64,000 nt of DNA from positions 1,480,501 through 1,544,500 of the forward strand of contig JABAKD010000014.1 of assembly GCA_012845835.1 (NCBI GenBank). The letters run 5' to 3'. Origin of the DNA: Undaria pinnatifida. Taxonomy: Eukaryota > Sar > Phaeophyceae > Laminariales > Alariaceae. This document shows, piece after piece, positions 1 to 64,000 of the stretch. Every line of letters starts with the position of its first letter. Positions within the stretch are counted from its first letter, which is position 1. The translations under genes were made by a program, and so were the position numbers. The notes beneath the pieces were generated by a model. That model searched no databases. It was not told the origin of the DNA and saw only the letters and a list, made by a program, of their open reading frames with translations.

Positions 1-655
1 ACTCATTTTCTTCATTTTGGCGGAGCGAGAAGTGACGAGACTAGACTATAGACCACACTTTCCTAGTTATGAAGAAGGCAAACGCCTTGCTGTGGCTACA
101 ACAGGTTTTTTTTAAATATATTTTATTATTTTTTTCCAATTTCTAGGCTAGATTTCTTTCTTAAAGTAAGTGCGTTTTCTCACTACTACTGTAGAAGGCC
201 GATACTGATGATGTGCTTTACGAGCAAGCTCGCGAAAGCGTGGAGGTACGAGTAGCGGTTCTTTTCAAAGGGATTATAGTGTCAGGTGGTAGCCCAGTCG
301 TTTAGAACTGCGCCATCAACGACGTAAAAAAGAAATCTCGACATTTAGTTTCGGATTCTAATTTTTTCAGCGTACACAACGACAGACACAACAGCACCAC
401 CCGGTAACTTACACGAACCTGGTAGGTAATAGATACTCGAGTCAAAGTGAGTTTAGACCCTGGATAAACCGGCTTACCCACTTGCGAAGACATGATTTCC
501 CTTTCGTGTGGAATCTAATTTCGATTGTATTTCTTGCCGAGTCTTCGTACCTTTGGCGTGCGGCGTGCGCCAGAGAAGTTAAAAAAAACAAAATTACAGC
601 AAGCAGCAGTAGTAGCAGCAAGCACTGATGTGACGGTACTCCGAGTGGGGGATGC
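1..655. other. no gene seen
   Basis: I see no supported gene here. Reading frames are short and carry no family motif. The right edge runs into the GTT tract that forms the tail of the first short retroposon. Confidence 0.5.
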
Positions 656-867
656 GTTGTTGTTGTTGTTGTTGTTGTTCTCACAATAACTCGCATAATC
701 AAGTCCGTGGTCACAGGACAGGCTCCAGTCACTCTGGAGCCGAGGAATACCCTAGGGAAAAACACAAACAACCCAAGGTGGTACACGCATATATATATCA
801 CAGCTGACGTAATTCATGCCTCCACCAGAAACATATAAAAGTGAAATCGGGAGTCAGTCTACGATAT
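656..867 (-). mobile_element. (AAC)n-tailed SINE-like element, full copy
   Basis: On the minus strand this runs from a head at about 867 (GTAGACTGACTCCCGATTTC) to a tail of eight GTT units (plus-strand sense) at 656-679. The same head, middle (CCAGAGTGACTGGAGCCTG) and tail recur on the plus strand at 5097-5309, so both ends are set by comparing the copies. There is no coding capacity. I see no tRNA-type A or B box in the head, so the promoter origin is unknown. Confidence 0.7.
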
Positions 868-895
868 GGTTGGTCGGTGTTGAGAAGCGTGCCCC

Positions 896-975
896 TCTCA
901 GCTCCAGAGCGACTGGAGCCTGTCCTGTGGCCACGGACTTGATTATGCGAGTTAATGTGAAAACAACAACAACAA
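896..975 (+). mobile_element. (AAC)n-tailed SINE-like element, 3' part
   Basis: Only the 3' half is present: the CCAGAG-GACTGGAGCCTG hairpin-like segment, then the CGGACTTGATTATGCGAGTTAATG block and an AAC tail. It lies head-to-head with the full minus copy at 656-867, so the two give a short inverted arrangement. Confidence 0.6.
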
Positions 976-1081
976 GCCTCTATAGCCGCCCTAGACTGAA
1001 CAGTTGTAGAGCGGGAAGCCGACACTGACCAGAAACATTTTCACACCAATTTCAGCAAAAAACACCCGCAGTGAGCAACAG

Positions 1082-1392
1082 TTTTTTTTTTTCACGCTTC
1101 TACTTTCCAGCTTCTTAGAATCTGAACAAGCCCTGGTCACAGGTGTCGTCCCTTCTCCCCCCCGGTTCTTGCCTTCAATTTTTATCGCGCATAAGGTTCA
1201 ACAATCCCACTGCTCGTCGATTTTTCATCGAGTGTTGCTAGCTCACACTCTCGCGTTTTCCGCAAATCAATTTGTGCGCAACAAAAAGTCTCCACGACTT
1301 TATACGAGTATGCACTCAGGGGGATTCGAACTCACGAAACTAACCTATATACCAGGCTTGAGGAAAACCTGATGATACGCCACCGGGGGTAT
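1082..1392 (-). mobile_element. tRNA-derived SINE, A-tailed, copy 1
   Basis: Read on the minus strand, it starts near 1392 with a tRNA-like head. It has an A-box-like GTGGCGTATCA and a B-box match in AGTTCGAATCCCC (plus-strand 1325 region). It continues through a conserved ~200-bp body and ends in an A-run (plus T-run 1082-1092). Copies at 7214-7486, 42875-43181 and 58408-58719 share the whole body. Confidence 0.75.
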
Positions 1393-1450
1393 TGCATCAT
1401 ATACCGGCATTTTTTTTTTTTTTTTTGCATACCGGCATATACTCGTATAT

Positions 1451-1605
1451 GTTGTTGTTGTTATTGTTGTTAGTGTTCTCACATTAACTCGCATATTCAA
1501 GTCCGTGTTGGTCACAGGACAACAAGCTCCAGTCACTCTGGAGCTGAGGAATACCCCAGAGAAAAACACAAACAAACCAAAGGTGGTACACGCATATATC
1601 AAAGC
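1451..1605 (-). mobile_element. (AAC)n-tailed SINE-like element, head-truncated
   Basis: The GTT-rich tail at 1451-1470 (minus-strand AAC) is followed by the family's 3' half and middle. Homology stops near 1605, before the head seen at 867. A 17-T run at 1410-1426, flanked on both sides by CATACCGGCAT, separates it from the tRNA-headed SINE. Confidence 0.6.
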
Positions 1606-4600
1606 CAATGCATACCAGCATGTACAGAGTACCGGCCCTGTGCTACAAGAAACGGAGATATTACTTTTAGCCTAGATTTCATATTGAAGAACTGCTGTGG
1701 TGTGTCCTACACAACAAGCTTCATGGTTTAAACAACTAACTGCCGCCGTCAAATTTCGTATTTCCCTGCAATGTTTAGGGTGACTTATGGTGGCGCTCTT
1801 TCTTATGAGGGGCCAGTTGTGGTGCATTGAAAAATAAGCGAGCGTGAGACAACCACGAAAAAAAAACAAGAAATTCGGGTGCCGTTATATACGGAAGTCG
1901 TGCGTGGTCTAGACTAAAAGGCGCTCTGTCTCAAACAGAAGCCCAGCCTGGCTATTTTACTTACTACTATACAGTACATTGTATGTGCGTGTGTTTGTTA
2001 ACTGGTATTTCCACACCATATTTTTTACACTCGGCACAATTCAATCCTGCACAGCGTCCGAGCGGATGGCTCGTCCCAGAGCGAGAGCGACGACCCCTGT
2101 GGCAAAAAACTGACGCATGCTACGACAGAGGTAGCACTTTTTGGCTATTTTGTTTTCTGAATGGCGGGCTCCTTAACCCCTTTACAGCTGGAAACCCGTT
2201 TTGGGGACGAAATTACTTGGATATAGTATGGGGAGGGGTTCGGGGGCTCTAAAGGGGTTAAGTAACCCAGAATCGTCGGAAAAGAAATAAATAATAGGAC
2301 ATCTTTTTGGTCGTGATTCTCATTGTACACCTAGGGCATGCGTTTTTTTCATCCGGTGGCAGTTTTATTTTTCCCCAAGTCGGTTATTTTTGGAGAGATC
2401 TTGTGCTCCCAAATTGAGGAACCTCAGATAAAAAGTGGTGCACCTCTATTATCGTAGCACGCGTCAAGTGAAAAACAGACTTAGAGGTACACATTTGACA
2501 CACACACACTTTAAAGTACTTTTGTAAAAAATACGGGTGATTCGGCCACGCAATGCCGAACGAAATGAATGTGCGGGGGCGGAACATAATCATCGCGCCA
2601 GTACACCAGCATACATACGTGCAAGGTGATTTTTTGTAGAAATATATACCTTACGTACACCAATCAAATATGAATTAACTTCCGGATGGACAACAGGACT
2701 CGATCTCACTGCTCGCGTTCAATTCGTGTGCAGCAGAACAGGTATTATTCATAACAACAGTAGTATCCTAAGCAGACTACATACTACAGGACACCCATGC
2801 TTTTTGATTTGTTTATAATACAGGTCGCAGGAAGGTACACTTTCTACCGTAACGTAGACAGATCTTCTCGTGAAGATTTGTATGAACGGTAGCCGTTCCA
2901 GAGGTTTTGGCTATCTTGTATTTTTGTACTACAAGTAGTCGTGGAGTCTCCGTAGATTCTAGTGACAGAGAGGCAGGTACATGTATTCACGTTTCCCGCT
3001 GTGACAAGTAACCACTGCCGACTCTCATGTTTTGCCTACGAAGCACCAATCGTTGCCTCTAGGCACTTCTATCGTTACCGTCGCTTGCTTCGTCGTCGAA
3101 CCTTGCGCCAACCTGGCGTGCCCCCCACGCTACGCAAGACAAGAAGAGAAGTTGTTGCAAGTCGCGAGTCGAACCTGGGTTACCCCAAACCCTCAGTATT
3201 AAGAAACAGAAAGATAGGCTTACTTGCTTTAGGCTGGGTTTCTCATTTGGGAGAGAGAACGTTCCGCGCTTTCCCTTTTTAATACATGCAGTATGTAGTA
3301 TTCTTCTGCGGCTTCACCGATCATTTAAAGCAAGTATTGGATTAGATGAGGCCTCCTTCCCCAGCCGGTGGGCCTACCCATACTTCAAAGGTTTCTTATG
3401 CTCTTCATCTTGGTTACCGGACTGGGGTCGTCGTCTCACCCAGACTTTATCTAAATGATTACCATTTCGTGGCGTGCACGAGGTGAAGGACCGGCGGATG
3501 TGGTAAATCAATGCGGATTAGCCTATATTGAGTCTGCGTAGAAGCACCGTCGTTGGTTTGACACATACATGCTCCCTGCAAGAGCAGCAGCGTTCACTGT
3601 AAAATATACCTGGTATATACTACGGTACTGCTTGTTCCATATTCCAACCAGCAGCGTTATATAAGCTCGTCCCGGAGCGGGTGTTCCTGTTAGACGACTT
3701 CATCCCAAAACGCTATATATTTGCAGGCACAAAGGCGCTTCCACCAGCGCCAGCGTCCCACCCACGAAGGGGCATGCCACGGCAACTGCCGGAGCGGCCA
3801 TTGCATTGGGTCCCTAAACACGTCTACCCAAACCAGAAATGTGGGCGAGGGGTGGAGAATCACCCATATGTCCACCCACCCGCGTTCATCGGCAGAAAAA
3901 CGTGGAATCGAGGGTGGAACAGGCCGCACGCAAGCCTGGCGATGATCTAGGTGCCCGAGCCATTCTCCGCGTCGACCTACCACGAGTGTCAATACAATGC
4001 AAATCTGAATGTCAATACACAGCATCGATCGTGTGCTGGAAACGGGGGGGAATACATTTCACGCCCTTTGTGCTGCTAAACAACTAAGCGAGCGTGGAAG
4101 TGATGCTGTGTGTCCAGCCGATCCATCGAGAAAACCCGACGAGAGCGCACAGACACTAACAGCGCGACTCCGGGCCACTCCTACCTACCAGTACCTGTTA
4201 CAGCCAAATTAGGATGTAACGATTTTCTTTTTATGCTCACCATCCCATCAGTTACATCTTCGCGCGCTTTGTCAAATACTTCTCCCTCCCTAGACGTAAC
4301 TCAGACCCAGGGTCGCTAACAAGCAGGCTCTGCTACCCCCTTCCCACTACGGTACCACAACTTTATTTTTATCGCGAACATGCTTCTTTCGGCTATCATT
4401 TTTGTTCCCTCGTTGACTCGCATCGAATTTGGCCTACACTAACTCCGGTATAACGGCTCCGTGGCTTCTTGCATTCATTTCTGGAAATATCAGCCTGTCA
4501 GCGGTGCTGTTCATTCCAGGTAACCCTGTTTCAAAGGAGTAGTGTGTCCAGTACCACAGTAGCAACAAACAGTGGTGTAGCTACAGCAAGCAGTATACAG

Positions 4601-4811
4601 CAGTCAGTGGTTCGAAGTAATGTGTTGTTTGTTCAAGCTGTCGAGCGGGCGAAGAACCAGAGGACAGCAACAAGAAACAAGAGGAGGGTTTGATGTCGTA
4701 TGCAAGGCGAGAAGAAAAAAACTGGGATTATCCAATCAACGATAATGGGAAAACAATAACTGCAGCATGTACTGCCGCAACTGTGCCGGCCTTGCATACA
4801 CCTCTTGTCTT
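1606..4811. other. no gene seen
   Basis: I find no recognisable gene in this 3.2 kb. Overlapping open frames near 2962-3282 and 3681-4087 have no family motif and compete on both strands. A B-box-like GGTTCGACTC (minus, near 3175) has no pairing T-arm or acceptor, so I do not call a tRNA. Confidence 0.4.
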
Positions 4812-4952
4812 GCCTTTTAAATTTTCGTGCTTTTCTTGTCTTTTCTTTTATTTCCCGTTCCTTTTTCGTCTTCTTTTTTCGCTCTCTTCTCCTTTCTTTC
4901 CTTTCTTTCCTTTCCTCTATCTTCTTATTTGTTTTTTGTTTATTTTCTCCAA
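4812..4952 (+). repeat. TTTC/TTCC pyrimidine tract
   Basis: A 140-bp almost pure C/T stretch built from TTTCC, TTTCT and TTTTC steps. On the minus strand it yields a Lys/Glu/Arg low-complexity reading frame, which I treat as an artefact of the microsatellite. Confidence 0.8.
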
Positions 4953-5096
4953 TTGACTTGCGTCTGCCGTGCGTATGCGAGGTGATAGATACTACGTGTA
5001 ATATATACGTGGTAGTCTTTCTTGGGTGGCAAGCGGTATTATAGTCGGATTTTTCAGGCGCGAGTAATGAGACGTACGCACCGATATAGACCTGGC

Positions 5097-5309
5097 ACAT
5101 CGTAGACTGACTCCCGATTTCACTTTTATATGTTTTTGGTGGAGGCATGAATTGCGTCAGCTGTGATATATACTCCGGAGTATAGACTATGCGTTGGTTG
5201 TGTTGTTTGTGTTTTTTCCCTAGGGCATTCCTCAGCTCCAGAGTGACTGGAGCCTGTCCTGTGACCACGGACTTGATTATGCGAGTTAATGTGATAACAA
5301 CAACAACAC
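5097..5309 (+). mobile_element. (AAC)n-tailed SINE-like element, full copy
   Basis: This is the cleanest copy of the family. The head CGTAGACTGACTCCCG at 5100 is followed by the GGTGGAGGCATGAATTGCG block, the CAGAGTGACTGGAGCC block and an AAC tail ending near 5309. Its minus-strand sister at 656-867 matches over the full length. Confidence 0.7.
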
Positions 5310-7213
5310 TAGACCTATGTTATAAGGCTTAGTTTGGCACATTGTGCATCGATTGGTATACATACGGGGGCCCATTGAGTAAGGTTGTGTGCGGCACTCA
5401 CTAGAAGGAAAAATAGCTATACTGCCTAGACTAGACCTGATTTTTTTTTTGAGAGGTTATTAGTAAATCGTAGTGGTCAAACCATTATTTATGTGTTAAT
5501 TGGTTAGTCTCGTCTATGCATGGTAGGTCAACACGATGCAAATTATGATGTCATCTTATGTAGTCTAGACTACGTATACAAACAGTATTTGGCTTTGATT
5601 GTGACCCTAAATTCGTCGAAGTCACAGCTGACGTCGTTATTTGTATTAATAACAGACTAGACTAGCTGTCGAACTTTTTTATTTCCCGGCGAAGTTTTGT
5701 CCAAGTTTCTCGTGGCGCTCTTTCTTGTGAGAGCCAGGGGGTTGAGAGGGTATGCGACTGAAACAACAGACAGACATCCATCGGGATCACTCGGGACACA
5801 GGAGAGCACATACGCGAAGCTATCGGGATACATAGCAGCAGCAGCAACAACAACGAAACCACAGCAACAACGCAGGTTGCGTGTGTGGGCCGCATTGCTT
5901 TGGAGAGCACACAAGAAGACCTCTCACAAGCGATGACCTCACCCGACACGGCATCCAGAGGTCGCTGGATCGAGCACCAAGCATTCGCACCTATCTCTCC
6001 GCAAACACGCACAGACGCTATTAATACTATAGTCTACACTACAACCAACAAACGAGGTAACAAAGTAATAATTTTATGTCGTTGAGCGCGAACGACAAGC
6101 AAGTCTTTGATACCGATCCTGTGCTGGTATCTCCCAGTCGCTCACATGATATGACAACGCCGAGGAGCCGCCAGAGGTTGATGATGCTTGACCACGGGAA
6201 AACGGACGCACCAAGCAGGGAGTTTAGGATCGAAGTTAGGACCAGACCGCAGACTGGAACAGGAATGGAGGAGTGGGGGCGGTGATGCGCAAGGTCCAAC
6301 AATTTCTCAGATAGAAAAAAAACGGAATTAGTGGGGGGCCCAAGCACGCGTCTTCTCACCTGTATGACGTCATACGATCTCGAATAAAAAAACGCGGAAA
6401 ATAATCCGAGGTGAATGCTTTTTCGTGTCTTTTTCCTTCGGTGCAGCGAGGTCTTCCGTATACAGCGACTGACGACTGTAAACAGGTTAACTGGGAAGAG
6501 GAAAACTGGAAAATGATTGGCAGAGGATCATAATAGACTTACTTAATTTTGTCTTTCTCAGGGATTGCCCATCCCTGGCCTCTCAGAGCTCCGACTTCCA
6601 TATTACTTGCGGAACCTTTCCAGCTTTTCTGTGCTTTCCTGCTTCGTTCGAAATACGAAACGCCAATAGTACATACCGGTACTACTACACCAGGTTTGTA
6701 CATACCATCAGGTACCGTACGCTGTTGGGTCACATGCACGCCTAGCTCAGATCAGTCCGGCTATATATAGCCCAGCAGCGCAGCGTAGCGCCGTGCGGAG
6801 CCGTGCGGTGCGGTGCCGTGCTCTTCGCTGCGGTGCTGTGTCGCTGCGCTGTGTGCTTTCTTTCGAAAATGGAGCAGTACCGGGTATAATGCGTGTTGTG
6901 TACGGAGTAGTACTACTTTTCCTCTTTTTTCTTTTTCTACATATATTTGATCTTTTACGGCCCCCTGTTTTTCCCCCCACGCAAATTACCCCCATACTGC
7001 CGATCAGACACCGGTAACAAAAGCACACAGCACAGCTGAGCACAACAGGGCAATTTGCTCTGCACAAGTAGCTCTTGGCATTATCAAATCGCTGTTCGCA
7101 CCGAATCATGGGTCTCTTCTTTCTGCCCCCTTTACATACGTTTTTAGTTGCATTCTTCCTTGCCTCGCGCGAGCATAGCGGGCGGCGTCAGCCGCCCGCG
7201 GAGCGGAGCCCTT
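5310..7213. other. no gene seen
   Basis: No supported gene. Around 6775-6860 there is a GC-rich stretch of degenerate GCGGTGC/GCCGTGC steps. The sequence just left of the SINE at 7214 (GCGGGCGGCGTCAGCCGCCCGC, 7179-7200) is a strong inverted repeat. Confidence 0.4.
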
Positions 7214-7486
7214 GTATTTATTTATTTATTTTTTCTCTCACTTTTACTTTCCAGCTTCTGGACAAGCCGTGGTCACAGGTAGGTGTCGTCCCTTCTCCCC
7301 CCCGGTTCTTGCCTTCAATTTTTATCGCGCATGGGGTCCAGCAATCCCACTGCTCGTCGATTATTCGTCGACTGTTGCTAACTCACGCTCTCGCGTTTTC
7401 CGCAAGTCCATTTGTGCACAAGAAAAAGTCCCAACGAGTTTATAATACAAGTATGCACTCGGCGGGCCTCGAACTCACGAAACTGA
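7214..7486 (-). mobile_element. tRNA-derived SINE, copy 2, head-truncated
   Basis: The body matches the family. On the minus strand it begins at CAGTTTCGTGAGTTCGAG (B box kept, A-box part lost) and ends in an AAAT-repeat tail (plus TATT units at 7214-7231) rather than a plain A run. The missing head fits 5' truncation or a later deletion. Confidence 0.7.
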
Positions 7487-8343
7487 TTAATATGGCTTTG
7501 TGCAAGTTAAAAATAAAGACCAACTATTATAGGAAATATTTTCAGCGATTATTTCTCTCTTTAATAGGGATCTACGACGCCAAAAATAAAACCATCCACT
7601 ATTAATATTACAAGACCAGAAATCATCGTTATTTCTGGGTTCAGAAATAATCGAGGCCAAAAATCAGCGGATTTGGTGATTTCTGAGCCCAAAAATAACA
7701 GCTCTTCTTCCAACCTCTCAGAACTGGGATTATTTGACTTTTAGATACTACCTCGTACAAAGTATCACATGTCACCGCTGCCTATACTGTTATGTACCTG
7801 GTATGATACCTGTCTGCTGTATGTACACGTCACCCATCACCCACTACAAAGAATCACAAACACACCTACGACAGCATACCGCGCTTGTTGTGTGCGAAAC
7901 GCGACAGCAGCACCACTCCCACCATCGAAACCACCACAGGCACACCACACCAGCACCACAGCAGCCCCAAACCACAGCAAGCAGCAGCCCAGCAGCAGAG
8001 ACAGCAGCAAAGGCGGTGGTGGACTAACGTCGCCGGCGACAGTGTACGTGCCAGATTTCAAAAATAAAGGCAAGCGGCAAAACAAGACCTATCAATTCAA
8101 AATAAAATAACCACTTTCCAAAAACCAGAAGCCAATGATCTAATAGTAATGGACGCCCCTTATTTCTTATGCATGCAGTTATTTCTGGAGCCTCGAAACT
8201 ACGAAATTATCGCCAGAAACAATCGCCCAATTTTTTCCATACATAGTAGTAGTAGTAGTAGGCTTCTTTCTTTATAACGCGGGTGGCCCGTTTTGTGGGA
8301 CAATTTACATGGAATTAATCAGGGCATGTCATGGGCCGAAAGT
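7487..8343. other. no gene; hairpin-rich AT sequence
   Basis: No gene recognised. A perfect 9-bp stem, TTATTTCTG-GGTT-CAGAAATAA, lies near 7629-7650, and related TATTTCTG/AAAAATAA motifs recur to about 8235. Between them (7900-8030) is CAG/CAC-rich low-complexity sequence. Confidence 0.4.
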
Positions 8344-8705
8344 GCGGGCCGGGGCCGGGCCGAGATTTTTGAAAATGTGATGGACCGGGCCGGGCCTGGC
8401 CGGGCCGCAAAAAATGAAAATGTTATTGGCCGGGCCGGGCCGGGTCGAGAGTTTTGAAAATTTGATGGGCCGGGCCGGGCCAGGCCGAGAGTTTTGAAAA
8501 TTTGGTGCGCCAGGCTGGGCCGGGCCGAGAGTTTTGAAAATTTGATGGGCCGGGCCGGCCTGCGGCCCATCGTGTGGAAATTTGATGGGCCGGGCCGGGC
8601 CGCGGCCCATCATCTGAAAATCTGATGGGCCGGGCTGGGCCGCGGCCTATCATGTGAAAATTTGATGGGCCGGGCCGGGCCGCGGCCCATGATGAGGTAT
8701 GGGCT
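8344..8705 (+). repeat. 40-bp GGGCCGGGCC minisatellite
   Basis: About nine units of roughly 40 bp. Each opens with CGGGCCGGGCC and closes with TGAAAATTTGATGGGC. Early units carry a GAGAGTTTT middle; later ones carry the palindrome GGCCGCGGCCCAT. Larger ~110-bp derivatives of the same sequence continue to about 9380 and host the TRIM-like insertion at 8881. Confidence 0.85.
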
Positions 8706-8880
8706 TCATATGGGCCGCTCTGCCGAGCCCATGAGGCGGCCCACGAGTTTTCACAGACCGGCCCGGGCCGCGGCCCATGAAATGTGGTGTACTATATTGC
8801 TGCTATATGATGTGCGTTGACGAAGTCCACCCTGCCCATGAGATGGCCCACGCGTTTTTGAGGGCCGGCCCGAGCCGCAG

Positions 8881-9263
8881 TGTTAAGGTATTATTAGTGG
8901 GGTATTTATTAGTCCGTTTGACCACTTGCCAAAGGTTAACCAATAGCTTACCCAAACTAAGCCTTATAACACTTCCCCCCCCTGAAACGGCGGGATAGCA
9001 GGTCGGCCGGATATTACGGGCGGACCTGTCAAATATATCCAAGCCGTTTCATTTCCTAGGGATACCAGGGAGAGTATTTTTCAAGTTCGACACGGGGAAA
9101 ATCTGAAAAGTTTATTATTGTGGATGGTGGGGATCGAACCCACGACCCAAAAAACCCATGGTCTGTCGACGACGCCATTTGCTAAGATTATTAGCGGGGT
9201 GTTAGTCCCTTTGACCACTTGCCAAAGGTCAACCAATAGCTTACCCAAACTAACCGTATAACA
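8881..9263 (-). mobile_element. TRIM-like miniature LTR element
   Basis: A 383-bp non-coding element with direct terminal repeats at 8881-8971 and 9180-9263. Each begins TGTTA and ends TAACA or a near match when read on the minus strand. A purine run (plus CTTCCCCCCC, 8972 on) sits just inside the 3' repeat, as a polypurine tract should. Next to the 5' repeat is a TGGCGTCGTCGAC segment and a tRNA-like arm (GTGGGTTCGATCCCCAC). The flanks GCAG and GCGG suggest a 4-bp target duplication with one change. It splits a GGGCCGCGGCCC repeat. The terminal repeats differ at several sites, so it is not young. Confidence 0.65.
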
Positions 9264-10197
9264 GCGGCCCATCATATGTTGTGTGCGGTATGTACTACTA
9301 TGACATCTTCGACGTCCGCCCTGCCCATGCGAGGCAACCAACCCATATTTACAGGCCGAGACACGGGCCGGCCCGCGTGTAGTAAACTGTGCAAGTAAAA
9401 GCCGCAGAAGAGCGGTTAACAGCTCGTTTCGCAGCGAAAAACAGCAACAACAGGCAGGCGAAGAAAACAAATGGAATCGATACTCGCGATGAACGAAAAC
9501 TGAAGATGGTTTATAAATTAGACGTATCTCTGCATACATACCAAGCACAACCCGCAGTTGCTGCTGCAAGCGCCAGAGTAAACTAATACTCCGGACAGGA
9601 TGCAAGCAGAACCAAACAACAAACTGCCCTAAGAAACAACAACTGCTGCTGTGTATACTGCACCATAAACAACCTGGACGAGAGTGCAGCTGCTCATCCA
9701 CATGTTGTGGCCTATCACGTCTCACGAGCACCACTCTCTCCTAGACTACATATCCTACATCCCCTTCAACGACAGCCTGCGCTTTGCAGTAAGGCTTCGT
9801 AGCGCCTTCGGGCGTAAGTGCTTCATCTCTGGCTGTTTTGTCAAAGAGGACGGCTTAGTGGCTAAAGCCCCCCACGAGAGAAGAAGCGCCCTTCCCAAAC
9901 GGCGTCTTGCAGAGGGGGGGTGGGGACTCTGACGAAGCGCCGCCTGTTAGTTTCGATCGTCACAGCACGACGGTTACAAACGTTGTAGTCTAGAGGGTTG
10001 CGCATACATCCATGGGCGTTTTTATGCAATTTCTCTCATGAGAGGAGAGCTCCAGCCCTCCGCTCGCTGCTCCTTCTCTCCTCCCTGTCCTCTAATACAA
10101 CGAAGGAAAGAACCCTCGTCAGATCGCGAGGCGGTCAGGGCATCCAAGCTTGGACTCTACGAACACACTATTAATAGTGGCTTGAAAGTTGAAGTTC
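9264..10197. other. no gene seen; possible 5' LTR zone of next element
   Basis: No gene recognised. The copia fossil that follows should have an LTR somewhere here, but no second copy exists in the window to define it. The GGCC-rich satellite remnant ends near 9380. Confidence 0.35.
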
Positions 10198-12835
10198 TGG
10201 TACCAGGGGCCAAGGATGTCTGCACAGGAAAGAGACTCCTCGGATGAGATTCAGCAGCTCAGGAATGAGCTTCAGTTGGTGATAGAGGAGAGACAAGCAT
10301 CGATGATGCACGATATGAGGGAGATGATGGCCGAGCTCATGAGGAACAACGGTCGCTCGGAGTCCAGCAGCGCTGAGGGCAGCGCTGCTGTGAGGGCCAG
10401 CCCGTGAGGGGCTGAACCCACTGCCGTGAGGGGGAACGGCGCTGAGGACGGCGCTGCTGAAAGGGGTAGCCACCAAGGGGCTGAACCCAATGCTGCGACA
10501 CGAAAACTTTCTGCTGCTGGTGCTCCTACTGCTGGAGGCGGAGCGCGAGGATATACAACAGCAGCAAGAGAGACTTTTCGTGAGGATGCCTCGCGTAGTG
10601 TTGGAGTAACGGGACGCAAGGGAGCCGCTGTTCCTGTCGAGGTTGGCCCAGCAAGGGGTCAGCCAGACCAGCCAAGGGGGGCTGGAGAATGGGGGTCATA
10701 CCCCGGCGGTGAGTTGGGAGTAGGATATGATATGCCTCTACCTAGACTTGCTCTCAAACACACTGCTGTCCCACAACTTAGTGGGAAAAAGCCCGAATTC
10801 ACTGCCTGGACCAGAGACGCCAGGTACTACGCGAAAGGAGTAGGTTTTCTGTCTGCGTTTGTGTCGGATCCACCACAGTACGTTCCCGTAGGGGAATTGG
10901 ATACCAAAAACTCGGTACTTGTTGGAAGGGGGTACAACCGCGAACGTGTACACCTACATGTACTCGCGTGGAATTTCCTATCAACGGTCTTAAAGAGCAA
11001 GAGCGACAAGAGTATCTTGCACAGGTGCACCTCGCCGAGAGAAGCGTGGGACGCGCTCCTCGCGTGGTACGGCCCTCAAACGACGGGGACCAAATCCGAC
11101 ATCTCCCGCCGCCTCAATAGCTTCAAGATAGCGCCAAGGAGTAACCCTCTAGAGGAGATGGGCAGGATCGAATATCTTGCCGCAGAAATGCGCACAGCAG
11201 GAATGACCCTCGACGACCACATGCTGTACACAATTTTCATCGACGCTCTGCCTGCCGAATACGAGGTGGAGGCAAGGAACCTTGCATCTCGTGACAGTAC
11301 CGGCCGCGATGACATCATCAAGGCTGTACGAGAACGGCATCACCGACTTTCTGGAAGCAGGAAGAAGGGGTCCAGTGCTAGCCATGCCGGTCATGCTATG
11401 TTTGCCGGCGGCGGCGATGGCAGTCACAGAAAAGGGGCCGGCGGCGGTGCCCACGGGAAAGGTGGAGACCGCGGAAAAGGAAAAGGTGGACGTCCGGGAC
11501 GGTAAGGACGCGGCGGTAGAGGCACCAACGAGGACGGTGGTGGCTCGGCCGCGGCTGCCGGCGGTGATGAAAGCAGCGCCAAAGCCGCCGATGGTTGTAC
11601 CTCCGAGGTAAGATGCCACAGGTGTGGCAAGAAGGGCCATTGGAGGATCGTCTGCCCGGAGAAGCTGTGCAGCAGATGCCACGGACGAGGGCTCGCTGCT
11701 GATGTCTGCCCCACATCAAAAGAGGAAGCTGTGCTGGCATCGTCGGACGACGATGATTATGGTACGGTCGAGGCTTCAGCGTCCAAGGCCAGAGAGACAG
11801 CCGTTACGGCTACCGCTGCGCGGCTGGACACTCCCACGAGGCACTGCTCCGCAAGACCGCGGAGCAGCAAGGGGTTGTCCTCGAGGGAAAGCTGCTGGAG
11901 TGCAAAAGGGTGCTCCATGGCGAAGGGTCTCCGTCGAGGTATCAAGTAGTCCACATACACTCGAACAGATAAGAAACTCGGGAGTGTTTTTGTGGATTTC
12001 AGTGGGCCTAAGGTGGTAAAGTCTCACGGGGGAAAGCGTTATACTCTCATCGTGCGCGACGGTTTTTTACGGTATACGTGGGTGTACTTTGTGCGCCACA
12101 AATCGGATGCCCCGGAAACGTTTAAGCAGTTCCTCTCGGACACTCGTGCAGATGGTGTCCCGTCACAGGTGGTGACCGTCCGATCCGATGGGGGCGGTGA
12201 ATTTTGCGGGGTGAAGTTTGGCGACCTATGTAGATCGCGATGCATTAAGCAAGAATTCACCACGGCTGACAGTCCCCCATTCAATGGGGTAGCCGAGCGC
12301 GCGCTAAGTTTGATTGAGACGGCCGCAATGGCGGGTCGAATCCAAGCTCGTGAGCTTTTTCCCGGAGCTCGATTACCGGCAACTGAATCGTTGTGGGCTG
12401 AAGCATCGCACTGGGCGTGCGATGCTTTGAACCGCACGACAACGTCCGCTAACCCCGCAAACAAGTCGCCGTACGATATGTGGTACGGTAAACCCCCACC
12501 GTAGTGCTTCTACCTTTCCTCAAGTCTGGCTACTGCAAGATGAAGAGGGAAAACAAGTCTCACCCGAAAGCACAGGAGTGTTTTTACCTGGGTCCTGCGC
12601 CTAACCACCCCCGAGACGCCATACGAGTGCTGACCAAACACCGTACTCTGCGTATCACGCGCCATGTCACCTGGCAACGCGTATCGCCTTCACCACCTGT
12701 ACCTGCCCAGATGCATGCCTCCCCGTCCCAGGAAGAGGGGGGGTCCGAGGCCGACGACGAGAGCACGTCAGACGGAGGTGGGGGGGGGCGGGGGGGGTAA
12801 TGGACGAGCAGGACGAAGGTCTGGCTCGCCTGACC
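10198..12835 (+). mobile_element. Ty1/copia fossil, 3'-truncated
   Basis: A plus-strand Ty1/copia internal region. A TGGTACCAGGGGCC stretch at 10198-10211 resembles the usual initiator-tRNA primer site. A gag region covers about 10.2-11.5 kb, a CCHC knuckle lies near 11.6 kb and an integrase core covers about 11.99-12.8 kb. Reverse transcriptase and RNase H are absent, and the element stops where a 0.65-kb repeat begins. It is clearly broken, with several interruptions besides the missing 3' half. It is a distinct copy from the minus-strand element next to it, judged by protein differences in gag and integrase. Confidence 0.8.
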
Positions 12836-12837
12836 GA

Positions 12838-13480
12838 ATATAGATGGACCGCAACTTGGTTTGAAATCAGGAACGGCCATACCACGTCGATCGCACCACA
12901 TCCCGTCCACTCTGTGTAGTTAACCGGCGTCGGGCCTGGCTAGTACTACAGCGGGGGACCACGTTGGAAGCCCTGGTGCTGGTCCTTTTTACGTTTGCCC
13001 ACCTACGCCAACTGCTCTACGTATCTATAATATCTACAACAGTAGTACCCTGGCCATTTAAGATACGCCTCGCAAGCATCTATCGACGACTGACGAGATG
13101 TCCTCGCGAGGACACGCGAGAAGTCTCAGCTTCTGCCCCGCACTAAATACCTTACGTAAGAACGCCAACGCTCGCTATTACACACCACCATAAGACCACC
13201 TACAACACCTGCCTACACTAACCAACCACTCCATGTACCAGGTACACACAGCATACTGCATACAACAGGATACACATTGGGAGACAACGACCAAAAAAAC
13301 AGTTACGTTTTTTGTTTTTATTGGAAAAATAACTGACCAAAAAGATCCGCCAACATACCAAAGGGCCCTAGTAGGCTGCTCCTCACTACAGTAATATCAG
13401 CTCTTGCGTATGCGCGAGCTGCCCCTCAACTATGTAGAGAGATCGTTTTGCCACACCAACACGGGATAACCAGAATCTCT
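12838..13480 (+). repeat. 0.65-kb dispersed repeat, copy A
   Basis: Begins near ATAGATGGACCGCAACTTGG and matches 19590-20255 in the same orientation, closely but with many small differences. It ends in a (CCCT)n tract. No coding potential. It could be the LTR or end fragment of another element; its boundaries are known only from the two copies. Confidence 0.7.
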
Positions 13481-13546
13481 CTCCCTCCCTCCCTCCCTCC
13501 CTCCCTCCCTCCCTCCCTCCCTCCCTCCCTCCCTCCCTCCCTCCCT
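13479..13546 (+). repeat. (CCCT)n microsatellite
   Basis: About 16 uninterrupted CCCT units, directly left of the minus-strand copia LTR. Shorter CCCT tracts recur at 19488-19520 and 20251-20288. Confidence 0.95.
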
Positions 13547-13553
13547 TATTCAA

Positions 13554-13975
13554 TGATAGTGATGTTCAGGAGACGGAGTAGCAACAATAGCCTCGAGCTG
13601 TGTGCTCAGACAAAGTACTGCCCTCTGCAGTATGCCCGAGATAAAAGAAGATGGTGTTTATGTCTTGAATATTACTGCAGTACACACGCGAAAACGGAGA
13701 GAAGACGGGAAGATGTGGGTGTAGAGATGAGTATGATGGAGGGGGGCACAAGTGGCTCCCCACCACGCTTGCCCACGAGCCATAAGCCCCCGTACCTCCC
13801 CAAGCGACAAATACACTGCCCATCAACTGGCCACAATGTAACAATTCTCACCATGGCGGATACCCCGCAATGTACGGTTCGCTATAGCCAATAGACTTTC
13901 CACATATTATTCCTGGGCTATCGTACATCTCGTGATACTCCGGGTACCACACTATATTGGTTGATGTAAGCTACA
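13554..13975 (-). repeat. 3' LTR of the minus-strand copia fossil
   Basis: Runs TGATAGTGATG to GTAAGCTACA in plus sense and is equal in length to its partner at 19060-19481. The sequence left of it is the (CCCT)n tract. I see no clear target duplication with the right flank. Confidence 0.85.
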
Positions 13976-16900
13976 TTTAACACCCTCCCTACGTGTATCA
14001 ACTAACAAAACTAGGCGTTGACACGGTGCGTATCGGGAAAACGTAGATCGAACCGCCTACCATTAAAGCCTACCTCCAATAACGGAATCCACTAGAAAGA
14101 CCAGGAAAATATTGAATCCTAGCTTCTGCCCAAAAGGAAATCGCGGTGTCTTCCGAAACTCTCCCTACCGACAGCTTTCGTCAGGGTATCCGCATGCTGA
14201 TCTTCCGTTCGAAGATACTGCACTCAGCTGTCACCCCTGGCAGCCAGCTCCCTGAGAAAATGGTACCGTACGTCAAAATATGCTTACTGTTGGACGAGCT
14301 CAAGGGTTTTTTAGCTAAGTCTATCGCCCCCTGGTTGTCTTCGCACACGCTAATGCTCGTCGGCTCCAGACTGGGCATCAGAAATGCCAGTATACCCGTT
14401 ACATGTAGGGCCTCCTTGACCCCATTTGCCATTGCTACGTACTCTGCCTCAGTGGTAGATAGGGTAACATATTTCCGTGTCCTAGAGAACCAAGACACTA
14501 GCGTACCCCCGCAGCAAACAGCTACACCAGAAACGGAACGCCTGTCCTCCGCCTTGTGGGCGTAGTGCGCGTCTACGTACGTCTGAAAATCAAACTCCAC
14601 CTGCACCGACTCCAAGTCACTATCCCGCCTGAAAGTTGAGCATAAATCCGACGTGGCATTCAGGTATCGAGTATCTTCTGTGCCGCCTTGTAATGAATTG
14701 GCTTGGGATCATGAGAAAAACCGGGCGACTGCCCGAACTGCATTCGCGATATCGGGCCTCGTCTGGTTCGCGATCCACATCAGGCTTCCCACGATCTCGC
14801 GGAACCTGACATCCACCACGGTCTCCTCCTCGCTCACGTGCCTGAGGTCCAAGGAAGGGGTTGCGGGGATGGGGCTGGATTTCAAAACACCAAAGCGATT
14901 CAGTGCGCTCTGAATGAACTGAGTCTGAGAAATCTTCAAAGTACCTTCCTCCCGATCCCTCTTGTACTCACTGCCCATGTACCACTTTACCTCCCCGAGA
15001 TGTTTGGTGGGAAATATCTGATTGACGGGACTAACTACCACCTCAGTCGCCTTCTCAGTAGCTGCAATCTTGATGTCGTACACATTGAAGACCATCATCG
15101 CCACAACGTCACCAGCAACCACCATACGAAATACACAGGGATCTACCAAGCATTGCTCGAAACCACACTCCACCAGAGTTGACGACAACAGCTGATACCA
15201 CGCTCGACCACTCTGCTTCAGGCCATAAAGGACCTGGTTGAGGAGAACTACCTTGCCAGATACTGATCCACAACCGGGGGGAAGACGAAAGTAGATATCG
15301 GTGTCCAACTCCGACTGAATGAATGCCTGGTCTACATCTAAGTGCCTCAGGTCCCAGTCTAGCTTACATGCCATGGCCGCTACCAACCTGTTAGAACTCG
15401 CGGAAGCCGTAGGGGCAAACGTCTCGAAGTAGTCTACCCCCTCTACCTGGCGGTACCCCATAGCTACCTTACGGGCCTTTGCCCTATCAACCATACCATT
15501 CGAATCACCCTTCCACTTGTATAGCCACTTGGCATCTACGATATTGCATCCCCCAGGAATTTCAGTCACTTCCGCAAAGGTTCCGGCTGCCACGAGCCCA
15601 TCGAACTCCTTCGGCATTGCCTCCATCCACACGTCGGAGTACTCCGATGAGCACGCCGCAGGGTACGAAACACGCTCCGGCCCCGCTTCCTGGACGAGAC
15701 ATTTAGGCAACTCGCCCGGCTTACGGGTGACCTCCTGTACCGCAAGTAGCCCATGGATTGGTTTGCCCCCTTCATTGGGCCCGAACACATTCACCTCGCT
15801 TGCTGCATCTTGATTGAGCGCTCACATCTGCGCTCTAGTCCGTCCCAGCTGCTGTCCATTTCCAGGTCCAACCAGGTGCGATTGAAGTTGGCGCGACGCA
15901 GTCCGCGCCATCGTAGTAACCGGACCATCCTCGGCCGATGATGACGCCTTGCCCGGGTTTTCCCCATCGACAGACGATTCACTGCGTACCGACGACAAAT
16001 AATCACCTGACGGGACAGTTGTAGCGTCGGGGGCCGGCATATTAACACCGTCAATAGAACTCCGCTCACCTTGACCACCATTGCCTACACTCCCCGCCGG
16101 AGACGCCACTCGAGGGTGATGGGGGTTTCCTCTCCCCAGCATCGGCAATCGAGTCGCTGGGCCAGAATCGAAATCATTTAGCCCTCTCGGCTTTGCCGTT
16201 TCCCCCAGCTCCGATGCCCCTCCCTGTTCTGACGTCCCTCCCAGCTCCGGCGCCCCTGCCAGCTCCGGTGATGCCAGTTGCTGCAGTTGCACAGGCGGCA
16301 CCTCCATGACCGGTGGTGCCTCCCAGGTGACGTCCCTTGTTTCCACCACCTTGTTCGCCCGCGTCAGCATCCGCAATGAGTCCCAAAGGTGGTCGATGCT
16401 CGGCCCGACGTAGAAGCTACTCTCGCACATGGGGAACGACTTCGACGGACGGTTCCAGTGGCAATATCCCGGGCAAAGAAACGGGTGCAGTGATGCGGGT
16501 GCTGCCTTGCCATGCCACATCTCGTGCGGCGACTTGCTGCCCGGGTTGGACGTGTTCGCGGTGCGGTTCAAGGCTTCGCACGCCCAGTGTACTGCCTCGG
16601 CCCAGAGGGTCTCCGACGGTGGCAATTTGACGTGAGGGAAGAGGATGGGGGCTTGAATTTGCGCGGCAAGTGTCGCGTTCTGGAGGATACCCAGAGCTCT
16701 CTCGGCAACGCCGTTTAGCTCCGGACTCTTTTCGTTGATGAATTCTTGTTTTACGCAATACTGCCTGCACACGTCCCCGAACTCCCCCCCAAAAAACTCT
16801 CCTCCGTTGTCAGACCTTACTCTCTCTACTTCCGACGGCACACCATCCCCACGCACGTCAGTCAAAAACTTCCTGAAGGCGTCAGCAGCATCGGACTTGC

Positions 16901-19059
16901 GCTCGAGAAAGTATATCCATGCGTACCGGGTACAGCTGTCCTTCACTATCATGACGTATTTCTTACCAAGCGACGAAGAAATACTCTTAGGGCCACTGAG
17001 ATCCACGAAAAAAAAATCTAGCTTTTTTGTGGCGCGTGATTTCGTACTGTTAGCGATCGTCTCCCGATACCCCTTGGCCATGGAACACCCAGTGCACGGT
17101 CTTAACCTACCGAGTAGCTCTACTCCTACGGATTTTGCAGTTTCTCTCAACAAAATCTCGTTAGCATGGCCATGTACGCAGTGGAAGACGTTGATGTCTA
17201 CAGTAGTATCATACAAGTTAGCGCTGCCGGGAGCTATCACAGGGCTCGCAAGGGGAATAGCATGGGCAGGTTGCATGGGGTTCTCGTGCAAGAAGGTCAA
17301 ACTACTGAGCCATTCAGTCTCACACGAGTTAGCACTCCCGGGGGGTTTCAATAGGGAACTCCAAGAAAATGGGGTGAGCAGGTTACACGACGTTCTCCAT
17401 GGGTTCGGGAACCAACCGGGGAAAGGGGATTTAGCCGTCATCGGGATCAATCCTTCTACCATAATTACAGTATCCAGATCCATCACTCCAAAACGAAGAC
17501 GCGCATCCGCTAGGGTCACACTCATATCCTTATCGTCAGTTGCGAAACCTACTCCTCGCGTGTGCGCAGCCAATAAAGAAAAAAGGTTGAAAGCCAAGCT
17601 AGGTACGTATGCCACTTTGTCTAGCCTTACAGTGACACCTTCTGCCTTGTTCGGGAAAACTACCGTCAGTGACCCGTAACCCTCAACGTCTACCAGGGTG
17701 TCATTGCCGATCTTAACCTTGTCCTCGGAAGGCTGCACGTCACGGGGTAAGTCAGCTGATCTAGTCATGTGAAAGGTCGCACCACTATCAGCTATCCATT
17801 TCTCTGTGCCGTCCGTACCCTGCTCGCGCTCTCCGACCGCATCTCTCTTACCAGGCATACCATTCGCCAAACACCCTATAATCTCACCAGAGCCGTTTTG
17901 CGACTTCTTCGCGGCAGGGATGACGTGCGCGGTGCAGTTGAACCACCGATGGCCTGGCTCCAAGCATCGGTGACACTTGTTCCGCATGTCGTCGTACTTC
18001 CCGTCCTTCGTACTGCTGCTGTTGTCGTTCTTGGTTGCAACAACATAATCGAAAACGCCCTCACCAGCTCGGTCACCCTTCCACTACTTTCCTGCTTACG
18101 ATTTCGGCGGCCAGGCTTGTTCGCAATTAGGGCTTGTCCTACATTTCGAACATTGGTGCTCGCACCTCTTGACATGATTTTGTGTCTTTGCTTGACTATA
18201 GCCTCTATCCCGGCCCGGGTGGTGTTATCTCTGTACAATATGGTACGCTGCTCGAATTCGTATTCGACAGTGAGACCTTCTACGATTTTGAGGTTCACAT
18301 CCTCTGTAGGTAAGTGTACTCCCAGGGATCCCACAACGCCGACAATCTTATCTACACGCGCGAAAAATCTCATCGGTTCTTCCTTCTTCTCCATGACGAG
18401 ATCGTTGAACTGTCGTTTTCACTTAGACTTCTCAGCCAGTGTTTTCGGCAAGAACTAGTCATTAAGCATACGCCAAGCTACACTAGGACAATTAGTGTCG
18501 AACTCCCTGCTCAACAACTCGCGGTCGGTAATACTCTCCGCTGTGCAAGTTCAAGCTAATCGGAACCTCTTCACGCCAATTTCAGTAAATCCTTGGTCTA
18601 GCAAAAAACGGGATGTCACAGATGGATCACCTACCATCGTATCATTCACAGTCGTAAAGGCTTGCAGGCAACCGCTAGTGATTGCATAGCCTTCAAAACG
18701 TCGCTTCCACCGAGGGTATTCCACACCACTACCGTTGAACTTGGGAACAGCCGATTTGATGCTACTGGTCTCCCTAGGTCCATTGGATAGACTGCTACCC
18801 CCTGAAATATCTACATCATCACCAATAGTTTGCAGCAGACTATCGGTGGCGACTCCAAATCTACGACTAGAAGCAAACCCTGCCTGCTCACTGATCCCAG
18901 CACCTTCAACACCTGATGAGTTCGCCTCGATCGCCGACATACTTTCCTCGCAGAGCCTTGTCTGCGAAGCGAGCTGCTCCTTCAAATCTTCTATGGTCTC
19001 GTGGTCCCCCATCTCAGATCAACCACCGTCAATTTCGAACCATACGTTAACGTATTCGA

Positions 19060-19481
19060 TGACAATGATGTTCAGAAGACGGGGTGGCAACAACAGCCCC
19101 GATCTGTGTGCTTGGACAAAGTACTGCCCTCTGCAGTATTCCCGAAATAAAAGAAGATGGTGTTTGTGTCTTGAATATTACAACAGTACCCAAGCGAAAA
19201 CGGAGAGAAGACGGAGAGAGGTGGGTGTAGAGACGAGTGGGATTAAGGGGGGAACAAACTGCTCCCCACCACGCTCGCCCACGAGCCATAACCCTCCGTA
19301 CCTCCCCAAACCACAAATACGCTGTCCATCAACTGGCCACAATGAAACAGTTCTCGCTATATCGGATACCTCGCAATGTACCGTTTGCTATAGCCAATAG
19401 ACTTTCCACATATTATTCCTGGGCTACCGTACATCTCGTAAGACCCCGGGTACCAACCTATATTGGTTGTCATAAGATACA
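19060..19481 (-). repeat. 5' LTR of the minus-strand copia fossil
   Basis: Runs TGACAATGATG to ATAAGATACA in plus sense. The gag start codon lies about 50 bp inside it on the minus strand. Its right flank leads within a few bases into another CCCT tract. Confidence 0.85.
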
Positions 19482-19589
19482 TTTACCGTCCCTCCCTCCC
19501 TCCTTCCCTCCCTCCCTCTCGCCGTGAGAACCTCCCACCTCCTTGCAGTAGTTGCCTTGTTAAACCGGATTTTGTTGCCTCTGCCAGGA

Positions 19590-20255
19590 TAAAGATGGAC
19601 CACAACTTGGTTTGAAATCCGGAACGGCCATACCACGTCGATCGCACTACATCCCGTCCGCTCTGAGAATTCAAGCGGCGTCGGGCCAGGCTAGTACTAC
19701 GGTGGGGGACCACGTGGGAAGCCCTGGTGCTGTTCCTTTTTACTTTTGCCCACCTACGACCAACTGATCTATGTATCTTTTATATTATCTACTACAGCAG
19801 TAGTACCCCGACCACAACATACCTACGCCTCGCAAACATCTATCTCATCGAGAGGGCACGCCAGAGTCTCAGCTTCTTCTGCCCCGCACTACTAGCTTAC
19901 TTAAGAACGCCAACGATCGCTACTACACACCACCAGGGGACCACCTTCAATAATACCTGCCTACACCAAGCGACCACTCCATGTACCAGGCACACACAAC
20001 ATACTGCATACAGCAGAATACCCATTGGGAGACAACGACCTTGAACAAAACGGTAACGTTTTTCGTTTTTGTTTTCTAAAATAATAACTGACCAAAAAGA
20101 TCAAAAACAAAAATCCGAAAATATACCAAGGGGCACTTGTAGGCTGCTCTTTACTACGGTAGTATCAGGTCTTCTTGCGTGTGCGCGAGCTGCCCCTCAA
20201 CTATATAGATATATCGTTTTGCCGCACCAATACGGGATAACCAGAATCGCTTTCC
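19590..20255 (+). repeat. 0.65-kb dispersed repeat, copy A'
   Basis: Second copy of the 12838-13480 repeat. It is bracketed by two CCCT tracts (19488-19520 and 20251-20288), each followed by the same CTC(G/A)CCGTGAGAACCTC stretch (19516 and 20284). The bracketing suggests that repeat plus CCCT tract was duplicated as a unit before the copia insertion separated the copies. Confidence 0.65.
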
Positions 20256-20505
20256 CTCCCTCTCTCCCTCCCTCCCTCCCTCCCTCTCACCGTGAGAACC
20301 TCACAATAATAAAGAACCTCATAACAAAGGTCGTACTGAAAAATGAGAAAAACCCATTGCGTTTGCAGGTCATGACCCGACCCGTGGGTCTGTTCACAGG
20401 GTGATTTCAAAATGTGTCCGATCGGGTCGGATCGAGTTCCCTATGTTTTATAATCGCACGGATCGAGTCGGGTCAATTCAACGTTTATCACACATCGGAT
20501 AACTT

Positions 20506-20945
20506 AACTCAGGTTGACTCATGTCACGTCATTTTGTTGTAACTTAGCGGTGAGTTCACGAACTTAACTCAGTTGTGCGCACTCAGGGCTTGTGTGTGAA
20601 TTAAGGTTGAAACTCAGTTATGCACACTTCTGGAGGGTGGGTTAAAGGCGATAACTCAGTCATTATGATAGCTCAGTTATAGTGCACACTTCGCGGGGGT
20701 GGGTTGAAGACCATAACTGAGTTGTGCACACTTCTGGTGGATGAGTTAAAATGCGATAACTCACTTGTGCACACTCCGCGGGGGGGGTTTAAAGACCATA
20801 GCTCAGTTCTTTACACCCAGGGATGAGTTAAAGACGACAACTTAGTTAAGCACACTCAGGAGTGGTGAGTTAAAGACAATAGCACGGTTATGCGCACTCA
20901 GGGGTATGAATTAAAGAACAACACCCAGTTAACTCACGAGTTGTC
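20506..20945 (+). repeat. 43-bp TAACTCAGTT minisatellite, block 1
   Basis: About nine diverged units of roughly 43 bp around the motif ATAACTCAGTTATGCACACT plus GGGTGAGTTAAAGAC. The block ends with AGTTAACTCACGAGTT. Motif halves GAGTTA and TAACTC are reverse complements, so each unit can fold. Confidence 0.85.
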
Positions 20946-21199
20946 ACATGTGTGGCCATGAATCACTGCGTTGTACTTCAATTGTAATTTTGGCTCGTCT
21001 TCTCGTCCAGAGCCATTGCTTTTGTTCTTGTTTTCATGGTGCACTTGTGGCAGTTTTTCCCCCGCACGTGTAACAGCAACACGTGTAACAGCAACAGACA
21101 CGAAAAAACACAAAGTAATGTTCCCACTTTCGCTGACGTGCGCTAGTTGTTTTACTGCGGTGATATCTATCTCACGTTATCTTGTACATGATGAGTTAT
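20946..21199. other. unique spacer between minisatellite blocks
   Basis: About 250 bp without the 43-bp motif. It contains a short tandem CACGTGTAACAGCAA (twice, near 21065-21092). No coding sequence recognised. Confidence 0.5.
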
Positions 21200-21560
21200 G
21201 AATGTGTTAAACCACACTGAGTTGCAGAGCGTAACTCAGGTGTGCACCCTCCACTGGGATGAGTTAAACACTATAACTCAGTTATAAACGCTTCCGGCGG
21301 ATGAGTTAAAGACGATAGACCAGTTGTGCGCACACTCCGCGAGGGTGAGTTAAAGACCATAACTCGGTTTTACACACTCAGGGATGGTGAGTTAAAGACG
21401 CTAACTCAGTTATGCACATTCCGCGGGGGTGAGTTAAAGACCGCCATAGCTCAATTATACGCACTTAGAGATGGTGAGTGAAAGACGATAACTCAGATAT
21501 GTGCACTCAGGGATGGTGACTTAAAGGACAGAATTGAGTTAACTCATGAGTTCACATATT
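21200..21560 (+). repeat. 43-bp TAACTCAGTT minisatellite, block 2
   Basis: About eight more units of the same motif. It ends in GAGTTAACTCATGAGTTCACAT, almost the same terminal sequence as block 1, which suggests the two blocks arose by duplication of one array with its edge. Confidence 0.85.
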
Positions 21561-22439
21561 TTCCGACCTATTATTGTCCCTTATAGCCTATTGCATACCA
21601 GGTACCTGGTAGGTATTATCCAGGGGTAAGAAGCAAATGAAAATCACACAAACTGATCGCTCATGACAATTGTTTTTTGCGAAACGATCACAGGTACCAC
21701 GTCGAAAAAAGGAATATCGAGTACTGCTACAATAGCAACAGTATCGAGCTATCAAACAAATGCTAACTCCAATTCGGGGTATATCTATCTCTTCCGGGCG
21801 ATCGATAGTGGGACATCGTTGCCCCCCGAAATACGTTTTTCCTGCTTCTCTTCATTAAGCTAGGTGTCGTACTCGTATGTCCAATGCATTATAACGTTGG
21901 CCAAAATCTTGCACTTGGTTGGTGATAGTAATTCATATCGATGGCTGTCGTCCGAAACATGATGGTGAAAGGTCTATTGATATGTACCACCCGATCAATA
22001 GAATGGTGAAAATATCTATCGATACCCACGCTCTAAAACGACGTGGTGGAAACCACGAACGCTGCGGTGGATGCGTTTTTTGCGATTGGGGGTCCGACTA
22101 GCATAGTGTGAGTTCCCATGCGCGGTGGTCGTGGAAAAAGCGCGCCGTTTCCGCCATCATATACTGCTCTGCGCAGGAACGCGAAACGCATGTCAACGAA
22201 AAACGCCGACGGCGCCCACCATCAGAATATCGGTTTGAGCGTGTTTGACGGACCGCATCAGTTTTTGATAAACGAATGCCTAGTTGGGGTTCGTCGGGAG
22301 CAAAGGAATGGGCTCGACCTAACGTGTGTCATTATTTACGTAAGAACACTTCACAGTGGCTATACGATGGGCTCCGATTTTGGAGGCGGCCGCGTCTGCA
22401 GAGGCCTGGAGAGCGCGGGTGAGGGTGGAAGATAACGGC
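21561..22439. other. no gene seen
   Basis: No gene recognised. The 21910-22035 stretch (TATCGAT-rich, GGTGAAAGGTCTATTGATAT) resembles 26405-26485 in direct orientation, a weak hint of paired ends around the intervening block. Confidence 0.3.
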
Positions 22440-25245
22440 TACGCGCGTTCATCAGAAATCGTCGGTGGTTGTAACTTATTCATGGAAGAGGCGGCATCAA
22501 CCAAGAACGGAACGTTCCTTTTCGAGGGCAGCACCACCTTGTCGTTCGGAGGAGGCACACCAATGTCCTCCCTCCGACGACGACGACTTGGAGGATACGG
22601 CCGGACGGTACGACCGAGGAGGAGCTATCAACACGTCCCTCCGAATGTTGGCGGCCCAAATTGTGCCCGGAAGAGACGATTCCTTGTTCCCTTGTCGCGA
22701 TGTGTCGTGCCCGTGCGAAGCCCGTCACCAACTCCCCCGCTGCTATAGCCGGAGCCTCCGCGGTTGTTCCTCCCGGAGCCACCCCCACGGCGATCGTGGG
22801 CCCTTGTCGCGCGCAGCTGTTTGGCATAAACCACTGGCGTCGGCCAGAGCTCGGCGATCGTGATCAACGTCCGGGCGCGCGGAATAGAGTCACAGAGGGC
22901 GTCCACGGTGACCATAATCTTCTGCGTCAAGTACGACGCGGAACCAGCCCGCTTCGTCGCGAGGCGGACCGACAACAACGGCTCCTACAGGTAACGGAGC
23001 GCCATAGCCTCCGGGACCTGGTCAGTCGCAAATAGCTCATGAGGTTCAGCCGCCACGGACACCATGCTTCATTCATGAATTCGTGTTTGGGAACGACGTG
23101 TCTCGTCGATTCCTTGACCACAATTGGAACACCAGTGTTGTCTCCCGCGTCTGATGCAGCAGGATCGCCCAAAACGGGCTGGGTCCCCGCTGCGGCAACG
23201 GCGGGATGGGCCCTCTCTGTGGCCTGGGGGGCTCCCGCGGCCGCAGCGAGGGGAGCGCCCGAGAATAGCTAAACCTCCACGGCCGCAGAAGTAGAGTGGG
23301 CCCCAGCCCTAGTAGTAGGGGCTCCCACAGCGCTATGAGTGCCTGAAAAATAGGAGGTACCCGAGTCCGTAGGGGAGGGGACCGCGGCAACGTTGTCAGG
23401 ATAACTTCCAGCGGCCGTAAATGAGGGTCCCGCAGCGCAACAGTGGCAGGAGTGCTCGCACAATATGGATCTTCCGCGGCCGTAGCGGCAGAAGCACTCC
23501 CATCACCACAGTTCTTGTCTCCGATGTGGGCGAAGCCCTTTTCTCCAGAAAAAGGACCGTGGTAACCCTTTCCTTCACCTGGACCGCAACCGCTACCTCT
23601 GCTACCCGAGCGCGTTCCCTCATGTCCCAGTCACGTAGGAACTGGACCCTCTCCTCGGCGGTAGTATTTCCCCACCACTCTGCGAACGCGCAGGAGGATT
23701 TGGCATACCTGAGGGCGGCTTACGCGGTGTCCAACGCCTCCTGCATGACGTGAGCCTCCGTCTCCCATCGGAGAGAGACCTCCTGGAAAGCGCTCGCAAG
23801 CACCGTGTTGTTTAGTGTCTCCAACCTGTTGGGCGTTCCGAGGCAGTTGCGTGTTACGTCGAGCTTCAAGGGCCATACGTCCTCAATAAGGATATCCCGA
23901 GGGAGGGGTGGTAGGGTCGCGGGGGCTGAAAGATCCGGCTGGATCGGTTGGGCTGAACCACGTCGTGATCTCCAGGGTCCGGACCAGAGGACTCCTGCTC
24001 CTCGAGCCGCAAGGACTCAGTCGCCTGGAAAGGGTTGCCCGTTTCCTGGTGGGGGGAAGACGCGTCGCTCCCGCGTGGTCGTGATAGGTGGCGGTCACGA
24101 CTGTCGTGCCTGTCCCTGCCCTGACAATCCCTCGACTCGGACGACATCGTAGATGTAGTGGCACATTGCTGCTCGAGAACGAGGGCAGGAAACACAGAGG
24201 GAATGGGAGGAAAGGGGGAACGCGGCAATGAGCGGAACTCAGGAGTAGCAACGCCGCGAGGCTCAGTCGTACACGTAGCCGTGAGCCCTACAGCATTAGT
24301 AGCATTGCGGGTACCGGCCGCGTGGGCCTCTGCGCTTGCAGTCGCAGCGGCACAGCGCGCATTAGCTAATGCAGCGTCACTCCCAGCCGAAGAAACAGTA
24401 CCAAGCTTAATCTCACGGGCGGTGGCACTTACAGTAGCAGCAATAGTGCTGTGGTGCCAACGCAAAAGCATTTGCGCTGGCAACAGCGGCGGCAGGCTTA
24501 TCCACAGCATTGGCTACGCTCCCAACAGTGCCAGAAATAAATGGGGTGCTGGCGCAAAATCATCTGAGCTCCTAACAGCGGCAGCAGGCTCATTCACAGC
24601 AATTGCTACGCTCGGCACAGCAGAAGCGACAGTACTGTGGAGTGCTGACCCAACAGCATCTGACCTTGCAGCAGCGGCACCAGGGTCATGCACAGCCGTG
24701 GCTACACTCGTCTCAGCAGCAACAGTCGCGATTACTTCTGCGGCAGCTTGGCTCTTGATTCGACGAGCGCTTTGGGCCGAGGGTTCGCGTAGCGGGGGGG
24801 CGGTCTTGAGATACGACAACGTACTAAAAGTAGAGTCACCAGCACTCGGCAAAAAGAAGGGGGCGTTCCGCGTAAAATGTACTGCATATGTAGAGGCATC
24901 AACACTATTTCCAAGTGGCATCGGAAGATTCATAGTATTATCAGTATGTGCCACATAAAGTTCCCGTGGCGTATGACGAGCCGGAGGATTTCTTCCCAGC
25001 GCTATCCTGGTCGCATATGTCAGAGGTTGTGTGAGGTTGCGCTCCAGCCGTGAGGATGGAAAAGCCACCGCAAGCAGACCCACGCGTCTCTATGCTAGGT
25101 TCAGCCCCGAACATCTCCCTGCTAGGAGTTGCGGTGGATGACGTGCACGCACCGGCAATGCTCGCGCTAATGGGTGGGTCGCGTGGCGTGTTGAATACAG
25201 GCTACCGTTGGGGGTCACGTTTGGAAACATTTTAGCAGTGGCTCG
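22440..25245 (-). pseudogene. decayed coding region of unknown family
   Basis: The minus strand holds a chain of open stretches whose composition is more protein-like than any plus-strand frame: Ala/Pro/Ser-rich in the first half (about 25.2-24.2 kb), charged and helical around 23.6-23.9 kb, and Gly/Arg-rich (RRGGGSGRNNRGG) around 22.7 kb. It is interrupted several times. A low-complexity gag-like protein with a basic Gly/Arg tail would fit, and so would a dead host RNA-binding gene; I cannot tell which. A MITE begins 27 bp beyond its right edge. Confidence 0.3.
24455..24740 (-). repeat. three ~95-bp in-frame coding repeats
   Basis: Three imperfect units of about 93-96 bp, each with a GCA/GCG-rich half and a conserved GC(A/C)ACAGC(A/C)...GCTAC(A/G)CTC core. 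Read on the minus strand they give Ala-rich repeats of about 31 residues with a shared V-A-V-x-(D/E/K)-P core. The unit length near a multiple of three suggests expansion while the frame was coding. Confidence 0.5.
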
Positions 25246-25271
25246 AGATCACTCGGGCGTCTGACGTCTGG

Positions 25272-25560
25272 GACCCAGGCTGCGGTAGGGGGGTGGGTCC
25301 CTTTATAAGGGACCTTTTCTTGCAGTGGCTCGGGGTCACTCGCGCGAGTGATCCCCCTGTCCCTTTGCGACGTTATGCTTTCGTGTTCTTATACTGCTGT
25401 TGTAATTTTGCAATGTGAATCCGCTTTGAAATGGTTAGCTATGCTCCGCGACGCATATCGCATAAACTCTTTGGTCAGTGAGGTACAGAAGCACTCGTGC
25501 GAGTGGTTCAAATTCGGAAGTGAAAAAGGTATGAGTACCCCCCCTACCGTAGCCTTGGTC
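25272..25560. mobile_element. MITE, copy 1
   Basis: A 289-bp non-coding element whose ends are inverted repeats: left GACCCAGGCTGCGGTAGGGG, right its near-complement ending CTACCGTAGCCTTGGTC. Subterminal palindromes ACTCGCGCGAGT (left) and ACTCGTGCGAGT (right) are shared with the copy at 39391-39657, as is a GGGTCCC...GGGACC-type stem. No transposase inside. I cannot fix a target duplication. Confidence 0.75.
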
Positions 25561-25599
25561 CTTGGTTTTATAGACTACAGCACGTTCGGAAAACTCGCA

Positions 25600-25840
25600 T
25601 CCCCTCCACGCCCAAGGATCTCTGTCACAGCGGTGGGCATGAATGGCGACGCAACAACAGCAACGCTGTGAGCGGCATGGGACAGAGGCATGGCTGGTGT
25701 CTCTGGTGGCTTCGCAAGAACAGCTGGGCTGCGAGGGGCACGAGACGGAGGCATGTGTGGCGTCTTTGGAGGCTTCACATTAACATCCAGGCTGTAAAGG
25801 GCACCTCCAGGCTGTAAAGGGCACTTACAGGACAACACTT
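25600..25840. repeat. ~63-bp and 19-bp tandem duplications
   Basis: Two imperfect ~63-bp units (AACAGC...GGCATG...GTGGCTTCG) stand side by side at about 25660-25785, then CTCCAGGCTGTAAAGGGCA is present twice at 25785-25825. No clear gene, although the minus strand reads as a Pro-rich open stretch. Confidence 0.5.
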
Positions 25841-27579
25841 AGATTTTAGAGTTTTCGATGTGGCAAGCGCGGAGGTTTCCTAAATCCCGCGAACTTCGTC
25901 AGATAGACGACGCTCGTGGACACGGTCGACGATAGGTAATTCGCGGGCATCGACGGTGAGCCGGTCTGTGGCGAGGGGCTCCTCCTAGATCGCTCTGCTT
26001 GTCTCAGAGGGAGGCGGGGAGCCCGGGTGAAGGATTGGTTCATCGATGGAAAGCGGGAAAATAGCGAGCTGGTCTAAGTCGGTACACCAGGGAATTATGG
26101 ATGGAGGCAAACACAGCGAGGATTACTTCAATGAGAGTCAGTCCGAAAGCCGAGACGTCATGTATAATAAGACGCGGCCTGACAACAGAAACAGGCCACC
26201 GTCTTGTAGGTCTCCCTACTAAGTAGGATCCTCGACGTTCACTGGCTCGTATCCTAGAGAAGCCCGTTGCATTATTCCCGCTAGCCACGGAGGAACTGAG
26301 GCTGCCGCCCAGAGGGAACGGCAACAGAAAGCAAAACAGGATTTCCCCTTTATGGTGTTGAAACCCACACATGTGACGAGAAATTCGTTTTGGGTGCTGC
26401 AGCAGCAATGAATGGTGAACAGGTCTATGGATATCTACCGCCTGAAACAATTGAACGGTCAAACGGTCTATCGATACCTACTTTCGAAGACAAAATGTTT
26501 CGTTTCTCGGTCTCAATATCCTATCGCCCAACAGTACCGTTATTCTAATGCCTATCGATGGGTATCTGCTCAGCGATAGCTCTTGACTTTTGTGTGGCAA
26601 TACGTTATTGGCCTAACAATAGATCAGTGGACGCGGCAATCGACACTCATTGTCGGCCACAATAGATTTCTAAAAGTGTCAATCGATGCCTGTTATAAGC
26701 ATCAACAAGGCCTTCTAGTCTACTGGAATAGATCTAGAACCCTATCGATTGCCTTTGAACCTCTGTTGTGCAGGGTGTGGTGTGCATCATGCACAAGGCT
26801 CCGCATGTGTGCTGGCTGTCTCAGGCACACATGCTATTGGGAGCAATTAAGAGGCTGGGGGTTAGAGAGGATAGGCGGGAGATATCATTACACTTGTTGT
26901 CGTGGGTGTTAGGGGTGAATGCAATGTCTAGCGCATGGAAGCTGACGACGCACATGCTCCGGGAATGGGAGGAAGGTTCAGCACGTCGATTGCGCAATGT
27001 TATCATATGTAATGGTACGTGCGAACCTCGTATATGAGAGCCCGACAACAAAAACGTGCTTTTTCGTGCACTACTTTCAAAACCTCGTCAAAGTAATACG
27101 ACTTTGTTACCTGTTACGCTACTATACACAACAGACAACCTTTTGGCAGGTCTTAGACATTCCGATACACCTGCAGTGCAACCGAACGACCATGCCTGGC
27201 TCTTTAAGCAATCAGAAAATAACCATTTGAAATTGACGTGGCCGTAGCTAAAGTCGATGTAGACGACTCGCCTCTCCGGGAGGTCTGATATTACAAGCGT
27301 CGCGATATTCTGAGTATTACCACACCGACATGTATAGCATTGCTAGACTGGAGCGTATCTTGGGACAATCGACAACGGAGATGATAAAACAGCGATTTTG
27401 TCATTATGAGTAGAATATCGTCATCACGCGTTTGAGGCGTGTCATGCAAGGTAGAGATAACGTACCCGTAGCATGCATAACATATTTGGTCCTCTGGTAT
27501 TTAGGATGCGTGTGCACGTTTTGAATTCGGGGAAGCACGGTTGATAGTTCGATCTGGGTTCGAGGTTCAAGCGGTGCTC
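25841..27579. other. no gene seen
   Basis: No gene recognised. The left half is rich in ATCGAT-type motifs (26400-26780). Open frames on both strands overlap and show no family motif. Confidence 0.4.
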
Positions 27580-28470
27580 GCCCCTTGCTTCGAGCACTTC
27601 TGCCCGCTTCCTAGCTCACAACCTAAATGAGCCAAAAACACCCTTCTTGACGTCAAGAGAAACGTAACAATATTATTATGAGAAACGCGGGGAAAAGAGT
27701 TACAGGCATATGGCCCCTTGCTTCGAGCATTGCCGCCCTTCCCCCAGTGTTGTAAGTCTTAGTTTGGGTAAGCTATTGGTTAACCTTTTGCAAGTGGTCA
27801 AACGGACTAATACCCCACTAATTCCTTAACAAATGGCGTCGTCGACAGACCATGGGTTTTTGGGTCGTGGGTTCGATCCCCACCATCCACAATAATAAAC
27901 TTTTCAGATTTTCCCCAGTTCGAACTTGAAAGATACTCTCCACACAGCATACCCAAGAAATGAAAACGGCTTGGATAATTGACAGGTCTGCAGTTTTACA
28001 AGGCTTTGTTTGGGTAAGCTATTGGTTAACCTTTTGCAAGTAAGTGGTCAAAGGGACTAATACCCCACTAATGACCTTGACAAATGGCGTCGTCGGCAGA
28101 CCATGGGTTTTTGGGTCGTGGGTTCAAGCCCCACATCCACCACAATAAACTTTTTCAGACTTTCCCCATGTCGAACTTGAAAAATACTCTCCCCGGTATG
28201 CCCAGGAAATGAAACGACTTGGATATAGACAGGTCCGCCGTATATCCGGCCGACCTGCTATCCCGCCGTTTCAGGGGGGGAGAGTGTTATAAGGCTTAGT
28301 TTGGGTAAGCTATTGGTTAACCTTTTGCAAGTGGCCAAACGCACTAATACCCCACAAATTCCTTAACACCAGCTCACAAGCTAAATGAGCCACAAGCACC
28401 CTTAATGGCTTCAAGAAGAGCGCAATAATATTAAGAGACACGTGGAAAGAGTTTGAGGCATCTGTAGCGT
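27580..28470. repeat. tandem ~130-bp duplication carrying a TRIM-like insertion
   Basis: Unit 1 (27580-27713) runs GCCCCTTGCTTCGAGCA ... CTCACAACCTAAATGAGCC ... GGAAAAGAGTT. Unit 2 begins again at 27714, is cut at 27747, and resumes at 28369 with CCAGCTCACAAGCTAAATGAGCC. Unit 1 therefore serves as an in-window empty site for the insertion at 27748-28368. Confidence 0.75.
27748..28368 (+). mobile_element. TRIM-like element, LTR-internal-LTR-internal-LTR
   Basis: Three direct ~84-89-bp terminal repeats (27748-27831, 27994-28082, 28285-28368), each close to TGTTATAAGG...CCTTAACA, separate two internal parts of about 160 and 200 bp. Each internal part opens AATGGCGTCGTCG(A/G)CAGACC and soon carries GTGGGTTC-A-CCCCAC, a tRNA T-arm-like hairpin with a B-box match. 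The second internal part ends in CAGGGGGGGAGAG, a polypurine tract, directly before the last repeat. CCAG flanks both sides (27744-27747 and 28369-28372) as a 4-bp target duplication. The tandem form fits recombination between two copies. Non-coding; a moderately diverged relic. Confidence 0.75.
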
Positions 28471-29495
28471 GACTTCACCTGCTCTCAAGATACTGAATTG
28501 CAACCGTCGTCCTTGTGCACTTCATACGGCTTCTTCATAATCGGCGTCGTCGGCAGGACCAATCATTGACACATACCGTCAGTAAATGTTCAGTTTAACA
28601 CGGAAATCGCACTTCAATTGCGCAGAACTCACAACCTCTACAAAAAACGGACCAAGCACACGAAGTATTTCAAGTAACACAACATCAACGAAACTCACAC
28701 GAAATCCCAGAAAATCGCAGAAAATCGCAGAAAATCGCACGAAATACTATATTCTTGACTGCTGTCGCTGTTGTTGCCAGCTTGATTGCTGTTGCCGCTG
28801 CTACATGCTTGGGTGCTGTTGCTGCTGTCGCGCGCTCACTGCTCCTCTTCCTCAACGCATCCCCTCCACCCCCGCCCCTTGTTGATCTGATGCCCACCCT
28901 TTCTGCGGCTGGTGCAGTGCGACCCCGCTATTTGCGACTGCTGCGGTGCCCACCCCTACTGCTGCTGGTGTTGTCGCTGTAATCCCCCCCCACCCCCCCT
29001 TTCTTGCTGTGGTGCTTCGCCTTGCTGCGGTCGCTGTGGTGCGCCCGCGCTATGTGGCTACTTCGGCGCCCACCCCTGCTGCTGCTGCTGCTGCGGCGGC
29101 GGCGGCGTGCCTAACGGGTCCCAGGGCGCCAGGACGCCTGTGACAGTGAGCTGGTGGTTATCTCGCCGCCGTCCCACCTCCTGCTGATACGAACTCCCCC
29201 CATCCGCCGACTGGGGGCGCTAAGGTTCAGCTCGGGGGAAAACACGTGTATGATGCGGGGGCAGGACATGTTGCGTGGGAATGGTCTGCTCGCGGTGCCT
29301 ATTCGAGCCCGGTCCCCGCCTGGCGGCGTGTGGCCACCCCTACCCGACGTGTGACCCCCCTACCCGACCATATGTAGGCTCCGTGGTGTACCTGTGGGCC
29401 AAGCTTTATATGAACTGCTCATATCTAACGGACGTACCCAGATTGGCGAGCGTATTTCAATGCGCTCTACCGTTTGTGTAATCTGACTCTCCTCC
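28471..29495. other. no gene; CTG/CCG-rich low-complexity DNA
   Basis: The 28745-29110 stretch is made of CTG, GCTGCTG and CGGCGG steps with poly-C runs, giving Cys- or Ala-rich frames in every register. I see no gene. Confidence 0.5.
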
Positions 29496-29624
29496 TTAGG
29501 CCTGGACGTACTCCACGCTGCCGGTTGCCGCGCTTCCGTGGGCTGGTCCCTGCTTTGGACCCGGGCCACCCACCAGGTTGTCCTGTTTCTTGTCCTGCTG
29601 CTGGATTGCGGTGAAGTCCTCCAT
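29496..29624 (-). CDS. small unidentified reading frame
   Basis: A 42-codon minus-strand frame starting MEDFTAIQQQDKKQDNLVGG, rich in Gln, Gly and Pro. Upstream on the same strand is a pyrimidine run ending TTGTGCAG, which would make a splice acceptor. There is no family match that I recognise. It could be a first coding exon, the start of an element's gag frame, or chance. Confidence 0.15.
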   Translation of the reverse strand: MEDFTAIQQQDKKQDNLVGGPGPKQGPAHGSAATGSVEYVQA

Positions 29625-32600
29625 TCTTGCTCGTCGACCCCTCGACGACTACATTTACTCACTACTCGATGACGCCTGCACAACACAGAAGGAACAAAAA
29701 ACAAAACAACACGAAAACATAAGTAAGGACTTGACGACCCCCTGATGTCCCTTGCTCGGTGTCCAGTCCTCTTCAGCTCGTGCAGGACCTCGCCCCTTAG
29801 CTGTCTCTCCGAGTTACTACACTGCACCGGCGACTCCTCGCTTCACACAGCTCAACAGTTGCTTGCTGGCATCTGACCTTCGGTTTTCCTCCCGGTCTAA
29901 TAAATATCTGGAACTTTTTTTTTTTCTCTAGTATTACCCGATACCTGGAAAGCTCCCGAAAATTCTCTTTCTTCACTGGTTCAACTTCCCACCCGTTAAC
30001 CTCCAAAACACCGGGTTGCCCCTACGATAGCCTTCCGCCTCTGCACACAAAACTTTAAACTTCATTGATATTTTACGAAAAAAAACTATAGTGCCCTAGA
30101 GCCTATCTGTACGAAAAAACAAATAAAAATTACAGATACGTGCATGTACGAAAACATGCAAATAAATTCAAGACTAAATGAGAAGACACATCGCAACGAT
30201 AGTTAGGGCATGTACTATCGAGGAACATGTCAAATCGTAATTCAATTTGTTTGTAGAATTTAATTTAGTTTGCACCTGACTGGTCGGAAAAGAACACCGC
30301 GCAGGTACTTTCACAATTTTTTCGAACTATCAGATTCAACAAAGAAGTAACAAAATACTTATTTCGTCGCATTTAATCGAAAAAGATATTCAAGTTGGGG
30401 AGTGTGTGCACCTAGGCTTGGCATGTTCCTCGTAACCGAAGCCGGCCACGCGAATTGGTGCCGTGTCGCTGGCTGATTGAGAGGCGAGAAACCACCATTG
30501 CGAGAGGTAGAACGACCGGAGCAGCCGCAGCGCGACCTCCGAAAGCCCTTAGCATAGCCTAGACCGCCTGTGACGCGTCCAAAAAAATCGAGACCGCCTC
30601 AAACCCAGTTTTTCGTCGCCCTGCACCTCGAAAGTTACACGACCAACCACCACATAACGAATTCGCTCAGAAGTTCGACCGCTATATCCCCGTCGCTGCT
30701 ACCCGTGTGGGGCGACGGGGCTGCGCCAGCCCACCCAAGAGACGTCTAGAGCCATAGCCGTGTGGCCGCTTCCTGCCAAAAAAAAGTCTGCCGTTAGCCG
30801 CGGCGCTCCGGGAAGGGAGCCATCCCACGCTAGGGGTGCAGCAGAAACTTCCTGGGCTCCTAACATGAGGAGCTCAATACCATCATCAACATCACCCGAA
30901 AAATACCTTCGAAGGCATTCGTTGGCACAATCCGACCAAGCTCTTATGCCTTACTTAGTCCTACAACAAATATACTCGTGGAATTACTTGACTAATGACT
31001 ATCGGTTAGTTCCTCACTCGAAGAGCTCAATCTCCCAGGAACACCATGTGGCATTAGCGAACCCCAAAACTACAACCTCTGCCGTGGGATGACTCGAGGA
31101 CGCGAGCCATCGCCCACCTCGGTCATTGGCCACGGGTCTTCGTCGACCGTTTTGCATTTGTTGAATTCTACAGCACACTACCTACCCCGTTCCACGATAA
31201 CACAAAGAGCCGTGTTTTATGGGTATTTTTCATAAAATTGACTTCAGTTCAAAAAGAAAAATTGAATTTCGATTCGGCATGCTCTTCGATACTAAGATCT
31301 CTTACACGAAAGCATTCAAGTATTTGCGAAATTGAAAGCGTGCAAGTGCATACAAATCTTGCCAAACCACGCATTTCGCGAGGATATTTTTACGAAAAAA
31401 AAGTCAGGTGACATTTCGCTGTGGCGCTCCCCCAATCTAGCGGTCCGGATGCTCAAACTCTAATGGTGGTCCCCTAGCGCGGCGGTGCCCTAGCGCAAAC
31501 TCCGTTGGTGGTTCCCTCGCGCGGTCGTAGTCGTATGACCATAGACCTTTACACCCCTACAATGCCTGGACGGATCATGTCGGGTTTTCACGGACTAGGC
31601 AGACATTGCTCATACAAAGGGCGAAGCGCTGTGAGGTGCTCGGCGAGTCGCACAAAGGGTGAGCTGCGTCCTACTAAGAACCGCTTGTGAGGCAGGCTTG
31701 CATATGGATGGCAGCTTCAATAGGTTAATTTAGTTCCCGGTATGGCCACTTCCAGAGACAGGAATGGGAGTACCAAGTAACTGCTTCATAGGTGACTTAC
31801 CGTGCACACTACGTAATGCGATAATTCCCCTTGTGCGGAGTAAAAGTTCTCCACCCTGCACAAATTAGATAACTCGGCTGCCGGCTGTAATCGACCACCA
31901 AGATACAAAAAACGGTACCATGGTGGTCTGGCTCAGGTAGTGCGCGGCATGCTTTACAGTGTCGTGTTGTCAACCGACGCCAACCCAACCTATATATGCA
32001 ATATAGGGAGGAGGCTTAGAGGGGCTGATAGAGAGCAGGCGGGAGGGGGGGGGCGGGGAAGGGGAAGGGCGGACAGGGCTTGGATGTTGTTCTGTGGGGG
32101 TGGCGTGCTTGGTAGCGCATGTATAGTTGCAAATGTGACGTAAACGGGTAGTATTCGACGTTCAGTTCAGCCTCCCCTAGGAGGTGTCCTAACCACGAAC
32201 CCACCCCTTGCCGTCAACAAGTCGCACGCCGGGGGTGATTTAGAAGAGGCACATGAGCCGCTTGTATTAGGGAGTATTGAGCGCTCGAGGCGCCCATACC
32301 TTTGCAGAGAACGTGTACAACCTACAAGGGTATGTTCGCATAGCACCCGGGGTCGCGTCACCACGTCTACCGTACCTTTCCAGCGGAACCTGAGTCCTCA
32401 ACAGAGCGGGGACGTGGATCATACGTGACCATTGATGTTCAACAAACATGTTCCAAACGTCAAAACAAGTCGCCAGAAAACATGGTGAGCACATGTTGGG
32501 CCAAGATCGGCCTGAGAAAAGGTCGGCAAAATAATAGTTCGAATCGGCGAGATTTCTCGTCTTCCACAGGCATCGATGGGCGAAACGAACAACCGCGCCA

Positions 32601-33406
32601 TGGAATGTCAACGGGGCGCTCTCGTGAGGGTCTCCGACCCACACTCTCGTCACAGTGTTCATAACACGGCCGCTGATATGTGGCTGGCGCGAGCCAAGCG
32701 TCTGATAGAAACACATTTGGGCACTGCTGTGAAGAAACCAGGAGACAAAAATCTCCATCTCTCTCCCATGGCAAAAAATATAACCTTTTCAGGTCTGGTG
32801 GGGGAGAAGCGTACGACGCCGCGGGTAACTTGTCGCCCCCTAAACGACGGCTCTACCAGATATCTCCGAGGCCGTCATGTACATTCACTGGCCTTGCCTG
32901 ACATGATTGGGGCTGAACGTGGGTTTATTCCATGTAGATATTCAACGGCAATCGTGGCGTGGGCTGTTTTTAAACAACGAGGTACCAATTTCCAACGTCG
33001 AAGCCCAAGTTTACGTTGCGTGCAGACACGCCTGAACAACTAAAAATGGAACAAAAGCGCTATGTTCCGTTTTCACGACAGGAGCGGCACGAGGGTGATG
33101 TCATCTTTGGATTTCCTTGAAAAATGACTTTGCAACATCGCGTTTCTATAGTTATCGGTCTTACGGCCGCGTTTTTGGTAAGGCGGTTCCGCCGCCGGCC
33201 GGGGACGCGATGTTGGAGGCATCCATCAACGCTGAATTCAACGCTGAGGTACAAGGGCCTTTGTCCGCGCAGTAACCGCAGTTACAAACGGGTGGGGCCT
33301 CGGAGCACAACATAACCCACACGATGGAGCACATTAAACACCGGACAGCATAGAATGCGCGTTTAATGTTGCGATCAAATACGGTGCCTTCCTCTTTGGA
33401 TACGCG
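29625..33406. other. no gene seen
   Basis: AT-rich from 30060 to 30420, mixed beyond. Overlapping frames on both strands at 32267-33043 have no motif I recognise, so I leave them uncalled. A GGGGCGGGGAAGGGGAAGGGCGG purine tract lies near 32049. Confidence 0.4.
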
Positions 33407-33823
33407 TTAGGAGTCAAGTTTATTCCCTTGCCCAGGTACCATAGCTGCGCGGACTACAAACACAGCGTCGCTCCACTGTGTTTGGTCGGTTTTGGCTGCA
33501 ATACATGCAGTACAACCTCTATGAACACTGTCGTGGAAAGACGTGCGTGTTGGGCCGTGGGTGCGTGATTGGTATTTGGTACCACGGGGGTGCACTCCGG
33601 AATTTTCTCGTACTTCCTCCTTGGCCGTAAGCCAAAGATGGTCGACCGCGAAACCTTCGCTTGAAGGAACCTTCCTCCCTTGAGGATGGCGATAAAGATG
33701 TGCTACAATAACCACTACTTCCACGGAAGCGTCCATGGAAGCTGCTACCATGGAAGGTTCATCGGGACCCATTTCTGCTAAAGGTGCGGGAGTTTGAACG
33801 GCAGATGCAACGGAAGCATCCAA
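33407..33823 (-). CDS. unidentified reading frame overlapping a repeat
   Basis: A 138-codon minus-strand frame. Its first 40 codons lie in the GGAAGC repeat and read as Met-Asp-Ala-Ser-type repeats; the rest (ending AAMVPGQGNKLDS) is non-repetitive. No family recognised and no convincing splice context. It may be only repeat read-through. Confidence 0.15.
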   Translation of the reverse strand: MDASVASAVQTPAPLAEMGPDEPSMVAASMDASVEVVVIVAHLYRHPQGRKVPSSEGFAVDHLWLTAKEEVRENSGVHPRGTKYQSRTHGPTRTSFHDSVHRGCTACIAAKTDQTQWSDAVFVVRAAMVPGQGNKLDS

Positions 33824-34405
33824 AGCCGGGAAGCTGTTTCCGCGTGAAGATCATAAAAGCTAAATGGGGGCTCCCGTCGAAACGCTCATGAAAGTAGCTT
33901 ACATGGCGGTAGCTTCCGTAAGAAAAAGCTTCCCCAAGATTCCATCCACGCTTCTTTGGAAGTATCTTCGATAGAAGCTTTCATGGAAGCTCCCGCCGAA
34001 ACGTTGATGGAAGTAGATTCCATAGAAGCTTCTGTGAAAGCTTGAATTCCACGGAAGCATCCATTAAAGCTTACATGAAAGCAGCTTTCACGGAAGCTTC
34101 CGTGAAAGTTTCCGCGGGAACTTCCTTAAACGTGGCGTCCATGGAAGCTTCCATGGAATTGGCTTCCGTGGAAGCTTCCACAGCTTTCACTACTTCCATG
34201 GAAGCTTCCATGGACAATCTGTGGAAGCGTCCGGAAATTTTTTTCCGCGGAAGTTTTTACCGAAATTCCCTGATGCTTCCGGGAGCTTCTGTGAAAGCTT
34301 CAACGGAAATTTTCCATGAAATCTTCCGCGCTTCCGTTGAGCATTCCGTCGCTTCCATGGAAGCTTCCATGGAAGCGGTGGACGCTTTGGAAGAACTTCC
34401 ATGAA
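33710..34405. repeat. palindromic GGAAGCTTCCATGG minisatellite
   Basis: A degenerate array of 12-15-bp steps mixing AAGCTT, CCATGG and GGAAGC/GCTTCC. Because the motif is its own reverse complement, both strands give Ser-Met-Glu-Ala-Ser repeats. The densest copies are at 34130-34220 and 34345-34375. Long hairpins are possible. Confidence 0.85.
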
Positions 34406-34734
34406 CTGCCACGAAAAAACAAGTAGTGCAGGAGACCGGCCACACCCCTTGGCAGTCCGATAACTGAGCTAAAATCTACAATGCACCTGTTCTGTGATCA
34501 ATATCAGACATAAACTTGGCCACTTTATGATGCGTTTGGCGTGTAAAACAACGCCACATAGCGCAGATTTCCCTCCCGCGGCGCTTTCAGCGTGGGAACA
34601 TCTCCGGCGGACCCTCCAGGGGCGCCTCCAGCAGAGCCCCCTCGGCCGGGGGGGGGGGGGAGTTATAGGCTAATCTACAGCGCCAGCGAATTAGTCGGAG
34701 TAAAAGCAGCGGAACCTCCAGCCAACACACAACC

Positions 34735-35136
34735 CTACCACTCTGTTCGTTTGACTCGAACGTTAGGTGGTCCAGTTGGGAGGTGTACTGAAGAAAACAT
34801 GCGTGGTGTGTCCGCAGTGTTTCGTATCGCCGGGTGGTTGTACAGCTTGTTATGCTGCTGATGACAGAGATATACATCCTGCTCCCTTTGCAGTACATGC
34901 ACGCCTCCGTGACTGATTTTTTTAACCTCTTTGGGGTCCACGCACGGCGACCACAAGCCGCCGACGACGATTTTATCACGCGTCGAGTGTGAGCTTGCGG
35001 CAGTAAAAGTATCGCCATACTGCACAAGTGCGGCATAGCTCCTTGCATGGTAGTTCGAAAACCTCTCCCACACCGGCAGCCCGGCATGGTTCTGATGGTA
35101 CCGTCTTAACCAGCGCGTTTCAAATGGTTTCGACAC
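34735..35136 (-). pseudogene. possible transposase-like fragment
   Basis: A 133-codon minus-strand frame with an even, protein-like composition and the stretch DPKEVKKISHGGVHVLQ followed by DVYLCHQQHNK. The pattern of a basic segment, then a Val-Tyr-Leu strand and a His/Asn turn loosely recalls the end of piggyBac-type transposase cores, but no catalytic Asp set can be placed. Treat the family as unproven. Confidence 0.15.
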
Positions 35137-36233
35137 TGTTCCCTTTGAAGTCCAAAATATAGTGACATAAATAATCCCATCTGGAGGAAATTTTTACGTT
35201 GGAATCGTTGTTCCCTTCGGGTGCTCGTAGTTCGGAGCACCCTGACCTTTATGGTGCTGTTTCAGTCATTACACGGTGGGATATAGGCCGTGCAATTCAA
35301 AATACTGGAAGTAAGTGCCGAGGCAGCGAATACCGGGGGGACTGGGCCGATGTGAACGTTTTTATTTGATGTTACCTTGAGCGAAAAGATTTCTGGACGA
35401 TGGCTCGATGAATACTTATGTTTCCCGGTCCTGCACTCAGGCATAGCCTGGTGTATGCCATTGCCTGCCATTGTGACACCAAACGACATCCATTCTGGAC
35501 TATAGCAGTGAGGAATTTACGGGGTCATTGGCATGTGCTGCCTAGTCCTGTACCCAGTCTGAACCTGATATAAAGTCCGTTGCTGCCCGCCTTACCCCTG
35601 TCGCGCCTCACAATCGCGTGTTTTGTCCCGCTATGCTCACGCCAAGGCAGACCCCTCGAGGAAAACCGCCTTTCCTCCCCTTCGTCCCATTCGCTGGTGG
35701 CGAGTGGTGAGATAGCGCGTTCGTTGTCCATTGCCACACTTTGGGACAATTTATGGGTCAGCCTGCTACATTTGAAAGAAAGATATACCGACATCATAGT
35801 ATATATCCCTAAACATTTTAGGACTATCAACAAACCGGGGCGCTGTGATCAAGTAACGAATTTTGATAATAGCGTTATTTCGGGGCTGTCGTTTTACTTA
35901 ATTTTAGAGTCGCCCCCACCTGTCTAGGAAAAAACAGACCTGCGGGATGTCAACAAGACGTTTCCGTCTACCATCCTAGAGTCAGCGGTGAAGTGATCGC
36001 ACTGCTGAAGGTGCTCGCAACGTGTTCAGGCCACGCCACATCGGGTTTTCATTTACGATTCCTTCTTGTGTTCTTATTAGTTGTTGCTGAATGGATGTTA
36101 ATATCTGTTGCAAACGCGCAATTAATGTGTGTGAAAAGTTGTCCATGTCTCGTGCACTGGCCCTCGTGTCCGTTCTCCATCTAGAAACTGGTTCGGATGC
36201 CGTATGCTATATCGTGACGTTTTCACGGCGCAG
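35137..36233. other. no exon recognised
   Basis: Sequence just upstream of the first recognisable SNF2 exon. I looked here and further left for a Walker A (GxGKT) exon of the same gene and did not find one. Confidence 0.35.
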
Positions 36234-36327
36234 GTGCTGGACGAAAGTCACACGATCGCCTCAACAACACCAAAGCCGCGAAGGTCGTGAAGCAGCTCAC
36301 TGCTAACCGCCGCTGGTGCATGACAGG
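36234..36327 (+). CDS. SNF2 gene, DExH (Walker B) exon
   Basis: After a CGGCGCAG acceptor the exon reads VLDESHTI, the Walker B box. In a second frame it continues NNTKAAKVVKQL then ANRRWCMTG, the usual segment between motif II and motif III. The two parts differ by one base in frame near 36258. It ends at a GG|GTACGT donor. A real frameshift would kill the product; a one-base assembly error would restore it. The next expected residues (Thr-Pro-hydrophobic-Gln) were not placed securely. Confidence 0.7.
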
Positions 36328-39300
36328 GTACGTTCCGAGCAGGTTGCCAACAAATCCCACGTGGCCGTAGTAATATTATGTATATAGGTCTATTCGTGTA
36401 TGTGTTTTATTTATTCGTGTACTTTGTATTGAGGTTTTTTGGTACTTCAACCACTAGATTGTTGTGCGTCGGGCCGTACCTTGCTGCTGGGGCACAGAAT
36501 ATCGCATTGGGGGGTTCTTGTTTAATGTCACCGTGGCCGATCCAACTAAACGAAGACCATCAAAAGTCGTAAGTACACGCGGGTTGCTGTGCCAGTAAAC
36601 GCTCGTTTCTGCTTGTACAACGAAGTTCGCATAGGTAGGCAAGTGCACTGTTGCACCTTGCCTGGTGCAGCTTGCGGCTGCATTGTCCTGTATTTGATGG
36701 GCGTGTGATGCGTCCGTCGACAGCGCTTCTTGCATGTCTGCACATAATGCACTTCATATAGCGACACGTGAGGCATGCCCCTGGAGATGGCCCACTATTG
36801 TTTACTTACATGCGCCCAGTGTGTGTTATCAACCAGTATATGGTGACTGTGTCGTCTATGTTATTGGCATTGCAGCACCCTCTACATCTCCAGATTCTCA
36901 GACGTCAACGGGCAGTTGGTATTCAACGGGTTGGAGGGAGCGTTCAGAGCCAACGGTCTCGGAGATCTAAGGTGAGATGCTGGGCGCTCTGCGGAACGTT
37001 AGATCAGCTCGTGGTTCAAGCAGTATTTCCGTTTGATCTTCTTCGTCGTGGTGTGGGTGACGTTCTAGAGCCGGTATTGGCAAGAAAGTTTTACACGGTG
37101 TTGCAAAGAGAGCGTGAGCGGCGCTTGAGGAGAGACTCAGGCAACGGGGGTGGGCATGAAAAAATCCCATATATGAGTGCGAGATAAGCCCTTGCGGGCT
37201 GCGGGAAGAGGCACTCAGCGATTTTGTTATTTCGCAGATACTATTATATTTCGAGAACCATGTTAACTGGTCCCAGTGCGAACCCGAGATGACGGCCCCG
37301 CTGGTTCTCGTAAGTGTACGACGTAGAGACGGAAGGAGACTAGGAAAATTGCACATGGGATGACGAGGGCTGCTTTATGCGAGACAAGGGACAAGTGGCG
37401 CTCAACGATTTTAGATGCCCCACCGGTTATAACCTAGACGCTGTGTGGTCATGTCAGGTGGTCGGCACTCAATCTGAGCGCAGAAAACGTAATATGACAC
37501 CCATTAATGTAGGTGGAAAGAGATGCCGGCCAGGTGACGACAAGGCGGAAACCACAACGCAGGACGGATGATCATGATTCTAGACTGAGATGGTGCAATC
37601 CTCGCCGACCGGGCCCTCATAAGCGGCGTGTACGTGTCATTGCAGTTGTCATGTGGAGAGATTGCCGTGCCGTAGCAGCGAGTGATGTTTCTTAAATCTA
37701 TTACAGGTAGGATATGGCCAAATGCCGCTACATGTGCAAGCTTGTTGGCGCAATGGGGGTGCTACCCAATTCCGTGGTTCAATTCCCGAACAACGACTAG
37801 ACCGAGCTGGGAAGGAATTCGGCCTTGGGGTGGGGGGGGGGGGGGTTGCTACCGTGGTTTTCGACGGGCCGCGTGCTAGCTTTGGCCTTCCCACCGCACG
37901 AGCTGGAGAGAAAGAAGATGTCACTGTACGCATGCGTCCTCTATAGCGGCAAGGCATGTGCATTGACCGACTGCATCGTCTTTCCTTACGTCCTCGTCTG
38001 CTTCAGCGTGTAGACAATAATGGTCTCATCCACTCCAGTCGCCAGTTCCAGGGCAAGTCGACAGCACGCGACTGAGCCCGCGACTGGCGCAGTTCAGCGT
38101 GAAACAATACCTTCGTCAAACGCCGCAGCTCGTTCTTCTTTTCCTCAACATGTTCAGGGCGAACCAAATCGTGGCAGTCGGACCTCGATCAGGAAGTAGA
38201 ATAAATAAAAGAAACTACAGACACCACGTCTGGCCTTGAGCTGCTCCACGAAGGGCCATTGATGGATAGCGACCCACGAAACACGCACACATCGACCCGT
38301 TGAAAGTGAGAACCGCAAGTTTTGCCGAGCATGCGTTTTGGGAAACCACTGTCTCAAACCAGTAAATGACTTCTTGAAGATAGAGGAGGATACGTGTACG
38401 TGCTCACGTCAGAGTATAGTGCCAGAGGCTTAATCGAAGACTGTGCGCGTGCTGGCGAAGGCGGGCAGGAAAAATGCAGGTAAATGTCAGGACAGACGGT
38501 CAGTGGTACAGTCAGGTCCACCGAGTCGCGTCCCTTCGTAGAGCGAACAACCAAATCTACCTTGCCTGTTCCATGCGTTACTTCAGTTCTGCTGCGCGTT
38601 GTTAGCGTTGGATCTGTGTCACCTGCTTCGTGTGCTCTTCCAAATAAGGTCTGGGCGTTAAAGCCAACGGTTTGATACTCCACAATATTGGTGCGTGCCT
38701 CAGATCTCGACTGTGTCCGGGGCACCATGAGGCTGTGCTCCACCGTACCAGCACGATAAGAAACTTGAACGGTGCCGACCACGTGTTATACAACGTCATC
38801 ATCGCCTTGTAGTTCACGGGGAAAAGTCCACGGCAGAACGCGGCAAAAAAAAAAGGCACGACTTTGCGCCTACCCAGGACCTTCTCTATGGCCGACGTAG
38901 CACCCCCACAGAAGAAGAGAGGCAGCGGAAACCATCTTCAAGCCTAAGCGTGAAGGGGAAGAAGTGGGTGCGTGGTTTTGTAGCGGTCCCAAGGCGGGAG
39001 GCATTGTGCTACAAAAGCTGGATTCAAGAGAAAACGCGTATTTCCAGCACCGAGCAGAGGTGTTGGAGATACACGGCGCTTTGGGTACATAGCGATGCCT
39101 GATAAAATAATGGCATTGTACCAAAGGTGCTGAATAGCAGTTACTGTTTCACACTTCAGCGTAGTGCCGTCAGACTGGGGAAAGTTGTAGGCAGCATCGT
39201 ACTTGGTCTTATGGTCAGATATCCAGGATATGGAGCTTTCTTGGAACGACCAATTCCTGTATTTGTACCGAAGGCAGAAACGCGACGGAAAACATGTCGC

Positions 39301-42300
39301 CAACACGATCACCAGCGACAGATAGTTGGGCCTCTTCCTGGGACTTGTCTGTATGATCACAACTGCGCGACATCTATGTGATGAGTGACAGACCCAGGCT
39401 ACGGTAGGGGGGTCCCCTTTTGGGGCTTTTATTTCAGTGGCTAGGGGTCACTCGCGCGAGTAACCCCCTTGTTTCTATGCAATCTTACGTTTTCTTTATG
39501 TTTACATTGACGAAATCAATCCGCAATGCAAAGGTGATCTAAGCTGCGGCAAACCAAGTTCCTAAACCATCTTTTTCCGTAGGGTACAGAGCTACTCGTG
39601 CGAGTGGCTCAAACACACCAGTGAAAATGGGGGTACCCCCCCTACCGTAGCCTTGGTCGACACAAGTACAATCAAAACGTTTGTCGTGAACGACGTTACC
39701 GCGTTACTGCGCTGCGCACAGGATCAACATGAAGAGCAGGGGAGAATCCCTAGCCCTCCTGAGGCGCGTGCTTCTTAGGCACTCCCCGGGAATGACGCTG
39801 GGCAGGGGCAGCATCCTCGACCTTCCTACCATTACCCACGATGTTCCCTCGAAATGTAGCAATCGATCCCCGCCGTTCGTTATTTGACGAGCGAAACCGC
39901 GTTAGCAAAGAGACTCACCTAGTTGTGTATGTCCTCCCTAGCCCCATCCACTCTTATTAGACGCGAAGCGGGCATATTCCAGCAGATTATTGAAAGGACA
40001 CTTTCCGACCGTCAGTTTTCTTCTGGGCGGTACCGTCGCTATTAAGTTCAGCGGGGGGCACGGATGGTCGGTCTCATTTGTCGGTCTTACGACGTTTTAT
40101 TAATAGGGTGTTCCATATTTATCGTCTGTCCTTCGCTCCAACGCATGTCGCTGCAAGATGATTTGACTCTGCTGTCTTGACAAATGGTCCATTCTGTGGA
40201 CATTGGTTCCTTGCTTCTCGACGGTCCATTAGGTTTTTGGAAGGCGGGAGGTCGTTCTTCTTGTACTTTTTGGTTGTTGGTGAGTCCCTCCTATCCGTAC
40301 TACTCGCGCTCCTGAGGTTACCTCAACGGCTTCAGTTGTTTGAGGATGCACCTTTTTCCGCACCAATCCAGATTGAAGAGCTTACTTTGCCGCCCAAAGA
40401 GCGCAAAGCATACGAAGACTTCGAGAAATCCGTGCAGCAGGACTACATCGCCGCACGGTGTCGCCTCCTATACAAGCGTGGTTCTCACACCATGGCAGTT
40501 ATCGCCCTCCTATCTAAGCTCCGCCAGGTGGCACTAACGCCGGGCTTAAGGGTAAAAAGACTCTTGAACGAACAAGCAAGGATTGGTTCATAATACAACA
40601 CTTTACCCTGTTTGGGGCGGTTTTGGTAGTTTGTTGTAGCCGTAGGATACGATACGAAGAATCAGGTACAAAATGTTTTGACGGCAGAAGGACGCAGCGC
40701 CCCTGAGTCTCGTTCAGCCGAAAACCTGCCCTTTTTTCTTCGAATAGCGGCCTTGCTCCCATGACCTCCCACTGTCCGTGGTACCGCACGAGGAGTCATA
40801 CCTTGGAAGCTAAATCAACACCTCCTTTGTCTGGCGCACTTACCATTCTCGCCATATCTCACCCTTACACACCTCCGGTTCTTTCATTTGTGGGATTTGA
40901 TGTGGGAGTTACACTCGTTCAGTGTCCCTTGTGTGCGAAGGCTTGCTCCGGTGGGCAGCCCCTGGTGGAGCAGCCAGGGGGTCCGACGAGGGAGGCTCTA
41001 TCGCCTCTCGTGTCGACTCGTTCTGCCCTATGTGCACAGAGCTCTTGAAACTGCCCGTCAGGACGACTTGCGGACACGTCTTCTGCGAGGTACGCCGGCT
41101 GCCGTAGTACCACGAACACACCTCGGCGACAAGAAACACTTGCGCGACACTTTCTGGCCTCGTCTTCTAACTGTTCATGCACGCTTTCGAGAATCGACTC
41201 TATGCGGGGAACCAGTCTCAATCGATGCTCACCTGTAGTCAGACCCACGCAACCTTTTTGCAGGCAATGCTAACAACTGCACTGTTGCCATTGACGCAGC
41301 TTTGAGTCGTCGTAGACTCCCATTGTTCAGGAGAACGCTATGTACGTACGTGTGCGTCATCAACACGGTAGCTCAATACTCCGAGGTTTACGCATGAGCG
41401 GACTATTGAATAGTGCATTCCATCTGAAAATGTTCTGACTGGGCGCTGGAGGGGATGATAACCTCATACGCTCGTAAAGCACTGGATCCATTTATCGCTA
41501 TCGCTCCCTTACTGGATTAAACACAGTGACTCGTAGCTTTACCCTGGCTGCCATCTCTGAGACACCTGCGCCTACCAGAACTTTTTAAATAGGCGCCGAG
41601 TCCCTTTGGCCGATGTTGGGCGGAACTCTGGCGAGTGGCTGCTGTTGTTTTAGGGCGGCACCCCAACGCAACGCCAATCCAATCTGGCGATGTTGTCTCC
41701 CTGTGCAAGCCCAGGCAGTCGTGCATCACTTCCGCCTTGACCAAGGCTTCTGGTGGAGAAAGCCCTTGCCCCAAGTGCAAGGAGACTGTCCGACTGCACA
41801 ATGTTGCTGCCATTGGAAAGGGCGAAGGGGGTCTTCGAGCTCCAGCGCTGGAGTCGGAGGATTAAGATGGAGCGGCTTCGGGGCCGATTTAAAGCCGCTG
41901 GACAATTCGGGAGAAGAGCATTCCGCTGGACAATTCGGGAGAAGAGCATTCCAACTATGGCTATTCCGGTTGAGAAGGGTTCGGCGGAGAGAATACCGGT
42001 GAGGATAATGGCGTCTGCACCTGTCTGCCCCCATAAAAACGTCAGTACACGTGTTTGGTTCCATGCACTGCATCCTCGGCAAAAGCGGCGATATCTCGAA
42101 TTATTGGAGGTGTATTTCTCTAGCTCGAGTAGGTTTTTTGCGCATCAGGCACCCAGCTATTGATACTGCTCCATCGCATAGTGTAGGTATGTCGGTCCCG
42201 TAATTGTGTTTACTTGGACATGATCTCTTATGTGTTCGCAAAATACAAATTAGAAAACGAGGAACAAAGCAACTCGCCAACTGCCACCATCTGTAGAAGT

Positions 42301-44547
42301 CGCGTTGACAGTCCGGAGCCTAAAACTGCGTTCACGATTCCTTTTCAGATGAGAAACAGCAGGAGGTGCAGTCCGTTGGCTCTGATTCGTGCTCGGCGAC
42401 TTTTTGTGTAGACGTTCGTAACGGGCTAACCTGGGGGCGACTCGTTTATCTAGGCATTCGTAACGGGCAAACCTGGAGTATCGTAGCGTGCTTAACGTTC
42501 AGTTTTCTGCTATTTCTTCTGCCCTATGGTGCTCCGTGACCCCTCGAATACATTACGAACGAATTCGTGTTCACGACAAACCACCACTAATTATTAATTT
42601 TTTGTAGATGATACGTAGCAACCGTATACGTAGCCACGAGACAACGTCAATTGAAGCGATCTACGCTACTGCAATTGACGCGAAACCAGCAGACCTGGCT
42701 TCTCCCGTTGTTCCCTTTGATAAGACCCGATGTCGTATAGCCTAATGTTCTCACAGTTCAATTCGTCGCGGGAATGGCTCAAGCGTGCCTTGCCCAAGCA
42801 CAGGTTTGAGTTCCGCACACTAACCGGTAGCATGACGAGGAAGCAACCAACGGATGCCCTTAAGGTAGTGGAAGAGCCGGTCGTTCCAGTGGCGTATCAG
42901 CTTATCTTCGGGCCTGGTATAGGTCAGTTTCGTGAGTTCGAATCCCCCCGAGTGCATACTCGACAAAAATCGTGGGGACTTTTTCTTACGCACAAATCGA
43001 GCTGCGAAAAACGCAAGAGCGTGCGTTGGCAACACTCGATGAAAAATCGACGAGCAGTGGGATTGCTGAACTCTATGCGCGATGAAAATTGAAGGCAAGA
43101 ACCGGGGGGAGAAGGGACGACACCTGTGACCACGGCTTGTCCAGAAGCTGGAAAGTAGAAGTGTTCAAAAAAGAAAAAAAACATTCCTCCGTTTGTTGGT
43201 GGGTATGCAGCGGGAAGCTGGAGGTCTATGTTGGAGTAGGAGGGCTTTGATGGGGTCGCTTCCGCAGGAGGTGCGCGTGCACCAAAATTCCATTTTTGCA
43301 ATTTTGAAAACGTTTGTATTGGCCAGATACATACTGATAACTGTATAACGATGCGCGCGAGCCTGCTCTATGATTAAATCGATGTATACAAGTGTTTGCC
43401 ATCTGCCTATGAGGCAGGCATATGAATGTAATGGAAGACCGCATTTCCTTCTACGCTGATACCGCCTTGTCATTTCAAAGTCCCGCATTAGGAACTCCTT
43501 TGTGATGGTGCCAGAAAAATCGATGATCACATCTACTGCATAGATTATCTGTCACAGGCTCTCGTTTGTTCTTCTCTGGAGCTTCTGTTCGTACACCGCA
43601 GCAACCAACCGACTACCCCTTTGGTCACTGTGACAAGTTTCTCACTCTGCTTCCAGGTTGTTTCTACCAACACAACAGGTTACCGTTCTCGAGGGGGTCA
43701 TTCTCGCTTTCCCTCCAGCATTTTTCCCCCTATCTACTTTCCTCCTGGCACACTCTTCGTGGGGAAGGCGTTCGCTAACGACCCGCCGACCCCCGTGTTC
43801 CTGCTTTCGGTGCGATTGGGAGCCGTAGCCATCAACCTCACGCAATCGAACAACGTCTTATTGCTGGAAGAGGGACGCTTGTCGACATCTGTTTTGATAT
43901 AGAGGCGGGCCACAGTAAAAAGCTGTTGAATGATGCAAGTCGCCCTCGAGATACAACATAGTACGGCACGACCTGGCACTCAAGAGAAAATACCAACCAT
44001 GATAGGCATGCGGGGCTCAAAGGCAACAGGATAGTGCCACTACTCGTGATCAGATATTGTTTCAAGCACTTCAGGCATACCGCTCGTAAGGAGCGCCTAT
44101 CATCCTTTGGCATTATGAAAAAAACGATATTGGACTACACTTTGCCTGGGAGGTCTGCCGCGAAAAGAGCCGGCTTGTCCTCGGTTTGAGATGATGCAGG
44201 CACAGATGGTAGATTGTCCCGAGGGAAAAAGCACAGCCATATACGCGAGTCTAAGCAAACAAATATAGCACATTGAGTGGAGAACATGCTATGCTGTGTA
44301 TGGCTCGATATCAACCGTTGTCGATACCATTGGTAGATGCCAGGACGGTGTGCGGGTATTCTATCCCGGTCCCATCTAACGCAAGCCTTCTGGGGGGAAT
44401 GTGCTGCCGCCAGATATGGACTAATATGAAATCATGAACCGCGCCGTCTTGCCGTCCTGTTTGTTTAACCCGCAGCTGCTCAACCTGGCACTAGAGAAAC
44501 AGGTGGTTGGGAGGATTTTCCGACTGGGTCGGTCCCGGCCAGTCACT
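36234..44547 (+). CDS. SNF2 helicase with inserted RING finger (Rad5/HLTF/SHPRH-like), partial
   Basis: A nuclear chromatin or repair ATPase of the SNF2 group in which a RING E3 domain sits between the two helicase lobes; HLTF, Rad5 and SHPRH couple DNA translocation to PCNA ubiquitination. Seen in order: DExH exon 36234-36327 (VLDESHTI); lobe-1 end exon 40336-40551; RING exons 40923-41089 and 41719 on; lobe-2 exons 42725-42864 (motif IV), 43768-43872 (motif V) and 44476-44547 (motif VI). Most exon edges have canonical AG and GT. Missing: Walker A exon, N-terminus, the exon(s) linking RING and lobe 2, and the C-terminus. The DExH exon needs a one-base frame change, so the locus may be degenerate or the assembly may hold an error. 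Introns are up to 4 kb and contain a MITE and a SINE. Confidence 0.75.
38354..38782 (-). CDS. unidentified reading frame inside a SNF2 intron
   Basis: A 142-codon minus-strand frame, beginning MVGTVQVSYRAGTVEHSLMV, with a balanced, strand-rich composition (many Thr, Val, Ser). It is more protein-like than its neighbours. No family recognised. It lies antisense in the long intron between the DExH and pre-RING exons, 600 bp from the MITE, so it is more likely inserted DNA than part of the host gene. Confidence 0.25.
   Translation of the reverse strand: MVGTVQVSYRAGTVEHSLMVPRTQSRSEARTNIVEYQTVGFNAQTLFGRAHEAGDTDPTLTTRSRTEVTHGTGKVDLVVRSTKGRDSVDLTVPLTVCPDIYLHFSCPPSPARAQSSIKPLALYSDVSTYTYPPLSSRSHLLV
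39391..39657. mobile_element. MITE, copy 2
   Basis: A 267-bp element with the same terminal inverted repeats (GACCCAGGCTACGGTAGGGG and CCTACCGTAGCCTTGGTC) and the same subterminal palindromes ACTCGCGCGAGT and ACTCGTGCGAGT as 25272-25560. It sits in a SNF2 intron. No transposase. The superfamily is uncertain because the target duplication is not clear. Confidence 0.75.
40336..40551 (+). CDS. SNF2 gene, exon before the RING
   Basis: A 72-codon exon between acceptor CGGCTTCAG and donor AGG|GTAAAA, phase 0 at both ends. It reads from LFEDAPFSAPIQIEELTLPP through KERKAYEDFE to LLSKLRQVALTPGL. This is the SNF2 stretch where a Pro-rich strand leads to (L)xxxERxxYxxFE and the LRQ(V/I)xxHP helix. The His of that last motif is Thr here. 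Confidence 0.8.
40923..41089 (+). CDS. SNF2 gene, RING finger exon 1
   Basis: Carries the first half of a C3HC4 RING: CPMC, then CGHVFCE at the exon end, where the donor is GAG|GTACGC. It is open from the acceptor GTTCAG at 40922. Its phase (two leading bases) does not join directly to the 40551 exon, so a small exon or another splice site lies between. A CPLCAKAC motif in a different frame at its start is probably coincidental. Confidence 0.75.
41719..41862 (+). CDS. SNF2 gene, RING finger exon 2
   Basis: After acceptor CCCAGGCAG the frame reads SCITSAL, then GGESPCPKCKETV. Joined in phase to the preceding CGHVFCE, it completes the C3HC4 set (C-E-S-C and C-P-K-C). The frame closes at 41863, so the true donor lies before that; I could not choose it. 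Just beyond, a 28-bp GCTGGACAATTCGGGAGAAG-type unit is tandemly duplicated (41896-41951). Confidence 0.75.
42725..42864 (+). CDS. SNF2 gene, helicase motif IV exon
   Basis: Reads SLMFSQFNSSREWLKRAL, then FEFRTLTGSMTRKQPTDALK, the start of helicase lobe 2: a hydrophobic strand ending FSQF, followed by the LxGSM loop. Donor AAG|GTAGTG. The acceptor is probably TTTGATAAG at 42724. A tRNA-derived SINE begins 11 bp inside the following intron. Confidence 0.8.
42875..43181 (+). mobile_element. tRNA-derived SINE, copy 3, in a SNF2 intron
   Basis: Starts AGCCGGTCGTTCCAGTGGCG, has B box GAGTTCGAATCCCCC at about 42930, the full family body (GCAGTGGGATTGCTGAAC and GACCACGGCTTGTCCAGAAG) and an A-rich tail at 43167-43181. 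It lies in the 903-bp intron between motif IV and motif V exons, in gene sense. Confidence 0.8.
43768..43872 (+). CDS. SNF2 gene, helicase motif V exon
   Basis: Follows a GTGGGGAAG acceptor in phase with the previous exon (DALK|AFAND). It reads AFANDPPTPVFLLSVRLGAV then AINLTQSNNVLLLEE, a textbook motif V (LLSxxxGxxxxNLTxxxxVLLxE). The Gly usual after GAV is Ala here. The donor is not clear; open sequence runs on to about 43900. Confidence 0.8.
44476..44547 (+). CDS. SNF2 gene, helicase motif VI exon
   Basis: Reads LLNLALEKQVVGRIFRLGRS, then RPVT, between acceptor ACCCGCAG and donor ACT|GTAAGT. This is motif VI with the arginine finger (QxxGRxxRLGQ); the usual Gln after LG is Arg here. No later exon with the Ile-Glu-Glu-Arg helix that normally follows was found before the copia fragment at 45.5 kb. 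Confidence 0.8.
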
Positions 44548-45528
44548 GTAAGTTTTGCTTGAGCGATTTAACGAGGCTAAGGCTGAGCTGGCGCGTGTGG
44601 CAAAATTTTGTCTGATTGACGGGCTCTATCGTTGTGTTTTACAATATCATTCGAAATCGAACCTAGGATGGAGGATTGTTCATGAGTTTGCCCTTTTTTT
44701 TTCCTTCAAAGTCAGGTTTGGGGTAACGTCTGGTTGACGAGCTCCTGAATGAATTTGAGAAGTGTTGAAGTGAAGTTGAAGTGGGCCGTACAACATCGGT
44801 GATCGATTGGTGGGTTGCTCGTTCATCGATGTGTTTTGCAACACCATTCGAAATTGACCTAGGATGGGGGATTATTAATCAGTTTGCACTTTCTCTTTTT
44901 TTCTTCAAATCAGATTTGGGGTGAGGTGAAGAAACAATTCCATCTGTGCTTGGCCGATGTGCTGGGCGCTTACATAATGTGCGCTTACAAGTCTCAATCA
45001 CATATCTCCTTACTTGGTCGATCTATAATGAAACCATCCAATCGGTCGTACTCACGGCTGACGTTTTTTATTTTTTTATAAAATGCATGGGATCGCTTCA
45101 GCGCAGGTCACGTTTTATTCGTGTTTGTTCTTGTTCTCGTGTTGAACCCCAACCATGTTGATGTGCCAACGACGATGTGCGAGCACAGCACGCGTCTGGC
45201 TGGGTTCGGGTAACGGCACGATTGGCATATCAGAGATACCCCCGCCAGTGTTGGTGCAATGCCGGGCAGTTCCCCCTTCTCGGCTTCGTTCCTGTCATTC
45301 TAGTAGCTTGGAATCGTGGCTCTTCTCCGGTAGTAACGCTACCGTAGTTCGAAACTCAACCAAAGACAAAGAATCTATACGCCGTACTCGTTCCCGGCAG
45401 CATACGTGCTGCTTCTCGTCCGCTCACGATGCTAGGCACGCTTTTCGCGCTGTCAGAAGAACAACGCCAAACGCCACAACGAACGTCAAATAGACACGTT
45501 AAGTAATCAATCCGTGATTCGAGAGGTG
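44548..45528. other. no gene seen
   Basis: Expected home of the last SNF2 exon(s), but I could not place any. Two related stretches (44640-44720 and 44820-44910: TTTGCAACACCATTCGAAAT and a following CCTAGGATGG) form a local duplication. Confidence 0.35.
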
Positions 45529-46506
45529 GTGGGGATGGTCGCGATTCGCGTGGATGGTATTGTGTATGCAGGAACTAAGAGTCTGGCTGAAGTGGTTGTG
45601 GAAGCACTAGGTGACTCTCTTCCTACAAGAATTTGGGTGAGGTCAAGTTCTTTCTTGGTTGCAAATTGATTCGCAACCACGAGGCTGGCACGATTGAGAT
45701 TTCTCAAGAGAGTTACATCAGGAGTGTTCTCGATAGATTCAATATTTGTCGCACCAGCTCGATCCCTGCTTCCCTTGCCAACGATAACAGGTCCTTGAAG
45801 GAGGATGAGGGGGCAGGAGATGTGCCGTTCCAAGACGTGGTGGGGAGCCTGATGTGGATCGCCAGCCAGACGAGGCCCGACATCTCGAATGCTGTGCGGG
45901 CTGTGGCGAGGCACTCTCGCGAGCCAATGAGAAGCCACTGGAAGGCAGCCCAGAAGATCCTGAATTTATCTTCTGGAAACGGCGCATCTAACTCTGAAGT
46001 TCAAGCTGGACAGTTCGGTAGACGTAGGCACGTTGGTGTACGTAGATGCCGACTTTGCAAGCAAGGCCACTGACCGTAGATCAGTTTCGGGAGCGATGGT
46101 GTTTGTGGCTGCGATGTTTGTGGCTTGGATTTCTAGGACGCAGAAATGCGTTTCACAGTCGACTTCTGAAGCAGAGTATCTTGCGATGGACGATGGTGTG
46201 AAGGAGGCTTTGCTTGTGAACGGAATGCTTCAGTTCCTGAGGCCTTGTGTGAAGCCTCGTATGATCGACGTCCTTGAGGACAACGAAGGAGCGATTGCGC
46301 TTGCAGAGAATCCGCTTAGCTCGAGTAGTAGTAAGCACATCGACGTGAGGCACCACTTTCTTAGGAATTTGACCGAGGAGGGTGTGATCGAGGTCACGCA
46401 TGTTCCCAGCGAAAAACAGCATGCAGACATCCTCACGAAGGCTCTGCCGAGAGATCTTTTTGAAGTTCACCGCGACTTTGCACTTGGCTCAAGGAATGAG
46501 AAGTAG
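45529..46506 (+). mobile_element. Ty1/copia fossil fragment (RT end and RNase H)
   Basis: Covers the end of the reverse transcriptase (about 45.53-45.95 kb) and the whole RNase H domain (about 46.03-46.5 kb) of a Ty1/copia element in plus sense, ending in a normal stop. Gag, protease and integrase are absent. It is broken at one or two places. Its RNase H is more distant from the minus-strand copy at 14 kb than simple duplication would give. A GCTAGGAGG purine run at 46582 followed by TGTTCGTG may mark the 3' LTR start; there is no partner LTR to confirm it. Confidence 0.8.
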
Positions 46507-47012
46507 AAATCTGAGTCGTGTTTTTTTGTTTGTTTGTTTCCTTTGATATATATATTTGGTCGGCTAGATACAATAGCCCCTAGCTAGGAGGTGTTCGTGA
46601 TAGTGGCCGTGTGTATCGACTGAGTTGCGGTAGAACATCTGATTGGATTATGTAAATAGCGAAACTGTCGATCTGAGGTTGCCGAGCTATCACATAGGAA
46701 TACTCTTTGTGGTGCTGCGGTAGTTCGGTAGATTGTACACACCTAAGGGTTATATTTTGGGCCGTAGGAGTATGTATGGTACATCGGACAATTGTCAGGT
46801 AGAATACTCCCGTATTGTTGCTACAGGTCGGATTAACAGCTTGTTGCCGTGATCGGTACGTTACATGGGTCCGATTGTGTGAATCTTTCCGAAGTGGCGT
46901 GAGAGCTCGCGGCCTTTGTGCTCGCCCCACTCGTTCACTCCACTTCCCGACCTGTCTCTCCAGACCAAGGTCTCATTAATACATACCACAGCAACATAAC
47001 CAACATATGTTG

Positions 47013-47040
47013 GGTTATGGGTTCGAATCCCACCGACTTC
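47013..47040 (+). other. isolated tRNA B-box-like sequence
   Basis: TATGGGTTCGAATCCCACC has a T-arm-like stem (TGGG/CCCA) and a B-box match, but there is no A box or acceptor stem around it. It is preceded by ACATAACCAACA, which could be the end of an LTR or SINE. Not a tRNA gene. Confidence 0.3.
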
Positions 47041-50000
47041 ATATTTCGTCTTTGCGCGCGTGCGTGCTGGAGATATTATGAATGGTTATTATAGTTTGGT
47101 CCTGAGTGCTGCTTCTGTGCGTGGCGAGGAAAAGCATTACAGTGGAGCATACCCGTAGCAGGGAGTAGCAGCATCTTCGGTCCACGGTGGTAGCATAACC
47201 TAGCACATCCCTACTGTATACATCGGCCAGGGGGGGTACAACAGCAGCTAAAAGCCCTACGAGTATGGTGAAGGTACAGCCAGCCGTAGGCACCTCGCCG
47301 TGTGTTGCGAGCAGGGGCACGTCATTTATTTTCGTTTTGTTTGCCGTTCGCACTCCACTTCAGAAGGTTGGTTGTGGAGGCAGCAGATGTTGGAATATCT
47401 GCACATCCCACGAGAAGTCGCACGGCCCGCGAGCCGTGTGCGCCCTACCACGGGGGCGGTTTGGTAGGACAAAGTCGTGCGGCATAACAGCCGCGTGCTT
47501 CCTGCTGCTGGTAACAGTGGTAGGAACGGACGCGGGGCAATCGTGGATTGCCTGCAGCAGTACTAAATAACGATGGGGTTTTGTCCGGGCAACTTGTCGA
47601 GCGGTGTGGCCGCACGCGCTCCATGATACGCGCCAGCAAAAGCAGCAGCGCGAGAAGTCATGGAGGGAGCAGACCCGGCCATTATTTCGTCAGCCGAAGC
47701 TTTACGGTTCGGCAACATCGCAATGCGGGGGGGGGGGACAAGTCTGGTCAAATTGATGAATTTGTTTTGACATGGACCCACCTTTATATCAAAATGTTTT
47801 TTTTGGTCGAGTGTGACGTTTACCTATGGCAAGGGTGGAGATCCGTCAATAGTTGGCGATTATTTTGCCGTGATGGTGGAGACCTGCAGATAGTATCATG
47901 TGAGATTCGTTCTGGATGGTATACGTGACCTTTTTCGCTTGGTAGTTTTGGAGTGTGTTTTCATGCTCAAATCAACAGTCTTCGTAAATCCGAAAAACCT
48001 GAAGTGTTTTTCTGGTGTAGACAGGACCAGAAGGGGTCTGGTGGAGCTGATATACATACGATAACGATTTGGAGAAAAGGGCACGTAGGTGCACCTTGAG
48101 ATGTGTACTGCAGTTGTGTGGATATTGATGGTGGTACTGATTGTATTGAATTTTGCGGGTGGTATCGTTTGTTTCTGATAGTGATCTTCTGATTGATTGC
48201 CAAATAACAAGGAGGGTGAGCATGTTCATGATTTATTGGTTGTTCTACAAATATTATCGTTTTGCGAATGGTTGTTCGCAATGGAGGAAAGTGAAAGACG
48301 AAATATTTTTGCGATGATCGATTAGTTTTTGTAGCTGGAAGGGCTTGAGTTGTTGGTGTCGACAGAGTGGTGGAATTCTACTGGTTCTTTGCTCGATTAT
48401 TTCGAGCTATAGCTAACGAAAGCAAAAAAAAGTGAGCATTTTCGGTTTTATGATGGTTTGCAAGCGACAGACACTTCGGGTAATTAAGCGCCAACTACAT
48501 TCTATGATTCAGCCATGCGAGAATGGACGTATGCTACCTCGCATTACCGTCGCGAACTGTGTATCTATGGCGGGAGTAGGGGGCAAAAGGAGATATTTGT
48601 CTGGGGGAACGGGGTTCCTCACGATATCTGGCATTTTACTTAGTCTTAGTTTTCATCACTTTGGCGCGGCTATTATAATCTCGTCTACAATTGCAATAAT
48701 TGTAAGTGGGAGTATGGAAGAGGTTTTTCGCTCATGAGGATGAGTTTGCGTTTGCCATTTTTGTTGTTAGGTGATGGAATTGAGTATATTGTTGATTCTC
48801 GTCACTGTCTTGAAAATAATCTGGGAGGTGTTGATTCGGGAGTTTCACTGTGACAGTTAGATATCATTTTCGTGCCGCTTCGGGCTATTGGCCCATTATT
48901 GGGTACCTAGTAGTGCTTGGCTGGCGTTCTTGATGGTACATTGCTTGTGAGCTCTCACGCACGACGCACGAGCTCACTTTTCGGCTTGCCAAGACCCTGT
49001 TGGCAGACTTAATACAATGACCTGAAACCTACCCCGCTTGAAGCTAACGAACAGTGTCCTGTACACTGCCGGTATTGTTGGCTGGCACATGCCGGCACTA
49101 TAGGGGGACCACCACTGCTAACCCAATAGGGCCGGTATGCGGTAAACTACCGGTGGTGTTGACTGGCACATAACAAACCTATACGATATGATGTACAGGT
49201 AAATATGATTAGCAGAACACCAATCTTGAGGCTGACACGTCAAAGAGTCAACACCAGATGCCATCAGCACCACCACCACCACAACCACCATCGGGTGGGC
49301 TCTCGTCTAGCCCTGGCTGGAAATCAATCCAGCCCTATCCCTCCTAGCTTCGACCCGTTGCTCGTGATAACGTACATGCTGGCCCTGGCAGGCGCGAAAA
49401 GCAAGAGTCGCGACCAAACGAGGACACATAGCATCCTCCAAGTAATACTGGGACCCGTACCTGGTGGTGTAGGAGATGAGATGCTGCCCGTGGTGTCATT
49501 TAGCTCTTGGCGAAACACCTTTCTGTGCGAGAGGCAAAATTTACGGATGCAACAGAAATTATACCGAACCAAACGTATCGCCGGGACCATGGGTGGCGCC
49601 ATGGGCCTTTTTTTTTGTAGCTAATCATGTGGTTACCCCGCTCCAAACGCCAGGATCATGGGTGACTCCAAAGGTCAACATTTCAATGTTTTTTTCGGCT
49701 TTTCACATTTCTTCTTGAATCAAGGGCTGACCAATCAGACAGATGTGGGCACTTTTTTTCCTTGATGGATCCTTCCAATGCGCCATCCACGGCTTGGGGG
49801 CAGAACTACGTGAAATTAAACTGGGGTAATATTTGCGATAGTGCAAAAGGTTAAAGTGCAAGTTCCACCCTATGCTCAATTAGCGGGACGGTAGCCCCGA
49901 GGTTCGCGGGTCGCCTTGGCTTGAGGCGCTTATCCCCCCCTTCCCGCAGTCCTAACAGGACGCGTAATCGAGGTAAGGGTGCGAGATATGGCGTGCAGCC

Positions 50001-51450
50001 ACCTAAGCGCCACAATGTTTCCATGATACTAGTAAGGACGGACACAACGTGAACGCATTCACAACGAAGAGTCGCTTTCTCGCGAGCTCTTCAGGTGTTT
50101 TGCGCACGAGAACGAACAAAAATGGCTTGATGGCCCGTCCCCATTCGTCCGTCCCCATTCGTCGGTTTTCGTTTTTCGTCACGTAGCCCGACACTTACTC
50201 GCTATTAATATTCATTCTTGGAAATAGTGGATGACCGTTGTTATACAGATTAATCGGCCCCCCAAATCTTCAAATAATGGGGCCTTCCTGTGCGCGGGAG
50301 AGGCATACAAAAGCTACACACCCCACCTGGGGAGCATTCGACATCGACCGCGTTGAAAGCAAGAAAAAAAAAGCTACAGGAATTGCACTTCAATGGAACG
50401 ATCGGTGGGAGCATCGTTCTACATACCCCCCCCCCCGCGCCCCCGCCCCCCCCCACACCCATGCCCTTACCACCTCAGTCCGTTTCGCTACTCTACTGGC
50501 ATGGCTCAGAGTTTGCGCTGCCTGCGTGTAGAACAGCCGTGTATGTACACCTTCGACAAAAACACAAATGCGCCATTCCAAATGTTCACCCTGGAGCGGC
50601 ACCCGCTTGCTATACAACCCACTACAAACATGACCTCGCTCTCGATGAATTCCACGTAGAGTACAAAAACGCAGCCCCCTCCGCACGCTTTTGCCCTGCC
50701 TTCCTACATGATGGCCTTCCCACACCACACTCTTCCACGTACTGGATAAAAGACAACACAAATAGTCCCTACAGGCGTGACAAAAAAAACAACACAAGTA
50801 GTCCCTACAGGCGTGAGGGCAGCCATGAACGCAAACAATAAAGTGGTGGGGAAAACTTAGGGCGCGTGTTCCCCATCACTGACCTCAATCAAAGCCACCA
50901 CACAAAGGAAAACTGGGGGCTTACCTTCGCCCAGCATGCTGACAATACCCAACGCAGTCATCGACAGCAACCCAACAGTGCTACATACTGGGAAAAACTC
51001 GGGTCCTGCCTTCACTACCATGTCGACAGCAACAAACACCGCCACTCAAGGTTATAACTCGAGCCCCGCCCATGCAAATTTACTCGAAATAATCCAACGG
51101 CAGCCCCATCGCCGACCGCCGCCTCGCCCTGCATGCCTACCAGGTGTTTATGAACCCCTCAACAACGACTTGACACAGCCCATAGCCCTGCCTTGTCCCC
51201 GATCCAGGGGCACGCACGACGATACAGCCGTACGAGCTCCGTCTCGAACTTACCGAATAAATACGGAGGTACCAGCGTCGGCGCCGAGCGCTTCGAAGTA
51301 GCAGAGCTCCTTGTAAATGTGTAAAAACATGCGTGATCGACAAAAAACAATCCATGTACAGGAAGAGGCCTAGAGCAAGATCGCTACCACGACCACGACC
51401 AATAACTCACTACCATAACTCAAGACCACAATCCACGTCCACGACCATCA

Positions 51451-51579
51451 TGTCCCACCACAACGATGTCGGAGCTCCATCGCCCAGCGAAATTGGGCGC
51501 CTTGCCGACGCGTTCGGCGGAATGGGCAACCCCTCCCCCCCCAAAGAAGTTGCGTACATCCGCCATCCGCCCGCGTAAA
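51451..51579 (+). CDS. small unidentified reading frame
   Basis: Forty-two codons starting MSHHNDVGAPSPSEIGRLAD, followed by a Pro-rich end and a stop. Open sequence of similar character continues beyond the stop. It may be the start of a decayed element frame or a chance frame in C-rich DNA. Confidence 0.15.
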
Positions 51580-52544
51580 TTGTTGACGTTACAATCTCAG
51601 CCGTTGCCCCCCCCGCCCCCCCCCCCGCCCCGGCAACAGCGACCAATCACCATCGCCAGGCTTCTGAGTCTACGAACGCTTCGTTCATGCAATCACTTCG
51701 CTCGAGCGCCCCGATCGTCGCGACTCTTATCAGCGACAAGGGGCTGTCGCTCCACGCCTGATTCACGCCTTTTTTCCGCGTCCCCCTCCCCATCACGCCC
51801 ATCTCGCGGATGTATTCTGTTTCCCTCCCCACGATTAGAAAAACGCTCGTCGATTCGGCTACGAAATATCAACTCCGAACCCTCTCCAGTCAGAGATTCG
51901 GCACAACACGAGAGCGGCCGCTGTGACACCCCATCCCACCCCGAAACGTTGCCCCGCAGTGAGGCTGGGAGGGGCGGGGGACGCGGCACTCCATATCCCG
52001 CGCAGAGCAGGGCAGAGCAGAACCCGAAGTTGATCTCGGCCGTTGCGGTGACAAGAGGCGAAAATAATTTGCACCCGCACCCCACCCCATCCCGAAACCT
52101 GGCCTCGCAGTAAGGGTGAAAGGGCCGCTGAGAGAGGCGAACAGCTTCTCGCACGTCCGAAGGCGAAGCGCCTTCTGTTTTTCGATGTTCATGTGCTGCG
52201 TTCGCTTCTGTCCGCTACCTCTCGATATCTGCTCCCCATCAGGCGTAGCACCTGCGCCACGTTTTCACGAGAAACGCACGCACACAGCAGCGGGAGGGAA
52301 ACAGAACAGAGAGATGGGGAAAGTCACCATATAACACCATCTCGAGTTCTCCCATAAGGAAAAACAGTAGCAGGTATAACACACGAATCGCTCCACAACA
52401 GCTGACTGGGTAGATTGGTCGTCCGCCGACAAAGCAGTTTCAGCCGAGCAACAACCCCACCTCAGCCTACCCAACTAAAAAACACGTCACCAAAACACGC
52501 TATGTAATGCATGAAGTGTGTCCCCTCGTTTACGCCCGGTGTCT

Positions 52545-52595
52545 GCAGCAGCAGCAGCAGCAGCAGCAGCGGCGGCGGCAGCGGCGGCAGCGGCG
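52545..52595 (+). repeat. (CAG)n(CGG)n microsatellite
   Basis: Eight CAG units followed by mixed CGG and CAG units. Not inside any gene I can support. Confidence 0.9.
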
Positions 52596-53047
52596 CACCG
52601 AATCCAGACTGTCCCTCGTACACCTTCAGCGATAAGAGAAAGTTCCGAAAACAACACGTTTAGCTTTCCTACTCGTGCTATTTGAAAAAAATAGTCGCCT
52701 GAAACGTTCGCGGAGGAATACACACCTTAAGGGGGGGTTGAACAAGAACACAATATTGATAAAAAACAAGAAAACATGTTGCAATCAAAATAAACGAAAT
52801 GTTTTACGTACCGTTCCCCAAAGAGGGTTCGAGGGCCGGTCGCAACCCGCCGTTATCAGCTCTGGAGCAGCAGCAGCGACGAACCACTGTCACGAGGAAG
52901 CGAACGAAATATCGGCAGCAACAAAAACAAAAGCGCACAATATCACGACCTGATGGCGTTCAGTGGAGACAGCGCCATAAACGATCCCGCCATGTCTGTA
53001 TGCCTGACAACATCTTGCCGACGGTCGTCGTTAAGAGTGAACATATT

Positions 53048-53077
53048 TTAGAACCGGCGCAACGCTCTTGGATTAAC
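53048..53077 (-). CDS. AlgH candidate terminal exon
   Basis: After acceptor GAGATTACAG the frame, in phase, reads VNPRALRRF and stops. It is the first in-phase acceptor with a stop downstream of exon 5 that I noticed. Most UPF0301 proteins have a longer tail, so another exon further down (for example after the ATGTTGTCAG near 53005) is equally possible. Confidence 0.3.
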   Translation of the reverse strand, partial: VNPRALRRF

Positions 53078-56000
53078 CTGTAATCTCTTCTGAACAAACC
53101 GATCCGGTACTTGGAATTTGTGAAGTTCCAGAGAGAAAAAACCCGGCCCGTGCTGCCCTCCGGCGATGCTACATTGCCGGCACAACCTCAACAACGAAAT
53201 ATTTGATTTATATTCATATCTGGTACGTTTTGTGGTTTGAAAACACGGTGCAGGCTACCAAAACAACGTCTTGGCATGCGGCGTCAGCGGGTGGTTCACC
53301 TGATTGCGGTCAAGTTCTCCCTGGAGCTGGCCGGGAGACCAGGCAGAGTGGCCGCGCACAAATCGAACGCGGTCTTTGGCCACCGTCCCCTGAAACCCAA
53401 GACCGACAGCGAGCAGAGCATTAGGTTTTGGCCGAATAACTCTTGACATTTTCGCATTAATTGGCCATATTTTCGTGTTTCTCGAATACCAGTGAGATCT
53501 TGGATTACTTCAAGAGGTTTTAGAGTACTTCTACGAGCGTCTATGCGTGAGAACAACTTAAGATTCGCAATAAACTTGGGGCTTTTTCTTGTCTAATAAC
53601 AGCGAATTCCACAAAATTTGGAACAAAAAAACACCGCTCACGCCGTGTTGTTTTTACTCTTTACAAAGACACCAAAAAAGATGCGTCCGACGCTCGAGAG
53701 GCCCTGCACCTTATCCAAGTGCTACGCAGGGGGCATGGCAATCTCCTTGTCGACCCATCGGTGAGTTTTCAGCCTTTCAAGAACCATTAGCCTCGGCTCC
53801 ACCATTTCGGGGAAACATGCCGCACCGGAACGGAATCAAACACTAAATTACAACAGCTTATTAATTCGTGGTCAAATCAGCGCAGAAAGTCAACTCCGCC
53901 AATCAACTCAGGTAACTCGGGTTTATCGACTCCTATCCCTTTACTCGGGTTCATCACCCCGGGGCGACAGGCCCCCCTCTCGAGAAACTGTACCGCTTCG
54001 CCATACCAGCATTTCTGAGTACCTGACGGGCCATGTTTAGCAGCGCGTAGAAACCTCCGGCGTTGACTCCGGGCAGAATCGGTTGGCTCCCTTCCGCGCC
54101 GTCAGCCGCGTGAAGCACCATCATCGTCCCCAGTCCCACTGGTCCCCCGTCGAACACCTGGCACGAGGAAACAAAATTCAGCGCCAGCCCACGAGCAGTG
54201 GGAATGCTCAACCCTCTGCGTGGCATGAAGAAACTTCGATACAATCCAAACGAGACGTGGGAATGCTGAACCCTCTCCGCGATAAAAAGCAAAACTCGAT
54301 GCAAACCTACGAGAGGCGGGATTGCTGAACCCTGTGCGTGATATAAATGAAGGTCCGTGCCGAGGAGGGAAGGAGGAACTACACACAGCTTGTCCAGAAC
54401 AGGCAAAGTAAAAAGCTGCGACAAAACCAAATAGGTTGTTCGGGTAGAAACATACGCGGGTAAGCGCGCGGCACGCTGATACCTCCAGCATCTCCTCCCG
54501 TTGCCTCAACTCACACAAAAAGGCATTTCGTTTTGCAGACGGGCGAGGAGCACCCCCACAACGTAATACTACCCGGGCTACCAGGGTTTACCTGGGCTAC
54601 CTGGGCTACCTCGGGTTACTTGAGCTATCTGGGCCCACCTGGGTTTACCTGTGTCACCTGGGCTTACCTGGGCCACCTGGGCCACTTGAGCTACCCAAGG
54701 AAAACATGTTGGAAGTATTTCATACACCCATACACCCTTGCTTACCACCGCACGGCACACCGACTCCACAAACTATGGATACGTAATCCGATTCAGCGGA
54801 ACTCCACCGTAGTTCAAGCTTTATCTGATCTTAGTTTCTCGCGCAAAGCTTGCAACGTTCTGTGGAACTCGAGCACCACGATATTGTTGGCATTGACCGC
54901 TTTGTGCGATACAAACCCCGCTTGTTTTGTTGGCAAAGTCGCCAAACCTAGACACAAGAACAAATATATATATATATATTCGTAATGTGATCACCCCTTA
55001 ATTAACCACGGCAACAACGACCCCGCACTAACTCCAGGCAGCATGTCCCCCAACACGTGGATTCAGTTCCATACGCTTTTACCTCTTGGGTACCGACCCG
55101 AAAGATCACGGCGGCTACGTCGTTCCCCAAGAACACGTTTTTTTCACCTCAGGCTCCTCACCTGACGAGCTCTAAACCAACTTTGAGGGAAAAAAAAAAA
55201 GTGCAACGCGACCAATAACTCCATGGCCTACGTAGCAGGTACCTCATATGCCGTGTACCTGGCAAAAAAGATGGAATAAAAGCACAGATGACATTCCAAC
55301 GATATTGGGTACCAGGTGTACTATGGCAGTTGGCTGTCAGTTGACCACCAGTTGAGCTTGTTGGTGAGGAGCTTGGTCTGTCAGACACCCTGTGGCCAAC
55401 AAGTGCTGCTCCTATCGTAGCACGCGTGTTGTGTCACATAGGTCACATAGGTCACTTCGGTTACTTCGGTCAATTCGGCCACCTGAGAGTCGGCGAAGCA
55501 CTCGGCGAGGTCCCACTTAAGGCCCGCCAAGGAATGCACGCGCTGCGGCCCCGGGCGGTTAAGGATCAGCCCCACGGTCCCCAGGTCGTGGTCATGGCTA
55601 AGTACGAGGATCACGGACTGATGAAACGGCCCGTCCCAGATCTCTTCCGTGGCAAGCAGTAAGCAGCCCTGCGCACGACATTCGTTGGCGGGGTGGGATT
55701 GGAGTGGGGGTGGGGGTGGGGGTTGGAGTTGGGGTTGCGGTTGGAGTTAGGGTCGGGGGTAGGGGTCAGGGTGGGGGTCGGGGTGGGGGCGGGGTGGGGG
55801 CAGGGTGGAGGTGCGGGTGGGGGCGGGGGCTCAGGGCAGGGGCGGAGGGTATGAGGGTGGGGGTGGGGACGGGAGTGGCGGTGGGTGACGGGGTGGGGGC
55901 TCGCAAAGACGGCACATTTAATATGCGGTAACGCCTCGGAAACTATCGTGCGGAATGTAAAAGGTAGCAGCAGCAGTAGGTCAGCTCTTCAACACGAAGT

Positions 56001-59000
56001 ACGATTTTTTTACACAACGGGAAACGAATGCAGTTGTATCATGTATCATATGCATCTCCTGCAAGCGCCGACAACCGATAGCACAGAACGCACACGCATC
56101 CTGACAGCGTAGAAACTCACCGGCTCGACCTCTCCGATCTCGTGCGCCCAACATCCCTCGCCCCACGCGGCCCTGGAGTCGCCTTGCCCGTACTTGCTGA
56201 TTAGGTTCTTGCGGAACAATCGCCAGTCCCGCCCCTGAACGCCCGCGAGCTGCACAGGGAAGCCATACGTAGGGGGGGGCAGCGGAGAAAACGCCCGCAT
56301 TATACAACCTTAATGCCTCCACTCTCAATAAAACCATATTATCTGCGGTTGGGTCCCCGAAACAACACAACGCCAACGTCTCCGCTAAAGTTCTGGTGAA
56401 CGGTTCTCCTTAGTTTTTATACTCCTGTAACACATAGTCGATACTATCACCACGTCAGCAGCCCCGGTTTCCGGAGCACACCAATACTTGCGGTCGGTTT
56501 CTCTTAGCTCGTAACTCTTCAAAAACATATCCAATACCAATTCCAAGTTGGCTGTCGCCGAAACAAGGGTGCAGTTGTGATTAGTTGTGATCAGGTGTTT
56601 CCACACAAATTTTGGGGACAGAGCGCCCGGAAATAGAGTGCGATAATATTTGCAGTGGGGCAAGGATTAAAATGAGATGGGCTTGGTTTGTACCCCTCCG
56701 TTACCCACACCATGACCACAATAATTATAAAAAATATAAAAAATGAAAATACACTTCAGCTGTGAGATCGAAGATTTTGTCCAAACTCATCTTTGCAAGC
56801 TGTGTTTGATACTCCGATCGCGCGTATTGCGGGTTGTGTGTCCTCATCAAGGATATAGGTCGGCGACTCCCCTTACAACTACAGTGTAGCTATCAGGGTC
56901 AATAATTGTAATGTTTTCGGACGATGTTCAGCAGTATATGAAACACATCACTAGGGACCCACAAAGCAGGGCCCGGTACCTGGTATACTATCGGTACTGC
57001 TGCCTAAAATACCAAGGGCCCCGAAGAATAAAACGTTCATCTATTATTTAGACTTTCAAGGCGAGGTAGATTGATTCACTTCTCGTTTATCTTTGTGACA
57101 TGGTTTCGTTGCTCGGCGTTGACGTCAAGGCGCGCACCTTGTGCTCGTGCGTGTTTATACCTCAGTAAACTGATATTGTAGGTAATTGTCCATGTTGTCG
57201 CCAACATGTATACGTGCAAACATGTTCACAACAACGGCATTCTCTGCGCGCGCTACGCACGAAGCAGGCACAACCAGCCGGGTAGTAAGCCTGTACGCGT
57301 GCCGCCCAGCACCAGCGCGCAAACGGGTCCCCCATCCCTTGCAGCATCATGCCACAAGATATGCTCACATTCGGCGCTGCGATGAGAAGGAAGGGCAGGA
57401 TACAAACTCCTTCCACGTTGTCTGTATGGCTCTGGTTACCGTAGACGATATGATAATATACACCATTTCAAAACGACGTCATCATAACTACCGAAGCGTC
57501 ATGTATACAGCAGCAGTGGTACGTACGATAGCGGGGAGGGCAAGCTCGCTCTCCCCAAAGCTCAGATATAGCGCACGTACATAACACGTGACATTCGCCC
57601 TCAACTCTGTTGTACAGCAGTAGTGTAGTTTCAATGTACATTATTGGAGATGTTAAAAACATGAAATATGAATGTTTCCTGCCAAGCGACATTCCTCGAC
57701 CAATGTCAGCGCTTGTCTGATGCGACATGTACCTTGCACGATCTATCAATAGCTGAGGCACCTCTAACAAGCCCCCGCTAACGACAGACGCGATACAGCT
57801 TCGAAGCATCGACTCCAAGGCGTGACTTGCACGAGGCACTCACTGTTGTTCTTACATTAACATTACTATACCTCTGCAAAGGGCCGTTGACCTTTCACGA
57901 GGAGCGAGGGAGCCATCGCAATGGTTTCCGCAATGTATTTCGATAATTTTGTCATTTTTTTTTTAATAAAAATTGAAAAACGTTAGCTGTGAATACAACC
58001 GATTGAATGGTTGAAACTCAACTTTGCACGCTGCGTGGTACATCCATGTTTCACCAATATAGACTACCAGCTACAGCAGTACAGCAGTACAAGGTAGTTG
58101 CACAAAATTTACGGAAGGTCGTTCGCGCGTGTTATATGTTTGATCCTCATCTCATGAAAGATATACCTGGTAGGTCGGTGACTCGCCTGGATGTTGTCAG
58201 GGTCAACAGGACGATTTTCCACAGTATCATTATGTGCGCTGATACCATAAAACAATTGAAAAACGTCAGCTGTGAGTACGACTGATTGAATGGTTAACTC
58301 TAACCTGCGTGGTACGTCTATGTTTCTCTAAGACACAGGTAGTAGTTGTTGTTGTTCTCACATTAACTCGCATAATCAAGTCCGTGGTCACAGTCAGTAG
58401 TATCGTTAGCCGGTCGCCCCGGTGGCGTATCAGGTTATCCTCGAGCCTGGTATAGGTCAGTTTCGTGAGTTCGAGCCCCGCCGAGTGCATACTCGTATAA
58501 ATTCGTTGGGACTTTTTCTTGTGCAAAAATTGGCTTGCGGAAAGCGCGAGAGCGTGAGTTAGCAACACTCGATGAAAATTCGACGAGCAGTGGGATTGCT
58601 GAACCCTATGCGCGAGAAAAATTGAAGGCAAGAACCGGGGGGGAGAAGGGTCGACACCTGTGACCACGGCTTGTCCAGAAGCTGGAAAGTAGAGTGTGAG
58701 TAAAAAAAAAAAAAAAAAATCGTTGTGGTTGCACAAAAAATTACGGGAGGTCGTTCGCGCGTTATGTAGTCTACATATTTCAAAACCGCAACTATCTGTT
58801 GGTGCTTTCGCAGTCTTCAACTTCATGAACAGCAGCGGTCTCCCACCAAAAGTAAAGCGCGAACACCAGAGCGCGAAACGAAGACTCACGAGGTTGTCGT
58901 CTGCCGCACTGCTGCTGTCCTCCGTTCCCTCTCGCTGGTCCTCCTTGTCTTTGTGTTCGTTGCCCCCTCCATCCATAGCCCCCCCTCCCATGGAGATGAT

Positions 59001-59252
59001 GCCGCACCTTGATGCCCGCCCTATGACACCAAAGGTAGATGCCCTCTTCGTAGTACCAGCTGCAGCCGATGTTCTGGGTAAGGTGCCTCCACGGGCGATA
59101 GCAGCATCGTTCGCACGGACCCTAGGAACCCCCCCGTGGTAGTTCAACACGAAGCTTTCCAAGGCAGTGGGGTGCAAGGCAAGCAGCAAAAGGCATGGCA
59201 AAGAGCGAGCCCGGTATGCGAACAGCCCTGTCGTGTTCGAAGTCACATGCAT
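53048..59252 (-). CDS. AlgH/UPF0301 (DUF179) protein, plastid-targeted
   Basis: A member of the AlgH/UPF0301 family, small conserved proteins of bacteria and plastids whose biochemical role is unsettled. Minus-strand exons: 59252-58890, 56249-56121, 55668-55483, 54157-54023, 53389-53300 and perhaps 53077-53048. Every junction is phase 0 with GT...AG introns of 2641, 452, 1325, 633 and about 222 bp. The product is about 300 residues: signal peptide and transit region (1-100), then the UPF0301 domain with WAHEI, GCLLLATE, GLILNRP, FDGGPV and SAWSPGQL blocks in family order. The start was chosen at 59252 because it places a hydrophobic signal core 17-27 residues in. The last exon is the least certain part. 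Confidence 0.88.
53300..53389 (-). CDS. AlgH exon 5 (GW/PGQL segment)
   Basis: Thirty codons, acceptor TTGGGTTTCAG, donor CAG|GTGAAC. It reads GTVAKDRVRFVRGHSAWSPG, then QLQGELDRNQ. This matches the family block FRFFxGxxGWxPGQLExEL near the C-terminus. The usual Gly before Trp is Ala. Confidence 0.9.
54023..54157 (-). CDS. AlgH exon 4 (core, GGP segment)
   Basis: Forty-five codons, acceptor CTCGTGCCAG, donor CAG|GTACTC. It reads VFDGGPVGLGTMMVLHAADG, then SQPILPGVNAGGFYALL. The GGPV turn and the following Leu-His are conserved in the family. If the donor were skipped the frame would run on 21 codons to a stop at 53957, which would remove the next conserved block, so splicing is preferred. 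Confidence 0.9.
54165..54430 (+). mobile_element. diverged relative of the tRNA-derived SINE
   Basis: The family's CGAGCAGTGGGATTGCTGAAC module appears three times in a row (about 54190, 54252 and 54310), each followed by CCCT-(C/G)TGCG-GAT. It then continues into GAGG(A)AGGAACTAC...GCTTGTCCAGAACAGG, the family 3' end. There is no clear tRNA head or A tail. It lies in AlgH intron 3, antisense to the gene, beginning a few bases from the exon 4 acceptor. Confidence 0.5.
54570..54697 (-). repeat. 9-bp splice-donor-like tandem array in an AlgH intron
   Basis: About 13 units of CCCAGGTAA/CCCAGGTGG-type sequence in gene sense (plus strand TTACCTGGG, CCACCTGGG). Seven keep an exact CAGGT, and one reads CAGGTAAG, the ideal 5' splice site. 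It lies inside AlgH intron 3. Confidence 0.8.
55434..55482 (-). repeat. 9-bp tandem repeat abutting the AlgH exon 3 donor
   Basis: In gene sense the intron starts GTGGCCGAATTGACCGAAG, then GTAACCGAA, GTGACCTAT, GTGACCTAT, GTGACA. The repeat begins within a few bases of the donor, and every unit brings a new GT in the same phase. Read-through would add Val-Thr-Glu/Tyr repeats. Confidence 0.7.
55483..55668 (-). CDS. AlgH exon 3 (core, first half)
   Basis: Sixty-two codons, acceptor GTGCGCAG, donor CAG|GTGGCC. It reads GCLLLATEEIWDGPFHQSVI, then LVLSHDHDLGTVGLILNRPG and a tail ending ECFADSQ. This is the diagnostic first half of UPF0301: G-x-LL(I/L)A(T/H), the F-x-x-(S/T)V(I/V) strand and G-(x)-(I/L)LNRP. 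Confidence 0.93.
55689..55905 (+). repeat. G-rich minisatellite (C-rich in AlgH sense)
   Basis: About 215 bp of GGGGTGGG, GGGGTTGG and GGGGCGGG steps on the plus strand, able to form G-quadruplexes. In the AlgH transcript it is C-rich and ends about 20 bases before the exon 3 acceptor, filling half of intron 2. Confidence 0.85.
56121..56249 (-). CDS. AlgH exon 2
   Basis: Forty-three codons, acceptor CCCTGTGCAG, donor CCG|GTGAGT. It reads LAGVQGRDWRLFRKNLIS, then WGEGCWAHEIGEVEP. Plant and algal UPF0301 proteins have the same DWRxFRxxL helix and WAHEI-(x)-EPEPG block before the core domain. Confidence 0.88.
57971..58135. repeat. local duplication, unit 1 (uninterrupted)
   Basis: AATTGAAAAACGTTAGCTGT ... 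GCGTGGTACATCCATGTTTC ... GGTAGTTGCACAAAATTTACGGAAGGTCGTTCGCGCG. It matches 58254-58345 plus 58720-58765 in order. Confidence 0.7.
58345..58393 (-). mobile_element. (AAC)n-tailed SINE-like element, tail fragment
   Basis: Only the tail and the adjoining TTAACTCGCATAATCAAGTC block (in plus sense) remain, 14 bp from the tRNA-derived SINE. Confidence 0.6.
58408..58719 (+). mobile_element. tRNA-derived SINE, copy 4, with target duplication
   Basis: The most complete copy, 312 bp. Head AGCCGGTCGCCCCGGTGGCG with an A-box-like GTGGCGTATCAGG, B box GAGTTCGAGCCCC, the family body, then an 18-A tail at 58702-58719. TCGTT flanks both ends (58403-58407 and 58720-58724), a target-site duplication typical of L1-type retroposition. 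It lies in AlgH intron 1, antisense to the gene. Confidence 0.88.
58890..59252 (-). CDS. AlgH exon 1 (signal and transit peptide)
   Basis: 121 codons. Residues 1-15 are polar and basic. A short hydrophobic core (LPCLLLLAL) follows, then HPTALES with a Phe next (FVLNYHGG), matching the heterokont plastid signal-cleavage pattern in which Phe is +1 of the transit peptide. The rest is Ala/Gly/Arg-rich, then acidic (KDKEDQREGTEDSSS). Donor CTC|GTGAGT. The frame is open for another 53 codons upstream of the chosen Met, but an N-terminal extension would bury the signal. Confidence 0.75.
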
Positions 59253-59642
59253 GTTCTGGAGTCCTCCTCCGGTGCCTGCTGCTTCAGGCTTTGGTGGTCC
59301 CGCCTCTAGAAGCAGTTGCTCGGGGCGTGGAGAGGTGCCGGTTGCCGCTGCAGCTTCGAATGCCTCTTTGTTCGATGCCAAGGACTGGTTCAGTGATCCA
59401 CCCAGGGACACGCCGACTTAAGTGCGTTCACGCTGTAGTGTGTTGCAAGAAGGAGGTGGAGAGTCTCTGAAGATCAACCTATGAAAAACACCTTGCGCGG
59501 CGTGTTTGTTTCGGGGACAATTATCCGGATCGGCAGAACTTTAAAGACGTCGAAGGCTTTCGCTACTGAGTACAGCGTCCCCGCGTCCACGCGGTGGTCA
59601 CCGATCAGAAAACGCTAACAACCCACAGCATAGCAGTGACAG
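59253..59642. other. possible bidirectional upstream region
   Basis: A 390-bp gap between the AlgH start (minus) and a possible plus-strand exon at 59643. If both are real it must hold both promoters. I see no clear TATA box or other named element. Confidence 0.3.
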
Positions 59643-59848
59643 CCCGTGGAGAAGAGGGGATACATCGCCGTAAACGGTACAGAGACGGAACACTTTCAAC
59701 TCGTGGCTACCATGGTGGCTCCAGGGAACGGCATGGTGCTTGACCATTCAGCGTCTTCACCGCCTGCTGAGTCTGTCCCGATGCCCGAGGCCCAGCGGGA
59801 TTTGATAGCAGAAGCGATGAAGGTCCAGATGAAGCAAGGACAGGTATG
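59643..59848 (+). CDS. candidate exon, unknown protein
   Basis: An open stretch between acceptor AGTGACAG and donor GGACAG|GTATGA. It reads PVEKRGYIAVNGTETEHFQL and later MPEAQRDLIAEAMKVQMKQG. Composition is soluble-protein-like, ending in an amphipathic helix. No family recognised and no partner exon found. Confidence 0.3.
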
Positions 59849-60439
59849 ATATCACGCCAATTTGCCACTGTCTCGAACAAGCTCTATTTGGTCCAATCTG
59901 TGGTAATTGCCAGTGTGCCTGCTGCGAGTATGTTGGTTATATTTGTGTGCTGGCAAGGAGACAGACAGTGAGATGAACACCTACCGGCGTTGTCGTTCAT
60001 TTTCTGCTGGTACGCCATACGAAGCTCGTCCAGCTCCACGTTGTACCGACGAAGGCAGCTGATTGGGGTTCGTATGCTACGCGTATTGCGTTGCTGCTAC
60101 TCTGTTGCTCTTCCCCCGTCCACACGCAAGAAGACTCCCTTTACCACTGCAGTAGTAGTGCTCTCTATGCATCTCTTCTCATACACCCCTCCTTTTCTAC
60201 CCTACTGCGATTGTCTACTTTTCGAAACGAGTCCCCCAGGAGACAGTCAGCAGCGTGACGTGCTTGTGGTGTGTACGAAACGTGGACCATTTCGCCAAAC
60301 CTCATTTTTCGTGCCATTACGTACTCGTGCGTAGGCGTATGATATACCGGCGCCGGTGTATTTATGTCCAAACAGCAGCAATCATACTCGTATGATAGTA
60401 AATTTTTATTTCTATGCTTGCTGACGGTGATCGTGGAGC

Positions 60440-61335
60440 AGATATATCACAAGAATTTAGCGTACTCCATAGAGCAATTGTGCAATTGCGCAATTGCCGT
60501 TTAATTGCAGTCGAACTAAAGACTCGACTGACTGCACAACAATACGCCTTTACTGGTAGCCGGTTACAACAGCGGTATATCCCAGCTGGTATGATATGCC
60601 AGTGGTACACCTTTTTAATAGGGGTCCTCGTGAGGCGGTGGTGTGCCAGAGCAATATGACTGCGTTATTGGGGGAAGCCGCGTTATTCGTTCCAGGTTAT
60701 GAGTACTTCAGTGCAGTTCCCCAGCCGCGCCAAGCGATGTTGACCGCTTTATATCGGGATGTGCTCAGACCGCCTTGTTATTGACCCCTACGGCTGTATC
60801 CCGAAATGCTTTCTTTCCCTCATGACAAGAGCTTCGCAGTCATGTCGCTTTCACGGTTATACTATACCGATGCTGCTGCCGTACCCAGCTCGTGGGGCAG
60901 GCCTAAACTTTTGCGTGCAGCGCTCCGTACTCAGAAAGCAATTGCGCAATTGCCTCCTCGTTTGTTTCTGGTCGAACGAGAAAGCCAATCGCGTAATGCG
61001 TCCGGTAGACGTGCAAGAGCAGTACCTTTGTGGTGTCATACTTCGAAGTACTATCGTTATCATATGGTAGGCTAACGTCGTGGTATAGTAATAGTAATAT
61101 CAATACCAGTACTCGTTTTGTGTTTTTTGTTTCGATTTGGTACACCCACTACTTGTTTCTCCAGGTCTCTCAGTAGACTTGTTTACTACCGCTGGGCGCA
61201 ATTGGATGGAGAAAGCTTACGATTTCGCACATTGCATAATGCAATACCCTGCAGAGCAATTACCCGTAGGTTTATTTATGGTCGAACTGAAAACCCAATT
61301 GCGCAACATATTAATACGAGGATAACCTTCGTCCG
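60440..61335. repeat. three copies of a ~100-bp GCAATTGCGCAATTGC repeat
   Basis: Copies near 60440-60555, 60920-61025 and 61230-61335 share a CAATTGCGCAATTG palindrome or its remnant, followed by a TTT-T-GTCGAAC(T/G)(A/G)AA block. A more distant fourth is at 63290-63410. Spacing is irregular, so this is not a simple tandem array. Confidence 0.5.
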
Positions 61336-61987
61336 GTAGGCGCATACAAAATCAAAAATCAACACGTTTCATTTTGTGCTTTCACCGCGAAGACTCGCAC
61401 ATCGAGCATACACCGATACAAGAACAACTTTCTTTTTTCAAACTAGGCAACAGTTCATTGACGTTGACAGATTCTCGGATTGCGTGCGCTGCATACTCTT
61501 GGAGCTACCATACAACATTCATATCGGTAGTCACGTTAGCTGCTAGCGGGTATCATACCAGGTAGACGTTATGGCAAGTAGACTCATTTCTCTGCCGTTG
61601 CTGCAGACGGCAGCCCCCTTATAAACCGTCGTTTTATCTTCCTACATGCGCTCGCGGTCACGTGGTAGTGCTGGCCACCAGTTGAGTGCGATGACAGTGG
61701 CTTGTCACGGCATCTCTGTTCCTACAGATTACTACTTGTGTACTACACCGTTGCAGGATAGTGGGGGGTCCCGCTTTAGCGCTTGTGTCGTTGTCTGACA
61801 AGGCACCTCACCAGTAGTGAAGGACCACGACTGCTGTACCACGTGCAAGGTAGTACAGCTCTAATTGTACCAGTTCAACTGCACGCCGTGAAAGATCACC
61901 CCCCCCTCCCCTTGTCCGCCACGCCGACCGAAACCCAAGGCTTGGTACGTCCTTTGTAGCAAATGGTGGCAACTCTGGCGGGCGTAC
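61336..61987. other. no gene seen
   Basis: No motif, repeat or convincing exon recognised. Confidence 0.4.
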
Positions 61988-62491
61988 GTGCGCTACGAAG
62001 AAAAAGGGGACGCAGACGAGGGGGGCGCGAACCCGACGACCCCGACTACGACACCCCATGCAGGAGAAGGCGCCTCGGCAGCGCCGGTGCCGTCCCCTGA
62101 AGTGGACGGCGTCATGGTGACGAAAATGGCAGTGGAGGGGGCGAATGAGCACGGCGTGGCGGAGCTATCTTTGGAAGAAGGCGCTGCTGTTCAGGTGCAC
62201 GCAGGGAAGAAGTTGGCCGGGAGGTGTCACTTAGATGATCGCAAAGATGGACATGCAGACAGGGCGGGAAGCGCGCGGGTGCGGCCTAATACCGTGTTTG
62301 GAGTTTCCGCGCGTGCTTCTGCACTGCGAGAACACCCAGCGCGTGCTGCTGCTGCCGCCGCCGCCACCGCTTGTACCCGTGTGTCCGTAGCCAACGACAG
62401 CCGTAGGTCGCGACAGCTTACGCTGGTACTGTCACGGCCGCCGGAGATCGTGCTATGGCATCACCGTTGTGTCGGCCACTTACTAAATTGA
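61988..62491 (+). CDS. unidentified reading frame
   Basis: A 167-codon frame starting MRYEEKGDADEGGANPTTPT, acidic and Thr/Pro-rich at first, then Ala/Arg-rich (RAAAAAAATACTR) from a GCC/GCT microsatellite. No family recognised. It could be a disordered protein or GC-rich chance sequence. Confidence 0.2.
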   Translation: MRYEEKGDADEGGANPTTPTTTPHAGEGASAAPVPSPEVDGVMVTKMAVEGANEHGVAELSLEEGAAVQVHAGKKLAGRCHLDDRKDGHADRAGSARVRPNTVFGVSARASALREHPARAAAAAAATACTRVSVANDSRRSRQLTLVLSRPPEIVLWHHRCVGHLLN

Positions 62492-63191
62492 CACATGACA
62501 CATACGTAGACGTGTGGTGGGCTTAGCGTACATTTTTTCCAATCGGGGGAGGATTATTGCCGAAGAAGCTACCAGGGTATGCTTTTATAGGCAAAAAGTA
62601 AGATTCGATTCAAGCTTTGGGGGGCACTGTTTTTGTCCGCCGAATGAAACTGTGGTTAACGATAGAGCACAACGTTACGCTGGTATTTATGTACAGACAA
62701 GTTCCGAGCCGGGTATGCGAGGCTCGTTGTATATGCGTGCTTTTGCGTTGTTGCGTCACACCCGCAGTTGTGTTTTGTACCATGGATGCCGCTGAGGTGC
62801 GAGTATGCACATGATAATAGTGCAACGAAGTTGCCGAGGCAATCTCCGGTACAACAGGGGCTGGGAGAATCGCCCGGGGTAGTTTACCACTTACCAGGTA
62901 TTCGACGCTACGGTTGACTGACGCTGCGTAAGAGCCCAGCCTTGTACTGCCCTCTCTTTTTTTTATACAAAGACATGGAATGTAGTATAGAAACGGGGCT
63001 ATTTATTTCGTTCATTATTCGAGTGATCCAGCATTTGGCGACGAAGGCGGGCTAACCCTGACTCTAACCCTGACCCCTGACCCCTCGCCCGATCAGAAAT
63101 CCCTGCCTACTTGGCCAATCAAGCTTCTGTACTTTTGGTGTCGGTATAATCATACCCAAACATCACTGCTTGACCAATGAAACCTTAGCAT
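62492..63191. other. no gene; telomere-like stretch
   Basis: No gene recognised. At 63051-63087 the sequence reads GCTAACCCTGACTCTAACCC, then TGACCCCTGACCCC, a degenerate CTAACCC run that may be an interstitial telomere-type repeat. Confidence 0.4.
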
Positions 63192-63719
63192 TTGCCTCAT
63201 AAACAGTATCAGCAAGCTATACTGGGATTGGCGCACACTTCAGGTGGAGCGCTTGCAGTTGTTCTCGCCGAGTCGCGAGTTCTATTGCGTAATACCGTAG
63301 TGCCTTTTGCAGCCCGCCTCGCGCATAAGGGATGTCGTCTGGTGTCTTCCGTTGGCTTTGCCATGAGTCGCGCAACTGCGTACCAGTACGCGCCTTATTG
63401 CTGTCGGTTTTGTGGGGCGAAAATGAAGGTGGACCGCTTAAGAGAACTGCTGTGTTACGAGTACTATCATTTGGCAACACGGAAACAGTATTGCACAGAT
63501 GTCCCCTGTATGCCTCATATTCCGAGTATACTGGGTGTATTGAGAGTAAGCTCTTGCCCCGTCATCCTCAACCCCAAGAGCATCCATCGACGCCATCCCC
63601 TTCATGCTGAGGTCGTGATCCCCGTTCTGCTTGCTGCATGTTGGTCTATCACCGTTGGCCCGCCTACCCCTGAGCTATGTCCTAGCGGCAGGTACTGGTG
63701 TACACAGTACCCAGTATAA
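63192..63719 (+). CDS. unidentified reading frame
   Basis: A 175-codon frame with a CCRFCGAKM knuckle-like segment but no second Cys pair at a fixed spacing. It overlaps the fourth copy of the CAATTGC repeat, and the opposite strand is also open over 63217-63480. Coding status is doubtful. Confidence 0.15.
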   Translation: MPHKQYQQAILGLAHTSGGALAVVLAESRVLLRNTVVPFAARLAHKGCRLVSSVGFAMSRATAYQYAPYCCRFCGAKMKVDRLRELLCYEYYHLATRKQYCTDVPCMPHIPSILGVLRVSSCPVILNPKSIHRRHPLHAEVVIPVLLAACWSITVGPPTPELCPSGRYWCTQYPV

Positions 63720-63891
63720 ACGTATTTGCACTTACCACTATATTACTTGTGGTACGGCAGTACTGCGGCACGAGTGTTCGTTAGACCACGTATCCGTGAC
63801 AACAGACGACGAAGCTTGAATATGTTGTTTTCTATGTAAGCACTGATTCCCGTTTTTTCATGATGGTTAGACCGCTGGGGAAGATCGAGCA

Positions 63892-64000
63892 GGGTACCTA
63901 CCCGAGTATGGCGAGGGTACCTACCCGAGTATGGCGAGGGTACATACCCGAGTATGGCGAGGGTACCTACCCGAGTATGGCGAGGGTACCTACCCGAGTA
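63892..64000 (+). repeat. 23-bp tandem array, runs off the window
   Basis: Nearly five head-to-tail 23-bp units beginning GGGTACCTACCCGAGTATGG. One unit carries ACATA in place of ACCTA. Units are otherwise identical, so the array is recent or homogenised. Its right end is not seen. Confidence 0.95.

Follow-up and report, generated by a model that had tools for sequence, protein, structure and literature searches.

A TRIM family of the kelp Undaria pinnatifida with a conserved tRNA T-arm-like sequence beside its tRNA-Ser primer site

Small retrotransposons that borrow tRNA pieces

Few mini-retrotransposons are known to borrow pieces of tRNA, and the element described here, from the brown alga Undaria pinnatifida, adds a new layout to them, in which a copy of a T-arm stands beside the tRNA primer site. 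The closest known kind is Helenus/TRIMp3 (Kojima 2024, PMC10886601). In the cited parts of that paper these are TRIMs of similar size with a primer-binding site (PBS), a polypurine tract (PPT) and a tRNA-like sequence; the animal Helenus elements also make 4-bp duplications and are linked to Gypsy. Like Helenus, for which target duplications of 4 or 5 bp are given, the kelp TRIM has its PBS and PPT between the LTRs and is flanked by 4-bp duplications. The tRNA-like sequence of Helenus, with A and B boxes, lies inside the LTRs, whereas the kelp TRIM carries the T-arm and its B box alone, between the LTRs and next to the primer site. The Helenus hosts named in those parts are fungi, animals and one plant, whereas the host here is a brown alga. 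Because neither an A box nor a B box was found in its LTR, the B box being internal, we did not file the kelp TRIM as Helenus, and regard it as a TRIM with a new arrangement of the tRNA piece.

Cassandra, in the same partial source (PMC10886601), is also a TRIM with sequence borrowed from a small RNA gene, but there the LTRs contain 5S sequence, and Rfam reported no 5S match at positions 27301-28800 around the kelp element. Canonical TRIM and SMART elements (PMC10886601; tandem forms, PMC4528315) share with it the short LTRs, PBS, PPT, absence of coding capacity and tandem arrangement, whereas the cited passages describe no tRNA-like internal hairpin. In HIV-1 a tRNA-like element in the PBS region likewise places a tRNA mimic near the primer site of an RNA leader; that element, according to the cited part of PMC8473020, mimics the anticodon arm and binds LysRS, whereas the kelp sequence has the shape of a T-arm and acceptor, goes with tRNA-Ser and has a putative function. 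The bipartite primer site of Ty3 (PMC5371799, in part) is comparable in that its initiation complex involves the T and D arms of the priming tRNA, but the contacts there are made with the 5' and 3' regions of the element, with no T-arm copy in the element. The titles and abstract openings listed in literature searches gave no report of a TRIM in brown algae or of a TRIM with an internal T-arm. In the cited portion of a paper on Ectocarpus transposable elements (PMC12477816), 'trim' occurs as trimethylation or trimming only, and the LTR elements measure 3.9-14.5 kb. The Undaria genome paper, as far as the cited part goes, lists most repeats as 'unknown', at 36.1% of the genome (PMC7058681).

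The element and its copies

We analyzed a window of 64,000 nucleotides of the U. pinnatifida genome. At 27748-28368 it holds a three-LTR (tandem) copy of the TRIM family, in which three LTR-like repeats, each about 84 bp long, enclose two internal parts, all read on the plus strand. The first LTR (27748-27831, 84 bp, TGTTG...TAACA, 94% to the last LTR) is followed by a primer-binding site (27834-27848) that, apart from a mismatch at position 12, is the complement of the tRNA-Ser 3' terminus with CCA, and by an acceptor/T-arm-like hairpin of 10 bp with one C.C mismatch (27861-27889), in which the T-arm occupies 27867-27883 and the B box 27870-27880. Repeat comparison placed the middle LTR at 27994-28082, its start being approximate, and the last LTR, of 84 bp, at 28285-28368. 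Between them lie a second primer-binding site (28085-28099), whose 15 nt are a perfect complement of the tRNA-Ser 3' end with CCA, and a second hairpin unit (28112-28142), which consists of the acceptor/T-arm-like hairpin (28112-28139; T-arm 28118-28134, B box 28121-28131) and CCA (28140-28142). The polypurine tract AGGGGGGGAGAG (28273-28284) stands directly before the last LTR. The first internal part is truncated at its 3' side, matching only over positions 3-164 of 207, and lacks a purine tract. The sequence CCAG is found at both outer edges as the target-site duplication (27744-27747 and 28369-28372), and an empty site, where the target sequence is repeated in tandem but lacks the insert, lies at 27580-27713 (+); its alignment to the joined flanks, with one CCAG removed, scored 144, and the best of 200 shuffles scored 36. 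The element is under 1 kb, encodes no mobility proteins and has a longest ATG frame of 47 aa.

An earlier note, made from the letters of the window alone, had called the element TRIM-like on the strength of direct repeats of about 84 bp, a purine tract before the last of them, a CCAG duplication at both edges, an empty site in the window and a T-arm motif in each internal part, which reads GTGGGTTC-R-A-NN-CCCAC at 27867-27883 and 28118-28134. Each of these features was confirmed. Together with the tRNA-Ser primer site and thousands of dispersed sites in the genome, they make the assignment of the family to TRIMs near certain.

A second copy of the family lies on the minus strand at 8881-9263, with the 5' LTR starting at 9263, the primer site at 9177-9163, the T-arm at 9143-9127 and the 3' LTR at 8971-8881. 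Just downstream of the first element, 28542-28559 (+) reads CGGCGTCGTCGGCAGGAC, one base off the full primer site, without LTR or T-arm.

We then searched the genome (511,146,479 bases in 68 contigs) with the element as query and obtained at least 54 matches, 40 of 4,244 candidates having been scored. Forty separate loci were read (L001 and L009-L047; L002-L008 repeat seven of these and were left out of the counts). They contain 36 complete elements, namely 26 single LTR-internal-LTR units of about 372 bp and 10 three-LTR forms, and further chains that are broken or longer. The LTRs of the family measure 84 bp and form paired direct repeats, TGTTA...TAACA, with TG...CA ends. Exact 4-bp duplications flank 26 of the 36 complete elements and 5- or 6-bp duplications flank none, against 5 of 1,260 pairings when left and right flanks of different copies were combined. 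Paired LTRs and target duplications in genome copies, one of two points that the earlier note had named in advance as decisive, were thus found. Within the 26 single-unit copies the two LTRs of an element show 91.8-100% identity (median 97.6%), and many insertions therefore look young. One locus (L043, C27:18410865-18413151) is a tandem array of several LTR-internal units, in which two LTRs break off at position 80, with the same sequence coming next in both.

The primer site and the B box (GGTTCRANNCC), 10-40 nt apart, occur together at 3,261 sites genome-wide, and the reversed-pattern control gave 0. There were no matches in viral contigs and one in prokaryote contigs (L133), which we dismissed as chance: the contig is 65% GC, neither LTR is matched and the identity to the internal part is confined to 15 nt of the primer site.

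The probable primer tRNA and candidate partner elements

The primer site of the family, TGGCGTCGTCG(G/A)CAG, lies two bases 3' of the LTR, as a PBS just after the 5' LTR does in TRIMs, and complements the 3' end of host tRNA-Ser plus CCA. A tRNA T-arm pattern ending in the complement of the primer site occurs at 71 genome sites (reversed control, 2); among the 30 of these that were read, ARAGORN called several tRNA-Ser. A cluster on contig C24 (L103-L107) matches tRNA-Ser over 81 nt, without an encoded CCA, and ends in GCAGGTTCGAGTCCTGCCGACGACG. Of 70 distinct internal starts, at least 12 have the full 18-nt complement of tRNA-Ser, GGCAGGAC, and the commonest allele, ACAGAC (43 of 70), gives an 11-nt match and then a mismatch at position 12. 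PBS-like 15-mers number 5,705 in the genome, compared with 5 for the reversed control.

In ten loci antisense tRNA-Ser sequence continues far beyond 18 nt after the primer site, six of them on the LTR-A side (L080, L086, L089, L094, L099 and L101) and four on the side of a second LTR family, LTR-B (L081, L082, L097 and L100). The matches end at tRNA positions 24-29 in five, at 37 in one and at 1-12 in four, as if reverse transcriptase had read through into the primer tRNA. L078 and L079, which are the same place on contig C1, hold two overlapping tRNA-Ser matches on opposite strands in an inverted arrangement.

L128, which belongs to a sample of 20 loci chosen by primer site, carries the same 18 nt of primer site, and about 5 kb downstream of them lies a Ty3/Gypsy-like pol (Pfam RVT_1, E 2.8e-10; RT_RNaseH_2, E 4e-21). 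Between the two come first a frame with a zinc knuckle (PF00098, at E 0.0021 short of the Pfam cut-off) and then a frame with LLDTGS, as in aspartic proteases, which was read by eye and has no Pfam support. In the part read, the protease-like frame precedes the reverse transcriptase with no integrase between them, which we take to be the Ty3/Gypsy order. The parts read, which leave a gap of 2 kb in the middle, showed neither LTRs nor an integrase, and we propose this element as a candidate partner of the TRIM.

LTR-B has an LTR of about 270 bp and uses the same tRNA-Ser primer site (L109, L125, L127, L097, L100 and L002). In L109, CACC was seen by eye at either flank. Elements with both LTRs placed (L097, L100, L109, and L125 with L129) span only about 0.8-1.5 kb, and we rejected LTR-B as the autonomous partner. 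Its LTR holds GCTCAATTGGCAGA, like a tRNA D-arm, in most copies shown; Rfam reported no tRNA in L109, L125 and L127.

The T-arm: conservation, structure and possible roles

Counted from the first base of the primer site, the T-arm (GTGGG-TTCRANN-CCCAC) begins 33 nt downstream in both copies within 27748-28368, which leaves eighteen nt between it and the 15-nt site, and 34 nt downstream in the third window copy. We gathered 93 copies from the loci by requiring a downstream motif and the core of the primer site, with at most 2 mismatches, but not the B box; 87 of them have an exact B box, and the six misses include an antisense tRNA (L080) and a copy cut short before the T-arm (L095). A further 20 loci, from the start of contig C1, were chosen by primer site alone. 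An exact B box followed 18 of their 28 primer sites. The other ten are five sites of other families (L109, L113, L125, L127 and L128), three that are cut short or followed by other sequence (L110, L114 and L116), one with a loop insertion (L120) and one with a mutated T-arm (L123).

Conservation was measured in 26 copies not chosen by similarity, L123 having been dropped as it lacks the downstream motif. The 14 T-arm positions that are fixed in tRNAs are 98.1% conserved, compared with 83.9% for the LTR, 89.9% for the spacer and 88.4% for the part downstream of the T-arm, and 24 of the 26 copies keep the exact B box. Conservation of the T-arm across copies, the other point named beforehand, therefore held as well. 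The three least conserved of the 17 T-arm positions correspond to tRNA positions 57, 59 and 60, which are the positions left free in the T-loop of tRNAs. Three variable positions would fall there at random with a chance of 1 in 680, a figure that serves as a guide only, since subfamilies are not independent and position 57 lies in a CpG. Stem positions outside the B box are also conserved. These data suggest that the T-arm is likely under constraint.

We also looked for a tRNA from which the T-arm could derive. Two acceptor-pair patterns gave one site each, at the same place, where by eye two T-arm parts face each other, and this candidate was rejected. A pattern of an A box with the same T-arm has 22 genome sites (reversed control, 0), and a host tRNA with the T-arm of the TRIM may exist.

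The T-arm lies in a predicted hairpin of about 10 bp, in which UGGGU/AUCCA lengthens the T-stem and a single C is bulged or mismatched. In the window copies 12-13 nt separate the 15-nt primer site from the start of this hairpin. RNA folding gave the T-stem in 6 of 6 segments and the outer stem in 5 of 6. At 292 other TTCRA sites of the window both stems were found in none and the T-stem only in 4. One allele, represented by 48 of 70 copies, has CCA directly after the hairpin in 39 of the 48, like the end of a tRNA. Folding energies were no better than those of shuffles (z -0.40 to 0.68).

Stem covariation was considered as support for an RNA-level role and rejected. On alignment A1, standard pairs fill 97.3% of pair cells, barely above the 97.0% of shuffles (16 of 500 reach it), with slid controls at 43-69%, and one of ten pairs changed on both sides, which 90 of 500 shuffles reach. 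For pair 50:64, outside the B box, copies with an exact primer site and B box were counted genome-wide: 2,824 have T-A, 81 have T with a base other than A and 48 have a base other than T. None of these 48 restores a standard pair and 46 keep A64. As most copies are dead after insertion, this missing repair of the stem is weak evidence, but it is still not support.

Box weights were derived from 26 of 27 distinct ARAGORN tRNA-like sequences of this genome, a few of which may be element-borne copies or organelle genes. The B boxes of the three window copies score 17.85, 18.06 and 17.85, within the range of the genome tRNAs (10.5-19.5), and at most one of 125,796 other window positions on both strands reaches such a score. 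Upstream of these B boxes, the best A boxes in the three copies are at chance (P 0.65, 0.45 and 0.09). T-runs end Pol III transcription. Of 89 copies, 82 have at least five consecutive T in the stretch from primer site to B box, and 86 have TTTT soon after the B box. Since T-runs precede the B box and the A boxes do not exceed chance, Pol III is unlikely to transcribe the element as a whole. The primer-site sequence TGGCGTCGTCGG resembles, with one mismatch, what we take to be the A-box consensus; it is the complement of tRNA-Ser and scores at chance, and we did not accept it as an A box.

The reading we favor, and hold tentatively, is that the TRIM, itself non-coding, depends for its copying on LTR-retrotransposon machinery acting in trans, most probably of the Ty3/Gypsy type. 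Transcripts arising in the LTR would be reverse-transcribed with host tRNA-Ser as primer and then integrated with 4-bp duplications. Instead of serving as a Pol III promoter, the T-arm would form a hairpin in the RNA leader that resembles the acceptor/T-arm half of a tRNA, and would most likely be a cis signal in priming or packaging that might, for example, engage the primer tRNA or a tRNA-binding protein. What inclines us to action at the RNA level is that an A box is lacking, that T-runs are present, that the T-arm stands next to the primer site and that the outer stem positions are conserved; two of the 28 sampled primer sites (L117 and L121), which join the end of the unrelated LTR-B to a T-arm internal part, also count in its favor. 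Against it stand the candidate Gypsy partner, which has no T-arm right after its primer site, the sister elements with antisense tRNA-Ser in that place, and the G57-to-A changes, which could be CpG decay. Possibly, though we think this unlikely, the T-arm is inert: a fragment from the 3' side of a tRNA, comprising T-arm and CCA, would have been picked up in a single template-switching event and carried along ever since as a passenger. The CCA found after so many T-arms, the tolerance for other sequence beside the primer site, antisense tRNA-Ser included, and a fold that is not unusually stable would fit such a fragment; a passenger should nevertheless drift evenly, whereas in the copies collected by primer site 14 of the 17 positions are conserved at 0.986, like the primer site at 0.977, and the other three average 0.58.

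Constraint could instead act on DNA. We judge it rather improbable that the T-arm is a stand-alone B box that binds TFIIIC, as a partial Pol III promoter or a chromatin/TFIIIC site aiding the element, on the model of the TRIMp3 elements in the cited parts of PMC10886601 or of extra TFIIIC sites. The tRNA-grade score, variability that falls on the free positions of GGTTCRANNCC and the missing stem compensation all agree with DNA-level constraint; the chance-level A boxes of the window copies, the T-runs ahead of the B box and the conserved stem positions outside it do not. The earlier note had gone further and seen tRNA-type boxes, a mix of TRIM and SINE. The B box of that claim stands, as it is tRNA-grade, conserved and between LTRs; the second box does not. 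A tRNA-type SINE has A and B boxes at its 5' end and no LTRs, while this element has LTRs, and a complete SINE-like Pol III promoter transcribing the whole TRIM seems very improbable to us. Rfam does read the LTR start and T-arm as tmRNA-like, the only match up to E 10 in 27301-28800 (E 1.8e-4, 17.1 bits vs a cut-off of 47), and 8 of 11 further loci, those with the T-arm, gave similar matches (best 12.6-20.3 bits, E down to 5.8e-5, below the same cut-off); T-runs nonetheless lie inside the would-be transcript, and ARAGORN found no tRNA in the window. To return to the favored RNA hairpin, we can imagine, as a doubtful conjecture, that the element carries a spare top half of a tRNA, whose T-arm would dock on the free D-loop of the primer tRNA-Ser, or attract a tRNA-binding protein, once the primer has unfolded its own T-arm, so that the primer would be captured by tRNA mimicry and not by extra base pairing.

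Should the T-arm have a part in priming, a type of tRNA mimic so far discussed for retroviral leaders would occur in a retrotransposon of very small size, whose thousands of natural variants would allow its rules to be read. Should it serve as a B box, the family would have spread potential TFIIIC sites in their thousands through the kelp genome. Either way, tRNA-bearing TRIMs would extend to brown algae.

A split tRNA, with its 5' half in the LTR and its 3' half internal, was also considered and set aside: the tmRNA-like alignments rest mainly on the T-arm. The LTR sequence TAAGCTATTGG was likewise rejected as a D-arm, because whichever A box scores best there does so at chance level. Directly after the hairpins, at 27894-27904 and 28144-28155, AATAAA is followed by a T-run, an arrangement that is conserved in the family and resembles the 3' ends of some SINEs as described in the cited part of PMC8466645.
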